Shown one piece after another: positions 1 through 64,000 of a stretch of DNA of 64,000 nt; position 1 is the stretch's first letter; every line of letters begins with the position of its first letter. The translations under genes and the position numbers were made by a program. Origin of the DNA: Serendipita indica DSM 11827. Its lineage: Eukaryota > Basidiomycota > Agaricomycetes > Sebacinales > Serendipitaceae. A model generated the notes under the pieces. It was not told the origin of the DNA and made no database searches. It worked only from the letters and a program-made list of their open reading frames with translations. Location of the stretch: contig CAJVGD010000017.1 of the NCBI GenBank assembly GCA_910890315.1, positions 403,464 through 467,463 on the forward strand, written 5' to 3'.

Positions 1-2353
1 GCTGCGACGCCGATCCTTCCGTGACACCCCCGTCTGCGGAGGCGGAGGTAGACCGCACGTGAAACCGAAATGAGGGATCCTCCTCCCAACTGCCTTCTCC
101 TTCAGAGTCGTTTTCCATGTAATCGTCCTCGTCTTCTGCCAGTCCAAGCAGGCTCACGACGCCCGAGCGTGGCAGCTGCAACGAGAGGCCGCATTCAAAG
201 ACGGCAATTATAAACTCGCGCATACTCTCATACACGACTTGAGACCGCTCTAGCTCGCGACGGACATCGACATCTTCAATGTCGACGGACGCCAAAGATG
301 TCGCGCACCCCTGGCTACTGCCACTGGCGCTGCCACTTGAAACGGACATATCCGACACGGACTGTGAGAGCGCCCCAAAGCTTTGAGATGTCGCCAGAGC
401 ACGTCTGGGCCCGTCATCGTTGACGGGCGAGGTCGGCTCTTCCAGCCCTCGATGGCCCAGTCTTTTTGTCTGGGTCACAAGTCTGGCCATACCAGTAAGT
501 ACGTCCTACAACACGTGAGTATAATACAAGGGAACCGGTGACCAATGGCTTACCTTGCGATGAACAAGTAGTGCTGGATATGTTTGGAGTGTGAAACTGT
601 CTCGGTCGAGACAGTCAACAGAGGAGAGTGCGGTTCGAACGGAACCAATAACACAGTATATGGCAGGGGTAAGGTAATCGCGTGCGCTGTTGGCCAGAGC
701 GGTCTGTACAGACTCTGGAATAGCAAAGGTTGTGACAAGATTGGCACCTTCTGTCGATTCCCATTGAAGTGCTGTTGCGACGGCAGCATTCTCCAAGATC
801 CAGAGTGCACGATGCACGATTTCGAGGTATAGTACGCTGTTGGTCTTGCCCGACAACTCTACGCCGTCGGGACTAGTCGCTTGGAGGACTGCGAGAAATC
901 GCTTGTTCAATGCATCTTCAAATGGCGTCGAGTCCGGGTGGCGGAGGCGCGAGATTGGAGACGGATAGGACAAGAGGTTTTGGAGCACGATCAAATCCTC
1001 AAAGGAGAGTGAATTCCAGTCGTCGGTTGCAAAAGGCGCAAGGTTGGGTGTTTGAACCCCACCGGGTGTAGAAACGCCAGCTGTGCGTTGTGTAGCAAGT
1101 TGAGTGGCCACTTGCGAAGGACGTCGCGAATGTGGCTGAGGCCGTGTTTGAGTAAAGGTTGAATGGGCGGACACGAGGTTTTGTGCTGAGATGGATCGAC
1201 TGAGGGCTGAGGGTCGGGTGACAGGGGGGACAGTCTCAATCACGGATACCCGTCGGTATGGGTTATTGGACTTGTACGAAGAGATGGGATTATTCGCTCC
1301 ACGTGTGCTAGGGTGTGCACGTCCAACAGCAAAGTAGCCTGTCTGCGAGTCGGATGGGGATTCAAGGCTGACAGGTTTTGGGGGACGCTGCACCGCGGTC
1401 GTTTGGTTTGACTGGAGATTTTCGTGTTAGTGATTGGTTAGAAGATCCGATAAGCAAAAGAGAAGACCAGGGATAATCATGCCATAATGGCACTAAGCTG
1501 TGAAGCGGGTGTAAAGCCCCATGCGACCTCGGCACGGAGGGGAGAGCAGATGGGCGTAGATCAAGATGTTCAACGCCCCGTACGACCTAAGGTTGCATGA
1601 CAAGGCCAGAAAGCAAAAAGAGCAGATGGACGAGACGCGGGAGGTTTCCAGTGGGAAAGTCGGACCCAGATGTTTGGACGCCGCGTCTCGTTTTGGCAGG
1701 GACGTGGTGAGCGGCAATGCAAGTGCGCCGGTGAGACACCCGAATGATGATCATGACGAGCCGGAGCCGTCACGGATGCAGACAGGAGAAGGAAAAAAAA
1801 GAGGACGGAGACGATGGGGCGGAAATGCAAAAAGAAAGAGGCTCACCTGTGCATACACCGGGACAAATGTAGGCGACTCTGTATACGCATACGTGTAGGG
1901 AAACCATCCTTGCTTGTCGGCCAGTCTCCCGTTCCACCATCCACTCTCAGTCTTTGTGAGCACCTGAATGAACTGACCGGCGTAAAACGAAAGCCCCTCT
2001 GGATTTTCAGCTGTATAGTCGTATTTGGTTTTGACGTATTCGTGCACCTCCTGAGCTTTCTGAACTGGAGCGTCGGTCGAACCACCAAACTTGCGGCTGT
2101 TGGGGGAGAGGATGGCATGGTCGCTGGTAGGTGTATCTGTCACTCGTGAAGAAGAGACAGCATGGATTGTGTGTGGGTATCTGCGTGGAGATTGTCCCTC
2201 TGGAGGGGTCGCAAACGCAACGGAGGACGACGAGTGCGACGCGGCCGAGTCTGTTCGGAGTCTCTGGACGTCGTTTGAGGACACTAGGGGTGTACTCTTT
2301 GCCAGAGAAAGCGAGCTGAACGACGTGTCCAGCGAGGGACGCTGCCGCTTCAT
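1..2353 (-). CDS. SH3-domain protein, probable N-terminal half of a Cdc25-like Ras GEF (partial)
   Basis: The gene reads from ATG at 2353 leftwards and continues past the left edge. The first exon (about 1847-2353) encodes a Ser/Thr-rich leader, then a clear SH3 domain at about residues 108-165: ALYDY-type YDYTAE, the ESGWWNG core and the GWFP strand. A donor at 1846/1845 follows. A second exon (about 554-1389) begins RPPKPVS and encodes a disordered Ser/Pro-rich stretch, then a helical domain. A third exon (1-about 485) is Ser-rich and acidic. SH3 at the N-terminus followed by a long helical region before a C-terminal catalytic part is the layout of fungal Cdc25/Ste6 Ras exchange factors; the catalytic domain would lie outside the window, so GEF function is inference. 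The roughly 450-nt gap between exons 1 and 2 is long for this genome and may hide a further small exon. Confidence 0.6.
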
Positions 2354-5219
2354 CTAGCACGACGAAACAAGTGAGCCGGCGATTCCCAGAGGACTTTTCG
2401 AGTGCTCACTGTGCACAACGGCGCCAACGACGCGTCGAGGAGCGAGGACAAGCAACAGGGGCCTGGTCCGAAAGCGGCGTAGAGGTCAAGAGATGAAGCG
2501 GGCTTTTGGTTCCAGGTAAATAGAAAACAGGGTGGAATATCCGAATTGTGTGATAAAAAAGAACGAGTGATCGAAGGTTCTAAAGACCCAACTGCCAACT
2601 TGCGACGGCCCTTCAGGTCCCCCTTAACGAGGCCTAGCGCGAACAAGAACTGGTTGCCGGATGGCGCCGTCAGTATTTGATGACAATCTTCCGTGACTGG
2701 CCTTCATTTTCTGTTTCAATTCATTCTAACTTCTACCCCCGTGGGTCAACAAGCAGTAAGCCGCGCTAATAATACAGCAGTTAAGCTGCAATCAGCCGTC
2801 TTCATCTCCGTCACTCGCAATCGCTGGTTATGCTTGCTGGTTGTTGAATATACGTCTGACGGGCAACAACCAATGCTATGCTGTTCTTACGCCCCTTGCA
2901 GCAATTCGTTGACTCAGTAGGACATCACATGAGCTTCCTTGAGGTTAGGATTCCAGCGGTTTCTCGGCAAGGGCGCCGTCGAGGCGCTGGCTGTACCGAC
3001 TTCCCCCGCCTTGGAGGAAGCTGCAATCTTCTGAAGAGTATGCCAGCGACACCTTCTGACGTCTCCGATAAAGGGTCGCCGAAGACGAAGAGAGTATCAT
3101 TCGCCAGCCATTGGTGCTTCTGACCCAACCCCCTGCTCCTGACCTATTTCTATGGTGATGTGGGGAGGCGGAGGGACATATGTCGAGCTCCCTACTGACT
3201 GAGAGATAGGCATCACCGGATACATAGTCAGATTCACAAAGTAATAAGCCCCCCCCAACGTCGGCGAGAAGACCGGTGGTCGTTGATGGGGAACCAACGG
3301 ATGCGCCAAAAAAGAACCTTTGCGAATGATACACCCGCCTTTTCGTTCATGACCTAATTACGCCCACTGCGTTTCGTCTCAGCCACTTCGAAGCCCTCGT
3401 ATATGCGAGGTGGCGGCTCTCATCCCAAAGCAGCACGCATTGTGGAAGGCTCCTGTTTCACCTATTTCAGTATATTCCAAGGCTCAAAGAAGAGTCCCTC
3501 TCGATCGAACACCACCACTACGACGCCACGGGGCATCGACCGGGGCAGACGAACCGGTTCGACTATAGAGATTTAGACTCTCCCAATGAGAGGCGCAGAC
3601 GGTGGAGTATCTATTAGCCGTCTTTGATAAATTTCGAAAAAGTTGCGGGGAAATATTCAGGTATACCACTTCGCCGAGCTCGAGGCGGGAGATCCTCTTC
3701 TAACCCTGGGCCGGCCACTTGTTATCGGACATACAATAGGTTGTATAAAAGGGGTTTCGACATTGGAGGAAGTCGACGTCCCCGATGCGACGTCGGGGCT
3801 CAGAGATTTCTCACGAATACAGTCGACCATGGTTGATGCGCCTCGGGATCTGAACCTGTCGAGGATCCTCGCTGGCGTCACAGGAAGAAAACGCCTGCCG
3901 TTCATGGACACCTTGCCCCACGTCCTTGTTGACCTTGGTCATCTCCGAGCCACCCTCCTCTGCAGGTGTGAGGACGTAGTGAGGCTGAGGGGGTTCGCTG
4001 ACAGTCGGCGTCACCAAGGTTGCGCTGTCAGTGTTGGGGGGCACCATGCCAGATCAAGAGGAATATTCTCACCTGTGATGTTCAATGCACAGGTGCCATA
4101 GAACTGGCTTTCTTTCGATCGAGCTCTCCCCTTTTCTTGTTCCATGATGCTCTCCTGACGAAACGAGCCGAGCACGTAATTGTAAAGCAGCATGGACACT
4201 CACGAAGTGTTCGCGGGAGCACGACGAACATATTTGGTATCTAGCTGGCGGCCTTATCCTGCACGAACGCTCTGGACGAATGCAGCTTTTGCCGATCCCC
4301 GGCGCCCGTCCAAGAGCAGTCATTTGTTGGTCCCTGGCGGGCGGGCATGGGCGGTAGGGTAGGGCGGGAGGGCGCATACGAACGACGGCCCATGCGGTGC
4401 AAGAAGAAGAGCAACTGGACGACAAACTACAATTCGTCAAACCGGATTGATCGCGGCTAGCCATACGTACGGTGCATTCCCATCTCCGCCCCAACGGCCA
4501 GTGTAAAAGAAGAGACACCTTGTAACATCTAGTTGATTGGGGCCACAGGGACACCACAACGATCAGCTGAGCGGAGCCAGATGTCATGGCGAGAGCTGGG
4601 CTAGTGCGGGAATACTTGAGGGTATTGATTATTGGCAGGCAGCAACCGTCGACGGACGCCACGGAAAGTGAAACGTAGGCTATAGTCTGCATCCGACCGG
4701 TCTCTGTACGCCTATCTGAAGCGTCGGCTCAAGCTGATACTACATAACGGTGCATGTGGCCTCTGCGTGGCAATCGTCGCCGCTAGAAGCAAAGTGTCGT
4801 AAGAAAGCGTGTGGTTTACTAGTGAAACTTGTGTGGAGCATTGTCCAGACGTTGTTGTGGGACAAAATGCTGGAAGCGAGTGGATCCAAGTCGACTCTTT
4901 ACGTTGGATCCAGCCACAATTTGACAACCGACGACTGGCTTTCAACATCAATCAACTGTCTTGCATTTTTTGTTACTTGAGGCTGCTCAGGTATTCCACG
5001 GAAGAGACATCGACTGGCAGCGCCGAGCATAGCCCAAAGAACTTCTAGAAATCGGGATTAGCATTAAAATCTATACTAATATTTGTGACTCGTCACTTGT
5101 TCTGTGAAAGAACATTCTGCGCACTGGGCGCTTGCACGACGTCGGATCCCCGAGGGATTGCGAGCAGCATAAAAACCAGTCCCTCCGCTACAACCAAGTA
5201 AACAAGCAAGTTTTAAGCC
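2354..5219. other. Gene-poor interval
   Basis: About 2.9 kb between two divergently read genes. Open frames here are short and overlap on both strands (for example 3643-4101 plus and 4069-4692 minus). Their translations are Arg/Ser/Pro-rich shadows with no domain, and no splice-joined frame makes sense to me. The first 300 bases must hold the promoter and leader of the SH3 gene. A TATA-like ATAAAAA lies at about 5169-5175 before the hydrolase start at 5220. I see no transposon ORF, terminal repeats or tRNA. Confidence 0.5.
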
Positions 5220-6313
5220 ATGTCAATGCATTCACGCTCCCTCACGATCACAGCTGTGGCAGCTGGAGTGATCCTCGTACCCATCCTACTCACAAACTAT
5301 ATGCCATACTTTCGAACAATGAGGCCTCCATTGAAGCCTCTTCCTCTTCCAAACGGTGTCTCCCGACTCACGACGCCAGAAGGACTCGAACTTCTCGTCG
5401 CCAAACCAGAGGAGAGCCAGTTGTCGAGTGCACCTCTTCTTCTCGTACATGGTGGTTATGGTACGGCACACTGCTACTCAAAATGGTTGCCATACCTCGC
5501 AAGTCGTGGTCGTATTGCCTACTCGCTCTCCCTCACCGGTATGTGCCTCGTAAACTTTCATCAAACAAGTCTTGACATATCAAAAAAGGCCATGGGCAAT
5601 CCCCTCGCCCCGGCAATTTTATCAATATGACCGTCACCGACTTTGTGCGAGACGTCGAGCATACAATCGACCTTATCCACTCATACCACCCAGAGCTTCC
5701 CCGCCCAGTTCTTGTTGGTCATTCTTCAGGCGGTGGAGTGTCGCAATGTTTCCTCTCAAATGTCCCAACTGGCGCAGAGCCACCCGTGAGCGGGGTTGTC
5801 CTCGTCGACGCAATCCCACCGACAGGCAGCACCGGAGTCTACATGAATTGGGTACGCGCAGACCCACTTTTCGGTTTCCGTGTCATCGGACAGGGAGGCG
5901 ATCCCAAGGGCCCGCTCTCTTCACCCGCGCTCGTACAGCGCATCTTCTTTGGGTCAAAGATGCGCAAGGAAGAATTGGAAGAATTCTTCTCCGGTATGAA
6001 TACCGAGGAAAGCGTCGCGTGGCCGCAATCAATGATGAGCACGTTTGTCGACATACCAAAGGCGAAGAAGAGTGCCAATGGAAGGGTTGCTTGGATCAGC
6101 GGAGAGGAGGACGTTATAATGCCTCCTGCACTAATGAAGAAGGCCGCAGCCCTGTACGACGCACCTCTTACTGTTGTCCCGTATGGAGGTGAGTGCGATG
6201 ACGCCTGGGTGAATGATAACTAACGATGCTCAGGTCACCACCTAATGCGCGACGAAGTTTGGAAAGAGGGTGCCGATGCCCTATTAGCTCAACTCGACTC
6301 ATGGTCACTGTAA
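5220..6313 (+). CDS. Alpha/beta-hydrolase fold protein
   Basis: Three exons (5220-5538, 5589-6188, 6234-6313) join in frame to a 332-residue protein. Residues 8-25 form an N-terminal hydrophobic anchor or signal segment. The fold signature is complete: the oxyanion-type HGGYGTA after the third strand, LTGHGQS re-formed exactly across the first splice junction, the nucleophile elbow GHSSGGG (Ser about 143), an acidic candidate in EEDVIMPP, and the catalytic GGHH formed across the second junction near the end. The in-frame rebuilding of two family motifs by splicing supports the model. It is a serine hydrolase of the lipase/esterase/epoxide-hydrolase superfamily; the substrate cannot be told from sequence. 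The nearest neighbours look functionally unrelated. Confidence 0.85.
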
Positions 6314-6502
6314 TATCCCGGGATGTTTCGTGTATTAATACAACAGATTCATAGCTCTACATTGATTGGAATAATAAAGAGATGAGAGGTCATGTGTTGA
6401 GATTGCCCTGGGTTTCAGCGCCAAACTCGCTGTTGTACCCAGATTCGTATCGTTGCTTAGACACAATTACCTAAAGAAGGTGTCAATATCTGCAAGGGTA
6501 GC

Positions 6503-6908
6503 TCATAGAGACCAGTAGTCAGGGCTCCAATGTTCATGAGAGATGACATAGGGCTCTGGCTTGTGGTCATGAGGACGTACCCCTGGATCATTGACCACTT
6601 TTGAGGTGTCAGTAGAGAATCCCCGGATGAAAAATGAATGCTTACACTTCTCGTAGGATATCCACTAAGCAATAGAGTCAGGAACCTGATCCAGTGTGCC
6701 AGGGGTAGAGAGTACTCACAGCTGCGAATGACAGAGGCACCAAGACGATTGCGAATAGTGGATAGACCTCTACTGGAGGTTTTGGCAAGTGGTTACCCGC
6801 CGGAATAGAGGCGACTTTTCTTGTCAACGCGGGGACGAGCGTCGGGACGCGTGAACGGATGAGGGGCGCTCGTAAGAGGCCACGTCGAGCGAGATGTGAT
6901 GCTTGCAT
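6503..6908 (-). CDS. Small single-pass membrane protein, mitochondrial type, with a 19-nt exon
   Basis: ATG at 6908. Exons 6720-6908 (189 nt), 6646-6664 (19 nt) and 6503-6582 (80 nt) give a 95-residue protein. Residues 1-35 are Arg-rich and free of acidic residues, like a mitochondrial presequence. PPVEVYPLFAIVLVP opens one membrane span (about 45-66), and a polar tail (WVRPHDHKPEPYV) ends at SPDYWSL. The layout resembles the MLRQ/NDUFA4-type subunits of respiratory complexes, whose span is also introduced by an EVYPL-like motif, but the tail is not one I can match, so this is only a suggestion. Use of the 19-nt exon is inferred from consistent GT/AG sites and from the sensible tail it gives. 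Confidence 0.6.
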
Positions 6909-7528
6909 GTTCGAGATGTGTGATCTGCGTTTGTTCTGAGCTCCCAGAGTCAACTAGACCCGAGGGCTCTTATACGTTGCTCGTAGACCTGTGGCGAGCC
7001 CCTGGACGGCATCGCTGGAGCCGTCTAGATCGATATGAATCACTCTGATTCTCTTCAAATTCTCCAGAGCGAGCTCCAGAAAGCGCGGCCAGTCGATGGT
7101 GGCCCATGGGCGGGTCCAGGCGGGCTAGAACCTTGTCCTCGACTGCGTGGGCCACATCCCAATCGCGAGAAAGGAACACTAATATCCACCAAAAATCATA
7201 CATGACAATGTGAAAATGATTACGAGGTGTTATCTGCGACTTTGTGCGAGAATCTGGCAGTGCCCATGGTATATGGGCTCATCGCCCCCTTTCGCAAGCC
7301 GTTCGCCGGGACTGGTCAACCCACGGCTCGCGCCTGATCAAAATGTTTGAAACTATTCCAGTGCAATTTGCAAACTGACAAGGCACAGCGGCGCCTTGGC
7401 TTGGGCCCGAGCGCGCCCCTATATAGGTGTAGACCTTCATCCAGCCACGGTCCACGGATCCGCGATTCCCCCCCACTCTGGTCACCACTTTTGTTTATTA
7501 CTTGCCTTTTTAACCTATCTTTCACAAA
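6909..7528. other. Intergenic, divergent promoters
   Basis: Lies between the start of the small membrane protein (minus) and the start of the kinase-like gene (plus). A minus-strand open frame at 6970-7203 has no recognisable domain. The only element I can name is the TATA box at 7419-7426. Confidence 0.45.
7419..7426 (+). promoter_or_regulatory. TATA box of the kinase-like gene
   Basis: CTATATAG lies about 105 bp before the ATG at 7529. The leader between them is pyrimidine-rich, as is common for fungal core promoters. Confidence 0.55.
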
Positions 7529-8796
7529 ATGGCCACCACTCTCCGCAACAACGTCTGCGACGTTCCCATCGACTTGGACTACACCACTGACGAACTCGAC
7601 TTTTCCGCTCCTATGCAAGACAGCGGGGATCTACGAACAAAGGAGGACGAGCCCCCGGCCTCGTCTTGGTCCTCGTCCAGCGGCAGCTTTTACGAAGAGC
7701 TCGAGACTTCGCCAATCGGTATTGGATCTACTTGGTACTGGCACTCTCCATCCGAGCAACCGCTCGACAAGCCCAACTGGTGCAAGTCGAGCCCAAATGC
7801 CGGCTACGCACTGCACGCTACAGAGGATGGCTCGCATGAGAAGCAAAAGGTGCACGTTCAAACTCATGACAGCGTTCTCAAGTCTTCCAAGGTATGTTGG
7901 CCGTCCATGGCGGTGATCACATTTTCCACGCCACCTCTGCTATTGAGCCCCTCGGCTGACGGCAGCATAGCTCTTCGTTAGGACCGTCAGTGGCAATTCA
8001 CCAACACAGAAGCGATATGTGATGGCGAAGAAGCTGATGAGCACTCGTGAAATTGAAGTTCTCCAATATCTGGATGCTCCGGCTTCGCGCTATGATCCAT
8101 GGAACCCCGCACCACCCCTCCTATCCATCGTCAATGCCGACGAGGGTACAGAAGATGAGGAGGGAGAACCGCAAGCAATCTATGAACCGATCATGCCCTT
8201 TGACTATCTACCAATTGGCACCGTCGGCGAGGCTATCGACTTGATCATGCAGTTATTGCAGGTGAGAGGGACCTTAGGCGCTCCTATCCATATCTCACAA
8301 TGTCTAGGGACTCGTATTCCTTCAAGAGCTCAAGATTGTCCATGGCGATATTCACCGGGAAATCATCATGATGGACAAGGGTACGGACTCGGCAGATAAC
8401 GGTGAGAACCGTATCACTCGCAATGTTCGCTACTTTTTGGTGAGAACAGTCCCATGATACTCTACTCGTCGCTTACCCGGGATGCATAGGCGGACTTTAC
8501 GCATGCTACGATCGTGGAGAACCCACGGGATCATCTATTTGCTGAAGACCTGCGTGACCTCGGTTTGCTGATGGATGCCACCTTTGGCAGCGTACGTCCC
8601 CACCACCTGCACAGCACCCTTCTCACCGATTCCCTCTCTTTAATAGTGCCTTCCGGAGCTTTCGGATATCATCCTGAAGATGACAGACGTACAACACTTC
8701 ACCAATAATGTTCGTGCGAGCGATGTACTCGAGGACCTCGAAGCTCTCATCTCGGAATTGCCGACTGATCGCATTCGCTCACAACTTAATCAATAA
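7529..8796 (+). CDS. Basidiomycete protein kinase-like protein with a degenerate active site
   Basis: Five exons (7529-7891, 7971-8261, 8308-8439, 8490-8591, 8647-8796) are all phase 0 and give 345 residues. After a 100-residue acidic N-terminus comes a kinase-like core: REIEVLQYL (helix C region), PPLLSI, then IMPFDYLP and GEAIDLIMQLLQGLVFL, which match the pattern of a large Agaricomycete kinase family (PLLRPF..PPF.TVGE..DF..Q..EGL.F.H). The catalytic loop reads HGDIHREIIMMD: the Asp is kept, but the usual Asn before IMMD is Ile. The DFG position reads ADFTHA. It is probably a pseudokinase or strongly altered kinase. The C-terminus (LPELSDIILKMTD) is the usual end of that family. Confidence 0.7.
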
Positions 8797-9234
8797 TTTG
8801 TGCTGCTGTTCTATCTGACGCTCTGGATCCCTTTCATGCAGGGCTGTACCTATACCATTCCACCCTGCCCATCCGAGTTCAGGTCCCTATGTCCGGGACA
8901 CTGCAGAGTTGTAATTTTTTATCCGCTAAATATGAAATTTCCAGACCAAAGATACTACCTTTTGTCCTTTTCAAGCTGTGTGACTCTGAGTCTGTGCCGG
9001 CGCCACAACTTGAACTCGTCCTCGGCATCGATCTCCGCGGGCGGTACCTCATTAGCAGCAGTTCTCACTGGTTCCTTCAATCAGGAGGAGATAGGCGCGT
9101 GTTAACGGACTTTAGCTTATAATTTGGAAACAGAAACGTTGGCCATTCGAAAGAAAAACTCAGGATTGGATGGAAACTTCCCAGGTTGCGTCCTAGCTTC
9201 ACCTGCGTTTACACCATGTGAACTGATTCATACA
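8797..9234. other. Intergenic or 5' part of the F-box gene
   Basis: Holds the 3' flank of the kinase-like gene and presumably the promoter and first exon of the F-box gene. I could not choose a convincing start ATG for the latter here. Candidate frames at 8800-9122 show no domain. Confidence 0.4.
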
Positions 9235-11035
9235 GGCCTATGTCCCTCCACACATTCTGCTTCTACCCAGTGGCGCCGAGTTGGACAAGACGCAGAGTCT
9301 AATTGCGGAGCTCGAGAACAAATTGAAGAAGTTGGACAAGCAGTTACAGCAAGAACGTAGACGAGAGAAGATCAGACTCGAAGAAGAACACGAAGTCTTT
9401 GCCGCACTTCTCCTCGAACTCAGATCTTCGGCCTCTGGCCAATCCAACTCGAATAATAGCGACGAGATTACGTCTTTGGAGAGCGAAGAAAACGAAGCTC
9501 GGCGTGCCATTCGTCGTGAATTCAAGGACCGCATAGACGCCTTGCTTCTAGAACGGCGTCAGGTAGAAGAGCAGATTGTACAGCAAAGATCTCTTTTCGC
9601 TCCCATTCACAAGCTCAATGACGATATATTCATCGAAATTTTCGCCCTCTGCGTCTACGGTGGGCTGTCTCCTTGGATACTTACCCACGTCAATACTCGC
9701 TGGAGAGCACTCGCTCTTTCTAGTGAGACGCTATGGTCTGGGATCATGGTCACGACGAATATTGACGAAGAGCTCACGCGGAGGATGGAAGGCAAGGAAG
9801 TCTGTAATAACCCTGGCCGTCTTCGCCGCGCCTTGAAGAGAGTCGGCGCCGCCCCCATCGACCTGGACATCTCACTAAACTGGTCACATAAGGCTTTGGA
9901 TGCCAATACCGCAGCTGAAATGATTGTCGAGGTGTGCAAGACTAGCGCGCAGTGGCGCAAACTACACCTCGAAAACTCGCAGAAAGTCGTTGATGAAGAT
10001 CATGTCTTCCCTTCCGATCTATTCGCGCATGGATTACCGACATTGAAGAGCGTATCGTTTCATATGCAACACTGGAAACATGCATTACCCAGCAGAGGAC
10101 TCGTTCCCTTTCGTGGTATACTCGACACCATTGAACAAACGTCTAGCCTGATAGAGCTGGCGGGCCTACATGGAGGGGGACATCGCGATCCCACTGACGA
10201 AGCTTACGCGCAACCAACTATAATCAGCCATGCGACACTGGTTCGCCATAGTCCAAGAGAGATCAAAGAGGCGTGTAATTATCTGCTCGATGTGCGGAGT
10301 GACATGCTCCTCGCACGACAGTATACCCCTCTCTTTCTCGATGATCAACAACGAGCCAAAGAGATCAGCGAAGCAATCGCTTCACGCGATGGCATAGCCC
10401 CAACAACGCGTCAGTTGTTGATATCTCGCTCTTTTGAAACCTCACTATCTTCTCTGCGAATACTACAGCTGGAGGTCTTGGATCTTGTCTCACGAGATGG
10501 CCTTCACTTCTCGCGAAATATATCCTTACCGAATCTATACCAACTCGCTCTGCTTTGTGGTGATATTAAAAACCTCCACCTACTCCAAACTCCCAATTTA
10601 GACAATCTCCGCATCGTTCTCACGGACGACTCCGACTATGCAATCTATTCCAGTAGGATTGTTCTTGAAGGTCTTTGGAACCAACAATCGCCTATGTTTT
10701 GGAATGGAGTATCCCTGAAGCGAATCAAGCTCAGGGGTGTCGGCCTCAGCTTCAGCGCACTTCACTCCCTTTCCATGGCGAACGCGGAGCTCCGATCAAT
10801 AGAAATGGAGGATATACATTTCGATATTCCGGACGCAATATTAGCCTTCGCAGATGGGAGCAACCTCCCAAAGCTAGGGCGTATCGAAGTTAACTACACA
10901 AGGAGGCTCTCGGAGAATAAGCTGATGTTTATGCAGCAAAACATGACCCACGTGGCGAGCGCTCGACCGCAAGCTCAAGTTACGCTCATTCATCAAGGAA
11001 AGATAACGGAGTATTGGATGAGGCAACGAGAGTAA
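9235..11035 (+). CDS. F-box-like protein with coiled coil and LRR-like C-terminus (5' end unresolved)
   Basis: One long exon. An acceptor (..CATACAG) at about 9235 leads in frame into VPPHILLLPSGAELDK; no in-frame ATG precedes it in this exon, so an upstream first exon is needed. Residues 15-100 are a charged coiled coil (AELENKLKKLDKQLQQERR...). An F-box-like segment follows: PIHKLNDDIFIEIFALC, then HVNTRWRALALSSETLW. The remainder, about 400 residues, is Leu-rich with irregular repeats ending near YTRRLSENK. Coiled coil, then F-box, then LRR is a very abundant Agaricomycete arrangement. The F-box would bind Skp1 in an SCF ubiquitin ligase while the LRR part chooses the target; the target is unknown. 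The stop is TAA at 11033-11035. Confidence 0.75.
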
Positions 11036-11387
11036 CATGGACGAAATAGAGTACTCTGATAGTGAACATACACGATATTCGACTCCTGTCCCCATTGATT
11101 GTCGGAATGTTTCCTCTGTCGCAGCCGATATGGAATATCGAAACAAGGATTCTTCTCCGTCGTAGCATCTTTTTAGTTGACCATTTGTGCGCCTTGAGAT
11201 GTCTCTCAACCTTGAGGTGCAACAGTTGAGTATATGTGTAGAGTGGATATACGTGATAAGACCAGAGGGAAGGTTTGATGATGCGCTACTTAGAAGTGGG
11301 GAGGATTAAATCACCTTTCGTTCTAAGATTGTCGGCAGGTCCACATGAAAGACGTCATATATTGGGAATGATATGAACCACAAAATG

Positions 11388-14300
11388 TCACTGACTGGAG
11401 CTAGTTCGAACATTTGTCCAAGATGGACCACATTGAAATTGCGTGAAGTCAAGTTTGGTCGTGCGTAATGAACTCGTTACTGGTATAGTCAGAAGATTTG
11501 GATATATTAATCCATGCCGATTGTCTGGCGGTACCCAGAAGAGAAATTTATCGGAAGCATGCACCCAGCCATCCTGTGAGAGTGAGCACTGACCGAATCC
11601 AGGTACAAGGGGTCCTAGAGGGGTGGCTTGTGACCTGTCTTGGGCACTCAAGTCCACATTCTCTGCGTATTTCTGATCCGAGTTATTCGCGCTGGCAGCT
11701 AATGGTACTTGTCAGGTCGGTCACACAATCAGCGATGATAACTGACCAGTCTCTGTATCCCAGATCCGAATCGTTCTGTCAGCCGAAACAGAGACAATCC
11801 TGGATCCATCTGCAGAGAACGCGATGGCAAGGACGGAGGATTGGTGACCACGTAGCGGCTCTCCCAATCGTTGACCGGTATTTGCGTCCCAGAGTTGAAT
11901 TGTTTTGTCGTACGAACAGGAGACGATTCGTGAACCGTCTGGCGAGAATTCGACGGCATTGACCCCGAGTTCAGGACCTCGGAGTGAGTCTCCCAACGGC
12001 CCCCATGTTTCTGCATCCCATAGTTGGATAGACCCATCTTCTGAGCCAGAGACAATACGAGAGCCATCCGGCGAGAATGCGACGCGGGTGACTGTATAAT
12101 CTCGGAGTGGCTCTCCCAACGGCCGACAGGTATCTGCTTCCCACAATCTGAGTATCCCGTCGAATGATACGGAGGCGATTCTTGTGCCGTCTGGAGAAAA
12201 CATGACGGCGGTGACACCACGTTCATGACCCGGCAGTTGCTCTCCCAATGGCTGACCAGTCTGTGCGTCCCAGAGTCGGATCGTGGCATCACCCGAGCCA
12301 GAGACGATTCGTGAGCCGTTAGGTGAGAATGCGACAGTTAGAACCGAGTCTTTGTGACCTCGGAGTGGCTCCCCTAACGGCTGACAGGTTTTCGCGTCCC
12401 ACAGTCGAATTGTACGGTCTGCCGAACCAGACACGATACAAGAACCATCTGGAGAGAATGAAACAGCATAAACCGAGCCTTCATGACCGTGGAGAGGCTC
12501 CCCTAACGGCTGACCGGTTTTTGAGTCCCATATTCGAATCGTCTTGTCTTCCGAGCCAGAGACAATTTTTGAGTCGTCAGGGGAGATTGAAATGGCATTT
12601 ATCGAGCCTTCGTGGGTTTGGAGTGGCTCTCCCAGCGGCTGGCGGGCGTTTGCCTCCCACAGTCGAACTGTTCCATCTCCCGAGCCGGAGACGATCCGTG
12701 AGCCGTCTGGAGAGAATGCCACGCCCATCACACCAATTTCATGGCCTTTGAGTGGCTTTCCCAATGGCTGACTATTGGATGCGTCCCACAGTTGAATCTT
12801 CCTATCCAACGAGCAAGAAACGATTTGCGAGCCGTCAGGCGAGAATGCGACGACTGTGACACAGTCTTCGTGACCTCGCAGCGGCTCTCCCAATGCTCGA
12901 CCGGTTTCTGCCTCCCACAATCGAATTGTCTTGTCTGCTGAGCCTGAGACTATTCGCGAGCCATCAGGCGAGAACGCGACAGCCGAAACAGGTTGTTGGT
13001 GACCTCGAAGTGGCTCTCCTAAGGGATGACCACTGGCTACCTCCCACAGTCGAATTGTTCTATCGTCCGACGCGGAGGCGATTCTTGAACCGTCTGGCGA
13101 AAATGCAACGGAATTGACTGAGGATTCGTGACCTTGAAAGGGCTCTCCCAGTGGCTGACCAGTTTCTACGTCCCATAGCCGAATTGTCCTATCCCAAGAC
13201 CCAGAAACGATTTGCGAGCTGTCGGGCGAGAATGCGACGACCGCGACACAGTCTTCGTGACCTCGCAGCGGCTCTCCTAATGGCCGACCGGTGTCCATTT
13301 CCCATAAACGAATCGTCTTGTCCTCCGAGCCAGACACGATCAATGACCCGTCTGGTGAGAACCCGACTGTGGTGACCCCATGCTCATGACCTCGGAGTGG
13401 CTCTCCCAACGCCTGCCCCGTGTCTGAATCCCACACTCGGATCGTCTTATCAAGCGAGCCGGAGATGATTCGCGAGCCGTCAGGCGAGAACGCCACGGCC
13501 CAAATGGAACCTTGGTCACCTCGAAGAGTTCTAGGAAATTCGGAGTAGGCCTCCTCATATCCCCTAGTCACAGCCAGACTATTCGCATATCTTTTTCGGC
13601 CCTCAACATGCAGTATCGACTTCGTAGGCGAAAATGGAAGCGCTGAGATGTAGATGTGTGGGGCACTCTGCTGGATCGGCACCGCAAATGCCATGACAAA
13701 TCGTCGAATATCTGTCATCCTCCTTCTAGTCTCTTCTCCGACCTTTCTTTTTTTAGAAGCTGGAGTCCGCCACCATAGACCACTCACCGTTGGATTGCAT
13801 GTGACAGCTCTGAGCCCGGCTATTGCCCTTGGCACCTCCCCAATGAAGCTCAGAATCTCCATCCAATACAGCACATATGGGCTTTGAAGAATGTGCTCAA
13901 CCTCCCTCTTGAGTCCACCTCGCCACTTGTCGTCCGTTCCCGTCAAATGGAACAACCAATGCGAGCTCGCGTATCGAAGTCGTCGAGGAATACATTTTGA
14001 TATCCTCGCCTCAAGGTCCCTTATCTGCCCATTCAGGTGAAAAGACGATTCGACCTGGCATATATTGAATTTGACACCCTCGTTTGGTGAATTGAGCCGT
14101 TTGAGACACCACGATGCGACTTGACCGTGTGCCTTCGCAATGTTGATATGCACCTTGTTGTAGCTATCAGCAGCTGTGGTATGAGAGCGGCGTCGAAGGT
14201 ATTCGACCAGGGTAGGATGGCGGAATCGAATCAGGCTTGTACTGGATTCTATGGTGAGTACGCTTCCTAGGTTTCGAATCAGTGCCTTTGCATCCCCGCC

Positions 14301-16129
14301 TATGTCGGTGTGCTTGAGAATATCTTCTAAGTCGTCAACGCTGAGTGGCTCGAATGCCGCAAGCAGTATAGCGAGCATGCCATACATAGTCGGACGGTAC
14401 TTCGGCTCTATACGCTCGAATATCAGCTCGTAGACATCATCTATATCTCCCGTCTTATCCACCGAGATGAGATTGGCGTATATGGTTTCATGGGTATCCC
14501 ATGTCGTTTCGCTTTTCAGCATTCGACATGCGGTACTCGCCCAGATGAATAACCCATTGGCACTTTTGACGAGCCTTCGCTTCTTATCCTCCGGCAGCAT
14601 TCCATTGATCATCTGTTCTATATAGATTGCGATGTCATCGATATTATCACGATGGCTCGAGTCATGCAGCCGGTCTTCCATCTTGGCTTTGATTGGAAGT
14701 GACCCCAAGGCGGCTTGGATGACAGGATCCGGCCTACTGGTCATGAATATCTTGAGATTCGCGCTTTCCCGAACAGCCATAGAAAGCGTCTCAACAAGTC
14801 TTCTTCGTTCAGATACAGATTTGCATTCGTCCAATGCGTCGATGACCAATATAACGGAATTGTTCTGACGTTTTGTGGGCTCGACGATTAACTTTTGGAA
14901 TTGCTCTTCAAAGGTGCTGGTTATGATCGAGGGGTGTCGCTTGACCGCATCCATAACAGATGGGGCCAGCGTCGGAATATTTTCGAAGATCTGTCTGGCG
15001 AAGGTTGGGCACATCTTGGCAATGGTAGATTCCTCGGTGGTGGCGATCGAGAAGAAGAAGTGACCGCCGAGTATACCTGCATCTTTCCAAAATGCAATCA
15101 TGCTTGCTGACACTGTCGATTTACCCGAACCAGCGATGTCACAAAGCCAGAAAATTGGCTCGGAAAACTCGCCGTGTCCCCAACGACGGATGGAGTCGAG
15201 AACAGTCTCTCGAGTTCCCGGATTGCAGCGATTGTGCACCATCAGTGATGTCGAGAGCACAATCGGGAGCTGAGAAATGATAACTAGGTCCGCTGAGAAT
15301 GGTCAGGCAAAGTCGATCGTGCTCATAGCGTAGGCTTACCATCTTTCAAAAGAGTCTTGGCATCTTCTTTGATACCTTGCGTATCCGCTATCAATGCCTC
15401 GGTGTCACCTTTGATAGCTTGAATATGAAGTAAAGACGATACGGCTAGAGCATCCTGAGACCTCGTCAGTAGGAGAGCGAGAGATCCATGTGGCCCGTAC
15501 TGTAAGTCTTTGATGACAATCATCAATGTCGCGATGAAATTGTCGAATATCACCTGCGTCCATGTCCACTTTCATTGCTCGAGACAGCAGCCGAGACCTC
15601 GTTCGTGCTTCGACTGCCGTCTGTATCTCATCGAGTTTCCTGTTCATGATGTAAGCTAAGTGTTCACCCCCTTGGGGAATGAACCTGCCTGACATAGACC
15701 AGTAGTGGTTGGAGTAAAGTGTCGTCCACCTTGCGATTCTCCTCGGGATACTCTCCAAAGCGAATGACCTGGCTCTCCATCGACTCCAAATGGCCTTGAA
15801 GACGCTCAGAAAGACGTTTCCAATCTTCCTTGTTGTTCCGGACAGCCTATCTTCGCCATCAGATACGTCGAACACACATTCTATGGACGTACGCGTGTTA
15901 TCTCAAGGATCTGCTTCGTGGCTCTACATGCTGCTTTGAGAGAGGCAAGCGCATCAGATCCTTCTGAGATGTTGGCGACGAGCTCCAGTATCGGAATGGC
16001 GGTATCGCGCACTTTGTCCGAGCGGCTGCTTGTACTTGGGTTTGAAGCGTTTGATTGAGAGCCGGATTGTTTACTGGTGTCCTTTGAACGAGGATTCCTG
16101 CCTTTGCCTTCGAACCATGACTTGGACAT
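11388..16129 (-). CDS. NACHT-WD40 NLR-like protein (NLR-1)
   Basis: Complete gene of about 1,490 residues. Exons, in minus order: 16129-15893, 15846-15685, about 15620-15545 (least certain), 15499-15340, 15269-13788, 13742-11747, 11698-11388. The N-terminal 230 residues are helical (ISEGSDALASLKAACRATK.., NNKEDWKRLSERLQ..) and look like a HeLo/MLKL-type four-helix bundle; that assignment is inference. The NACHT domain shows Walker A GSGKST, Walker B VILVIDALDEC and sensor TSRPDP, followed by NGLFIWAST and FRHPTLVEYLRR, which are typical NACHT-associated helical motifs. SAPHIYISALPFSPT links to 14 WD40 repeats. A final exon encodes the conserved tail FLFWVPPDNRHGL...FQCGPSWTNVRT. NACHT-WD40 proteins of this kind (HET-E/HET-D class) act in fungal self/non-self recognition. 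The frame is intact throughout. Confidence 0.9.
11748..13545 (-). repeat. WD40 repeat array of NLR-1, 14 units
   Basis: Fourteen consecutive units of about 126-129 bp, each of the form H..V..VAFSPDGSRIVSGS.D.TIRLWD...G.PLGEPLRG. Several neighbouring units are closely alike. Unit 12 is about two residues short and begins YTVTRV instead of HE..V. Fourteen units fit two seven-bladed propellers. Confidence 0.9.
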
Positions 16130-16461
16130 CAGATGCAGACGGGACCAAGAGCAACTGAATACAATGGCATATCGCGTATATGCACTCTGACTGTATGCAT
16201 CTGTAGATATTAGGTACTTCTCGAGAAGAAACTGGCGTTATATAAATGACCACCCTAATTTTGGACGCCTTTGGGTTATTCTCAAGAAGCCCAGTGGAAA
16301 TAGTAGAGCTGCACTCCTATGGAAACCAAAATGTACACATTAGGTACTCAGATGCGTTTAATTCTCTCCCAACCCCTCCGTTTGATAGGAAGATACAGAG
16401 CTCTCTAGCCTTGTACGCATACGATATCAAACAATCTCCATGATCCATGGCTTGCATTTTG
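16130..16461. other. Intergenic, upstream of NLR-1
   Basis: Spacer between the NLR-1 start and the 3' end of the FIST gene. An ATATAAAT-like stretch occurs at about 16238-16246. No gene seen. Confidence 0.4.
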
Positions 16462-17851
16462 TTACCGCTCAGATGCCGTTGTTTTTTGCTCTGTCGTGAT
16501 CCCGAGTTTGAAAGATGCTGTAGTTCCAGGGATTTTGCAGTGCCAAAGACCATGCCCACTGTCCACGGCAAAGCCATTATCGGTGGCTATTTGGAAACGG
16601 TTTTGCAAGACGACGTCCTGGGCCATCTCTTCGGCAGGAAGCTGAGTTTGTGATTCCTCAGGAGAGAGACACATGGCCTCGATCTGAATCGATGAAGAGT
16701 CGAGAGTGCTGGGGACGAGAGAAGGTGACTGAACACTGGTAAGGAACGCCACGGTTTGTCCGACTCGGGGAGCTGTTTCAGCGTCTAGCAGCAGTGCCCC
16801 TCGAGAAGGTGAGCCAGCGGATACTGAGAGTACTCGTTGAATCTGGAAATTCTGAGCGAGGAGCGGTATCAAGGGACTATATCCTACCTCTTGCCCATCG
16901 AGTACGCCTAGATAGACCTTCTCCGGCTCTGCAGTTTCAACAGGCCTTGTGCGAGAAGTAACAATCTTCATCAGAACATCTGCCGCAGGTTGCTCATTGA
17001 TCGTGTATATCAAGTTTGAGGATGCACTGAACACAATTAGCCCGTTGTCTGGACCCTGTCAATGAAGGTTACCTTGTAATCGTATAGTCTTCTCCTATCT
17101 TGAAAAGATTCGAGAGATTGACTTTGATTTCAGGCCTTTCGTGGTTGCAGAGCGCTACTCCAAAGGCTCCAGAGGAGTGAAAGGCTCCTTGTGATAAAAG
17201 GTGAATGGACGACCAGTGACAAAAGGGGTTGACGAAGCAGTAACACCCATCTGATCCACAGGTGAGTAAAATAAAGGATTTATATGCACTTCTTGCCTTG
17301 CTTATGCGGGGTAGACGATGGTCAAGAGCAGCAGATAACCCTTCGGCCATATCGTCGGTGAAGTAGAATAACGAGGATACACTGCAGAGCATTAGTAGAA
17401 ATTGAATGCCTGGATGCACTCACTTGGCCTGAATATCATGCAAATCGGGAGGGAGCGTTGGTATCGGTTCGTTTGAAGTTCCGTCATCCCATTTTGGAGC
17501 CATGAAGGGCACAAAAGGCCGTTTTTCATCGTTTATCTGCTCTTTCGAGTACCAGCGGCCGACCTGCGCCTTTTGCCTTCCAGGAATGCTGGAATGCCAG
17601 ATGCGATGGTGGACCGACGACGGAATGTTCAGGAGAGATAGAGACATATCATGTCGAGGAGATGGACACTCAGAGATGCATCCTACATTTGTTGAAGGCA
17701 GGCGTCGAATTTCGTCAAAGAGCTGTTGCAAATTTGATTGCGGTGCATGGACAGCGAATACAGTAGTGGATCCTTTTGATATTGAGAGATTCCTCAGGTA
17801 GTTTGTGATGAATTTCTCTGAGCGCGATAAGATGGTCAAAGCTGAAGTCAT
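16462..17851 (-). CDS. FIST-domain protein (FBXO22-like sensory domain)
   Basis: Three exons (17424-17851, 17073-17381, 16462-17026) join in frame to 433 residues. The start was placed at the ATG of MTSALTILSRS; an in-frame ATG at 17890 would overlap the neighbouring gene. N-terminal features: TTVFAVHAP and VGCISEC, as in the FIST_N region. The middle has FILLTCGSDG, then a stretch HLLSQGAFHSSGAFGVAL that matches the conserved FIST segment (..G..HS.GAVGVAL). The C-terminal part (KVYLGVLDGQE, then PLLAQNFQIQRVLSV) fits FIST_C. FIST domains are intracellular sensory domains thought to bind small ligands such as amino acids; in fungi the role is unknown. The start lies only 11 bp beyond the stop of the cysteine-rich gene at 17863, so its promoter must overlap that gene. 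Confidence 0.6.
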
Positions 17852-17862
17852 GTTCAGTTGAT

Positions 17863-18305
17863 TCAGCATCCGTCGCAGGCTTTGAGACATTGACAGAAAC
17901 AGTCACATAGTCTCGCACATTGCCCCATACACTCGCAACATGCGCCAAATAATTCTGCACACCGGCAACTGCAGCAAAAGTCCCAGCATCGGTCGAGTCC
18001 AGTGTTGCACTTTTGACACCACCCTGAGTTTTCCATTTGTGTCCCCAGCGACGAGGGATCAAATCTCCGGGATTGCGGCTCAGAAGCCGAGGGGTCGTAG
18101 TATCCTCCATCCCACGCCACTCGTCCAATATCTTGTTTGGAAGCATGGAGTGTCTATTGCTCAGGGTGAGTCCTGGCATCGATGTTTAGACGCCACTTAC
18201 CGAATTCTCTTGGTTTACTGTGCTCGACAAGAAGGGGCCATTGATAGCAGCCTCATTCGCCACACGAGCGGGTGCTTCAGGTTCACTGATTCTGTTCTGT
18301 GCCAT
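17863..18305 (-). CDS. Small cysteine-rich protein, tandem family member A
   Basis: Two exons (18201-18305, 18153-17863) with a 47-nt intron give 131 residues. I do not recognise the family. Exon 1 (35 residues) is acidic and polar with ISEPEAPA and NEAAINGPFLSS; there is no signal peptide. Exon 2 begins TLHASKQDIGR, then WDGGYYDPSASEP, PSSLGTQMENSGWCQ, and ends in a tail with 17 cysteines in the last 53 residues, in CC, CxC and CxxC spacings (CCSCRC, CCEC, CDCFCQC). Two homologues follow upstream on the same strand with the same intron position and phase. The Cys clusters could be S-acylated for membrane attachment or could bind metal; both are guesses. Confidence 0.7.
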
Positions 18306-18361
18306 CTTTGAACAAGGATGCAGAAGAGCGTTCGGTTCCAGATTGGCCTTTATCCAAACTC

Positions 18362-18427
18362 GCCCGCGCTAAACGCGCTAAACGCACTAAATGCGCTAAA
18401 TGCGCTAAATGCGCTAAATGCGCTAAT
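18362..18427. repeat. Nine-base minisatellite
   Basis: About seven tandem units of GCGCTAAAT with variants (GCGCTAAAC, GCACTAAAT) sit between cysteine-rich genes A and B, just upstream of the start of A at 18305. They are probably in its promoter or leader. The plus-strand reading AKCAKCAKC is taken as chance. Confidence 0.8.
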
Positions 18428-18526
18428 TACACCGCACGTCCAGATAGAGAATTGTCTTGGCGGACCTTTCAAGACCTGAATCCATCTCTTTCGCCATTTA
18501 CCGAGTTTCGAGGCAGACATTATATG

Positions 18527-18951
18527 TTAACTATCGTTGGTCAAATCACAGATTCCCGTAAACAACTCGTACAAATCTATCGCACATTCACAACATGTGC
18601 AATAGTCTGCGAGATCTTGGGCGCTGCAACAGACGCCCGAACCCGGGTTGAGGTAGCGATCAATCGCCTGACAACACTCTGAATTTTCTATTCGCTGCAT
18701 GAGTGACGGTGGGTCTCGTCTCTGCGACGACGGCTCAGCGGTCGCGGGCTCAAAGTATCCTCCATTCCAAGACCGTTCTGCCTCCTGCCTAGGAGTATCA
18801 AGGGTCTGTAGCTAATTGTGAGTACAGATTCGGATGCATAGGCGCCTCTTACATAGGTCTTTGGGTTCACATTATTAGACAAGAGAGGGTCTGATTCGTT
18901 CATTGACGGGCTGGTAGATACTCCAGGTTCATTGGTACTATTGTTTGACAT
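18527..18951 (-). CDS. Small cysteine-rich protein, tandem family member B
   Basis: Two exons (18853-18951, 18805-18527) with a phase-0 intron in the same place as in member A; 125 residues. Exon 1 MSNNSTNEPGVS...NESDPLLSNNV is polar. Exon 2 has TLDTPRQEAER, WNGGYFEPATAEPSSQ, PPSLMQRIENSECCQ and a shorter Cys tail (9 Cys, with CC and CTCCEC). Against member A the shared core is TL..(S/P)(K/R)Q...R.W.GGY..P...EP.S.R...PSL...(M/I)ENS.. , while the tails have diverged but keep their Cys richness. No signal peptide; probably intracellular. Function unknown. Confidence 0.7.
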
Positions 18952-19156
18952 CCTTGTGGGTAAGTATTCGGGGTCCAAGTCCAGTGTATACTCCGACGCG
19001 CTTATCGCCGACGCTCTTCTCCGGTGGCACCCTGACTCCTCAAAAAGCCATAACACGACCCGCTTTGAAGATTTTTTCCATCGGGTATCCCGCATGCTTC
19101 ACTAAATTTGATCCTTTCTGCCATTTCTGGGTATAAGCCACGTTCAATCAGGACAC

Positions 19157-19580
19157 CTAATTACATCCCTGAAAGATACCGGTACAGATCTCGCCGCAAA
19201 TTATCATCCACTGGCAACAATAGCACACCTCATCCATACATCGCTTGCTGCAACACCAATACTCCGAGAATCGATCGTACCCATTCTCAAACTTTTGGTA
19301 CCACTCTAAATTCTCCATTCGCTGCTTGAGTGATGAGGGTTCCCCTCCCTGGGATCGTGCCAGTGGCTCAGCTGCGGACGGGTCAAAATATCCTCCATCC
19401 CATGCCCGCTCCGTATCTTGTTTAGGAGTTTCAAGGGTCTAATTATTATGTGAGCATAGATTGTGAGGCTTTATAAGCCCCTTACAACGCCGTCGGGTCC
19501 ATTTTGCCAGATAAAAGACGCTCATTGACACCCAAACCATCAGCAGGTATTTCGGGTTCCTCAATCTTGTTCTCTGACAT
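19157..19580 (-). pseudogene. Small cysteine-rich family member C, apparently frameshifted at the splice junction
   Basis: Exon 1 starts at ATG 19580 (MSENKIEEPEIPADG, then NERLLSGKMDP) and is closest to members A and B in the same region. Exon 2 starts after ..ATTAG at about 19440 and reads TLETPKQDTERAWDGGYFDPSAAEP, PSSLKQRMENLEWYQ and a tail with 9 Cys (WCCSKRC, CYCC), ending TAG at 19157. Aligned with member B, the end of exon 1 lacks one base. The GTAAG donor therefore falls in phase 2 while exon 2 needs phase 0, and no alternative GT/AG pair I tried restores the frame. It may be a young pseudogene, an assembly error or an unusual splice. Confidence 0.55.
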
Positions 19581-19651
19581 TGCTGAACGAGCGTATAAGC
19601 GAGTGTTGGGTCCAAGTTTTTATATGACTTTTGTCCGCATCGCCGCGCTAA

Positions 19652-20971
19652 TTACTCTGTTGGTACCGTGACCACAATTTTCCCAACAGAGGCATCGCTC
19701 TCCATGTCCTGGTGCGCCTTTACGATATCCTCCATCGAATAAACCGCGTGCATCACGACCTGAATTGCGTCCCTTTTGCCATTTCCTTGGTTCCCGAACG
19801 CTTGCTCGACGATATGAGGGAACACGTCCTTTCCAAAGTTTTGAACGAGATTCATTTGGTACTCTGGGCTTCGTGAGCGGAGCGTACTTCCTGTAATCTG
19901 CAGCCGCTTGAACAGGATAGGCCCCAGCGAGGTCTTCTCCACGTCCAAGCCTGACTTTATGAGTAAACTGAGAGACAGAGATGACAATGTGCTTACCACT
20001 AAGTAGCCCCAGCATCACCATTCGTCCGTCCCGAGCCAGAGATCCCAGGTTCTTGTTCCAGTGGCTCTGTCCCACAAAGTCCACAAGCACGTCGACACCG
20101 TACTTATTGGTAGCATCCATGATGTGCTTCTCAAAGTCTTCCTTTTTATAGTTGATCGTGTGCAAGAGCTCGTTGTCTCCGATGAGCTTGTGTAAGAATC
20201 CCAATTTTTCCTCAGAAGACGCCGTGGTAAAGATTCGTTTTGCGTGGAATGATTTGGCGATTTGCAGAGCGGCGGTGCCGACGCCTGAAGAAGATGAGTC
20301 GCGAGTTGCTGCGAGGTTCGAAGTGGCTCTCACCGCTGGCTCCAGTATGAATCAGGACATTATCGCCCTCTTTGATCTTTGCGATAGTTACCAATGCCTG
20401 GTAAGCTTCTCTGGTGTCAGATGGTATTTGACGTCGAAAGTTGACTGACCTGTAATATAGTTTTCCATAATGCCGGCCGCTACCTCCCAAGGCATACCAG
20501 AAGGCTTTGGGAGCAGGAATCCAGTGCCTATTGCAATGTATTCCGCGTAGGCTCCCTATCTAATGTCAGTCGTAATCGAACAGGAGTTTATAGTGCGTAC
20601 TCCGGTGGCAAGTCCGAGCACTTCATCGCCAACGGACCAGTTATTGACACCAGATCCGAGTTCCTCGACTGTGCCCGCAAACTCTACACCCAGGATATGA
20701 CTGGCACCAGGGGGGACTGGGTACTGCCCCTCTCGTTGCCTATGTAGAATGAGTGTTTTTGGCGTATATGGGGACTAAGAGTCGTACAGGATGTCCATAC
20801 GGTTCAATCCAAAGGCTCTGATCTAGCAGAATGTGAGCTACATCATAGGTGGCTGAGAATAGAACGGACCTTGACGAGGACTTCGTCCTTGGCTGGCTTT
20901 GGTTTTGGAGCATCGCCTATGTACAGTTTCTCTGCGCCTTTGTTGTCGTTGTTGATCAAGATGGCTTTCAT
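19652..20971 (-). CDS. Zinc-less MDR quinone oxidoreductase (TP53I3/PIG3-like)
   Basis: Starts at ATG 20971 (MKAILINNDNKG, then APKPKPAKDEVLVK) and is spliced through several short exons: IRAFGLNRMDIL, then QREGQYPVPPGAS, LGVEFAGTVEELG and SVGDEVLGLATG, then AYAEY, then the Rossmann part DNVLIHTGAS and GVGTAALQIAKSFHAKRIFTTASS, ending SVGKIVVTVPTE. The GASGVGTAALQIAK stretch is the NADPH-binding glycine motif, and GVDVLVDFVG is the typical downstream strand. There are no zinc-ligand cysteines, so this is the quinone reductase/PIG3 branch of medium-chain dehydrogenases rather than an alcohol dehydrogenase. It would reduce quinones or enones with NADPH. It is divergently arranged with RRP6. Confidence 0.85.
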
Positions 20972-21135
20972 GGTGAGCTCCAAAGAGGATACGCGTTTGT
21001 CATCCGTCTTCGCAATGCAGTGGATGGATCATTGTTTTTGAGAACTGGTCGACTCAGTAAGTGTGCAAAGTATCAGCACAAGCAATCCAACACCCAAAGC
21101 CAATCAAGGTCAGCGTCAAGTCTTGGATTGTGACC
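20972..21135. promoter_or_regulatory. Shared bidirectional promoter
   Basis: Only 164 bp separate the start of the quinone oxidoreductase (minus) from the start of RRP6 (plus), so both core promoters must lie here or overlap the first exons. No clear TATA box. Confidence 0.5.
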
Positions 21136-24013
21136 ATGTCGGTGGAGGCCAGCCGCCCCTCACTTGAAGACTCGCTGGACGAGTTTATCGCTCTTTTAAA
21201 GCAAAAGACAGACGAAACTGTCACTGCAGCGAATGCACTCCCACCAGATATTGCATTCCACCGCTCCCTCGACAGAAAATTCAGAGCCGACCTCGACAAG
21301 ACGACAGAACGCGTCCTTAAGCTCACAAATCGTCTACTAAAACTAGCAGAGACTGTCTCCATCAAGCCTGCCAATGCCGGTGCGCGTAAAAAGAATACCG
21401 AGCTCGATTCGGATGAAGACGCGCTCGAAGACGAACACGATGTAGTCGACAAGTTTCATTCCGTCGTCGTAGATACCATGGATCCACTCCTCGAACACGC
21501 TGTAAGTCGTCACGACACCTTGCTGAGTTCGCTAATTCCTTGCCACTACGCTAGTTGTACAGCTTGGACGTGCATACTGGTCGCGTCAAAGCACGAGCAG
21601 ATGTACCTGTCGTCAAAAAGGAAAAGAGTGTATGGCCCCTTACACTTTTGCTTATGCACATCCTAACTCTGATGCTAGAAACCCGACACTACTCGTCTAC
21701 CTGCAAATGTCCTTCATGCTAACAACTTGGTCAAGCCTCAAACACGATTCATCGAGCCGGTCAACAATTCCAATGACCTTGTCTGGCGGCATACTCTACA
21801 ACAAAAGTGGCACGCAGCGCAGATTGGCAGCAGTCGACCTCCGTCTTCGTAAGTATACGAAATATCGCATACCATGCTAACACGGATTAGGGCACATCCT
21901 TATTTCAAGGAGATTACTTCGCTCTCCCATCCTCCATCGATGTTCCTATCACGTCCGCCTATTCCTCCGAAATCTTTCGACGACACGCCATTCACATTCG
22001 TTGAATCACTGAACGGTCTTCATTCGCTCCTCGACCAACTCAAGCAGAGCGAGGAGATCGCGATAGACCTTGAGTATCATAGCTATCGAAGTTACTACGG
22101 TTTCGTCTGCCTGATGCAAGTTAGTAATCGTCAGCAAGACTGGGTCGTCGATTGCTTGGTGCCAGAGATTCGAGCGAATCTTGAAATCCTCAACGAGGTG
22201 TTCACAGACCCAAACATTGTAAAGGTATGTCTCTCTCGGTGCTCAATGCGCTCAAATCTCATACAAAAAAGGTGCTGCATGGTGCAGAGTCGGACATCGT
22301 TTGGCTACAAGAAAACTTTCACCTCTACATCGTCAACCTATTCGACACCTTTCATGCATCCCGCGCCTTGGAACTCCCTCGCCATTCACTCGCATTCCTC
22401 CTCTCTGCTTATTGCGATTTTACTGCCGACAAACGGTATCAACTAGCCGACTGGCGGATTCGTCCCCTTCCCGCGGAAATGCTCCATTACGCCCGCTCTG
22501 ACACCCATTTTCTCCTCTTCATCTACGACCAACTTCGAGAAGCACTCCTAGAGAAAGGAAAGAATCCTTCCACACCTCCAGCTGAGGATGCACCGCCATT
22601 ATCAGATCCTCAACTTCGTTATATCCGGCGCGTATTGTCCAACTCTGCTCAAACGTCGCTACGCGAATTTGTAAGAGAACGATACGATGCTGTCGAGGGG
22701 ACAGGTATGCGCGGGTGGGCGGGGCTCTTGAAAAAGTGGAATCGGCGGTCGTTACTCGTCCCTGGAGTGGAGCGCAATATCTTTTTGGCCGTACACGCTT
22801 GGAGAGATAGAGTCGCTCGAGAAGAAGATGAGAGTCCAGTGTGGGTTTACCCTTTTCTGTCTCGATTGAAGCTTGCTTACGTTTGCCTAGGTTCGTTATA
22901 TCCAACCAATTGCTTCTTTCGTTGATGGACAAGCCTGTTCCTGTGAATCTTACTGCGCTGTTTGCGTCGTTCCCGGGTTCTGTCCCTTCTCTTATTCGTA
23001 AGAGGGGTGCAGAGCTTCTCAAGGTTATGCAAGACGCTGCTGTTGCTCCGATAGACGCTGCCAAGATGGAGCCGATGCTCTTGGAGGAGGATGCCATCAT
23101 CTTTGATGCCACGGCAAATGCCATTACGACGGATCTGCCCTCACATACTCTACTGCCCTCTCAATCGATCGTACCGGTTGTTGGACTCTGGGAACCGACG
23201 AAACCCCCCATCATTGCGAAGCGTTCGACCTTGTTTGGAGGCAAGTTGGGTGATACGGATTCTCAAGGAGCTGGAGCAAAGTTGGCAGTTCGGACGAGCA
23301 CGCTATTTGGAGCCAGACTGACCTCTGCTCGACTTGCAGAGTCATCGACAGACGCAATTCGGAAGTCCATTCAAGATATTCACAACAGCATCATGAATAC
23401 TTCCAAAAAGGTGAGCGCCCACTATTGTCTATGCCTTGACCTGATATATAAATAGGAAGTGGTCGTCCAAACTCAATCAATTGTCAAGCAGGCACCACAA
23501 CCCAAATCTGACCCCAACCCTCCAAGTCTGGAGGAGCAACCGCAACCCGTACCGCAACCGATGCTGGCCGAAGTCGAGTTTATTCCTCGCTCTCAGAGGA
23601 CAATTCGTCGACAAGACGATGACGATGTTGTGATCATTGGTCAGAGGAAGCAGAAACGGAAACGGAATGCCGATGATTCACTCTCAGATAAAGCGTCTTC
23701 GTCCAAGCGCAGCAAACTTACAACGGCTCAAGTGGAATCCGATCCAGGGGTGGATTCGGAGATTGCCGTTTTCGACTATGGTGCCGAACCGAATTTGTTG
23801 GACGAGGGTGCATTGAGAAAGGAGCAAGGCAACGTGTCGTTCAAGAAGGAGCGACGAGAGGCACAGAAAAGGGACGGTACGTGCATAATCTACTTCCGTG
23901 GCTATCATTCTTACTTGGTTGTAGGAGCTAAACTCGACTTCGGCGAGTTTCGACGTGCTCCCAAGAAGACGAACGAGCCGAAGAGTGGGAATAAGTCGAT
24001 TACGTATCGCTGA
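21136..24013 (+). CDS. RRP6: Nuclear exosome 3'-5' exoribonuclease Rrp6
   Basis: Begins MSVEASRPSLEDSLDEF. Early exons are 21136-21501, 21555-21629 and 21679-about 21847; further introns lie near 22226, 22840, 23411 and 23877. Domains in order: an N-terminal PMC2NT-type helical region that binds Rrp47 (residues 1-125); a linker with KPQTRFIEPVNN; the DEDD exonuclease core (AIDLEYHSY carrying the Asp-x-Glu pair, HGAESDIVWLQ, NLFDTFHASRAL, and RPLPAEMLHYARSDTHFLL holding the Tyr and last Asp); an HRDC domain (RRVLSNSAQTSLREF onwards); and a basic, disordered C-terminus with nuclear-signal-like runs (QKRKRNAD). It trims and degrades nuclear RNA with the exosome. All catalytic residues are present. 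Confidence 0.93.
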
Positions 24014-24992
24014 CCGTCCGACGCTGTATCCTCGAATGGAGCGAGTGAAGCTCTACTCTCTGTAGCAATAACATGGTCGATTCGACTGACGTTTGCAAAC
24101 ACCAAAACTACCGAAAGGGTCGAGCCTACATTCCTTCTCATTCCGAGACACGGCTGCTGTGGCTACTGAAACTTGCGGGCAGATGAAGTGTGTTGTGTAG
24201 AGACTCCTACCCTGCGACGGGTTAACCTTGACCTCAACGTAGCCCCAGACGTAGCCAAAAGGATTAGATATGGTCATTCATCGAGGCGATTAGAACACTC
24301 GATGTGGCACAGGCAAGTTGGCCGAGCTGGTGCAATTCTATCCAATATTTCGACAGACTCTGTCAACGAGGCTGGGTCATAGGCTAACTTCATGCTCTTA
24401 TCTTTAACCACACTGATCCTGGACGATGTTCTCGAGCGCTGGGGCACTTGGACGCGCCAAAGTATGGGTAGGGAATCGTGGAATCGTCCGAACCACAGGC
24501 TCTAGACTGCTAGAATGATAAGATTCAATATTCTCAGTGTCATCCCTGATGATATTCATCTCCACTCGTGGCATTCGGTGATTCTGAAGGTGCTTGGCAA
24601 GCATTATCAGAGCAACGGCACCTCTGGGGAGGCCTGTAGGTCTGGAAACTGGGACGTCGTTTATAGATAAATCTACCGATTACTCGATCGTGTATTTGTA
24701 AGTCTCCTCGACTACCGTCTCTTCATTCGTCGCTAGGGCCGGTATATATTGGCTCTTGAATACTCCGACGAACACACTTGAACCTTGTAGTGCCTCATGC
24801 GTGTTGACAATGCTAAATCCTCATTTAGTGCACACCATTACCAGCGACGGGTCAGAATAGTAATTCAAATCGTTAATCAGCCGCTGTTAACCAGCAGGCA
24901 CGTGGATCACTCTCCACAGATTACGGATAGATAAGGCTCTGAAAGATATATGAATGTTCTCCGGCGTAGCTGAGGCCTTCCTCATCATCATC
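24014..24992. other. Intergenic, left end of the M-NLR tandem duplication
   Basis: From about 24290 onward the sequence is alignable with 27150-27950. Shared blocks include GTGGCAC.GGCAAGTTG, ACTTCATGCTCTTATCTT and the 160 bp directly before the membrane genes (TTAACCAGCAGGCACGTGGAT, AGATAAGGCTCTGAAAGATATAT). This is a conserved promoter plus older flank. A TATA-like AGATATAT lies at about 24943. Confidence 0.6.
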
Positions 24993-26416
24993 ATGGCTCT
25001 CGCACTTGCCGTCTACTCCCTGTCAGCCCGCGCTCCTCAAGGTAGCACGTCGAACGCGACAGAATGCCTTCCATCGTGCGCAAAACAGTACAGGAGTCTT
25101 CCTGGAATCGTTCTGAGCTGTCTCACCACAATATTTTTGTGCATTTGGGTGTCACTCCATCTCAACCTTCCCGAGCCTGTGGAGACTAGAGGCTTGGGCC
25201 GCTTCAAGCGATTCAAAGTCTGGCTCAGGTCGTTTATTAGATGCACCGTTATTCCTATCTTCGTGACACTTGTGTTCCCAGAATGGGTTCTGGGTATTGC
25301 GGTTCTCCAGTTCGCCAAAGCCACTCAGCTGGCTAAGGATATTGGTATAGTGCAGAGTTAGCGCTTCATTATTTGACACTGATCTGTCCATCCCAAGGTG
25401 GTACTCGCCAACAAGGATTCTTCATCTTAATGGGAGGCTTCCATCTCTTCAAACACAGCCAAGGACCGTCAAGGAATCAGATGGATGCCCAAAAGGAAGG
25501 AGGAGAGGAAAATCACCCGTTGGTTCATATATCAGCAGCAGAGGAGGGAGATGGTCGACCTGAACTCGAGGAAGATATTGGAGAACCTGTCCATCCTCTC
25601 GATGAGTTTGACGTCTGTCGGCTTATTGATGCGGGCAAACTCCGCTTCCCTACCCTTGTCGAGCTGCAGGACAAGTGCAAGAGTGACGGACTCGCAAAGC
25701 TCCTGGTCGTAGTCCAAACGCTCTGGTTCATTGCTCAATGCACCGCACGGAAACTCAGCAGCCTCCCACTCACTGAGCTCGAGGTCATTACACTCGGCTA
25801 TACTCTACTCACGGTGTCAATGTATGCCGCATGGTGGGACAAGCCCTACAGGGTGACGTTCCCAATACGTGTGTATGCAACACTCCCCGCACGTACAGAA
25901 GAACAAGAAGAGATGAAGCGGAATATGGAGAGGTATCCATTTTGGGACATGGCCTTTGGGTATGTCACAGGCACTCAGGGTGATGCCGTCGACCTGCGGA
26001 GTGTGAGGTGCGTTCCAATGTTTTATTCTGGGTACAGTGAAAATGGAGACAAACCCAGAGATTTCCTTTCGCTAACAACCACAATTGTCGTGGGGACTGT
26101 GTTTGGCGCTGTCCATTTTCTTGCGTGGTCCTCTCCATTTCCGTCCAATCAGATGCAATTTCTGTGGAAATTTGCGACTATCGTCATGACTCTAGCACCA
26201 CCTGCAGCAGTCGCAGTCACCGCTCTTGGTGTAGTAATTACCTTGGTGTCTGAAAATCTGGCGAACGTGATTGCGCAACTCCTTGTGTTTCTACTACCTC
26301 CTCTCTACTTCGTTGGAAGAGGTATAACAATTATTCTCGCATTGGTGACGCTCACATCACTCCCACTCGAGGTGTATCGAGATGTAGAGTGGACCGACTT
26401 CTTCCCCCACATCTAG
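24993..26416 (+). CDS. Multi-pass membrane protein of an uncharacterised Agaricomycete family (M1)
   Basis: Exons 24993-25344 and 25398-26416 give 456 residues. The start was chosen because copies M2 and M3 have their ATG at the same place; here an in-frame ATG at 24954 could add 13 residues and make a better signal peptide. A short lumenal segment with ECLPSCAKQYR precedes span 1 (GIVLSCLTTIFLCIWV). PEWVLGIAVLQFAKA, then HGFF-type QQGFFILMGGFHLF, and a cytosolic part with HPLDEFDVCRLIDAGKLRFP follow. Then come several spans (LLVVVQTLWFIAQC, LEVITLGYTLLTVSMY, TIVVGTVFGAVHFLAW, then three near the C-terminus) and the end YRDVEWTDFFPHI. I recognise the family as common and expanded in mushrooms, but no function is known. 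Its coupling to NLR genes in this window is notable. Confidence 0.8.
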
Positions 26417-26653
26417 ACCCTGCTATTCCTCTTGTCTATACCTTTCTTCGTTGTATATCTTCAATTTTCCAAGGTTTATCGAGATTTTGACCAATACAAG
26501 CAAATACCGCACTGTGTCGATACTGCTCGACCTTTCCTCTTTCTCAATCTAAAATCCCGGGTCTTTTTCAGATCGCAGACTGTCTAAACTTCGGGTCCGA
26601 TGACCGTGTTGTGCGGAACTTCCAGGTGCACTGCTTGGGATCAGCAATTTAGC

Positions 26654-26806
26654 GATGCTGATCCGAAGACAGTTAAAAGGATAGAATTGGTTCGTCGTGA
26701 TCCTCGTCTTCTGAGCATCGTACAACAAGATGGGTCTGGTATACGATTCGATCAACCATAGAGACAACATACAGCCAAGGGATCAGATATCCTAGCTCCT
26801 TATATA
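26654..26806 (+). pseudogene. Remnant of an NLR first exon
   Basis: Aligns base for base, with indels, to the first exon of NLR-2 (29634-29790): GCGATG start context, GATCCTCG.CTTTTGAGCA.CGTACAACAAG, GGTATACGA..CGATCAACC and CAGCC.AGGGATCAGATATCCT.GCTCCT. It contains stops and frameshifts. It ends abruptly at about 26806, with none of the NACHT or WD40 sequence behind it. Confidence 0.75.
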
Positions 26807-27950
26807 TTGGGTATGATGGGCAAGAATTGGGAACAGTTGTCGAGAATGTTGAGAAAGAGTTGATACAAAGACACAGCCTGGTACGGTTCGAGCTCGCGCA
26901 GCTATGGCGGTCAAACCGTGCGTGGTAGAGGACAGATACCCCGACACCACCAAGCGGTTTGCTCCTCGCGGACGAGCGGGATTCCCGAGACTAGACGGTT
27001 AACCCGTAGGTTGCAATATGGGAATCCGAACGGGCCCTACGGCGAATGCCTAAAGCCATCGGAGAACTCACCGCCTACCTTTCTTCCGCCTCTGAGGTAC
27101 TGGTTGCTGTTGTGAACCAGAGACTCACGAAATTTGTGCGCTGATGAAAATCGGGTGTCGAACACTTGGTGTGGCACTGGCAAGTTGACCAAGCTGGCAC
27201 GGCTCCATCCAATATTGACAGATTCCATTAACGAGGCTCGGTCACAGGCCACCTTCATGCTCTTATCTTCCACCAAACTGATCCCGGGTAGTACGAAGTG
27301 TGATGTACAAGATGATTGGTCTACTATGTGTGAGCCCCTTACACGTCGCTGAGCTGGCCGTCATTCTCAAGCTCACTTGAGGACCCGAACGGGCCACAGT
27401 GTTGGTACAGAATATTTCAAACCATCAGGCTCTCTAGACTGCTAGAATGACGAAGTTTGACATTCTCAGTACCGCATTTGGTGATATTCATCTCTCGTGG
27501 CATTCTGCGACTCTGGTGGCACTTGGCGAGCACCATCGGAGCAATGGAGCATCCGGGGACGCTTGTAGGTCTGATAACGGCGACGTCATTCAAGATATAA
27601 CAATTAACCCGCCTTATATCCGCAAGGCTCCTATCCATGCGACATCGTCTCTTTATTCGGCGCGAGGGCCGAAATACATACTCCCTCGTGAATCGTAGGA
27701 ATCGGTTGTATACTCCGCTGAACACATTTGGACATTGCCCTTCCCTTGTAGTGCCTCCTGCGTATTGACAATGCTAAATTCTCATGTGGTGTACGCCCTT
27801 GCGAGCTATCAGAGTGGCAATTCAAATAGTTTATCAGCCACTGTTAACCAGCAGACACGTGGATGCCTCTCTACTGATTGTGGGATAGATAAGGCTCTGA
27901 AAGATATATAAGAATTCTCCGGCCTGGCTGAGGCCTTCCTCATCATCATC
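26807..27950. other. Intergenic between duplication copies
   Basis: The part to about 27130 is unlike either copy and holds no gene I can support (the frame at 26918-27115 looks random). From about 27150 it is the upstream flank of duplication copy 2. A TATA-like GATATATAAG lies at about 27902, some 45 bp before the M2 start. Confidence 0.45.
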
Positions 27951-29790
27951 ATGGCTTTCGCACTTGCCGTCTACTCCCTGTCAGCCCGCGCTCCTCAAGA
28001 TGGCACGTCGAACACGACAGAATGCCTGCCATCGTGCGCGAAACAGTACAGGAGTCTACCTGGGATTGTTCTGAGCTGTCTCACTACAATCTTTTTATGC
28101 ATCTGGGTGGCGCTTCATCTCAACGTTCCCGAGCCCGTGGATACCAGAGGCTTGGACCGCTTCGAGCGATTCAAAGTCTGGCTCATGTCGTTTATTAGAT
28201 GCACCGTGACTCCCATTCTTGTGACCCTAGTGTTCCCTGAATGGGTTTTGGGTATGGCCGTTCTTCAATTCCGTAAGGCCACTCAACTGGCCAAGAAGAT
28301 TGGTATGGTGCACATTTTGTTTCATTAACTTTTATTGACCGGTTCACTGTAAGGTGGCACACGCCAACAAGGATTCTTCATCTTAATGGGTGGCTTTCAT
28401 CTCTTTAAACGAAGCCAGGGGTCTTTAAGGGATCAGATCGAGGCCATACAGAGGGACGGAGAAGAAAACCATCCACTGGTCAAATTATCGGGGGCGGAAG
28501 AGGGAGATGGTCGACTTCGCGATGCGCCAAATAACAAAGCGACCCGCCTACTCGAAGAGGAAGCCGGAGAGCCTGTTCATCCTCTTGATGAATTTGATGT
28601 GTGTCGCCTTATCGACACTGGCAAACTCCACTTCCCTCCCTCTGCCGAGCTACTGGACAGGTGCAAGAGCGACGGACTCGCAAAGTTCCTTGTCATCGTC
28701 CAGACCCTATGGTTCATCGCTCAGTGCATCGCACGGAAAGTCAGCAAACTCCCACTCACCGAGCTTGAGGTCGTTACGCTTGGCTATACTCTACTTACGG
28801 TGGGCATGTACGTTGTCTGGTGGGACAAGCCCTACCGGGTAGCATTCCCTGTGCGTGTGTATGGAACACTCCCTGAGCGTACAGAAGAGCAAGAATGGCT
28901 CATGTTGAAGTCGTCGGACTGGTCTGAGATGGTCGTTCAGTATGCCTCGGGCACTCAGGGTGCGTTTGTCGAGCTCCGGAGTGTGAAACGAATTCCAATG
29001 TTTCACTCTGGGTACATAAAAGGAGAGTGAATATTCGCGAACTCGCCGGCGCGATGACCACAATCATTGTTGGGACATTGTTTGGTGCTGTCCATTTCCT
29101 TGGGTGGTCATCGCCTTTTCCATCCAGTCATATGCAATTTCTCTGGCGATTTGCGACAATTGTCATGACTGCAGTTCCGCCTGCTGCAGTCATACTCACA
29201 CTCATCATGGCATCAATTGAAGTGATCTTCGACCTGGATAACTCGTTCACTTACTCCCTAGTTCTATTACCTCCACTCTACCTCGCTGGAAGAGGTATAA
29301 CCATCGTGCTTGCGTTGGTGACGCTCGCATCACTCCCACTTGAGGCATATCGGGATGTGGAATGGTCTGACTTCTTCCCCCACATCTAGCCCCTTCTATT
29401 CCTCTCATCTCTACCTTTCTTTGTTTCATATCTTCAATGTGTAAAAGTTTGTACATCATCGAGATTTTGCCCAATACAAGCAAATACCGCACTATCCGAT
29501 ACTACTCGGCCATTCCTCTTGCTCAACCTAAAACTCCGGGTCCTTTGTAGATCATAGACTGTCGAAACTTCTGGCCCGATGATAGTCTTGTGCGAAACTT
29601 CCCGCTTCGCCACTTGGAATCTTCCACTTCGCGATGTCGACGCAACGCACAACCAAAAATAGCATAATTTCCAATTCATCGGGATCCTCGACTTTTGAGC
29701 AACGTACAACAAGTAAGAAGGACCAGGTATACGACGCGATCAACCTTGGACTCGACGTGGTCGCAAATACAGCCGAGGGATCAGATATCC
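27150..29790 (+). repeat. Tandem segmental duplication, copy 2 (M2 + NLR-2 start)
   Basis: Counterpart of 24290-26806. The promoter block, both exons and intron position of the membrane gene, the 3' flank and the start of the NLR all align with copy 1. Here the NLR continues as NLR-2. Confidence 0.75.
27951..29389 (+). pseudogene. Second membrane-family copy (M2), frameshifted
   Basis: Exon 1 (27951-28302, 352 nt, identical length and phase to M1 and M3) and exon 2 from 28354 read as in M1 up to IPMFHSGYIKGE, where a TGA stops the frame at 29028-29030. The family continues in another frame from about 29033 (AMTTIIVGTLFGAVHF...) to the usual end SDFFPHI at 29389. Against M3 the segment between SGYIK and TTVIVG is two bases longer, so a 2-base insertion or 1-base deletion explains it; there is no room for an intron. 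As read, the product would stop before the last membrane spans. The remaining frame is clean, so the lesion is recent or an assembly error. Confidence 0.7.
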
Positions 29791-32700
29791 TGGCTCCTCT
29801 GAAAGCCGCTTGCCGGACAACAAAATCGATCCTTGAAGTGGTACAGGTAATTTGACGAACCTAGCCGGTTCCATGATCTAATGAATGTGACAGGCGATTG
29901 AGAACAACCGAGAAGAATGGAGCGACCTAACCCGGCGGTTGAAGGAATATATGTCTACACTAGAGGAGCAAATAGCCTTGTTTGAGACCTATTCCCCGGC
30001 GGACAGAGGCGTCAACGAGGCGTTTAGTCGACCGCTCATCCATTACGTCGAGTACGTGGATAGTGAAAATATATTAAAATAGGCTGAGATATACAGATTC
30101 CTCGAAACTATGCACGATACGGTTGTCGGTCTTAAGGAAAAACGCAGACGCAGCAGACTCGGCCTCCTCAAAGCGTTTAGCAGAGTAAAGATCGATACCG
30201 AGGAGATTCGTAAACTCAACCGAGAAATTGATGACAAACACAAGCAGTTCATGGTGCGTGTTTCATCAACAATGTCCTAATTCTAACTTTGGACGTAGGC
30301 AGCATTGAACTTGTTTACCGCATTACGTGTTCAAGCCATCGAATGGAACAGTAAGCTGAATTCCTTTTCGGTACAATTGCTTAGCATTTCAAGTTGCGAT
30401 ACTCCAGCTGCCAGCGGTGGCATTCGTTGCAGCCTCAGTTCACACTACCTGTTTGCAAGGAACACGTCGAGCCGTTCTCCAAACAATCTCGGATTGGGCC
30501 GAAGATAAAGTATCGGATAAACCGATATTTTGGCTTTGTGACATAGCTGGTTCTGGCAAATCCACAGTTGCAATGTCGGCAGTGGAGTCATGGACAAGGT
30601 CAGGCCTCCTGGGCGGCCGGTTCTTCTTCTCCATAGCAAGCAGCGAAGGGTCGACCACCGACAAGTTCTGTTCCACCATAGCAAGGGACCTTGTTCATTA
30701 CATCCCGGAGCTCGCGCCGCAGGTCGCTGGAGCCGTGAAACAGAATCCCTCTTTCATGCGAAGCTCTCTTGATGAGCAATTCAATACCCTCGTCAGTAAA
30801 CCCATTCGTCATTGGCAACGGCCTGTCGTTCTTGTCGTCGACGCCCTTGACGAATGCAAATCCCCATCACAGAGAAGAGAGCTGGTCAATACCTTATCTA
30901 AGGCGGTTCAGAATTGCAGAAATCTCAAGGTGTTTATGACGAGCAGGCCAGATCCTATTGTCCAAGCAGTCCTAGGATCGCTCTCGATCAAAGCCAAGTT
31001 GGAGGACCGCCTCCACAATATCAATCATCCTGATAATATCGACGACATCACTATTTATGTCCATCAATCACTAGATGGAATACTGTCCGAGGACAAGAGG
31101 CGGAGACTAGTAGCAAAGGCCAACGGGTTGTTCATCTGGGCGAGCACTGCATGTAGAATGCTCAACAGCGAGACAAGCCTGACCCCTCCTGACATTACGT
31201 TCAATCGTCTCATGTCCATGGACCAAGCTGGCGCCATAGACAGTCTGTACAGCCTCGTCTTCGAGCGCATAGACCCCGAGCAGTGCGAGGTGATGTACGA
31301 GATGCTTGGCTTACTGCTCGCTGCCTTCGAGCCGCTCAACGCCGAAGAGCTGGACGACATTCTCCAGCATGCCGGGGTGCCCGGGAGCGCCAAGGCGTTG
31401 GTGCGGAATCTCGGGAGCGTGCTTACCGAGGTCGGAACTGGAAACCTAATTCAGTTCCGGCATCCAACCCTTGTTGAATACCTTCGACGCTGCTCCGCTG
31501 TCGATAGCCGCAACAAGGGACACATCAACATGAGCAAGTCGCATGGTCAAGCCGCATCATGGTGTCTCAAATGCTTCAAGTCGCCAACTGAAGGTCTCAG
31601 GTTCAATATATGTCAAATCGAATCATCTTTCTGTCTAAATAGAGAGACTCCAAATCTCGACACCAAAATATCAAAATTCATTTCGAGAAGACTTCGATAT
31701 GCCAGCTCTCACTGGTTGTTCCATGTGACAGAAACTGACAACAACTGGCGATCCACGCTCAAGACCGAGCTTCAATACATCATTCGATTCCCATACGTGC
31801 TATATTGGATGGAAATACTGAGCTTTACCGGAGGTGTGGCACGAGCACTAGCTGGTCTTCGAGCTGTGATGGCCCACAGAGACGTGAGTGGCTTATTCCA
31901 ATTAAAGTTGACCACTTACGCAGCAGGCAGATTGAAGAGGAAACCAGAGGCATTATGAACGAGATCAGGCGGTTCCTAATTGCATTTTCGGTACCAATCC
32001 AGGAGAGCGCCCCACACATCTACATTTCCGCGCTTCCATTTACTCCGACAAGGTCAAAGCTACATATGGTTGGCATAACCAAATATGCTAATACCATTAA
32101 TGTGACACGGGGCCTTGAGAAGTATCCCGGCCTCCCAGAGCTTTTGGTGGCCACGAAAGTCCCGTCAGTGCCATCGCGTTCTCGCTAGACGGATCGAAAA
32201 TGGCCTCTGGTTCATTCGATAACACGGTTCGGCTATGGGATACAGAAACAGGACAGCCGTTAGGAGAGCCACTTAGGGGTCACGAAGGATCGGTCACGGC
32301 TATTGCCTTTTCGTCGGACGGCTCACGAATCGTCTCGGGCTCGGATGATAGGACGATTAGAGTATGGGATGCAAACGGTGGGCAGTCATTAGGAGAGCCA
32401 CTCCAAGGCCATGAAGGCTTGGTAAGGGCTGTCGCATTTTCGCTAGACGGCTTGCGAATACTCTCTGGCTCGGACGACAATACCATTAGACTGTGGGATA
32501 CAGCTACTGGTGAGCCATTGGGAGAGATACTTCGGGGTGGCGGTGACTGGGTTCAGGCCATCGCGTTCTCGCCGGACGGTTCACGGATCATCTGTGGCTT
32601 GGACAACAACACAATTCAAATGTGGAATGCAGCCACTGGAGAACCGTTGGGAGAGCCACTCAGAGGTCACAAAGGATTGATCTTTGCTGTCGCATTTTCC

Positions 32701-34278
32701 CTAGACGGTCTACGAATCGTCTCGGGATCTCACGATCAAACGATCCGGCTGTGGGATGCTACTACTGGTCAGACGTTAGGGGAACCTCTTCAAGGTCACG
32801 GAGAATTGGTCTTTGCTGTCGCATTATCACCAAATGGCTCTCGAATCGCTTCCACCTCCCCCAACACGATTCGAGTATGGGATGCAGACACCGGTCAACA
32901 GTTGGGAGAGCCTCTCCAAGGTTATGAAGGATTGGCTTTTTCCGTCGTATTCTCGCCAGATGGCTCAAGAATTGCCTCCGCCCCGAATAGCATGATTCAA
33001 ATGTGGGATGCGGTCACTGGTCAGGTGCTAGGAGAGTCATTACAAAGCCACGAAGACTCGGTGACAGGAGTTACATACTCTCCAGACGGATCGTGCATCC
33101 TCTCTGGATCAGAAGACAAGACGGTTAGATTGTGGGATACTGCCACTGGGCAGCCTTTGAGAGAGCCGCTTGGAGGTCACGAAGGAGGGGTCCACGCCAT
33201 CACACTCTCGCCAGACGGCTCACGAATCGCCTCTGGCTCAGACGACCGGACGATACGAATATGGAACGCCGCCACTGGAGAGCCCCTTGGAGAACCACTC
33301 AAAGGCCACGAAAACTCGGTTGACGCTGTTATATTCTCTCCTGACGGCTCACGAATAGTTTCTGGATCAAGTGACGCTATTCAAATACGGGATGCAGTCA
33401 CTGGAAAGGTATTGGGAGAGCCACTCAGAGGGCATGAAGGGGAGGTCAAGAGTGTTGCGTTCTCGCCAGATGGCTTGCGAATTGCCTCTGGTTCCAGCGA
33501 CACCACGATCAGACTTTGGGATGTGGTCACTGGAAAGGTATTGGGAGAACCACTCAGGGGGCACGAAAGAGAGGTTAAGAGTGTTGCATTCTCACCAGAT
33601 GGCTTGCGAGTTGCCTCTGGTTCGAGCGATGCCACGATCAGACTTTGGGATGCGGTGACTGGGCGGCCATTAGGAGGACCCTTCCGAGGTCACGAAGGAG
33701 CAGTGTTTGCTGTCGCATTCTCGCCTGATAACTCGCGGGTCGTTTCTTGCTCGTACGACCGGACAGTTCGACTGTGGAATGTAGTTACTGGCCAAGCGCT
33801 GGGAGAACTAGTCGGAACTCATCAAGGAGCAGTGTTTTCCGTCGCGTTCTCGCCAGACGGCTCGCGAATTCTATCTGGCTCGGCAGACCAGACGATCCGC
33901 GAGTGGGATGCAGATAACAGTAAGTAAATCAGCCTTGTGTGACACAACCTAACGAGGATACCATTAGGCGTAAACGCGAACGCCTCCGACCAGGGCCACG
34001 TGGGGTCTACGCCTTCCGCCCTTGAGGCAGACCGAGAGCGCACTCCTCTCGCAATTCATATACCTGGATTCGATCAGTGCACCCTTTTATGGGATGGCTG
34101 GGTGGAATCTTCTGGTAAACGTCTCTTCTGGGTGCCGCCCGACAATCGTTACGGTCTGCAGAATCCGCGCCTTCTTTTGACTATGCCGACGATGAGTCCC
34201 TTTCGTGCCACCAAACTTGACTTCACCCGGTTTCAGTGTGGTCTCTCTTGGACCAATGTTCGAACAGACACCACTTAA
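29634..34278 (+). CDS. NACHT-WD40 NLR-like protein (NLR-2), with an apparent frameshift before WD40
   Basis: Exons 29634-29846, 29894-30051, 30097-30253, 30299-30350, 30385-31883, 31931-33919, 33968-34278; about 1,460 residues if the frame is bridged. The N-terminal helical domain matches NLR-1 (TAEGSDILAPLKAACRTTK, NNREEWSDLTRRL, LNREIDDKHKQF). NACHT: Walker A GSGKST, Walker B VVLVVDALDEC, TSRPDP, NGLFIWAST, FRHPTLVEYLRR. After the intron come SAPHIYISALPFTPT and NVTRGLEKYPGLPELL. At about 32141-32150 one base seems missing (CTTTTGGTGG): the NACHT frame ends at 32188 while the WD40 frame (GGHESPVSAIAF...) starts one frame over. Fourteen WD40 repeats and the tail LFWVPPDNRYGL...WTNVR follow. 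It could be a pseudogene, an assembly error, or two separate products. Confidence 0.8.
32146..33919 (+). repeat. WD40 repeat array of NLR-2, 14 units
   Basis: Fourteen units of about 126-129 bp. Units 11 and 12 (about 33424-33680) are nearly identical at DNA and protein level (H.EVKSVAFSPDGLR.ASGSSD.TIRLWD), and unit 10 shares the VTGKVLGEPLRG end. This suggests recent within-array duplication or conversion. Confidence 0.85.
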
Positions 34279-34623
34279 CTATTTGTATGATCGATATTTA
34301 TAGTATTGTGTGGTATTGGAAGCTAATTCACTCTCCACTAGAATCACATCGAGTTAACTTCATCCTCATTTGTATTGACTAAATTCTCCCCTGCTACCTC
34401 GCGTTAATCGCCGTTTGCTCTTTGAGTGAATAAAGACGAAAGGTATGATTATCCGAATGGGCAACATACTTAGGCTTTCAGGAGCGGAGGTACCAGCGGA
34501 TTGGCACGGAGTTTGTTTCCAACCAGCACGGTCCGCTGGACATCTGACTACCGAGTATAGAATATATAAAGTTCTTTAAAATGCGCAAGAGCGCCGTTAC
34601 TTACTCCTTCTCTCCGTCTCGTC
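34279..34623. other. Intergenic between NLR-2 and M3
   Basis: Short spacer. A TATA-like AGAATATATAAAG at about 34558-34570 lies some 55 bp before the M3 start. No gene. Confidence 0.5.
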
Positions 34624-36061
34624 ATGGCTCTCGCCGTCGCCGTTTACTCCCTGTCGACCCATGCTGCTCAAGACATTGCGCCGAATATGACGGAATGTCT
34701 TCCATCTTGCGCTAGACAGTACAGAAGTCTTTCTGGGATTGTTCTGAGCTGTCTCACTACAATCTTTTTATGCATCTGGGTGTCGCTCCATCTCAATGTT
34801 CCCGAGCCTGTGGACACCAGGGGATTGGGCCGACTCAAGCGATTCAAAGTCTGGTTCAGGTCGTTTATTAGATGCACCGTTGTTCCTATCTTCGTGACAC
34901 TGGTGTTCCCAGAATGGGTTCTGGGTATTGCAGTTCTCCAGTTCGCCAAAGCCACTCAACTGGCTAAGAAGATCGGTATGCTGCAGGATAAAGTCTGATT
35001 ATTAGATAATGACTAGTGCGTTGATAGGCGGGACTCGCCAACAAGGATTCTTTATCATAATGGGTGGCTTTCATCTGTTTAGACGACACCCGGGGTCTTC
35101 AAAAAATCCAATCAGCACTATAATACAGGGCGAAGAAGAAGCACACCCACTGGTCAATATATCGGAGACTGAAGGCGGTAAGGCTGACAATGCGCCGAAT
35201 AGCAAGGCAATCCGTCTACTCGAAGAGGAGATTGGAGAGCCTGTTCATCCTCTCGATGAATTTGATATCTGTCGGCTTATCGACGCCGGTCAACTCCACT
35301 TCCCTCCTTCTGCCGAGCTACAGGACAGGTGCAAAAGCGACGAACTCGCAAAGTTCCTCGTGATAGTCCAAACGCTCTGGTTCATCGTTCAGTGTGTTGC
35401 TCGGAAAGTCAACAAGCTCCCACTTACTGAGCTCGAGGTCATTACGCTCGGTTATACTCTACTCACGGTGTCAATGTACATTGCATGGTGGGACAAGCCC
35501 TACCGGGTGACGTTCCCAATACGTGTGTATGCAACGCTCCCCGGACGTACAAAAGAACAAGAAGAGATAAAGTGGAATATGGAGAGGTATTCATTTCGGG
35601 ACATGGCCTTTGGGTATGCCACAGGCACTCAGGATGATGCCGTCGACCTACGGAGTGTCAGAGAAATTCCCATGTTTTCCTCTGGGTACATAAAGAATAA
35701 AGGTCTCACCGAGTTTGTCGGGATTCTGACCACAGTCATTGTTGGGATGGTCTTTGGTGCTGTCCACTTTCTTGCGTGGTCGTCGCCCTTTCCATCTCAC
35801 CATATGCAGTTCCTCTGGCGATTCGCCACAATTGTGATGACTGCAGTTCCACCTGCTGCAGTTATACTCTTCATGTTTACTGCGGTAATCGAAGGGTGCT
35901 TCTCCCCGGATAAGTCGATCCTTTACTTCCTACTTCTATTGACGCCATTATACTTTGTTGGGAGAGGGATAACGATTGTGCTTGCGCTAGTGACGCTCGC
36001 ATCACTCCCACTCGAGGCATATCGAGACGTTGAGTGGTCCGACTTGTTTCCCCACATCTAG
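34624..36061 (+). CDS. Multi-pass membrane protein, third family copy (M3)
   Basis: Exons 34624-34975 and 35028-36061 give 461 residues, intact. Starts MALAVAVYSLSTHAAQ, with ECLPSCARQYRS before span 1. The shared landmarks are FPEWVLGIAVLQFAKATQLAKK, QQGFFIIMGGFHLF, HPLDEFDICRLIDAGQLHFPP, WWDKPYRVTFPIRVYATLPGRT, TTVIVGMVFGAVHFLAW and the end VEWSDLFPHI. The acidic insert after the first exon varies in length between copies (M1 is shorter). Exon-1 length (352 nt) and intron phase are the same in all three copies. It follows NLR-2 directly, so the order here is M1, NLR remnant, M2, NLR-2, M3. Confidence 0.82.
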
Positions 36062-36171
36062 ATCTTGTTACAGATACTACTTTGTACGATTATGTAATAT
36101 TCTAGTGTGAACGGGGCTAATTCATTCTCCACTCGAAATCACGTTCGTTGGACTCCGCCATTCCGTGGGCG

Positions 36172-36178
36172 TATATAT
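36172..36178 (+). promoter_or_regulatory. TATA box of the carnitine acetyltransferase gene
   Basis: TATATAT lies 75 bp before the upstream (mitochondrial-form) ATG at 36247 and about 210 bp before the internal ATG at 36386. Confidence 0.5.
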
Positions 36179-36246
36179 CCGGCAAACCCTGGTCGATACC
36201 CTCTGTCGTCTTCCCGGTTTTCCCATTTCAAAGCAGCAATTTGTTC

Positions 36247-38476
36247 ATGTTGCGGCGGCTGTCCCTCTCCCGTTCTCGCCTTGTTCCTTCGCTCGTGCCT
36301 CGTTCCGCCCAAACCCCCGTCCTAATCGTCCGTCATGCTTTCTTTTATGTCAGTTTTTGGCTAATATTATACTCTGTGATTATAGATGTCGCGTAAACAG
36401 TCTGGATCCGTTGGTACCATGCTCGCACACGAAGCCGAGCTGCCAGGACTTCCCGTACCCAGTATCCAATCTACAGCAGAAAAGTATCTAGAAACGACCC
36501 GTCCACACCTCACACCATCCGAGTTTCGCACAACGCAGCTCGCCGTCAACGACTTTATTTCGTCTCCGCTCGTCCGGCGATTGCAAACGCGTCTCGAGGA
36601 ACGCGCAGCCAGCGAGAAGAGTGCTGGGAGGAACAACTGGCTCAGCGAATGGTGGAATGATGTTGCGTATGTCCTTATTTTCCACTTGAACCGGCTGGTG
36701 CTGATTGTATGAGGACAGCTACATGGCATACCGAGACCCTGTCGTCGTTTTCGTTAGCTACTTTTACGTACACATGGCTGGACAATCAGGCAAAGGACGA
36801 GATGCGCGTGCGGCAGAACTCTTAAAGGGTCTCCTCATGTTTAGACAACTCGTCGAGAGCCAAAAGCTCGAGCCGGAAAAGGTCAAGGACTATTATCTTG
36901 CCATGAGCTCGTACAAGTGGTTGTATGTTGCACGTATCTCGTCATTTGGGAGCTTGCTCACAAAGCCTTTGCGCAGATTCAACGCTACCCGACTGCCGAC
37001 TGCCGGTTCCGACACTGCCAAAAAGTACCCAGCCGACTCGCACAACCACGTCGTATTCATTCGCAAGAATCGTTTCTACGAAGTTCCGGTTGCTATCGAC
37101 GGCAAGGAGCTCTCCGTGGCAGACTTGGAAGCGCTGATTGCCAAGGTTGTCGCTGCGGCAGACAAAGCCGGTGCTGGACCAGCTGTCGGTGCACTCACGA
37201 GTGATAATCGAGATATTTGGACAGAAGCTCGCAAGCATCTCGCGTCGGTTGGTCATAATTCAAAGACGCTTGAGAGGATCGACTCGGCGATTGTGGTTAT
37301 CCCGCTCGACGATACGTCGCCTACCTCGCGTGAAGAACTCAGCTGGGCTTGTTGGACTGGTGCGAATGGAGGGTCTGGTCCTGGGAATCGCTGGTTCGAC
37401 AAGCACCAGTTGATCGTCTTTGACAATGCTCGAAGTGGTTTCCTCGGTGAACACAGCTGCATGGTATGTGTGACTCTCAGCGATCAACGTATGGTTGATA
37501 ACGTTTGTTCAAGGACGGCACACCGACGTTGAGGATGACAGAGTTTATGATCGGAGCTGCTGCCTCTGGCAAGATCCCCACTGAGGGTTCTCCAGCCTCC
37601 AATCTTCCTGAACCAAAAGAGCTCACGTTTGAACTGGACGACAAGGCAAAGAAGGCGATTCAAGTCTCGGAAGCCAACTTTGCCGACCTAATTGGCCAAC
37701 ATGAGCTCGAGGTATGAAATTTCCTGATGCAACTTTCTACTTTAGCTGACGGTTTATAGGTGCTTCAATACGAAGGGCTCGGAAAGAATACTCTCAAGAC
37801 GTACAAAATCTCACCAGATGCCACTGCGCAACTCATCAAGCAACTGGCGCTCCACAAGCTCCATGGTCGGCCTGGAGTCTGCTATGAGAGTGCACAAACG
37901 CGCAAGTTTGCCTTGGGCCGAACCGAAGTCATTCGCGCCGCGAGTCAGGAGAGCAAAGAGTGGGCAGAGGCCATGCTCAAGGGCGAAAAGACGGATGCGG
38001 ACAAGATGGTCTTGTTCAAGAAAGCTGTGAACCGACACTTGCAGTATGCAGCGTGGGCTGCCGACGGTCAAGGCGTCGACCGACATCTATTTGGACTGAA
38101 GAGACTGCTCAAGGAGGGTGAAGTGAGCTATTTTTACTCTTTTTGTGTAGGGGATTTCTTGCTGACGATCATATAGGAGACACCGAGATTATACGAGGAT
38201 ATTGCGTTCAGTCGCACGAATCATTGGGAACTGAGCACGAGCAATCTCAGCAGCAAATGGCTAGACGGCTGGGGCTACGGTGAGGTTGTTCCAGATGGGT
38301 ATGGCTTGTCGTATTCGATTGGGGATGGGTATATTCGTTGGACAATGACTTGTCTCAAGGAGATGGGTAAAAAGGACAAAGGAGCAAAGGACTTGAAGCA
38401 GGCTCTCACGGAGGCAGCGGACATGGTCAAGGCACTCTTGGAATCGACTGCTAGCGAACCAAAGGCCAAGCTATAG
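36247..38476 (+). CDS. Carnitine O-acetyltransferase, dual mitochondrial/peroxisomal form
   Basis: Exons 36247-36348, 36386-36666, 36719-36922, 36977-37463, 37514-37711, 37760-38122, 38177-38476. The long form has 644 residues; the form starting at ATG 36386 has 610. Exon 1 encodes a 34-residue Arg/Ser/Leu-rich leader without acidic residues (MLRRLSLSRSRLVP..), a mitochondrial presequence, spliced in phase through a 37-nt intron with a CTAAT branch site to MSRKQSGSV. The body shows family motifs: LPGLPVPSI, YRDPVVVFVSYFY, SYKWLFNATRLP, the catalytic His in GEHSCMDGTPT (formed across a splice), GRPGVCYESAQTRKF and DGYGLSYSI. The C-terminus is AKL, a PTS1 peroxisomal signal. It moves acetyl groups between CoA and carnitine, which lets acetyl-CoA from beta-oxidation reach mitochondria. 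It is the fungal counterpart of yeast Cat2. Confidence 0.92.
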
Positions 38477-39027
38477 CCAGATGTGTTCGGTTATTCGTTG
38501 TAGCGTATAGAGTTGGCTTAGCCGGATATATCTTGTCTTGTTAATGTCGTGAGAGTCATGCCGAGATTTACCACTCTTATTCCGAACTTCAGTGGTGTTC
38601 TTGTGATTTTGTAGTCATCTCCGATGGTAAATTGTTGAGCCCTCGCTTGCACCTAGGCATGGCCAGACCGACCTCGGGCTAGGTCTATGGGGCCGCCTGA
38701 CGCGCCGAGGACACACACGAGCGGCAGGGAACCAGTGCACAGAAACCGGAATACAACGGGAATTCTTGGAATATTAAACTCAATGGACGCCTATTGCATC
38801 CAGACCAGGCTCGAGCTCGAAAACAATCTGGGAACCTTCTGATGATACGCGGAGGAGTGTACACACTCTAAGGAACACTAAACAACGGCCGGTCGGGGGC
38901 ATCCTTATGGAAGTCCCGACTCGCCGTATAAAAAGAGTCTACCTGGAGGCAACAGCACATTCTCCCATCCTTCACGACTGTTGAAAACAACTCGACTTTT
39001 AATCCCTACAAGCGACTTCGCATAACC
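38477..39027. other. Intergenic, promoter of the GMC oxidoreductase
   Basis: Contains the 3' flank of the carnitine acetyltransferase and, near its end, the strong TATA box at 38927. No further gene seen. Confidence 0.5.
38927..38934 (+). promoter_or_regulatory. TATA box of the GMC oxidoreductase gene
   Basis: GTATAAAAAG context, about 100 bp before the ATG at 39028: the best TATA box in the window. It fits a highly inducible secreted enzyme. Confidence 0.65.
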
Positions 39028-41240
39028 ATGCGACACTTTGCCCCGACGGCGCCACTCATCACCGTCTCCCTCCTCACGCTCAGAGGAGCTCTTGGTCTGG
39101 CTTTTGATCACTCTTACATTGGAGCAAGAGCTGTGTACAATCCTTCGACACTCAATGGTGAGCGCCCTCTTTGCGCTATTCGATGACTTTTTGACACCTC
39201 TGCAGACAAGTATGACTTTGTCATCGTCGGAGGTGGCCTCGCGGGCCTTGTGCTCGCTGGGCGCCTTGCAGAAGATTCTTCAACCTCTGTGCTTGTCCTC
39301 GAAGCAGGAATCACAGGGGACGAGGTTATAGACACCATCAACCACCCTGCCAATGCCTTTTACGCCGGTCTCGTCAACAGCGACCACGACTGGCAGTGGA
39401 AGACGCAGCCACAATCGGGAGCCAACAACCGTGTCATGAACTGGCCCGGTGGAAAGCTCCTCGGTGGGTCCTCTGCCATGAACGGATGCTACCTCGTCCG
39501 ACCCAGCAAGATTGAAATCGACGCCTGGCATGATCTCCTCAGTGGACTCGATGGCGCCGACAATTGGACGAGCGACAAGTTTTTCGCCGCCATGGACAAG
39601 TCTGAGACATTTACGCCCCCCTCGGACGCGATTCAGGCGACGGGAAATATCCACTACGTAGCGAGTTCCCATGGCTCTTCTGGTCCCATTCATGCCACGT
39701 ATCCTGCTTAGTAAGTCGTCTATGTTGATTTTGGATTGGCTACACTTGCTAATTCGTTTCCCAGCATGCCAGAAGTCCTTGGCCGATGGACGGATACACT
39801 CGCCAATGTTGGTATCCACACCTCTTCTGATCCATCCGGTGGAGACAACACTGGTGCATTTGTCACCACCTCGACGATCAACCCGACCAACTGGACCCGC
39901 TCATACTCCAAGACGGCCTACATTGATCCCTTCTACCGCCCCAATTTACATATCCTCACCGAGGCTCCTGTCACTCGTCTGATTTTCTCTGACACCAAAG
40001 CCACAGCAGTCGAGTATGGTCAAGATAGGAAGACGGTCAACGTTGGTAAAGAGGTTATCGTCAGCGGTGGACCAATAGGTTCTCCAGCCATGCTCATGAG
40101 GAGTGGTGTTGGCCCAAAGGACGTTTTGGACGCAGCCGGTGTGACCACAGTCGTCGAGCTTCCAGGTGTCGGACAACATCTTCAAGACCATCTTGCATCG
40201 GCAGTCACCTTTACCACCAATGTGGAAACGGCAGGCAGTGTCCACGCCAACACACAAGATCCTCGTGCTACCGTACGTCTCCAGATCTATAGGAATGCAC
40301 ATAATCTAACGGTTTGATAGACACCCGAGTTTTTGTCGTATGTCAACGACGCTATCGCATATGTTACGGCAAGCGAATTGATTGTGAGCATCCTCTTTCT
40401 CTACGTGAATATCGTGCTAAACGCCTCTAGGGTGATGCATCCATCTTTAGCAATGAACTCGCCGGCCAGATCGACAGTGCTGCGGCGCAAGTTCCCTCGT
40501 CAGACTCGTCAGTGATTGCAGGATTCAAGGCCGTCTACCAAGCTTCGACCAGGCTTCTCACGACATCCTCTGGTCAAGTCGAGATCCTGCTCTCGCTTAC
40601 TGGTAACGGTATCATTGCAGTTCAGGCCGCCGTCCAGAGGCCGTTCAGCCAAGGTCGCCTTTATATCAACTCTTCTAATCCCTTTGATCCCCCCGTCATC
40701 GACCCGCATTACATGGCCAACCCAGCGGACTTGACCCTCCTCCGCGAAGGCCTCAAAATTGCCCGAAGCATCGGACAAACCGAGCCGCTCAACGCGTCCA
40801 TTACAGGTGAACAATCCCCCGGAGCAAACATTACGAGTGATGCCGACTGGGACGCGTGGATCCTCAACGACTTCCACACCGAATACCACCCCGGATGCAG
40901 TTGTTCCATGTTGCCAAAGGACCAAGGTGGTGTCGTCGACGCTCACCTCAAGGTCTACGGTCTCGACAACGTTCGTGTCGTCGATTCTTCCGTGTTCCCG
41001 ATCGAGTTTGCTGCACATATGATGGCACCCACATACGGACTTGCCGAACAGGCTGCCGACATCATCAAGGCCCAGTACTCTCTTGCGGGTAGTGGCAATA
41101 GTGGCAACGGAAATGGTGGTAGCAATGGCGGCTCTGGCTCTGGTAACGGCGGTAGTCATCCAAACAGCGCCTTGCCTCGCATCACGGGCTCGTTGACTGC
41201 TGGATTCGTCCTCGTTGGCGTTCTTTGTTCCCTTCTATAA
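39028..41240 (+). CDS. Secreted GMC oxidoreductase, aryl-alcohol-oxidase-like, probably GPI-anchored
   Basis: Exons 39028-39157, 39206-39710, 39765-40272, 40321-40383, 40431-41240. A signal peptide (residues 1-24) precedes the FAD-binding motif DFVIVGGGLAGLVLAGRLAE and VLVLEAG. GMC signature 1 is GGKLLGGSSAMNG; signature 2 lies in GPIGSPAMLMRSGVGP. The active-site region reads YHPGCSCSMLP (usually HP.GTCSM), and the second conserved His is in FAAHMMAPTYGLAEQAAD. The end is a Gly/Ser/Asn-rich linker (41085-41160) followed by a hydrophobic C-terminus (GFVLVGVLCSLL), the layout of a GPI-anchor signal. It would oxidise an alcohol or sugar with release of hydrogen peroxide at the cell surface or wall; the substrate is unknown. 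Confidence 0.88.
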
Positions 41241-41546
41241 TCCCATATGATCCCCTTCCTCTCACTCGGACATCTTTCCTCTTCTCCTTCCCATCTCACC
41301 TTTTCGTTTCTCTCAAGGACAGGGTGCCTTCCCTTCAATGTTCCATCTCATGTTCTCCTCACCTGGTTGTAATTGCTCGTTGAGACGCCCGCGGTCTCCG
41401 GTACGGACCTTCCCTTATAAACTTGAACCAACCAGAGATTCATCCTTACATCGCGCATCATGTATCCTTATTATGTAACGACCCAATGACGACTCAGACA
41501 CAAGTTCTCGTCCCAAATAAGATCTCTTCAGATAATACCTATAGAA
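41241..41546. other. Convergent 3' flanks
   Basis: Spacer between the convergent GMC oxidoreductase and phosphatidylserine synthase genes; pyrimidine-rich after 41250. No gene seen. Confidence 0.45.
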
Positions 41547-43628
41547 CTATTGAACCTTGAGAGTCTTTCTCTGCCCCCGAAGAAGATAGCGGCGTGACGC
41601 GGGAACGCCAAACTACAATAACTGAGTCTAGTACCAAATTAGATGAGAAGAACCGTACCTTGACAGTTGGATACACGATTAGCAGCGTCGCGATCGTGCT
41701 CAAAAATATTTTAATGTTCTTTGGCATTGGCTCTGGGAACATTCCCTTGCTCCACTTGACAATGACGAGGAGCTCGGTTATGATTGTCGCTAGCAAGAGC
41801 CAAGTATGTTGGCCCATGCGCACCGCACGGCTAGGTCCAGTTAGTACAGCATCGCACGTAGAGCATCTGCAACATACCGTGAATCGTTCATGTACTGGTA
41901 GAGTTCACGTACAGCTGGCAGCCCGCATAAGCTGTGAATTATTAGCCAAGGCATGTAATACTTTGATGCACTTACAATACCCCAACTAAGCGAGCGATGA
42001 CAAATGGATGTGACGGCTCCATCCAGAGCAGGAATTTGAGATAAAAGGGGTTGAGTTCCGCCGCAAGAAAGACCGACAGAAGTAATACCACAGTAAAGTA
42101 CGCTGTGAACGACGTTGTTCCACCCCACTCAAAGCTCGTGAAGTCGTGAGGTGAGAATTGCTTGAGAACCTTTTTGGTATTTCGACGAATCGCACCAGGA
42201 CGTTTTGTTTTGGACGAGGACGCCGGGGGAGCTGGAGTTTGTTCGGCCGGTTTGGGTGTCAATTCTTCGTCTTCAATGGATACTGATTGCTTGTGTCGGA
42301 ATGAAAATCGGCGAGTATGAGCAAATGAGAATGGCCTGATCTTGCGCCATGAGAAGTGCTTGACCTGGAGATACTCGCATGTCTTCATCCCGACGAACAA
42401 GCCAAACCAATTGCAGAGCAGAACATCGAGGATCCAATGGTCCCACCAGCATTCGGCAAAGTTTGCCAGTTGATGTTGAAGAGAGTACTCTGCGAATTCG
42501 AATGCAATACTAAGGATCTACGGATGGTGAGCCGCATCCATTGGATCAAAAGGTGCCTACCCAGCAGAACCAATAGTCTCTCAAGATGAGAGCCTTTCCG
42601 AACCATCCTAGAGTGTGGGCAATACACTGCGACCGTTAGAAAGAGCATCGTAATAGGCGACGTCTTACAAATATATCCAATGCGTTCTGACAATGTGTCA
42701 GTACGAGTCAAACTATCCACGAGTGAGCTCACCCATAGAGTACCAATGCTTAAAGAACAATCTTCTGCATAGCTTTTCTCCGGTAACGGTTTTCCCAGAT
42801 TAGAGTCGAGCAGTACCATGTATTGGCGTGCTGTGTTGAGATCCTGGAATAAGAGAAACACCATGGCCAGTTCGTAGAGCAGGTTCACAGCTAGAACCAC
42901 CCGCCAGAAGGCAGGGTGAGGCCGAATAAAGGGTCCATCTCGGAATTGAATCATGGCAAATAGTCTACGCCAAATCAGTATTGACGATGAGGGAGGACGC
43001 CGTTGAGGCGACAAAGGAAACTGACAAGAATCCCGATATAATAGCATATATACCCCTATATAAAGCTCAGCATCAGCGGTCATTGACGCCGAGCAAACGT
43101 GCGCACAATCGTTGTTTCGAGCGCCCTTCCTCGAGCACGTCTGTCGACATGCCGATATACGCCAGAATTGACATTGCAAAGAACAATATCGTGAGCGTGA
43201 TTGGTTTGAATACGAATCTCCAGAGTTGTCGTCAGTATACCAGCGAGAAGCGAGTTGAATCGCAGTTTTTACTCGACAGAAGTATCATTTTTCTCTTGAA
43301 ACGGTTGAATCTTTGCGTAGGATTGCGTCCGGTCAGCCTGGATTGCAGGAGCGCAATTAGCGTGTTAGCGTGCATGACGTTACTGCTCTGAAAAGCTCAC
43401 GCACGTCGTACCCTGAAAGCAGGTGAGAGAGAGAGACTCAGCAACGAAACGAGAAAAGTAGACGAGCAACGCACACCGAACAGGTCCGTTGATGCCCGGT
43501 GTTGGCTCAACTTCAGTCTGCGGGCTCAGCGCACCAGCGTCTGTTTCTTCTTCTAGTGGGTTAGAAGTCGGATATTCTGTTCGAGGAGCGTTTGGGCTGA
43601 TGTCCGGTGGGAAGCCCGTGGTGGCCAT
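41547..43628 (-). CDS. Phosphatidylserine synthase, base-exchange (PTDSS) type
   Basis: Probable start MATTGFPPDIS at 43628; at least eight exons, of which the first few are only partly resolved. Recognisable pieces in order: a first span FFAMSILAYIGMSTDVLEEG; RDGPFIRPHPAFWRVV; LLFQDLNTARQYMVLLDSNLG; GWFGKALILRDYWFCW; the hallmark LANFAECWWDHWILDVLLCN and GLFVGMKTCEYLQ; then AAELNPFYLKFLLWM and HPFVIARLVGVF, RELYQYMNDSR and TWLLLATIITELLVIVKW. These match animal PTDSS1/2 closely in order and wording. The enzyme swaps the head group of phosphatidylcholine or -ethanolamine for serine in the ER. Most ascomycete yeasts use the unrelated CDP-DAG type (Cho1), so the base-exchange type here is worth noting. 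A basic, Ser/Pro-rich insert (about 42150-42330) precedes the last spans. Confidence 0.85.
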
Positions 43629-43912
43629 GGTACAAGTTTGGCTCTATTGAGTGAGCCTCGTTTCTCAGACACTCGTTTCAAACATCTTGATACTACTAGA
43701 GCGTGAATTTCACGTAGATGTCGTACAACTGTCATGAACATAAGAAGGAACGTGGATTCGCAGGAGAGCGAAGGCCCGAAACAAAGGAGTGTGTGGGACG
43801 AAGCATAAAGCGTCGAAAGTCACGAGGTCCATACGAGAAGAGAGGAAGTTGAAAGCGGAGCTAGGCAGAAGGGATGCGGGACGAGAGCTCGACGGGAATG
43901 GAAAGCGGTGAC

Positions 43913-45043
43913 CTAATTGATGAATGCGCCAGAAATGTCGGCAAAGTAAACACGTTGATCTTTTGGTGAGTTCCACGATGCATCTGAGCCTACGAGGAGC
44001 ATCAGTCCCTGTTCTCGAAAAGCTACGCCACTCACCACCAAAGAAAGTTTGAAAGTGGACTCCTGTGAAGTTGGCTGCCGCGTAATCCCTAATAGCAATA
44101 CCTTTGGCAGAGATGACAGCGTTTCCATTCCAAAAGACTTGGACGGCACCGTCTTCTGCTCCAGGAGTGTTCAGTTTAATATGTTCCGACATTGTGTTCC
44201 ATTCGCCAGCCTTGAATGTCCAGGCACCCCTTCCAATTGAGAAACCGTAGTCTGAGTTTCTTGCGGAGTAAGGCGGAACACTGAGCAGCGTATAGTCGGT
44301 GTTTGGGTGGTCCTGGGGAAGGTATGCGTAGAGTTCACCGTCGCCAGATTTTCTATATGGAGTCAGCGCAAATCAAAGCGTCTTAATGTACCAACCTCCA
44401 CATATATCGAAGGTCAAAGCACCTGTCACGGTCTTCTTGTCGACCTCCTGTGCATCCGTAGGCGTACTCGCCGATTCCTCCAACTGACACACAACGTCAG
44501 CCACCGATCATATCACATGAAAAATACATACAGAGCCCCGGAAGCTTGCCTCCCTTTTGCCACTCAAAGTTCTTGTCGAACATGATGGCATAACTGAACG
44601 TGACTTCCTTAGCCCTTGTGATGTTCCAACCCGTTGGACCAGACAGATAGAACCCGAAACCACCGCGAATCGACGACGAGGGATTTCGACTGCCTTTGGG
44701 GTAAAACGCCTCCCAAGCCGTCTTCCCATTGACCTGGACAGTGTTGTGCGTCGTGCCTTTTCGATTGAATCGTTAGCTCAGATTGTTACTTGACCAGACG
44801 GTGAGGAAGATACTCGCCACTTGAGACACGCTCGACCCGGAGAGCGTCATCTGTCAGCGGGACGTTCTGCACACCAGAGAATCTTGAAGAGGATGTCGTC
44901 CATCCATACCTGAACCCGACAGGAAAGAGCGCTTTGTTTGACTGTGTCTGTCTCCGTCTGCTCTGTGCTTCGACATCATCAATGGCGTTGACAGATCCAA
45001 AGAAAAGAGCCGTCCACAAGATGATTTGAGTCACACAGAACAT
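43913..45043 (-). CDS. Secreted polysaccharide lyase family 14-like protein
   Basis: Start ATG 45043; signal peptide MFCVTQIILWTALFFGSVNA. An upstream in-frame ATG at 45118 would bury the signal, so it was not used. Exons, in minus order, include FPVGFRYGWTTSSSRFSGVQ, then TVQVNGKTAWEAFYPKGS, GGFGFYLSGP, FSYAIMFDKNFEWQKGGKLPGL, then YGGIGESAYGCTGG, DRCFDLRYMW, GDGELYAYLPQD, GAWTFKAGEWNTMSEHIKLN and VFWNGNAVISAKGIAIRD, ending YFADISGAFIN. The FEWQKGGKLPGLYGG core, jelly-roll strands and RYMWR..G..E.Y.Y lines are those of PL14 alginate/glucuronan-lyase-like proteins common in basidiomycetes. It would act outside the cell on an acidic polysaccharide; the exact substrate is unknown. Confidence 0.82.
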
Positions 45044-45178
45044 TTTGGCTAAGTTGGATGGAACGAGGGGGACGACGGCGGAAAAGGATGGGGAGGGAGA
45101 GGGGCAAGAGGTGAACAAAGCGTAATGAGCGCAATACTAGTTCATTCCATAATGTACAATGCTTCAAGGACGATTATT

Positions 45179-47272
45179 CTAATTAGCCTTAACTTCTTTA
45201 GTTTCCATTCTTTCAGTCGATACCTTGCCTCGCTCATGCAAGTTCCAGTTACGCACAAAGATTGCAGAGATAAGTGCGATTCCCATTGCCGGAACACCAA
45301 AGATGAATGTTGTCCGCAGAGCGGACACATACACATCGATGATTGGTAGTTGGAATTCGGTCGGCAGAGAGAAGACGACTGTCACCGATTGCTTGACGGC
45401 GTCCAAGATTTGAGTCGGAATTACTCCTTGATAAACCGATAGACCGTCGGAAAGCTGGTTGTTGAATATGCTGCCCGTGATCCTATTCAGACAGGTAAGA
45501 ATCACGGTCAAATGAAAAGAAACACTCGTACGCAATCCCACACACGCCACCTAGGAGTTGGAAGAAAAGCTGGAGCGACGAAGCAGTGGATATCATATCG
45601 AGACGATTGGCATATTCTGCCTGTACGGCCATGACTGGGCGGGGAGTCAGTATAGAATCTTGAATACACGTTACGACATACTTGGGAGCTGAAAGGTTTG
45701 ACCAATACCGAAGCCGAGAAGAATTTGATATCCAATGACTTTCTTGGCCTCGGTTGTGTTAATTGTGTAGAGTAGGCCCGATCCCACGGCTGCAAAGATG
45801 GGTCCAGTGAACATAAAGTACCAATAGCGCCCAAGCTTGCGGACAATTCCACCAGTGCCAAGGTTTGAGACGACCATTGCAATCACATAGGGTATCATGT
45901 CGACACCAGACTGAGATGCCGAGTGACCTCTTGCCTGGTAATAGAACGGAATATGGTAGATGGCGCTTAAGTGAGTGCCCATAAAAAAGAAGGCAAATAT
46001 TCCACCCGCCAACTTGATAAACGGTAAGATATGATATTAGAGCGTCTTGTAAACAAACCTGTGTGCGATTGAGCAATAAATGCATCGGGAGGAGTGCGTT
46101 GTCGCCTTTGAAGTATTCCCAAACTCCGAAAATGATGAATAACACGCCGGCCTAGTCCGCAGATCAGATGAAGAGATGATGGCGTATAGCTAAACATACC
46201 GTGACAAGTAAAGCGATGATGACCTTGTCATCCCAAGCCCTGGTTACGCCTCCCCATTCTAGTGGGAGTACGAGGGTAGTGACCATGCCAAGAGAGAGTA
46301 TTGCGCCCACCCAGTCAAGGTTCAGCCACTTCTTGACCAAGGATTGCCCTTGCGACTCTGCAGTTGAGCCAAGTGGCGGATGGAGAGGAAGCAAAGCCGC
46401 AACCACAACAGCACTCTATGAAGCTATTAGACAGGAGAAGAGAGAAGTGGCGAGAAACGCACGAAAGCCCCCAATGGGAGGTTAATCCAGAAACACCATC
46501 GCCACGAGACGTGATCTGTAAAGGCTCCTCCAATAATAGGTCCACAAACGCCTAAGTCGATTAGTTTGAGAAGGCTCCAAGACAGTATAATGCTTGCGAC
46601 TTACCTGCAATACCAAAGGTTGCACCAAACGATGCCATGAGGATTGGCCGGACCGAGAGCTGAGCAATCTCGGCAACAATGGTGATGACGGTCGTGAAGC
46701 CTCCACCACCACCCACACCTATCGAAATATTAGAAGCAATATCTACTAGAGGAGCCAGTGCGTGCCTTGTAGCGCCCTTCCGAAGATCAGCACATTCATG
46801 CTTGGAGCGACTGCACAAACAAGACTGCCGATCTCGAACATGACAATACAGAATAAAAACAGGTACTTTGATGAGACGATTTGGAGTATGCGTCCATAAA
46901 GCAACAGGAGACCGGCCTGTGTGACTGTCCCATCGAGATCAGCCGAGTCGCTCCAAAGCTATGGGACTTACGGAAATAGGCAGCCACAATCCATGTAATC
47001 TGATCCAGTGCATTAAATTGCGAAACGAGTTTTGGAAGAGCTGTAGCCACGATAGACTGATCCAGTGCAACGAGAAAGGTGGTCATCAATAGCCCCGAGT
47101 GTACAAGCGCGAGCTTTCGTCCGTGTAGGTATGTGTCCGTGGTCTTTTCATCATCTTTGACGGCTTCGACAACTCCTTGTTCCACTTGAGATTCTTTCTT
47201 TTCTCCGGGTGTCGAAGGCGCAGTGTCCTTTTCTTCGACAAGAGTATGCGCAGTACTCGCAACGTCCGCCAT
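45179..47272 (-). CDS. MFS transporter, 14-span DHA2 drug/toxin efflux type
   Basis: Start at [16 protein letters not shown] (47272), about nine exons, stop 45179. A cytosolic acidic N-terminus precedes span 1 ([20 protein letters not shown], the DHA2 motif). Next come [25 protein letters not shown] with the Arg/Gly-rich motif B, the [18 protein letters not shown] antiporter motif [25 protein letters not shown], then [33 protein letters not shown], and a Lys/Arg-rich C-terminus. The order of motifs is complete. It exports small molecules by proton exchange. A truncated homologue lies directly upstream on the same strand. Confidence 0.88.
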
Positions 47273-47695
47273 CGTAGATGACTATCAAGACGTCTATTCC
47301 TATTCCTGGTCTGCTAGAGACGCTCTTATACGCAGTCCCGAACCTCCGATAAACATTGTCCGACTCGGGATGGACCACCGGGGCCGTCTGCGCGGCTGTC
47401 AATGCAATGCCGTGAGCATACGTGGATGCATTACTCAGCCAGTATCGGCTAACTGATGCCCAATCGCATGTCGCTCTCAGAGCCTCGGGCCAGCTATAGT
47501 AAACTGGGCGCTATGTGCTCTCGGGGTGGCATCTGGGTACTTCGTTAACGTTTACTATGCGAATAGTGTGGAAATCTGGATCCGAGTCGTGAAGAGGGTG
47601 TGACCAAGATGTCTCGGCAACCCTGCTGAAGGATTGAGCACTCCAGAAAGGTCACGGTCGCATCTTATTCTTATGGTATACTCCTTTATCTCATT
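47273..47695. other. Intergenic upstream of the MFS gene
   Basis: Promoter region of the intact MFS transporter. I see no further gene. Confidence 0.45.
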
Positions 47696-49011
47696 TTACC
47701 AACACTCGGCGCCTCGGATACTCAGTGAGCCTTTTTTTCCTGGCTGTCGACTTTTAACAAGACATCCATTGGGGTCCTTCACCGTATGATTTCTATTGGG
47801 TATACTTGGTTTAAAAATCGCTATTCGACGACTCTCAGACATTTCCTCCCAGAGTTTCCTTTCTGCTGTGACAGCGACTGTATCAATTTGCTGTTGGTCG
47901 TGAAGATCATAGCTCTTGACAAATAAAGCCGCTAAAAGCGCCAGAAACATTGCCGGAACACCGTAGATAAACGTCGTCCTGAACCCATCGACATAGGCGG
48001 AGACAACCAATGGTTGAAGGTCTTTTGGGAGCCAAAAAACGACAGAAATGGACTGCTTTACTGCGTCGATTATCTCGACAGGGAGTTGTGAAGCCACCTC
48101 GCCCACCCATTTTTGAGTTTATTGACAAAGATGGCGCCGGTGACCCTGGGCCACGGTCATTCATGCCCGAGACAATGTGAAAAAGGCCTACGAGGCACCA
48201 ACAATGCTCCCTAGGACTGCCAAAATACCTGGATTAAATTGGCAACAGGGATGAGGTCTGGCTGGTTGGCTCGCTCCGCTTGAACGGCGATAACTGCGAG
48301 GTGTAAAGATTTTGAATATAATGTTGAATATGGACGTACGAGGCATCTGAAATCCTATGTCGATTCCAAAGCCGAGGAGTATCTGGAATCCGATCACTCT
48401 GGGCACAGGAGTATGCTCGTTGATTGTAAACAGCACTCCAAATCCTATAACTGCAAATATTGGGGCAGCAACCATGAAATGCCAATAACGACCCACTCTC
48501 TCGGTCACCACCGCAGGCCCCATGTTGCCGATGATCATACTGACAACATATAGAATCATGTCGACTCCACTTTGCGAAGGGGTACATCCTTTTGACTGAT
48601 AGTAGAAAGGAGTATGATAAATAGCGCTGATGTTCGTGCCTTGGAGGAAGAATCTGTATAGGCCCGAGAACGACTATATCGATCAGTAAGGATGCCATAT
48701 TTTGGGACAGTTAACCTACCTGTGTGCGATTATAGAGTATGTTCAATGGTAATGGTGCCTTGGTCCAACGGAGGTACTCCCATACGAGGAAGACAACTAA
48801 CAAGACGACCGACTACGTTTGTCAGACGAATAAATATAGCAAATACAACATATACTGCCACAAATAGTGAGATAATAAGCTTGTCGCTCCATGGGCGAAT
48901 AGCTCCGCCCATTTGCAGAGGGACGAAGAATGTGGTGACCATAGCGATCGAAAGGACGACCCCAATCCAGTCAAGAGCGGGCCACTGTGAGAGCGTCTCT
49001 GTCGAAGCCAA
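47696..49011 (-). pseudogene. 5'-truncated tandem copy of the MFS transporter
   Basis: Begins within the middle of the family (WPALDWIGVVLSIAMVTTFFV, equal to the [11 protein letters not shown] region of the intact gene) and carries only the C-terminal half: [28 protein letters not shown] and IDAVKQSISVVFWLPKDLQ. Nothing in 49012-49200 resembles the missing first six or seven spans. There is also an apparent frame change at about 48105-48118 (between GAIFVNKLKNG and VGEVASQLP). The C-terminus is about 50 residues longer than in the neighbour. A half transporter with a frameshift is almost surely non-functional. Confidence 0.7.
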
Positions 49012-49432
49012 ATAACCAACGTATGAAACTTACTAATACTCTAACGGTGAACTCAATGGAGAAATTTTATGTGCTGAATCACTGCTACTTAGTAATTGAG
49101 TTAACGCGAAGCGATTTGCTCTCCGACTTACCCACTAACGAACCGGTGCAGCCGCAGGTACTTATACTAGACCCTTCAGATGTGAGGGACAAATTGCAAA
49201 CTGATGGTCCTAGCCCCTAAAGAGGGCTCGTTTATAGCGCCAGGAGGTTGGCGAAATCGTACCACACTGTAATTTGTGACTTTCTTTCGAGTGGGAGAAC
49301 TCAACTAACATGGTCACCTTGACTGCCAGCGATTTATGAGGGGTGGGGGCACGTCTCCTCTCATCGCTACGCGCGTCCAACCACCAGGCTGAACGTAGTT
49401 CCATTTTTACACCTACACGCTTTTACACTCCT
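49012..49432. other. Intergenic
   Basis: Spacer between the MFS remnant and UreG, where the missing N-terminal half of the MFS copy would have been. It shows no similarity to the intact gene and no other gene. Confidence 0.45.
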
Positions 49433-50462
49433 CCGGGTTTGCCGGGCTTCCCAGCAGCCTTCCACGCGCCGAGGATAAGGTCGATCACTTCGTCGACACC
49501 AGTCCCTTGTTTCACACTCGTAAAGATAGTTGGTCCATTATCTCTCATCTTCTTCGAGTCACGATCCATCACCTCTAACGAGGCACCAACGTATTGCGCA
49601 ATATCAATCTATACAAGTCAGTATGGAGGCAACGCACGGTAGCCAGACGCGTCCATACCTTGTTGATGACCAAGAGATCGGACTGGGAAATACCCGGCCC
49701 TCCTTTACGCGGAATCTTGTCTCCACCAGCTAACATCCATCAGACCAGAATCGCCCCTGAAACCAACGCAAACACACCGACGTCAATCACGTAGATGATA
49801 TAATCCGCCAACTCGCGCGAATAATTCGCCGCCAAATTATCTCCGCCACTCTCGACAAACAAAAGCTGACAACCGAATTGCGCAGTGAGCTCCTCGAGAC
49901 TCCCCATATTCGCTGAAATGTCCTCTCGGATCGCTGCGTGTGGGCATCCGCCCGTTTCGATGGCGCGTATACGCGCAGCTGGGAGCGCCTCGTTGCGCAG
50001 GAGAAATTCTTGATCTTCCCTTGTGAAGATGTCGTTTGTCGTCACGGCGATATTGTACTCGGATCGCAAGCGTTGGCAGAGCGCGAGCGTCAGCGCAGTC
50101 TTGCCTGATCCAACTGGCCTACAAACTAAATCAGGGCTGAATTTGATGGAAAGAGGTAATATGTGCGTACCCTCCAATCCCAACGGTGAACCCGCGCTCA
50201 TTAAAGTCTCGACCGCTATAATCTGGGAGATCTCGCTCGCCATACTTGCCTTATCAACGAAATGACTCATTAATTAGTTCAGAGGAGACATATCGCCGAC
50301 TATACCTGCGTGTTCGAGGTGCTCATGCGTATGGCCATGCTCAACCGCACCGTCGTGTGAGTGAGTGTGGCCACCAGATCCATGGTCATGCGAATGAGCT
50401 TGAGAGGGGTTTCCTCCTGAAGTGATGTTGTTGTTAAACTTGCAAACGTCTTCGGATGCCAT
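49433..50462 (-). CDS. ureG: Urease accessory GTPase UreG
   Basis: Start ATG 50462 ([12 protein letters not shown]). The first exon is His-rich ([17 protein letters not shown], then [12 protein letters not shown]), a nickel-binding N-terminus usual in eukaryotic UreG. Next comes [16 protein letters not shown], then the P-loop [15 protein letters not shown] joined by splicing, [16 protein letters not shown], the nickel-binding Cys-Pro-His in [37 protein letters not shown] and a Lys/Gly-rich end GKPGKPGGV. It hydrolyses GTP to load nickel into apo-urease with UreD/F partners, so the fungus should use urea as a nitrogen source. All catalytic motifs are present. Confidence 0.92.
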
Positions 50463-50721
50463 CGAAGTCGGGATCAAAGATGGCAAGTGGAGTTTAGAAG
50501 TCTCAGTAGTCGCGGCAAGAGAGAAAAGGTAAAGCAAAGAACGTCGTTACGAGTATCGTGAGGTTTCGAAACAGGAGTACAACAAGAGTCGTGAATGCAG
50601 ACGGGCTGCACCAAAGAGAACCGTACATGTGATCAAATCAACAAACCCTTCGTGAACATCGAAATTATATCGATGCCTGCGTGAGAGGAGAAGAGAGTAG
50701 AAGAGTAAAAGAAAGAAATGG

Positions 50722-52549
50722 TCACCGTGGAGATTTGGCAGAGGCACCTGCTTCGCCTTCTCGCGTCTTGTCCTCTACCTTCTTCCAAAACGCGCCCCAG
50801 TCCTGTCCACCATGTGGATGCACACCAGGAGTACTCGTTCCAGGAGCATGTCCGGGTGAACTGGCATATGGAGTATGTCCCTTGCTGACAATACCGGCAT
50901 AGGCCTCGTTCTGCGCCTGAGAGACCCGGTCGAGAGCCTTCATGAGAGACGGCGTCATCGGAACAGCACCAGGAGGCGGAGACTCTGAGCGGTTGGATCG
51001 ACTAGCTCGCATCTCTATCCCTCCAGATTCGAGATCCTTCTTCCCGCCCATTGAGTGTCGTTTAATAAACTCTGGAGTCCACCCTGGCGCATCACGAGAC
51101 TCTTTTCGGCGGCGACCAGTACTCGTGCTTTGCGCTACGCTCTCTCCGTCCGAGTAGGCGAGGTCACCATGTTCCTTTGCCATGTCGCCCATCTTTCCTT
51201 TCGAGGTTGCAGATGCACCATCTGCAAGCGTCACTCCAGAGAGACTCGTCGCCTGGGTATCCTTTCTCTTGGCCCAGGGTCTTGGTATATAGCGTTCTTG
51301 ACCCGTACCTTCCTCATCCGATGAGTCTTCGGAGCCAGATGAGAAGTCGTGCTTAGTGGCTTTGTTGAGGGGCTGGAAGCTATCTCTGCTATACGGAGCG
51401 GATTTCTTGCTTTGTGTGCGCAATTTGCCCGCACGATACGGTGGAGGAGAAAGAGGTGACTTTGATGATAGTGCGCCAGTATCATTAGGAAAGAGGATTG
51501 GATCCTTAGGAGGTGGGTTGAATATCTTTTTCCAGAACGGCGTCGAGGGCGTAAAGTTTCCAGGACGGTCATGTGCGTTGGGAAGTTGAGAAGCATAGCT
51601 AGAGAGGTATCGGTCCCACTTCTATAAAACAGTTAGGATGAGTCTCTTGGGGTAATAACTAGCATACCTCGTCAGGACATTCGCCAAACTGCCGCTTGAG
51701 GAGCCAGTCAACGCCGATTCCTACAGCAGCGAACCCCATGAATGCGGCCGTTATTCCCTTTTCCTGAGCGGTACCCCAGCTAGCATCCCAGCTAACCCAC
51801 AAGCGCGCCCAGACATCTTCCCAAGTCTTGATGCCAGCGAGGATAGAAATCGACAAGATGATTCCAAGTGCACCCATCCAAGCTGCCGCGGACCGCACTG
51901 CACCGTGTTGGACTCTTGGAATTGGCAAGAGGCACAAGATGGCGGAAAGTATCGAAAATACGCCGAGCAGGATCACTCGAGCGGGTTGCGCCGGATGACA
52001 TGCGACAGTGACAAAGAGGGAGAATGCAGCTCCTCCCCCAATACCAATCATCGGTACAGCGACATACTTCCACCGCCCAGCGAGGACCGAGGTGACCAGT
52101 GCAGAGAGGAGCCATATGACGAGGAATTGAATGCCACCAAGAGGCGCGTAGGATGTCCGGTTCATGATGAGTAGCGCCAGCAAAGTGGACAGGTGCACTG
52201 CAATGCAAATGAACATCAGCGGATCTGGGCGGCGTACGAGAACGAACCTCCAAATACCCAACCACCGAGTAGACCACCAAGACCACCTTCGAATCTCCAT
52301 TTCTCCTTTGCTGTCGTTGGCCCTCCTGATGGTGCAAACTGACGAGTACGGTCCAGAGTCAAGAAGGCACCTGCAAATGTGACCGGGAGAGAGAATGCGA
52401 GGAGAAGTGCTGCGTAGACAGTTTGATAAGGTGCAGGAAGAATCTTGAAGACTGTAGCAGCAATGGAGCTCGCGTGAGCGCATCACCTTGGCAGCGGATG
52501 GAGCGTACGCACGAGGGACATCGTTCAAGGACGACTGATAAGACTCCAT
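50722..52549 (-). CDS. Multi-pass membrane protein, TMEM198/DUF4203-like, with a long disordered C-tail
   Basis: Start at MESYQSSLNDVPRAY (52549). An intron then leads to ILPAPYQTVYAALLLAFSL (span 1) and FEGGLGGLLGG (Gly-rich), followed by further spans: LSTLLALLIMNRTSYAP, IQFLVIWLLSALVTSVLAG, VAVPMIGIGGGAAFSLFV, VILLGVFSILSAILCLL, WMGALGIILSISILAG and ITAAFMGFAAVGIGVDWLL. KRQFGECPDEKWDRYL closes the membrane domain. About 290 cytosolic residues follow, rich in Ser, Pro and charged residues, ending GASAKSPR. The Gly-rich seven-span layout and the GVDWLL..F end resemble the TM7S3/TM198 (DUF4203) family. The function in fungi is unknown. One splice near 52200-52260 is ambiguous. Confidence 0.65.
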
Positions 52550-52768
52550 GTCGTGTACTTTGTGCACTTTAGTGGTCAACGGTGACGCTTTCAAATGCAC
52601 CAGTCCACGCCAGAGTGGGACGAGTCCAAAGTCCGGCCTTAGCAGTGGCGTCGGTCGGAACGGCTAGGGCAGCATTTGGATATTATTGTTTGGAGACATG
52701 TTTATGATTTGGATGCTTGTGTATTTCGCATAGTGGTAAACGGCTTTTGATCTCCACTCTATGACAGC

Positions 52769-55700
52769 AACAAGATCGCAATCCGGTGATTCACTGCGCC
52801 AGCTCAAGCACATCTCTGATAATGGATACACTGTGAATATAGTTGGATCGTTTTTCTCGACCCAAAACCAGAACTGGCTTGAGATCTCTTCGAATGCGAT
52901 CATCTCGTGTCCTAAATGGATGTGAATAGAGCTCTCAGCAGCTAAAGGGCGAGATGACCGCTAGAATACCGAGAGCTGAGCATGGTGTGCCAGAGCCTGG
53001 CGCACAAACCATCTTATCCCCTTCCACGCTCAGCTCAGGTCAAGCCCCTACAATCTCATACACACAAAGAAATCATTCAAGTCACGTTGACAATGCTCGC
53101 TTCATACCAACTCTGTAACACGCTCGAAACCCTCAGCATCGCACTCAAGCACCTTTCCACAGCCAAAACCGTCTACCTTGACTGCGAGGGACAGGACCTC
53201 GGAGACCAAGGTGGCATTCTTTCCATCTTGAGTCTCGGGTGCGTGACGTCGACTTCCGAGGTCAAGAATTCGGCGACGCTCAGCATCTTCCTTATCGACG
53301 TGCCTGCGTTCCAGACATACACCCACCAAGCCAATCCTTCTCCTCTTGTACCAGTATTCGCGATCCTGACCAGCAAAGAGGTCCTCAAGGTCGGGTTTGA
53401 CCTGCGCATGGACGCGTCCGAGTTGCGTCACGGACACGATGTCGTGATCACGCATGTCCTGGATCTTCAGATTGTCGACTTGATGTGTCGCGACAAGAGC
53501 GAAGAGGCGGTTTTGCAGAGGTTGGCTGGATACTTGGCGCCTCGAGAGGTGCTTCGAAACCGAGAAATCTACAAGCATGTCCTGAGGCTGAGTGGACTCG
53601 ACAAGGCGCTCATAGATCAAGGACAGTCAGTGCCGCGCAAGCCCAGTGAGTCTGCCTCGTCGATTATCTGTGAATTTACGCTGAGATGCGATAGAATTCG
53701 ATCATTCCAAGTGGATGCATCGCCCTCTTGACGAGGATAATCTCTTATACGCCGCAGAGGACGTCTCTAAAATTCAAGTCCTTTACGAACTCCTCGTTCG
53801 CAACCCGCTCGTCAACGTCGAGTTGGCAATCCAGCAGAGCGAGGCTTACATCCAGTCACATGCTTCTGCGCGCCCAGATCGCACGAACAAGTACCTCAGC
53901 CATGGATTGCTGCCACTCGCAATCCTAGAGGGATCTACGACGCTGTCTGCCTCGGATAGCAAAGTATGCATGGGATGTAAGAGGTCTCTACAGAAAGCAT
54001 ACTTTGAGACAAATCAGCAGGCTATTGGAGGGGGGAGCTTGTGCTTCGTGTGCCATGCCGTCGACCAGCATACACTCGAGGCTCAGAGGAATCCTCCACC
54101 TTCTCGTTTGTACTAGTTGTGATACATTGCAGAGCTATTGAATGTTATGCCTTGACAAACTGCGACTATACTGGCCCACCTTTGGCTTATCAGAGGACGT
54201 TTATCCAACGACATTCACCGGCTGGGTACTTCGCTCCTTCCCTACAACCATGCATCTCCACCGTGCCATTCTAACACCTTGAACAAAGAGTAGCGTCTTT
54301 ACTGGCCACAAGCGCCGAACTAATTGAGGAAAGCAAGCTTACTGATTTTGGTCTCCGACTTCATCCAGCCTGAGGAAACTTTATGATGTCTCTCTTTCAG
54401 AAGATATTCAAGAAAACTAAAGACAGTAATGAGTTGCAAAATGCAAATGCCTCTACAACACCGACGAGTCTAGTTGAAGCCTCCACGAGCATCGCAGCAT
54501 CGATTGCCGTACCAGCAAACATGGATGCTACTGCTCCTGGAACAGGTCAGATGGAGAGGCCAAAAACTCCATCTGATGCCCAAATAAACGTACAATCCCA
54601 AACTCAGCAAGACGCTGACCGGTCGACCCGAGGCTCCAAGACGGACAAATGGCTTTCCCGAGCGGCTTTAGTACTTGATTTGACCAAGAGTGCCGCTGAC
54701 GCAGGCGGTCTCGCGCCATTGAAAGGAGCATGTGAAGGCATGGTCACTCTCCTGGGATCCATTCAGGTAATTCTGCAAATCTGTCGTGATTATGCATGCT
54801 CATGAAGTTCAAGGCAGTCAAAGATAACCAGTCCGCCTGGTCCGAGCTCCTACGGACGGTCCAGGAGCATAAGACGGCACTTCAACGGCAGCTCGACCAG
54901 CTGGGTATCAAAGACATACTCGAAGAGTGTGAAAAGTCTATTAGCGGTCCGGTCATGGATTATACAACGTGGGTTTATCAATTCCTCCTTCGATGGAAAC
55001 TCATTCGCACAGCACCCTCAAGGAGTTGGTCGCCGATATCTGCGTAGATTCGGGACTCAAGGAATCCGAGATCGACGGAGGTATCACCTTGAAGATACTG
55101 GCTCAACGTATAGGCACTACAAGACTGGAGGCAGACATCATCACTACGTACCAGCGACGATTGACAGATGCTAAAAGCGGACTGATGGTAGATTTCTCAT
55201 CTTGAGACGGAATTGACTCACTCATTCTGCGCAGCAAGCTCTAACGCTCTATATTACCATCTCGGTGAAAGCGACGGCGGAGAGGGATATCTTGAAAGAC
55301 CTCCGGTCTAAACCGCGCCAACGTCCACCAGAGTGCCAACCGGGAACACGCGTCGAGATACTGGCCAAATGTGAAGCCTGGTCAAAAGACCTGGATGCAC
55401 CGAACATCCTTTGGATCAAAGCCGCGCCAGGAGCAGGCAAGTCGGCCATCGCATCGACATTAGTGACTACATTAGGTATCAAAAAAACGCGCCTAGGAGC
55501 GACCTTCTTCTTCAATCGCCAGGAAACAGCGGCTGTCACTGCGAGCACGGTGTGGCAAGGTATCGCTTACGATCTAGCACGACACCCTACCATTCGTAAA
55601 CAGCTCGCAGACAAGATGAATAAGGAGGAGATTGACCTGGCAACTCCCAATATCAATACCATCTTTGATCAGTTGATCGGAGAGCCATTGTCTAAAATCG

Positions 55701-56470
55701 GCACGGTATCCGGGGATCAATCACCTATAGTTGTCCTCGACGCATTGGATGAGTGTGGTGGACTGGAGGGTGTCCGGTCGACAGAATTTCGCAACCTCAT
55801 TCGTACGCTCGCGGCGTGGTCTGATCTCCCGTCCAGTTGCAAGCTGATTGTGACCAGTCGCGAAGAGGCCGTGATAGCAAGGATCTTTACTGGCCCTAGA
55901 ACACCATATACGATCGATTTGCTTATCGGAGAAGAGACGATCAATCAATCGACGAAAGATATTCAAGCATTCCTGAGCCAGGAGCTTGGGGAAATCACCA
56001 AAGAGTACTCTTCTTTACCCGTAGGATGGCCTGGAGTAGCCACTATCGAAACACTCGCGACCAAAGCCGGTGGGCTATTCATCTGGGCGTCAACAGCGGT
56101 CGAGTATATCCGCCGTGGTCCTCCAAAGGAGAATTTGGAGGAGATGATTCATGCCGATATCACTATGGGTATGAGCGCACTTTACACCAAAGTTATCGAC
56201 ACGGCTTTTCGAGACGCACCGAGCAAAATCATTCAAGAATCTCAGATGGTTCTTGGTACCATTGTTGTCGCCAGAGAGATCTTGGACATCCGGACAATAG
56301 CAGAGCTCCTCGCAATTGACTTGTCGAGGGTCGAGTACATATGCAACGCTCTACGGCCCGTATTAGAAATTAGGAAAGGCGCGCGCTTTCGCCACCAGTC
56401 GTTTGTGGACTTCCTATTAAACCAGCAAGCAACAGGTTCGGCACTCCAGATTGACACGATCAACTGTAAT
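52769..56470 (+). repeat. Tandem duplication of the exonuclease + NLR module, copy 1
   Basis: From the breakpoint AGCAACAAGATC at about 52769 the sequence matches 60297 onward at a near-constant offset of about 7.53 kb: upstream flank, exonuclease gene, spacer and NLR exons. The match continues at least to the right edge of the window (equivalent position about 56470). Left of the breakpoint the two flanks are unrelated. Confidence 0.85.
53093..54116 (+). CDS. 3'-5' exonuclease (RNase D/DEDD-like) with C-terminal Cys motif
   Basis: Exons 53093-53645 and 53695-54116 give 324 residues. The start MLASYQLCNTLETL was preferred over an in-frame ATG at 52982 because it begins at the domain. Active-site motifs: YLDCEGQDLG (Asp-x-Glu), VLKVGFDLRMDASEL (second Asp region), LDLQIVDLM, KALIDQG, then FDHSKWMHRPLDEDNLLYAAEDV, rebuilt across the intron and carrying the last Tyr/Asp pair. 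The C-terminal 100 residues include CMGCKRSLQ and CFVCHAVDQ, two CxxC pairs that could bind zinc, which is unusual for RNase D-type domains. It probably trims or degrades RNA or DNA ends. It heads the duplicated module with NLR-3 downstream on the same strand. Confidence 0.85.
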
Positions 56471-59115
56471 CAGATTCTTGCTGATCATTGCCTACGGGTG
56501 ATGACAGAGAGGCTGAGGTTCAATATTTGCGAGATTCCGTCGTCGTATCTACTCAACAGCGATGTCTTGAATACACTCTCATCCATAGAAGACTACATCC
56601 CATCCTGTTTACAGTACGCATCGCGATACTGGGTAGACCATCTGCAGGGTATACCTCCTGGTGAAGAAACGATAGTAGGAATCAGATATATCCTCAAGAA
56701 TCATTTCCTCTCTTGGCTCGAGGTCGCAAGTTTATGCTCATTTGCACACGCCTTACAGTCTATCCTAATTCCATTGATCGCGTGGCTGAAGGTGATTCCA
56801 TTCAGTGTTAAGGTCTCTCACTGACTACTCCTAGATAAACAATGGCGGGAGCCTGATACCATTCGCCACGGACATGCTTCGGTTCACGACCCATTTCATT
56901 GAACCAATATCGTCAAGTGCAGCACATATCTATATTTCTGCATTATCGTTGTCCCCAACGTCCTCAGAGGTGAAAAAGAACTACCAGGATCGGTTCCCAA
57001 GCGGGCTAGTCGTTTGTACAGGTGGCTATCGAAGCTGGTCGCCACTTCTTCTGACTTTGCGTGGACATAGCGGGATTATAACCGCTGTTACGATCTCTCC
57101 GGGTGGTGATCGTATTGCCTCTGGTTCGGAGGACAACACGATACGGCTCTGGGACGCCGAAACAGGCAAGCAAATTGGACAGCCACTTGAAGGACATACG
57201 GAAAAAGTCAATTCGGTCGCATTCTCGCCGGATGGTCGTCGTATTGTATCGGGCGCAAATGACAACACAGTACGATTATGGGATGCTAAGACAGGAGAGC
57301 AGATTGGACAGCCACTTCAAGGACATACAGACCGGGTTAGGTCGGTTATGTTCTCGCCAGATGGTTGTCGTATCGCATCTGGCTCGGATGATGAGACAGT
57401 AAGATTGTGGGACGTAGAGACAGGCGAGCAGGTGGACCACCCACTTCGAGGACATACAAACTGGGTTATGTCTATTGCATTCTCACCGGATGGTCGTCGT
57501 ATTGTATCGGGCGCAAATGATAAAACAGTACGATTGTGGGATGTAGAGACAGGCGTGCAGATTGGGGAGCCATTTAGAGGGCATACCGATTACGTCAGGT
57601 CGGTCGCGTTCTCACCGGACGGACTTCGTGTCGTATCTGGCTCGCATGACAAGACAGTGAGATTATGGGATATAGAAACGGGAAAACAGATTGGACGGTC
57701 ATTCGAAGGACATGCAAGCTTTGTTCTTTCGGTCATATTCTCGCCCGATGGCTATCGTATTGCCTCCAGCTCGGGTGACAAAACGGTACAATTGTGGGAT
57801 GTGGAGACAGGGAAGCAGGTTGGTCAGCCGCTTGTAGGCCATGCAGATCCAGTTGGATCCATTGCATTCTCGCCGGATGGTCACCGCATTGCATCCGGCT
57901 CAGATGACAAGACAGTCCGATTGTGGGGTGTAGAATCAGGCGAAGCTACTGTGCAGCCAGTTGAGGGACACGCAGACTCGGTCATGTCGGTTGCGTTCTC
58001 GCCAGATGGTCGCCTTATCGCATCTGGCTCGGGTGATAAGACAGTACGATTATGGGATACAGAGACAGGCAAGCAGATTGGAGAGCCACTTGAAGGACAT
58101 ACGAGATCAGTCAACTCCGTCGCATTCTCGCTGGATGATCGTCGTCTCGTCTCTGGCTCGGATGATCAGACAATACGATTGTGGGATGTAGAGACAAAAA
58201 AGCAAATTGGGCAGCCATTTCAAGGACATACAGACCGGGTTTGGTCTGTTGCGTTCTCTCCAGATGGCCTTCGTATTGTATCTGGCTCGCAGGATGAGAC
58301 AGTACGATTATGGAACGCAGAGACAGGCGAGCAGGTGGGGCAGCCTCTGAAGGAACATACAAACCCGGTGATGTCGGTTGCGTTCTCGCCAAATGGTTGT
58401 CGTATCGCATCTGGCTCCGGCGACCACACTGTACGATTGTGGGATGCAGAGACAGGCAAGCAGGTTGGACAACCACTTGAAGGACATATAGACTGGGTCA
58501 TTTCGGTCACATTTTCACCGGATGGTCGCCGTGTCGTATCTGGCTCAGGCGCCCGGACAATACGAATGTGGGATGTAGAAACAGGAGAGGAGATTGGGCA
58601 GCCATTTATTGGACACAGCGGCGATATTAACTCGGTCGCATTCTCGCCGAATGGCTGTCGTATCGTATCATGCTCGGAGGACCGGACGATACGATTATGG
58701 GATGCAGAGATAGGAGAGCAAATCGGGCAGCCATTGAGAGGACATACAAGTTATGTCAAATCGGTCTCATTCTCGCCAGATGGCTATTTTATCGTGTCTA
58801 GTTCAAGTGACGGGACTGTCCGGCTGTGGAATTCGACTAGTGAGAGCCTTGTAAGTGCTTCTGACCTTTCGTCTCGTGTCTATACTGAACTATCTAAAGG
58901 ATCTGCTTCCTAATCTCCACTCCGTAATTGACGGCGATGGATGGTTGCTCACACCAGATGGCAAGCCGCTTTTCTGGGTTCCGCCTCAGTTTCGCACTGG
59001 CCTTGTTCGACACGGAGTTCGTATCATGGGCCAATGTCAAAGATTGGAAGTTGACTTGTCCCGATCTGTCTATGGAGAAGAGTGGACACGAGTGACAGAA
59101 GCCAGGAATGACTAG
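54383..59115 (+). CDS. NACHT-WD40 NLR-like protein (NLR-3)
   Basis: Seven exons (54383-54766, 54814-54968, 55013-55187, 55235-56791, 56835-58850, 58900-59115) including one joining at 54968/55013 in phase 2; 1,500 residues, frame intact. The N-terminus starts MMSLFQKIFKK, then a helical domain (DKWLSRAALVLDLTKSAADA, GLAPLKGACEGMVTLLGSIQ, TLKILAQRIGTT). NACHT: Walker A GAGKSAIA, Walker B PIVVLDALDECGG, sensor TSREEA, GGLFIWAST, FRHQSFVDFLL. The bridge SAAHIYISALSLSPT leads to 14 WD40 repeats of the type HT..V.SVAFSPDGRRIVSGS.D.TVRLWD.ETG.QIGQPL.G. The tail LFWVPPQFRTGL...GEEWTRV is in its own exon. It belongs to a different NLR lineage from NLR-1/2: the P-loop has Ala instead of Thr after Ser, and the repeat consensus differs. 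Function by class: non-self recognition. Six exons are listed; the first splice set is firm. Confidence 0.9.
57055..58850 (+). repeat. WD40 repeat array of NLR-3, 14 units
   Basis: Fourteen 129-bp units. Strong DNA similarity is seen between neighbours (for example units 2 and 4 share RRIVSGAND, and units 8 and 11 are alike). Unit 7 is the most divergent (WGVESGEATVQPVEG). Two seven-bladed propellers fit. Confidence 0.9.
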
Positions 59116-60139
59116 TGACTTGTGCTAGTGGTGCGTTATTCATGGATATCTCCAGGCAAAAGTTGAAGATAGTGCAGGATCATAGTCTTGATGGATGCTT
59201 GAGGACTATACTTCAAGTATCGGAATATATTTTCGGATACGCTTCTGTGTTCCTGTTTCGTAATTAGTTAATGTCGATGGAGAAATATGCCACCAAGTTG
59301 GGCTTGTTGGACTTAACTACTCATCAAATAGACATATAGCCGTGCTGGTGAGGGCTTGGCAGATGGCCGTGCCGATTCTGCTGCAATCTAATACTTCTAT
59401 ATAGTCTACTACGAGGGTAAAGAGAACTTTGGCCTGCGTTCAAGCCGACGCACTCTCTATCCCTAGTTTGGCGCCATCGCTTCCTACAGTTACCGATATG
59501 ATTTTGAGATACAAGTGATATTGACAACTTTGTCCAGTTGCACCGTAATCATGATAGAGGTCCAGCCAACCGAGGCAGGGGTCGGGTGGAGAGCGACTCT
59601 CGTCCACGCTGAGCTGGTCTGTCTCGCGGATTGCCAGAGGCGGGAGTTTGCTACGTGTCCAAGTAGTACACGAGATATGTGTTGGCTGAACGAGTGGTGG
59701 TCTCCATGCTGGACACATTGCTGCGACGGCGCCCTCATTCTCAGAGTCCTGGGGTCCAGGATGATACGATGAAGAGACCGAGTTTCTATCTAAATGAGCG
59801 GATACAAGCCGCGGGAGCCATGGAGAGTCGCAGCAGAGGAGCGCGTTTAGACGAGGCGGCTGTGACTAAAGGCCAAGGATTCTACGTGTACGATCATCCA
59901 CGGTCCGTTTGTCAGCATCCTTGCTCGGGAGCCTTTACGGCCGCCATTTGGACCCGTCCTGTGCGTACCCTTTAATGCCGTTTGATCGCTCTATCTCCCG
60001 TGGCGGCCTGGACATGTCGTGCACCTTGAAAAGATGGGCCATCCGTACTGCTGGCGACTGACGCGTCCACTCGTCCCCCCCGTTTTCCATCTTCCGACTC
60101 GGACACTTTTCATCGGAGGATTCACCCTCGTCCGCTTGA
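59116..60139. other. Intergenic between NLR-3 and the second module
   Basis: About 1 kb without a gene I can support. Overlapping frames at 59440-59975 on both strands are unconvincing. This sequence is not present upstream of copy 1, so it is the original flank of the insertion point. Confidence 0.45.
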
Positions 60140-60145
60140 TATAAA
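60140..60145 (+). promoter_or_regulatory. TATA box of a truncated gene
   Basis: TATAAA lies about 45 bp before the ATG at 60186, with a clean leader between. Confidence 0.5.
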
Positions 60146-60185
60146 CCCAGCAAATCGTCCACTTGACTCTGGGAACTACAAGCAA

Positions 60186-60317
60186 ATGTCCGAAAAGGAA
60201 AAAGAGAGTAAGCCAGAGATCGCTTCGGCGACAGAGGCAGAGGCCACTCGCGTCAACAGCAGAGCATCAAATCGTCCGGCAGAAGAAGACCTGAGCAACA
60301 AGATCCCAATCCGGTGA
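60186..60317 (+). pseudogene. Beginning of a gene cut by the duplication breakpoint
   Basis: ATG at 60186 reads MSEKEKESKPEIASATEAE, then ATRVNSRASNRPAEEDLS, a charged, soluble N-terminus. It then runs into the duplicated segment at about 60297 and stops by chance at 60315-60317 after NKIPIR. A good TATA box and leader precede it. It looks like the first exon of a normal gene whose remainder was replaced or displaced when the second exonuclease-NLR module was inserted. Its original product cannot be named. Confidence 0.5.
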
Positions 60318-60620
60318 TTCACTGTGCCAATTCAAGCACATCTCCGATAATTGATACACTGTGAATAGATTTGGATCGTTTTCCTCGACCCACAGCCAGA
60401 ACTGGCTTGAGATCTCTTCGAATGCGATCATCTCGTGTCCTAAGTGGATGTGAATAGAGATCTCAGCTCATAAAAGACGGGATGGCAGCTAAAATACTGA
60501 GAGCTGAGCATGGTGTGTCAGAGCCTGGCGCGCAATCCATCTTATCCCCTTCCACGCTCAGCTCAGGTCAAGTCGCTACAATCTCATACACACAGAGAAA
60601 TCATTCAAGTCACGTCGACA

Positions 60621-61630
60621 ATGCTCGCTTCATACCAACTCTGTAACACGCACGAAACCCTCAGCATCGCACTCAAGTACCTCTCCACAGCCAAAACCGT
60701 CTACTTTGACTGTGAGGAACAGGAGCTCGGAGACTAAGGTGGCATTCTTTCCATCTTGAGTCTCAGGTGCGTGACGTCGACTTCTGAGGTCAAGAATTCG
60801 GCGACGCTCAGCATCTTCCTTATCGACGTGCCTGCGTTCCAGACATACACCCACCAAGCCAATACTTCTCCTCTTGTACCAGTATTCGCGATCCTGACCA
60901 GCAAAGAGGTCCTCAAGGTCGGGTTTGACCTGAGCATGGACGAGTCCGAGTTGCGTCACGGACACGATGTCGTGATCACACATGTCCTGGATCTTCAGAT
61001 TGTCGACTTGATGTGTCGCGACAAGAGCGAAGAGGCGGTTTTGCAGAGGTTGGCTGGATACTTGGCGCCTCGAGAGGTGTTTCGAAACCGAGAAATCTAC
61101 AAGCATGTCCTGAGGCTGAGTGGACTCGACAAGGCGCTCATAGATCAAGGACAGTCAGTGCCGCGCAAGCCCAGTGAGTCTGCCTCGTCGATTATCTGTG
61201 AGCTTACTCTGAGATGCGATAGAATTCGATCATTCCAAGTGGATGGATCGTCCTATTGATGAGGATAGCGTCGTATACGCCGCAGAGGACGTCTCTAAAA
61301 CTCAAGTCCTTTACAAACTCCTCGTTCGCAACCCACTCGTTAATGTCGGTCAAACAGAGCGAGGCTTACATCCGGTTACATGCGGCTGCGCGCCCAGATC
61401 GCACGAACAAGTATCTCAGTCATGGATTGCTGCCACTCGCAATCCTAGAGGGACCCACGACATTGCCCATCTCGGATAGCAAAGTGTGCTTGGGATGCAA
61501 GAGGTCTTTGCAGAAATCATGCTTTCAGACGAATAAGCAGGTTATTGGAGGGGGGAGCTTGTGCTTCGTGTGCCATGCCGTCGACCAGCATACGCTCGAG
61601 GCTCAGAGGAATCCGCCATATTCTCGTTAG
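60621..61630 (+). pseudogene. Exonuclease pseudogene, second module copy
   Basis: Near-identical to 53093-54116 but disabled. A CAA codon of the intact copy is TAA at 60735-60737, shortly after the DCE active-site pair. Between the YAAEDV motif and QSEAY a small replacement shortens the sequence by 8 bases (about 61347-61362), shifting the frame. Other changes are mostly single substitutions. The splice signals and the last CLGCKRSLQ and CFVCHAVDQ motifs are still visible, so decay is recent. Confidence 0.85.
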
Positions 61631-61955
61631 TGCTGACTGTAATACACTGCAGAACCATCCAAATACGACCAGAAATTAACCATATTTGATGTGGAGCAGG
61701 TTTTTGTGAACTGTTTACCGGCTGGTTCCAAAGCGTTCTAGATCTTGGGATTATGCACTGGTCAGCATCCGACCATATCATCAACTGCTGTTTTGTCTTT
61801 ACATTGCAACTAATTATTCTATTCTTAGCATCCCACGTGTTCGCCTCATTGTTACCTACAGGCGCAGACGCCAGACTCGAGGAATGCTGGATTGAGGAAG
61901 GCAAGCTCGAAGGAACTTGGCCTCCCAACCTCATCTAGTCTGAAGAAATACCATC
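61631..61955. other. Intergenic before NLR-4
   Basis: Short spacer, longer and rearranged relative to the equivalent 54117-54382. Probably holds the NLR-4 promoter; no clear TATA box. Confidence 0.45.
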
Positions 61956-64000
61956 ATGTCTCTGTTCCTGAGAGTATTTGGACGATTGAAGAAGCCCAAG
62001 AGTAAAGTCTCAAACGAGGCGCCAATCACTGCAGTACCAAGCCTTGTCCAGGCGGCAACCAGTGTCGCATCATCAATTGCCATGAAACGAGATCCAAACT
62101 TTGATGGCCATAGAACCGATACGATGGAACTGCCAAAAATGGAATCTGCCACCAACGAGGAAATTCAACAGAGCTCTCACCAACTGACCAGTGGATCAAA
62201 GACGGATAAATGGCTCGCTAGAGCAGCCCTAGTGCTTGATTTGACCAAGAGTGCCGCTGATGCGGGTGGTCTTGCGCCATTAAAGGGGGCATGTGAAGGC
62301 ATGGTTACTCTCCTGGGATCTATTCAGGTATGCCTCTAGCACCATGACTGGAATATGTACTCACCGGGATCCAGGCGGTCAAGGATAATCAGTCTTCTTG
62401 GTCCGAGCTCCTGCGGACTGTTCAAGAGCATACGACGGCACTCCAACGGCAACTGGACCAGCTGGGTATCAAAGATATACTCGAAGAGTGCGGAAACTCC
62501 ATAAGCGACCCAGTCAGGGATTACACAACGTGTGTTTATCCATACCTCCTTCAATGCGCACTCATCCACATAGCACACTCAAGGAGTTGATCGCCGATAT
62601 ATGCGCCGATTCAGGCCTCAACGAATCCGAGTTCGACACTGGTCTCACTTTGAAGATACTGGCTCAAAGAATAGGCGTCACAAAACTAGAGGCGGACACC
62701 ATTACTACGTACCAGCGACGATTGACGGATGCCAAAAGCGGGTTAATGGTTAGTTTCTCGCATTCGAGTGAGGTTCATTTTTTCATTTTGCCTAGCATGC
62801 CTTAATGCTCTACGTCACCATCTCTGTGAAAGCCACGGCAGAGAGGGACATCTTGAAAGACCTCTGGTCCAAACCGCGCCAACGCCCACAGGAGTGCCAA
62901 CCCGGAACGCGTGCGGAGATATTGGCCGAGTGTGAAGCTTGGTCAAAGGACTCTAATGCGCCGAATATCCTTTGGATTAAAGCGGCTCCAGGTGCCGGCA
63001 AGTCGGCCATCGCATCTACGCTGGTGGATACGCTCGGTATCAAGAAGAGGCGTCTAGGATCGAGCTTCTTCTTTCGTCGCCAAGAGACGGCTACTGTCAC
63101 TACCAGCGCGATTTGGCAGGGTATCGCGTATGATCTTGCACGACACCCTACCATTCGCCGACATCTTGCAGATAAGATGAGCAAGGAGGAAATCGACTTG
63201 ACGACGCCGAACATCGAGCATGTCTTTCATCAGTTGATTGGAGAGCCACTATCCAAGATTGGCAACGTTTCCGGGGAACAATCACCCATAGTCATCATCG
63301 ATGCGTTGGATGAATGTGGTGGTCTCGAGAGCGTCCGGTCGATGGAGTTTCATAAACTCATGCGCACGCTGACGGCATGGTCATCTCTCCCCTCCAGCTG
63401 CAAGTTGATTGTGACAAGTCGCGAAGAAGCAGAGATAGCAAGGATCTTTACTGGCCCCATATCGTCACATACGATTGATTTACTCGTCGGAGAGGGGACT
63501 GTGAGTCAGTCGACTAAAGATATTCAAGCTTTCTTGAGCGAGGAGCTTGGGGAAACCGCCAGAAGGTACTCTTATTTACCCAGAGGATGGCCTGGAGCAG
63601 CCGTCGTCGAAACATTGGCAATCAAATCCAATGGACTCTTCCTGTGGGCGTCAACGGTGGTGGAATATGTTCGCCGTGGTAATCCAAAGAAGCTCTTGGA
63701 GGAGATAATGCGCACCGAAAGCGTTATGGGCATGAACGCTCTCTACACCAAAGTAGTCGATACAGCCTTGCCCAACGCGGGAGACGAAACTATTCAAGAA
63801 TTACGGATGATCCTTGGCGCAATCATCGTCGCTGGGGAGACTCTGGACATCCGAACGATAGCGGAACTCCTCGAAATCGATCTTTCTACGGTCGAGTACA
63901 TATGCAACGCATTACGGCCGGTGTTGGAAATCAAGGGGGGGACTCGCTTCCGCCACCAGTCATTTGTGGACTTTTTATTGGACCAGAAAGCTAACGATTC
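61956..64000 (+). CDS. NACHT NLR-like protein (NLR-4), 3' end outside the window
   Basis: Exon 1 61956-about 62328 (MSLFLRVFGRLKK, then DKWLARAALVLDLTKSAADA, GLAPLKGACEGMVTLLGSIQ), then exons homologous to those of NLR-3 with the same splice positions (VKDNQSSWSELLRTVQ, TLKELIADIC, TLKILAQRIGVT). The fourth exon from about 62801 is open to the edge: Walker A APGAGKSAIA, Walker B PIVIIDALDECGG, TSREEA, NGLFLWAST, LRPVLEIKGG and FRHQSFVDFLL. About 680 residues are visible. The WD40 part, if present, lies to the right. It is the sister of NLR-3 by tandem duplication, with scattered amino-acid changes through the NACHT domain and no visible lesion. Confidence 0.88.

Follow-up and report, generated by a model that had tools for sequence, protein, structure and literature searches.

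The presence of small cysteine-rich proteins encoded side by side in the genome of Serendipita indica DSM 11827 raises the question of whether they form a genuine gene family and what such proteins might do in the fungus. The window analyzed here is a stretch of 64,000 nucleotides of contig CAJVGD010000017.1, in which three minus-strand genes lie in a tandem row at 17863-19580: A (18305-17863), B (18951-18527), and C (19580-19157). An earlier note had described them as three co-oriented two-exon genes. The shared strand was confirmed and A and B are in frame, but the frame of C is not intact in this assembly. In gene A, exon 1 (18201-18305, 35 codons) joins in frame at a GTAAGT donor, the intron (18154-18200) runs from GTAAGT to CAATAG, and exon 2 with the stop codon (17863-18153) encodes a core followed by a tail with 17 cysteines. 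In gene B, exon 1 (18853-18951, 33 codons) joins in frame at a GTAAGA donor, the intron (18806-18852) runs from GTAAGA to CTACAG, and exon 2 with the stop codon (18527-18805) encodes the core and a tail with 9 cysteines. Gene C has the same layout, with exon 1 at 19486-19580, an intron at 19439-19485 (GTAAGG to AATTAG), and exon 2 with the stop codon at 19157-19438, again encoding the core and a tail with 9 cysteines, and its exon 1 is off by one base relative to exon 2 at the shared donor. Each intron is 47 nt long, has CTCAC ahead of the acceptor, and sits in the same place, in agreement with the shared intron position that had been claimed. The predicted proteins of A and B, both spliced in frame, have 131 and 125 residues, and alternative in-frame joins are also possible for both genes.

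Neither RNA families (at the gathering threshold) nor tRNAs were found in the window. A 9-base tandem array, GCGCTAAAT, in 6.8 copies, occupies 18366-18426, some 60 bases ahead of the gene A start codon; its three-unit pattern, with up to two mismatches allowed, occurs at this one place only in the genome, and CGCG-containing sequence lies upstream of B and C at a comparable distance. A further minus-strand frame (17420-17890, ATG at 17890) overlaps the 3′ end of gene A, and this frame and the next two (to 16465) have no Pfam match.

When acceptors of CAG or TAG and introns of 35-120 nt were considered, the sole in-frame GT..AG join found for C missed half of exon 1. A search of about 5.8 billion proteins with an exon-2 profile made from the three sequences, which gave 20 candidates, found one protein, P0001 (125 aa, E = 3.5e-43), under the tag lgn, which we take to denote the Logan assemblies of sequencing reads. 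P0001 is identical to C at 118 of 122 comparable residues (90 of 93 in exon 2 and 28 of the first 29 at the N-terminus), and the 47-nt intron of C is exactly absent from it, leaving the frame open. Since translation of C from its ATG in the window reaches a stop at the donor, the uninterrupted P0001 is best explained by a spliced RNA, and we infer that C is spliced and translated. A second protein with the tag lgn, P0002, is likewise uninterrupted where introns break the neighboring oxidoreductase gene of the window, and shows zero differences from the exons of that gene on our reading of the alignment. Because both are intron free, the lgn entries of S. indica appear to be derived from transcripts. 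Judged by its sequence, P0001 is an intact form of C and gives a good, though indirect, sign of splicing.

The C of the window is then either misassembled or a truly broken allele. Assembling Nanopore reads tends to introduce one-base length errors. An S. indica assembly (24.7 Mb, 57 contigs) is described as made from Nanopore reads (PMC8385953), and the fungus is described as probably heterokaryotic, with 2.6 SNPs per kb (PMC3192844). P0001 could represent the allele of the other nucleus or come from another strain. If it is the other allele, a density of 2.6 SNPs per kb would make four changed residues unusually many (for 375 nt, the Poisson probability of at least four changes is 0.017).

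In tblastn searches, exon 2 of A matched C with 49% identity (E = 1.3e-16) and B with 35% (E = 2.1e-11), and exon 2 of C matched B with 44% (E = 3.6e-16). On these alignments, A, B, and C are true paralogs, and the proposed tandem family stands as three adjacent homologous minus-strand genes with exon-2 identities of 35-49%. The conserved core that had been proposed was also recovered: exon 2 has 23 invariant columns across A, B, and C, with the consensus W(D/N)GGY(F/Y)(D/E)P...EP...P.SL...EN. Within the core, third codon positions differ most (0.51-0.54, versus 0.07-0.34 at positions 1 and 2). The comparison of dN/dS between members that had been recommended gave NG86 values of 0.19-0.29 for the core and 0.31-0.67 for the tails, with dS near saturation (0.9-1.8); the core values argue for function. 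Tail alignments scored above those of shuffled tails, with 18 (A-B), 0 (A-C), and 0 (B-C) of 1000 shuffles as high. The inclusion of B and C in the family rests on homology, because cysteine content by itself says little.

We found no fourth member in the 24,708,602-base genome with exon 2 of A or of C at E up to 10. The pattern W(D/N)GGY, allowed up to two mismatches, has seven matches in the genome; the three perfect ones all fall within 17863-19580, the other four lie elsewhere with two mismatches each, and the reversed control gave 0. Spliced A yielded four candidates in the protein collection, none at E up to 1, and the search with a core profile suggested earlier, done with the exon-2 profile among about 5.8 billion proteins, gave P0001 alone and no relative beyond it. 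As a control, the neighboring oxidoreductase found 31 proteins in the same collection, including those of S. vermifera and Serendipita sp. 396 and 399 at 68-71% identity and, in alignments spanning less than 60% of the query, those of other named basidiomycetes at 42-56%. The near-identical protein was listed under the tag lgn only, and no annotated S. indica proteome appeared in this control. The control reaches Serendipita, so the collection covers the group. A fast-changing short relative, or one that was never annotated, could be missed by such a search, and the family may be restricted to a few Serendipita, be fast-changing, or be unannotated elsewhere.

Spliced A, spliced B, and exon 2 of C have no family match in Pfam (E up to 1) or NCBIfam. 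Pfam likewise gave no family for P0001 and the three exon 2 sequences at E up to 10, a setting at which the filters drop most matches above about 0.1. Profiles compared with the sequences of solved structures gave only noise, with the AZUL domain of UBE3A as the best match (E = 0.058). The claim that no known family is involved is thus upheld to the level of noise in Pfam, NCBIfam, and solved-structure sequences. The earlier note had also named two outcomes that would count against it, namely, the lack of spliced transcripts and membership in a known family such as PLAC8 or metallothionein; a protein of the spliced form of C exists, and neither PLAC8 nor metallothionein was matched. No literature on the three-gene family was found among the matches listed, and we do not claim that it is unpublished. 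From these comparisons of sequence, the three genes are an orphan family, outside the families searched and of a familiar general kind.

The surroundings of the genes offer an explanation of how the row may have arisen. Receptor genes with WD40 repeats or NACHT/NPHP3_N-type domains lie at 11.7-15.3, 30.4-33.9, and 55.2-58.9 kb and from 62.8 kb of the window. A gene with hydrophobic stretches is present in three copies (24491-26800, 27420-29798, and 34619-36070) of about 75-78% DNA identity and has no Pfam match in the frames tested. A repeat block of 92% identity (52766-54133 and 60294-61653) has a weak, below-cutoff match to a 3′-5′ exonuclease domain, and the receptor-type genes adjoining it are repeated at 78% (54625-56430 and 62186-63991). 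Such a duplication-prone region can explain the origin of A, B, and C without a function shared with the receptors. RSIDELD is a C-terminal motif of Serendipita (Piriformospora) indica proteins. A degenerate pattern of this C-terminal motif has 28 matches in the genome, against 1 in the reversed control, and 14 of the 28 are on one contig, within about 130 kb (G000:C29:1858-128224). Published counts are 25 RSIDELD proteins, or 29 including truncated ORFs, and 99 NACHT-WD ORFs (PMC3192844).

Each protein ends in a cysteine-rich tail. The counts given earlier, 17 cysteines for A (final 53 residues) and 9 apiece for B and C, were confirmed, as was the observation that the tails diverge yet stay cysteine rich on one core. 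Of the open stretches in the window that span 53 codons or more, 631 in number, five have at least 9 cysteines within 53 residues. These are A, B, C, and two more, and only A has 17. The 54-residue tail of A is 31% cysteine and contains six CxC and four CxxC motifs; B has two CxC and P0001 one. A, B, and P0001 each contain a single CC-X10-CC, at positions that align, and this is the sole cysteine arrangement common to all three paralogs. All nine cysteines of C are kept in P0001. Cysteine columns shared between paralogs are no more numerous than in shuffled tails (of 1000 shuffles, 777 for A-B, 398 for A-C, and 712 for B-C had at least as many), and clustering of cysteines on one helix face is not significant (p = 0.11 for A, 0.75 for B, and 0.085 for P0001).

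The absence of a signal peptide, as the earlier note had it, is in agreement with the hydropathy of the first 35 residues, used here in place of a dedicated predictor, which reveals no hydrophobic, signal-peptide-like start in A, B, or P0001 (best 8-residue Kyte-Doolittle means of 1.15, 0.12, and 0.66). Hydrophobins and secreted effectors, which have an N-terminal signal peptide, were set aside on the same data.

Several known systems resemble these proteins in part. The PLAC8 motif CCXXXXCPC is absent from A, B, and P0001, and the Pfam profile did not match, so membership in PLAC8 was rejected. The likeness to PLAC8 lies in small size, cysteine richness, CC pairs, and the lack of a signal-peptide-like start, as in FCR1 of Oidiodendron maius, a fungal member described as conferring cadmium tolerance (PMC6488628). 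CYSTM proteins are described as small, tail-anchored stress proteins whose front part varies and whose C-terminal helix is cysteine rich, bearing a run of three to four consecutive cysteines (PMC10217909). P0001 is similar in having a single hydrophobic stretch, which holds six cysteines and an acidic residue, but A, B, and P0001 have no CCC run and no Pfam match, and a membrane helix is doubtful; CYSTM membership was rejected for want of the triple-cysteine run. The metallothioneins of Neurospora, Cryptococcus, and Tremella are reported to carry a seven-cysteine block, CXCX3CSCPPGXCXC, and no aromatic residues (PMC4755600). The tail of A resembles them in its cysteine content and CxC pairs, but A, B, and C have a long conserved cysteine-free core, the block is absent, and the tails contain 5, 4, and 10 aromatic residues, so this assignment was also rejected. 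The AZUL zinc finger was the sole family raised by the A2 profile among solved structures; its CX4CX4C spacing is present in P0001 but not in A or B, and with a best E of 0.058 and no Pfam match it was not accepted.

The A, B, and C proteins are probably intracellular, where they would bind metals or be anchored to membranes. We tentatively put first a thiol module inside the cell, with soft metals as its ligands and a disordered docking core, while regarding this as possible rather than established. In the AlphaFold2 model of A exon 2, made from four sequences, the core is mostly unstructured and helices are predicted at residues 36-42, 45-61, and 66-93. The disordered core might serve as a docking motif and the tail as a helical thiol module. 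Without a signal-peptide-like start, the tail thiols should stay reduced, and in the reducing cytosol they would bind soft metal ions (Cu, Zn, or Cd). CC-X10-CC would be the common metal site of A, B, and C, the extra cysteines of A (17 in all, with six CxC) would add capacity, and the paralogs would differ in metal buffering or in metal-dependent docking. The aligned CC-X10-CC, the richness of the A tail in CxC and CxxC, and the retention of all C cysteines in P0001 speak for this proposal. On the other hand, no metal-binding family was matched, the aromatic residues are unlike those of classical metallothioneins, cysteine positions other than CC-X10-CC drift, B and C have only nine cysteines, CxC is scarce in B and P0001, and the structure models are weak (mean pLDDT of 62.5 for A exon 2, with the five models as low as 35.8, and of 43.6 for the poor model of P0001).

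Close behind, and nearly as likely as metal binding, is membrane anchoring, which we also hold to be only possible: the tail may be a cysteine-rich helix with multiple S-acylated sites, resting on the cytosolic side of a membrane while the core docks in the cytosol, working by analogy as CYSTM or PLAC8 stress proteins do without belonging to them. Acylation tolerates what is seen in the tails, where the number of cysteines is kept and their positions drift. The usual Kyte-Doolittle borderline for a membrane helix is about 1.6. The best 19-residue mean of P0001, 1.63 in the window VCYCCQWVIICGEICTGIF, is at this borderline (A, 1.02; B, 0.99), and the helical moment of the A tail is strong (29 of 5000 shuffles as high). 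However, the moment is not clearly above shuffles in B (237 of 5000) or C (1150 of 5000), so that an amphipathic helix was rejected as a family trait, and on a biological insertion scale no 19-residue window is favorable (best sums of +8.3, +8.8, and +4.0 for A, B, and P0001). Lysine and arginine minus aspartate and glutamate amount to −1 (A), −8 (B), and −3 (C), the B tail being strongly acidic, and metal binding by such neutral to acidic tails fits better than attachment to an acidic membrane face.

We give little credence to the idea that A, B, and C are a weakly constrained, short-lived set specific to the lineage, in which the C of this nucleus or strain has already broken down. The broken frame of C, the lack of relatives beyond P0001, the higher dN/dS of the tails than of the core with dS near saturation, and the differences between C and P0001 at 4 of 122 residues, compared with none between the oxidoreductase exons and P0002, are consistent with decay. 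However, the core dN/dS is well under 1 in all three pairs, an intact and apparently transcribed C exists as P0001, the four differences in 125 codons may reflect another strain, and Nanopore assemblies are susceptible to one-base length errors. Slightly less credible still is a disulfide-stabilized helical hairpin, such as might follow CHCH-like import into the mitochondrial intermembrane space or form as a redox switch on oxidative stress. The two helices predicted in the A tail (exon-2 residues 45-61 and 66-93) and the CC pairs in all three proteins would suit a hairpin, but the structure model is weak and the twin CX9C of CHCH proteins is not shared (CX9C starts number seven, overlapping, in A, two in P0001, and only one in B), so that CHCH membership was rejected. 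A role as effectors released without a signal peptide to act on the plant is very improbable: the fungus is described as colonizing roots (PMC3192844) and the proteins are small, cysteine rich, and apparently lineage restricted, but leaving the cell is at odds with their N-termini, which show no signal-peptide-like start.

Returning to the metal-binding thiol module, a bolder form of it, which we consider rather unlikely, would make the family a new helical intracellular metal-thiolate class built on CC-X10-CC and confined to Serendipita; the strain's two nuclei would carry unusually divergent forms of gene C. If this were true, metal handling in a root symbiont would rest on a family unlike any known metallothionein. 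The case also bears on short two-exon genes without known domains in general, for which proteins called from assembled reads can serve as a check. The paralogs, with 17, 9, and 9 cysteines on one core, are a natural series for finding what extra cysteines buy. Should the tails prove to be metal binding or acylated, a similar cysteine-rich design would have been reached outside PLAC8, CYSTM, and metallothionein, and such convergence would have taken place in a fungus studied for its benefits as a root symbiont.
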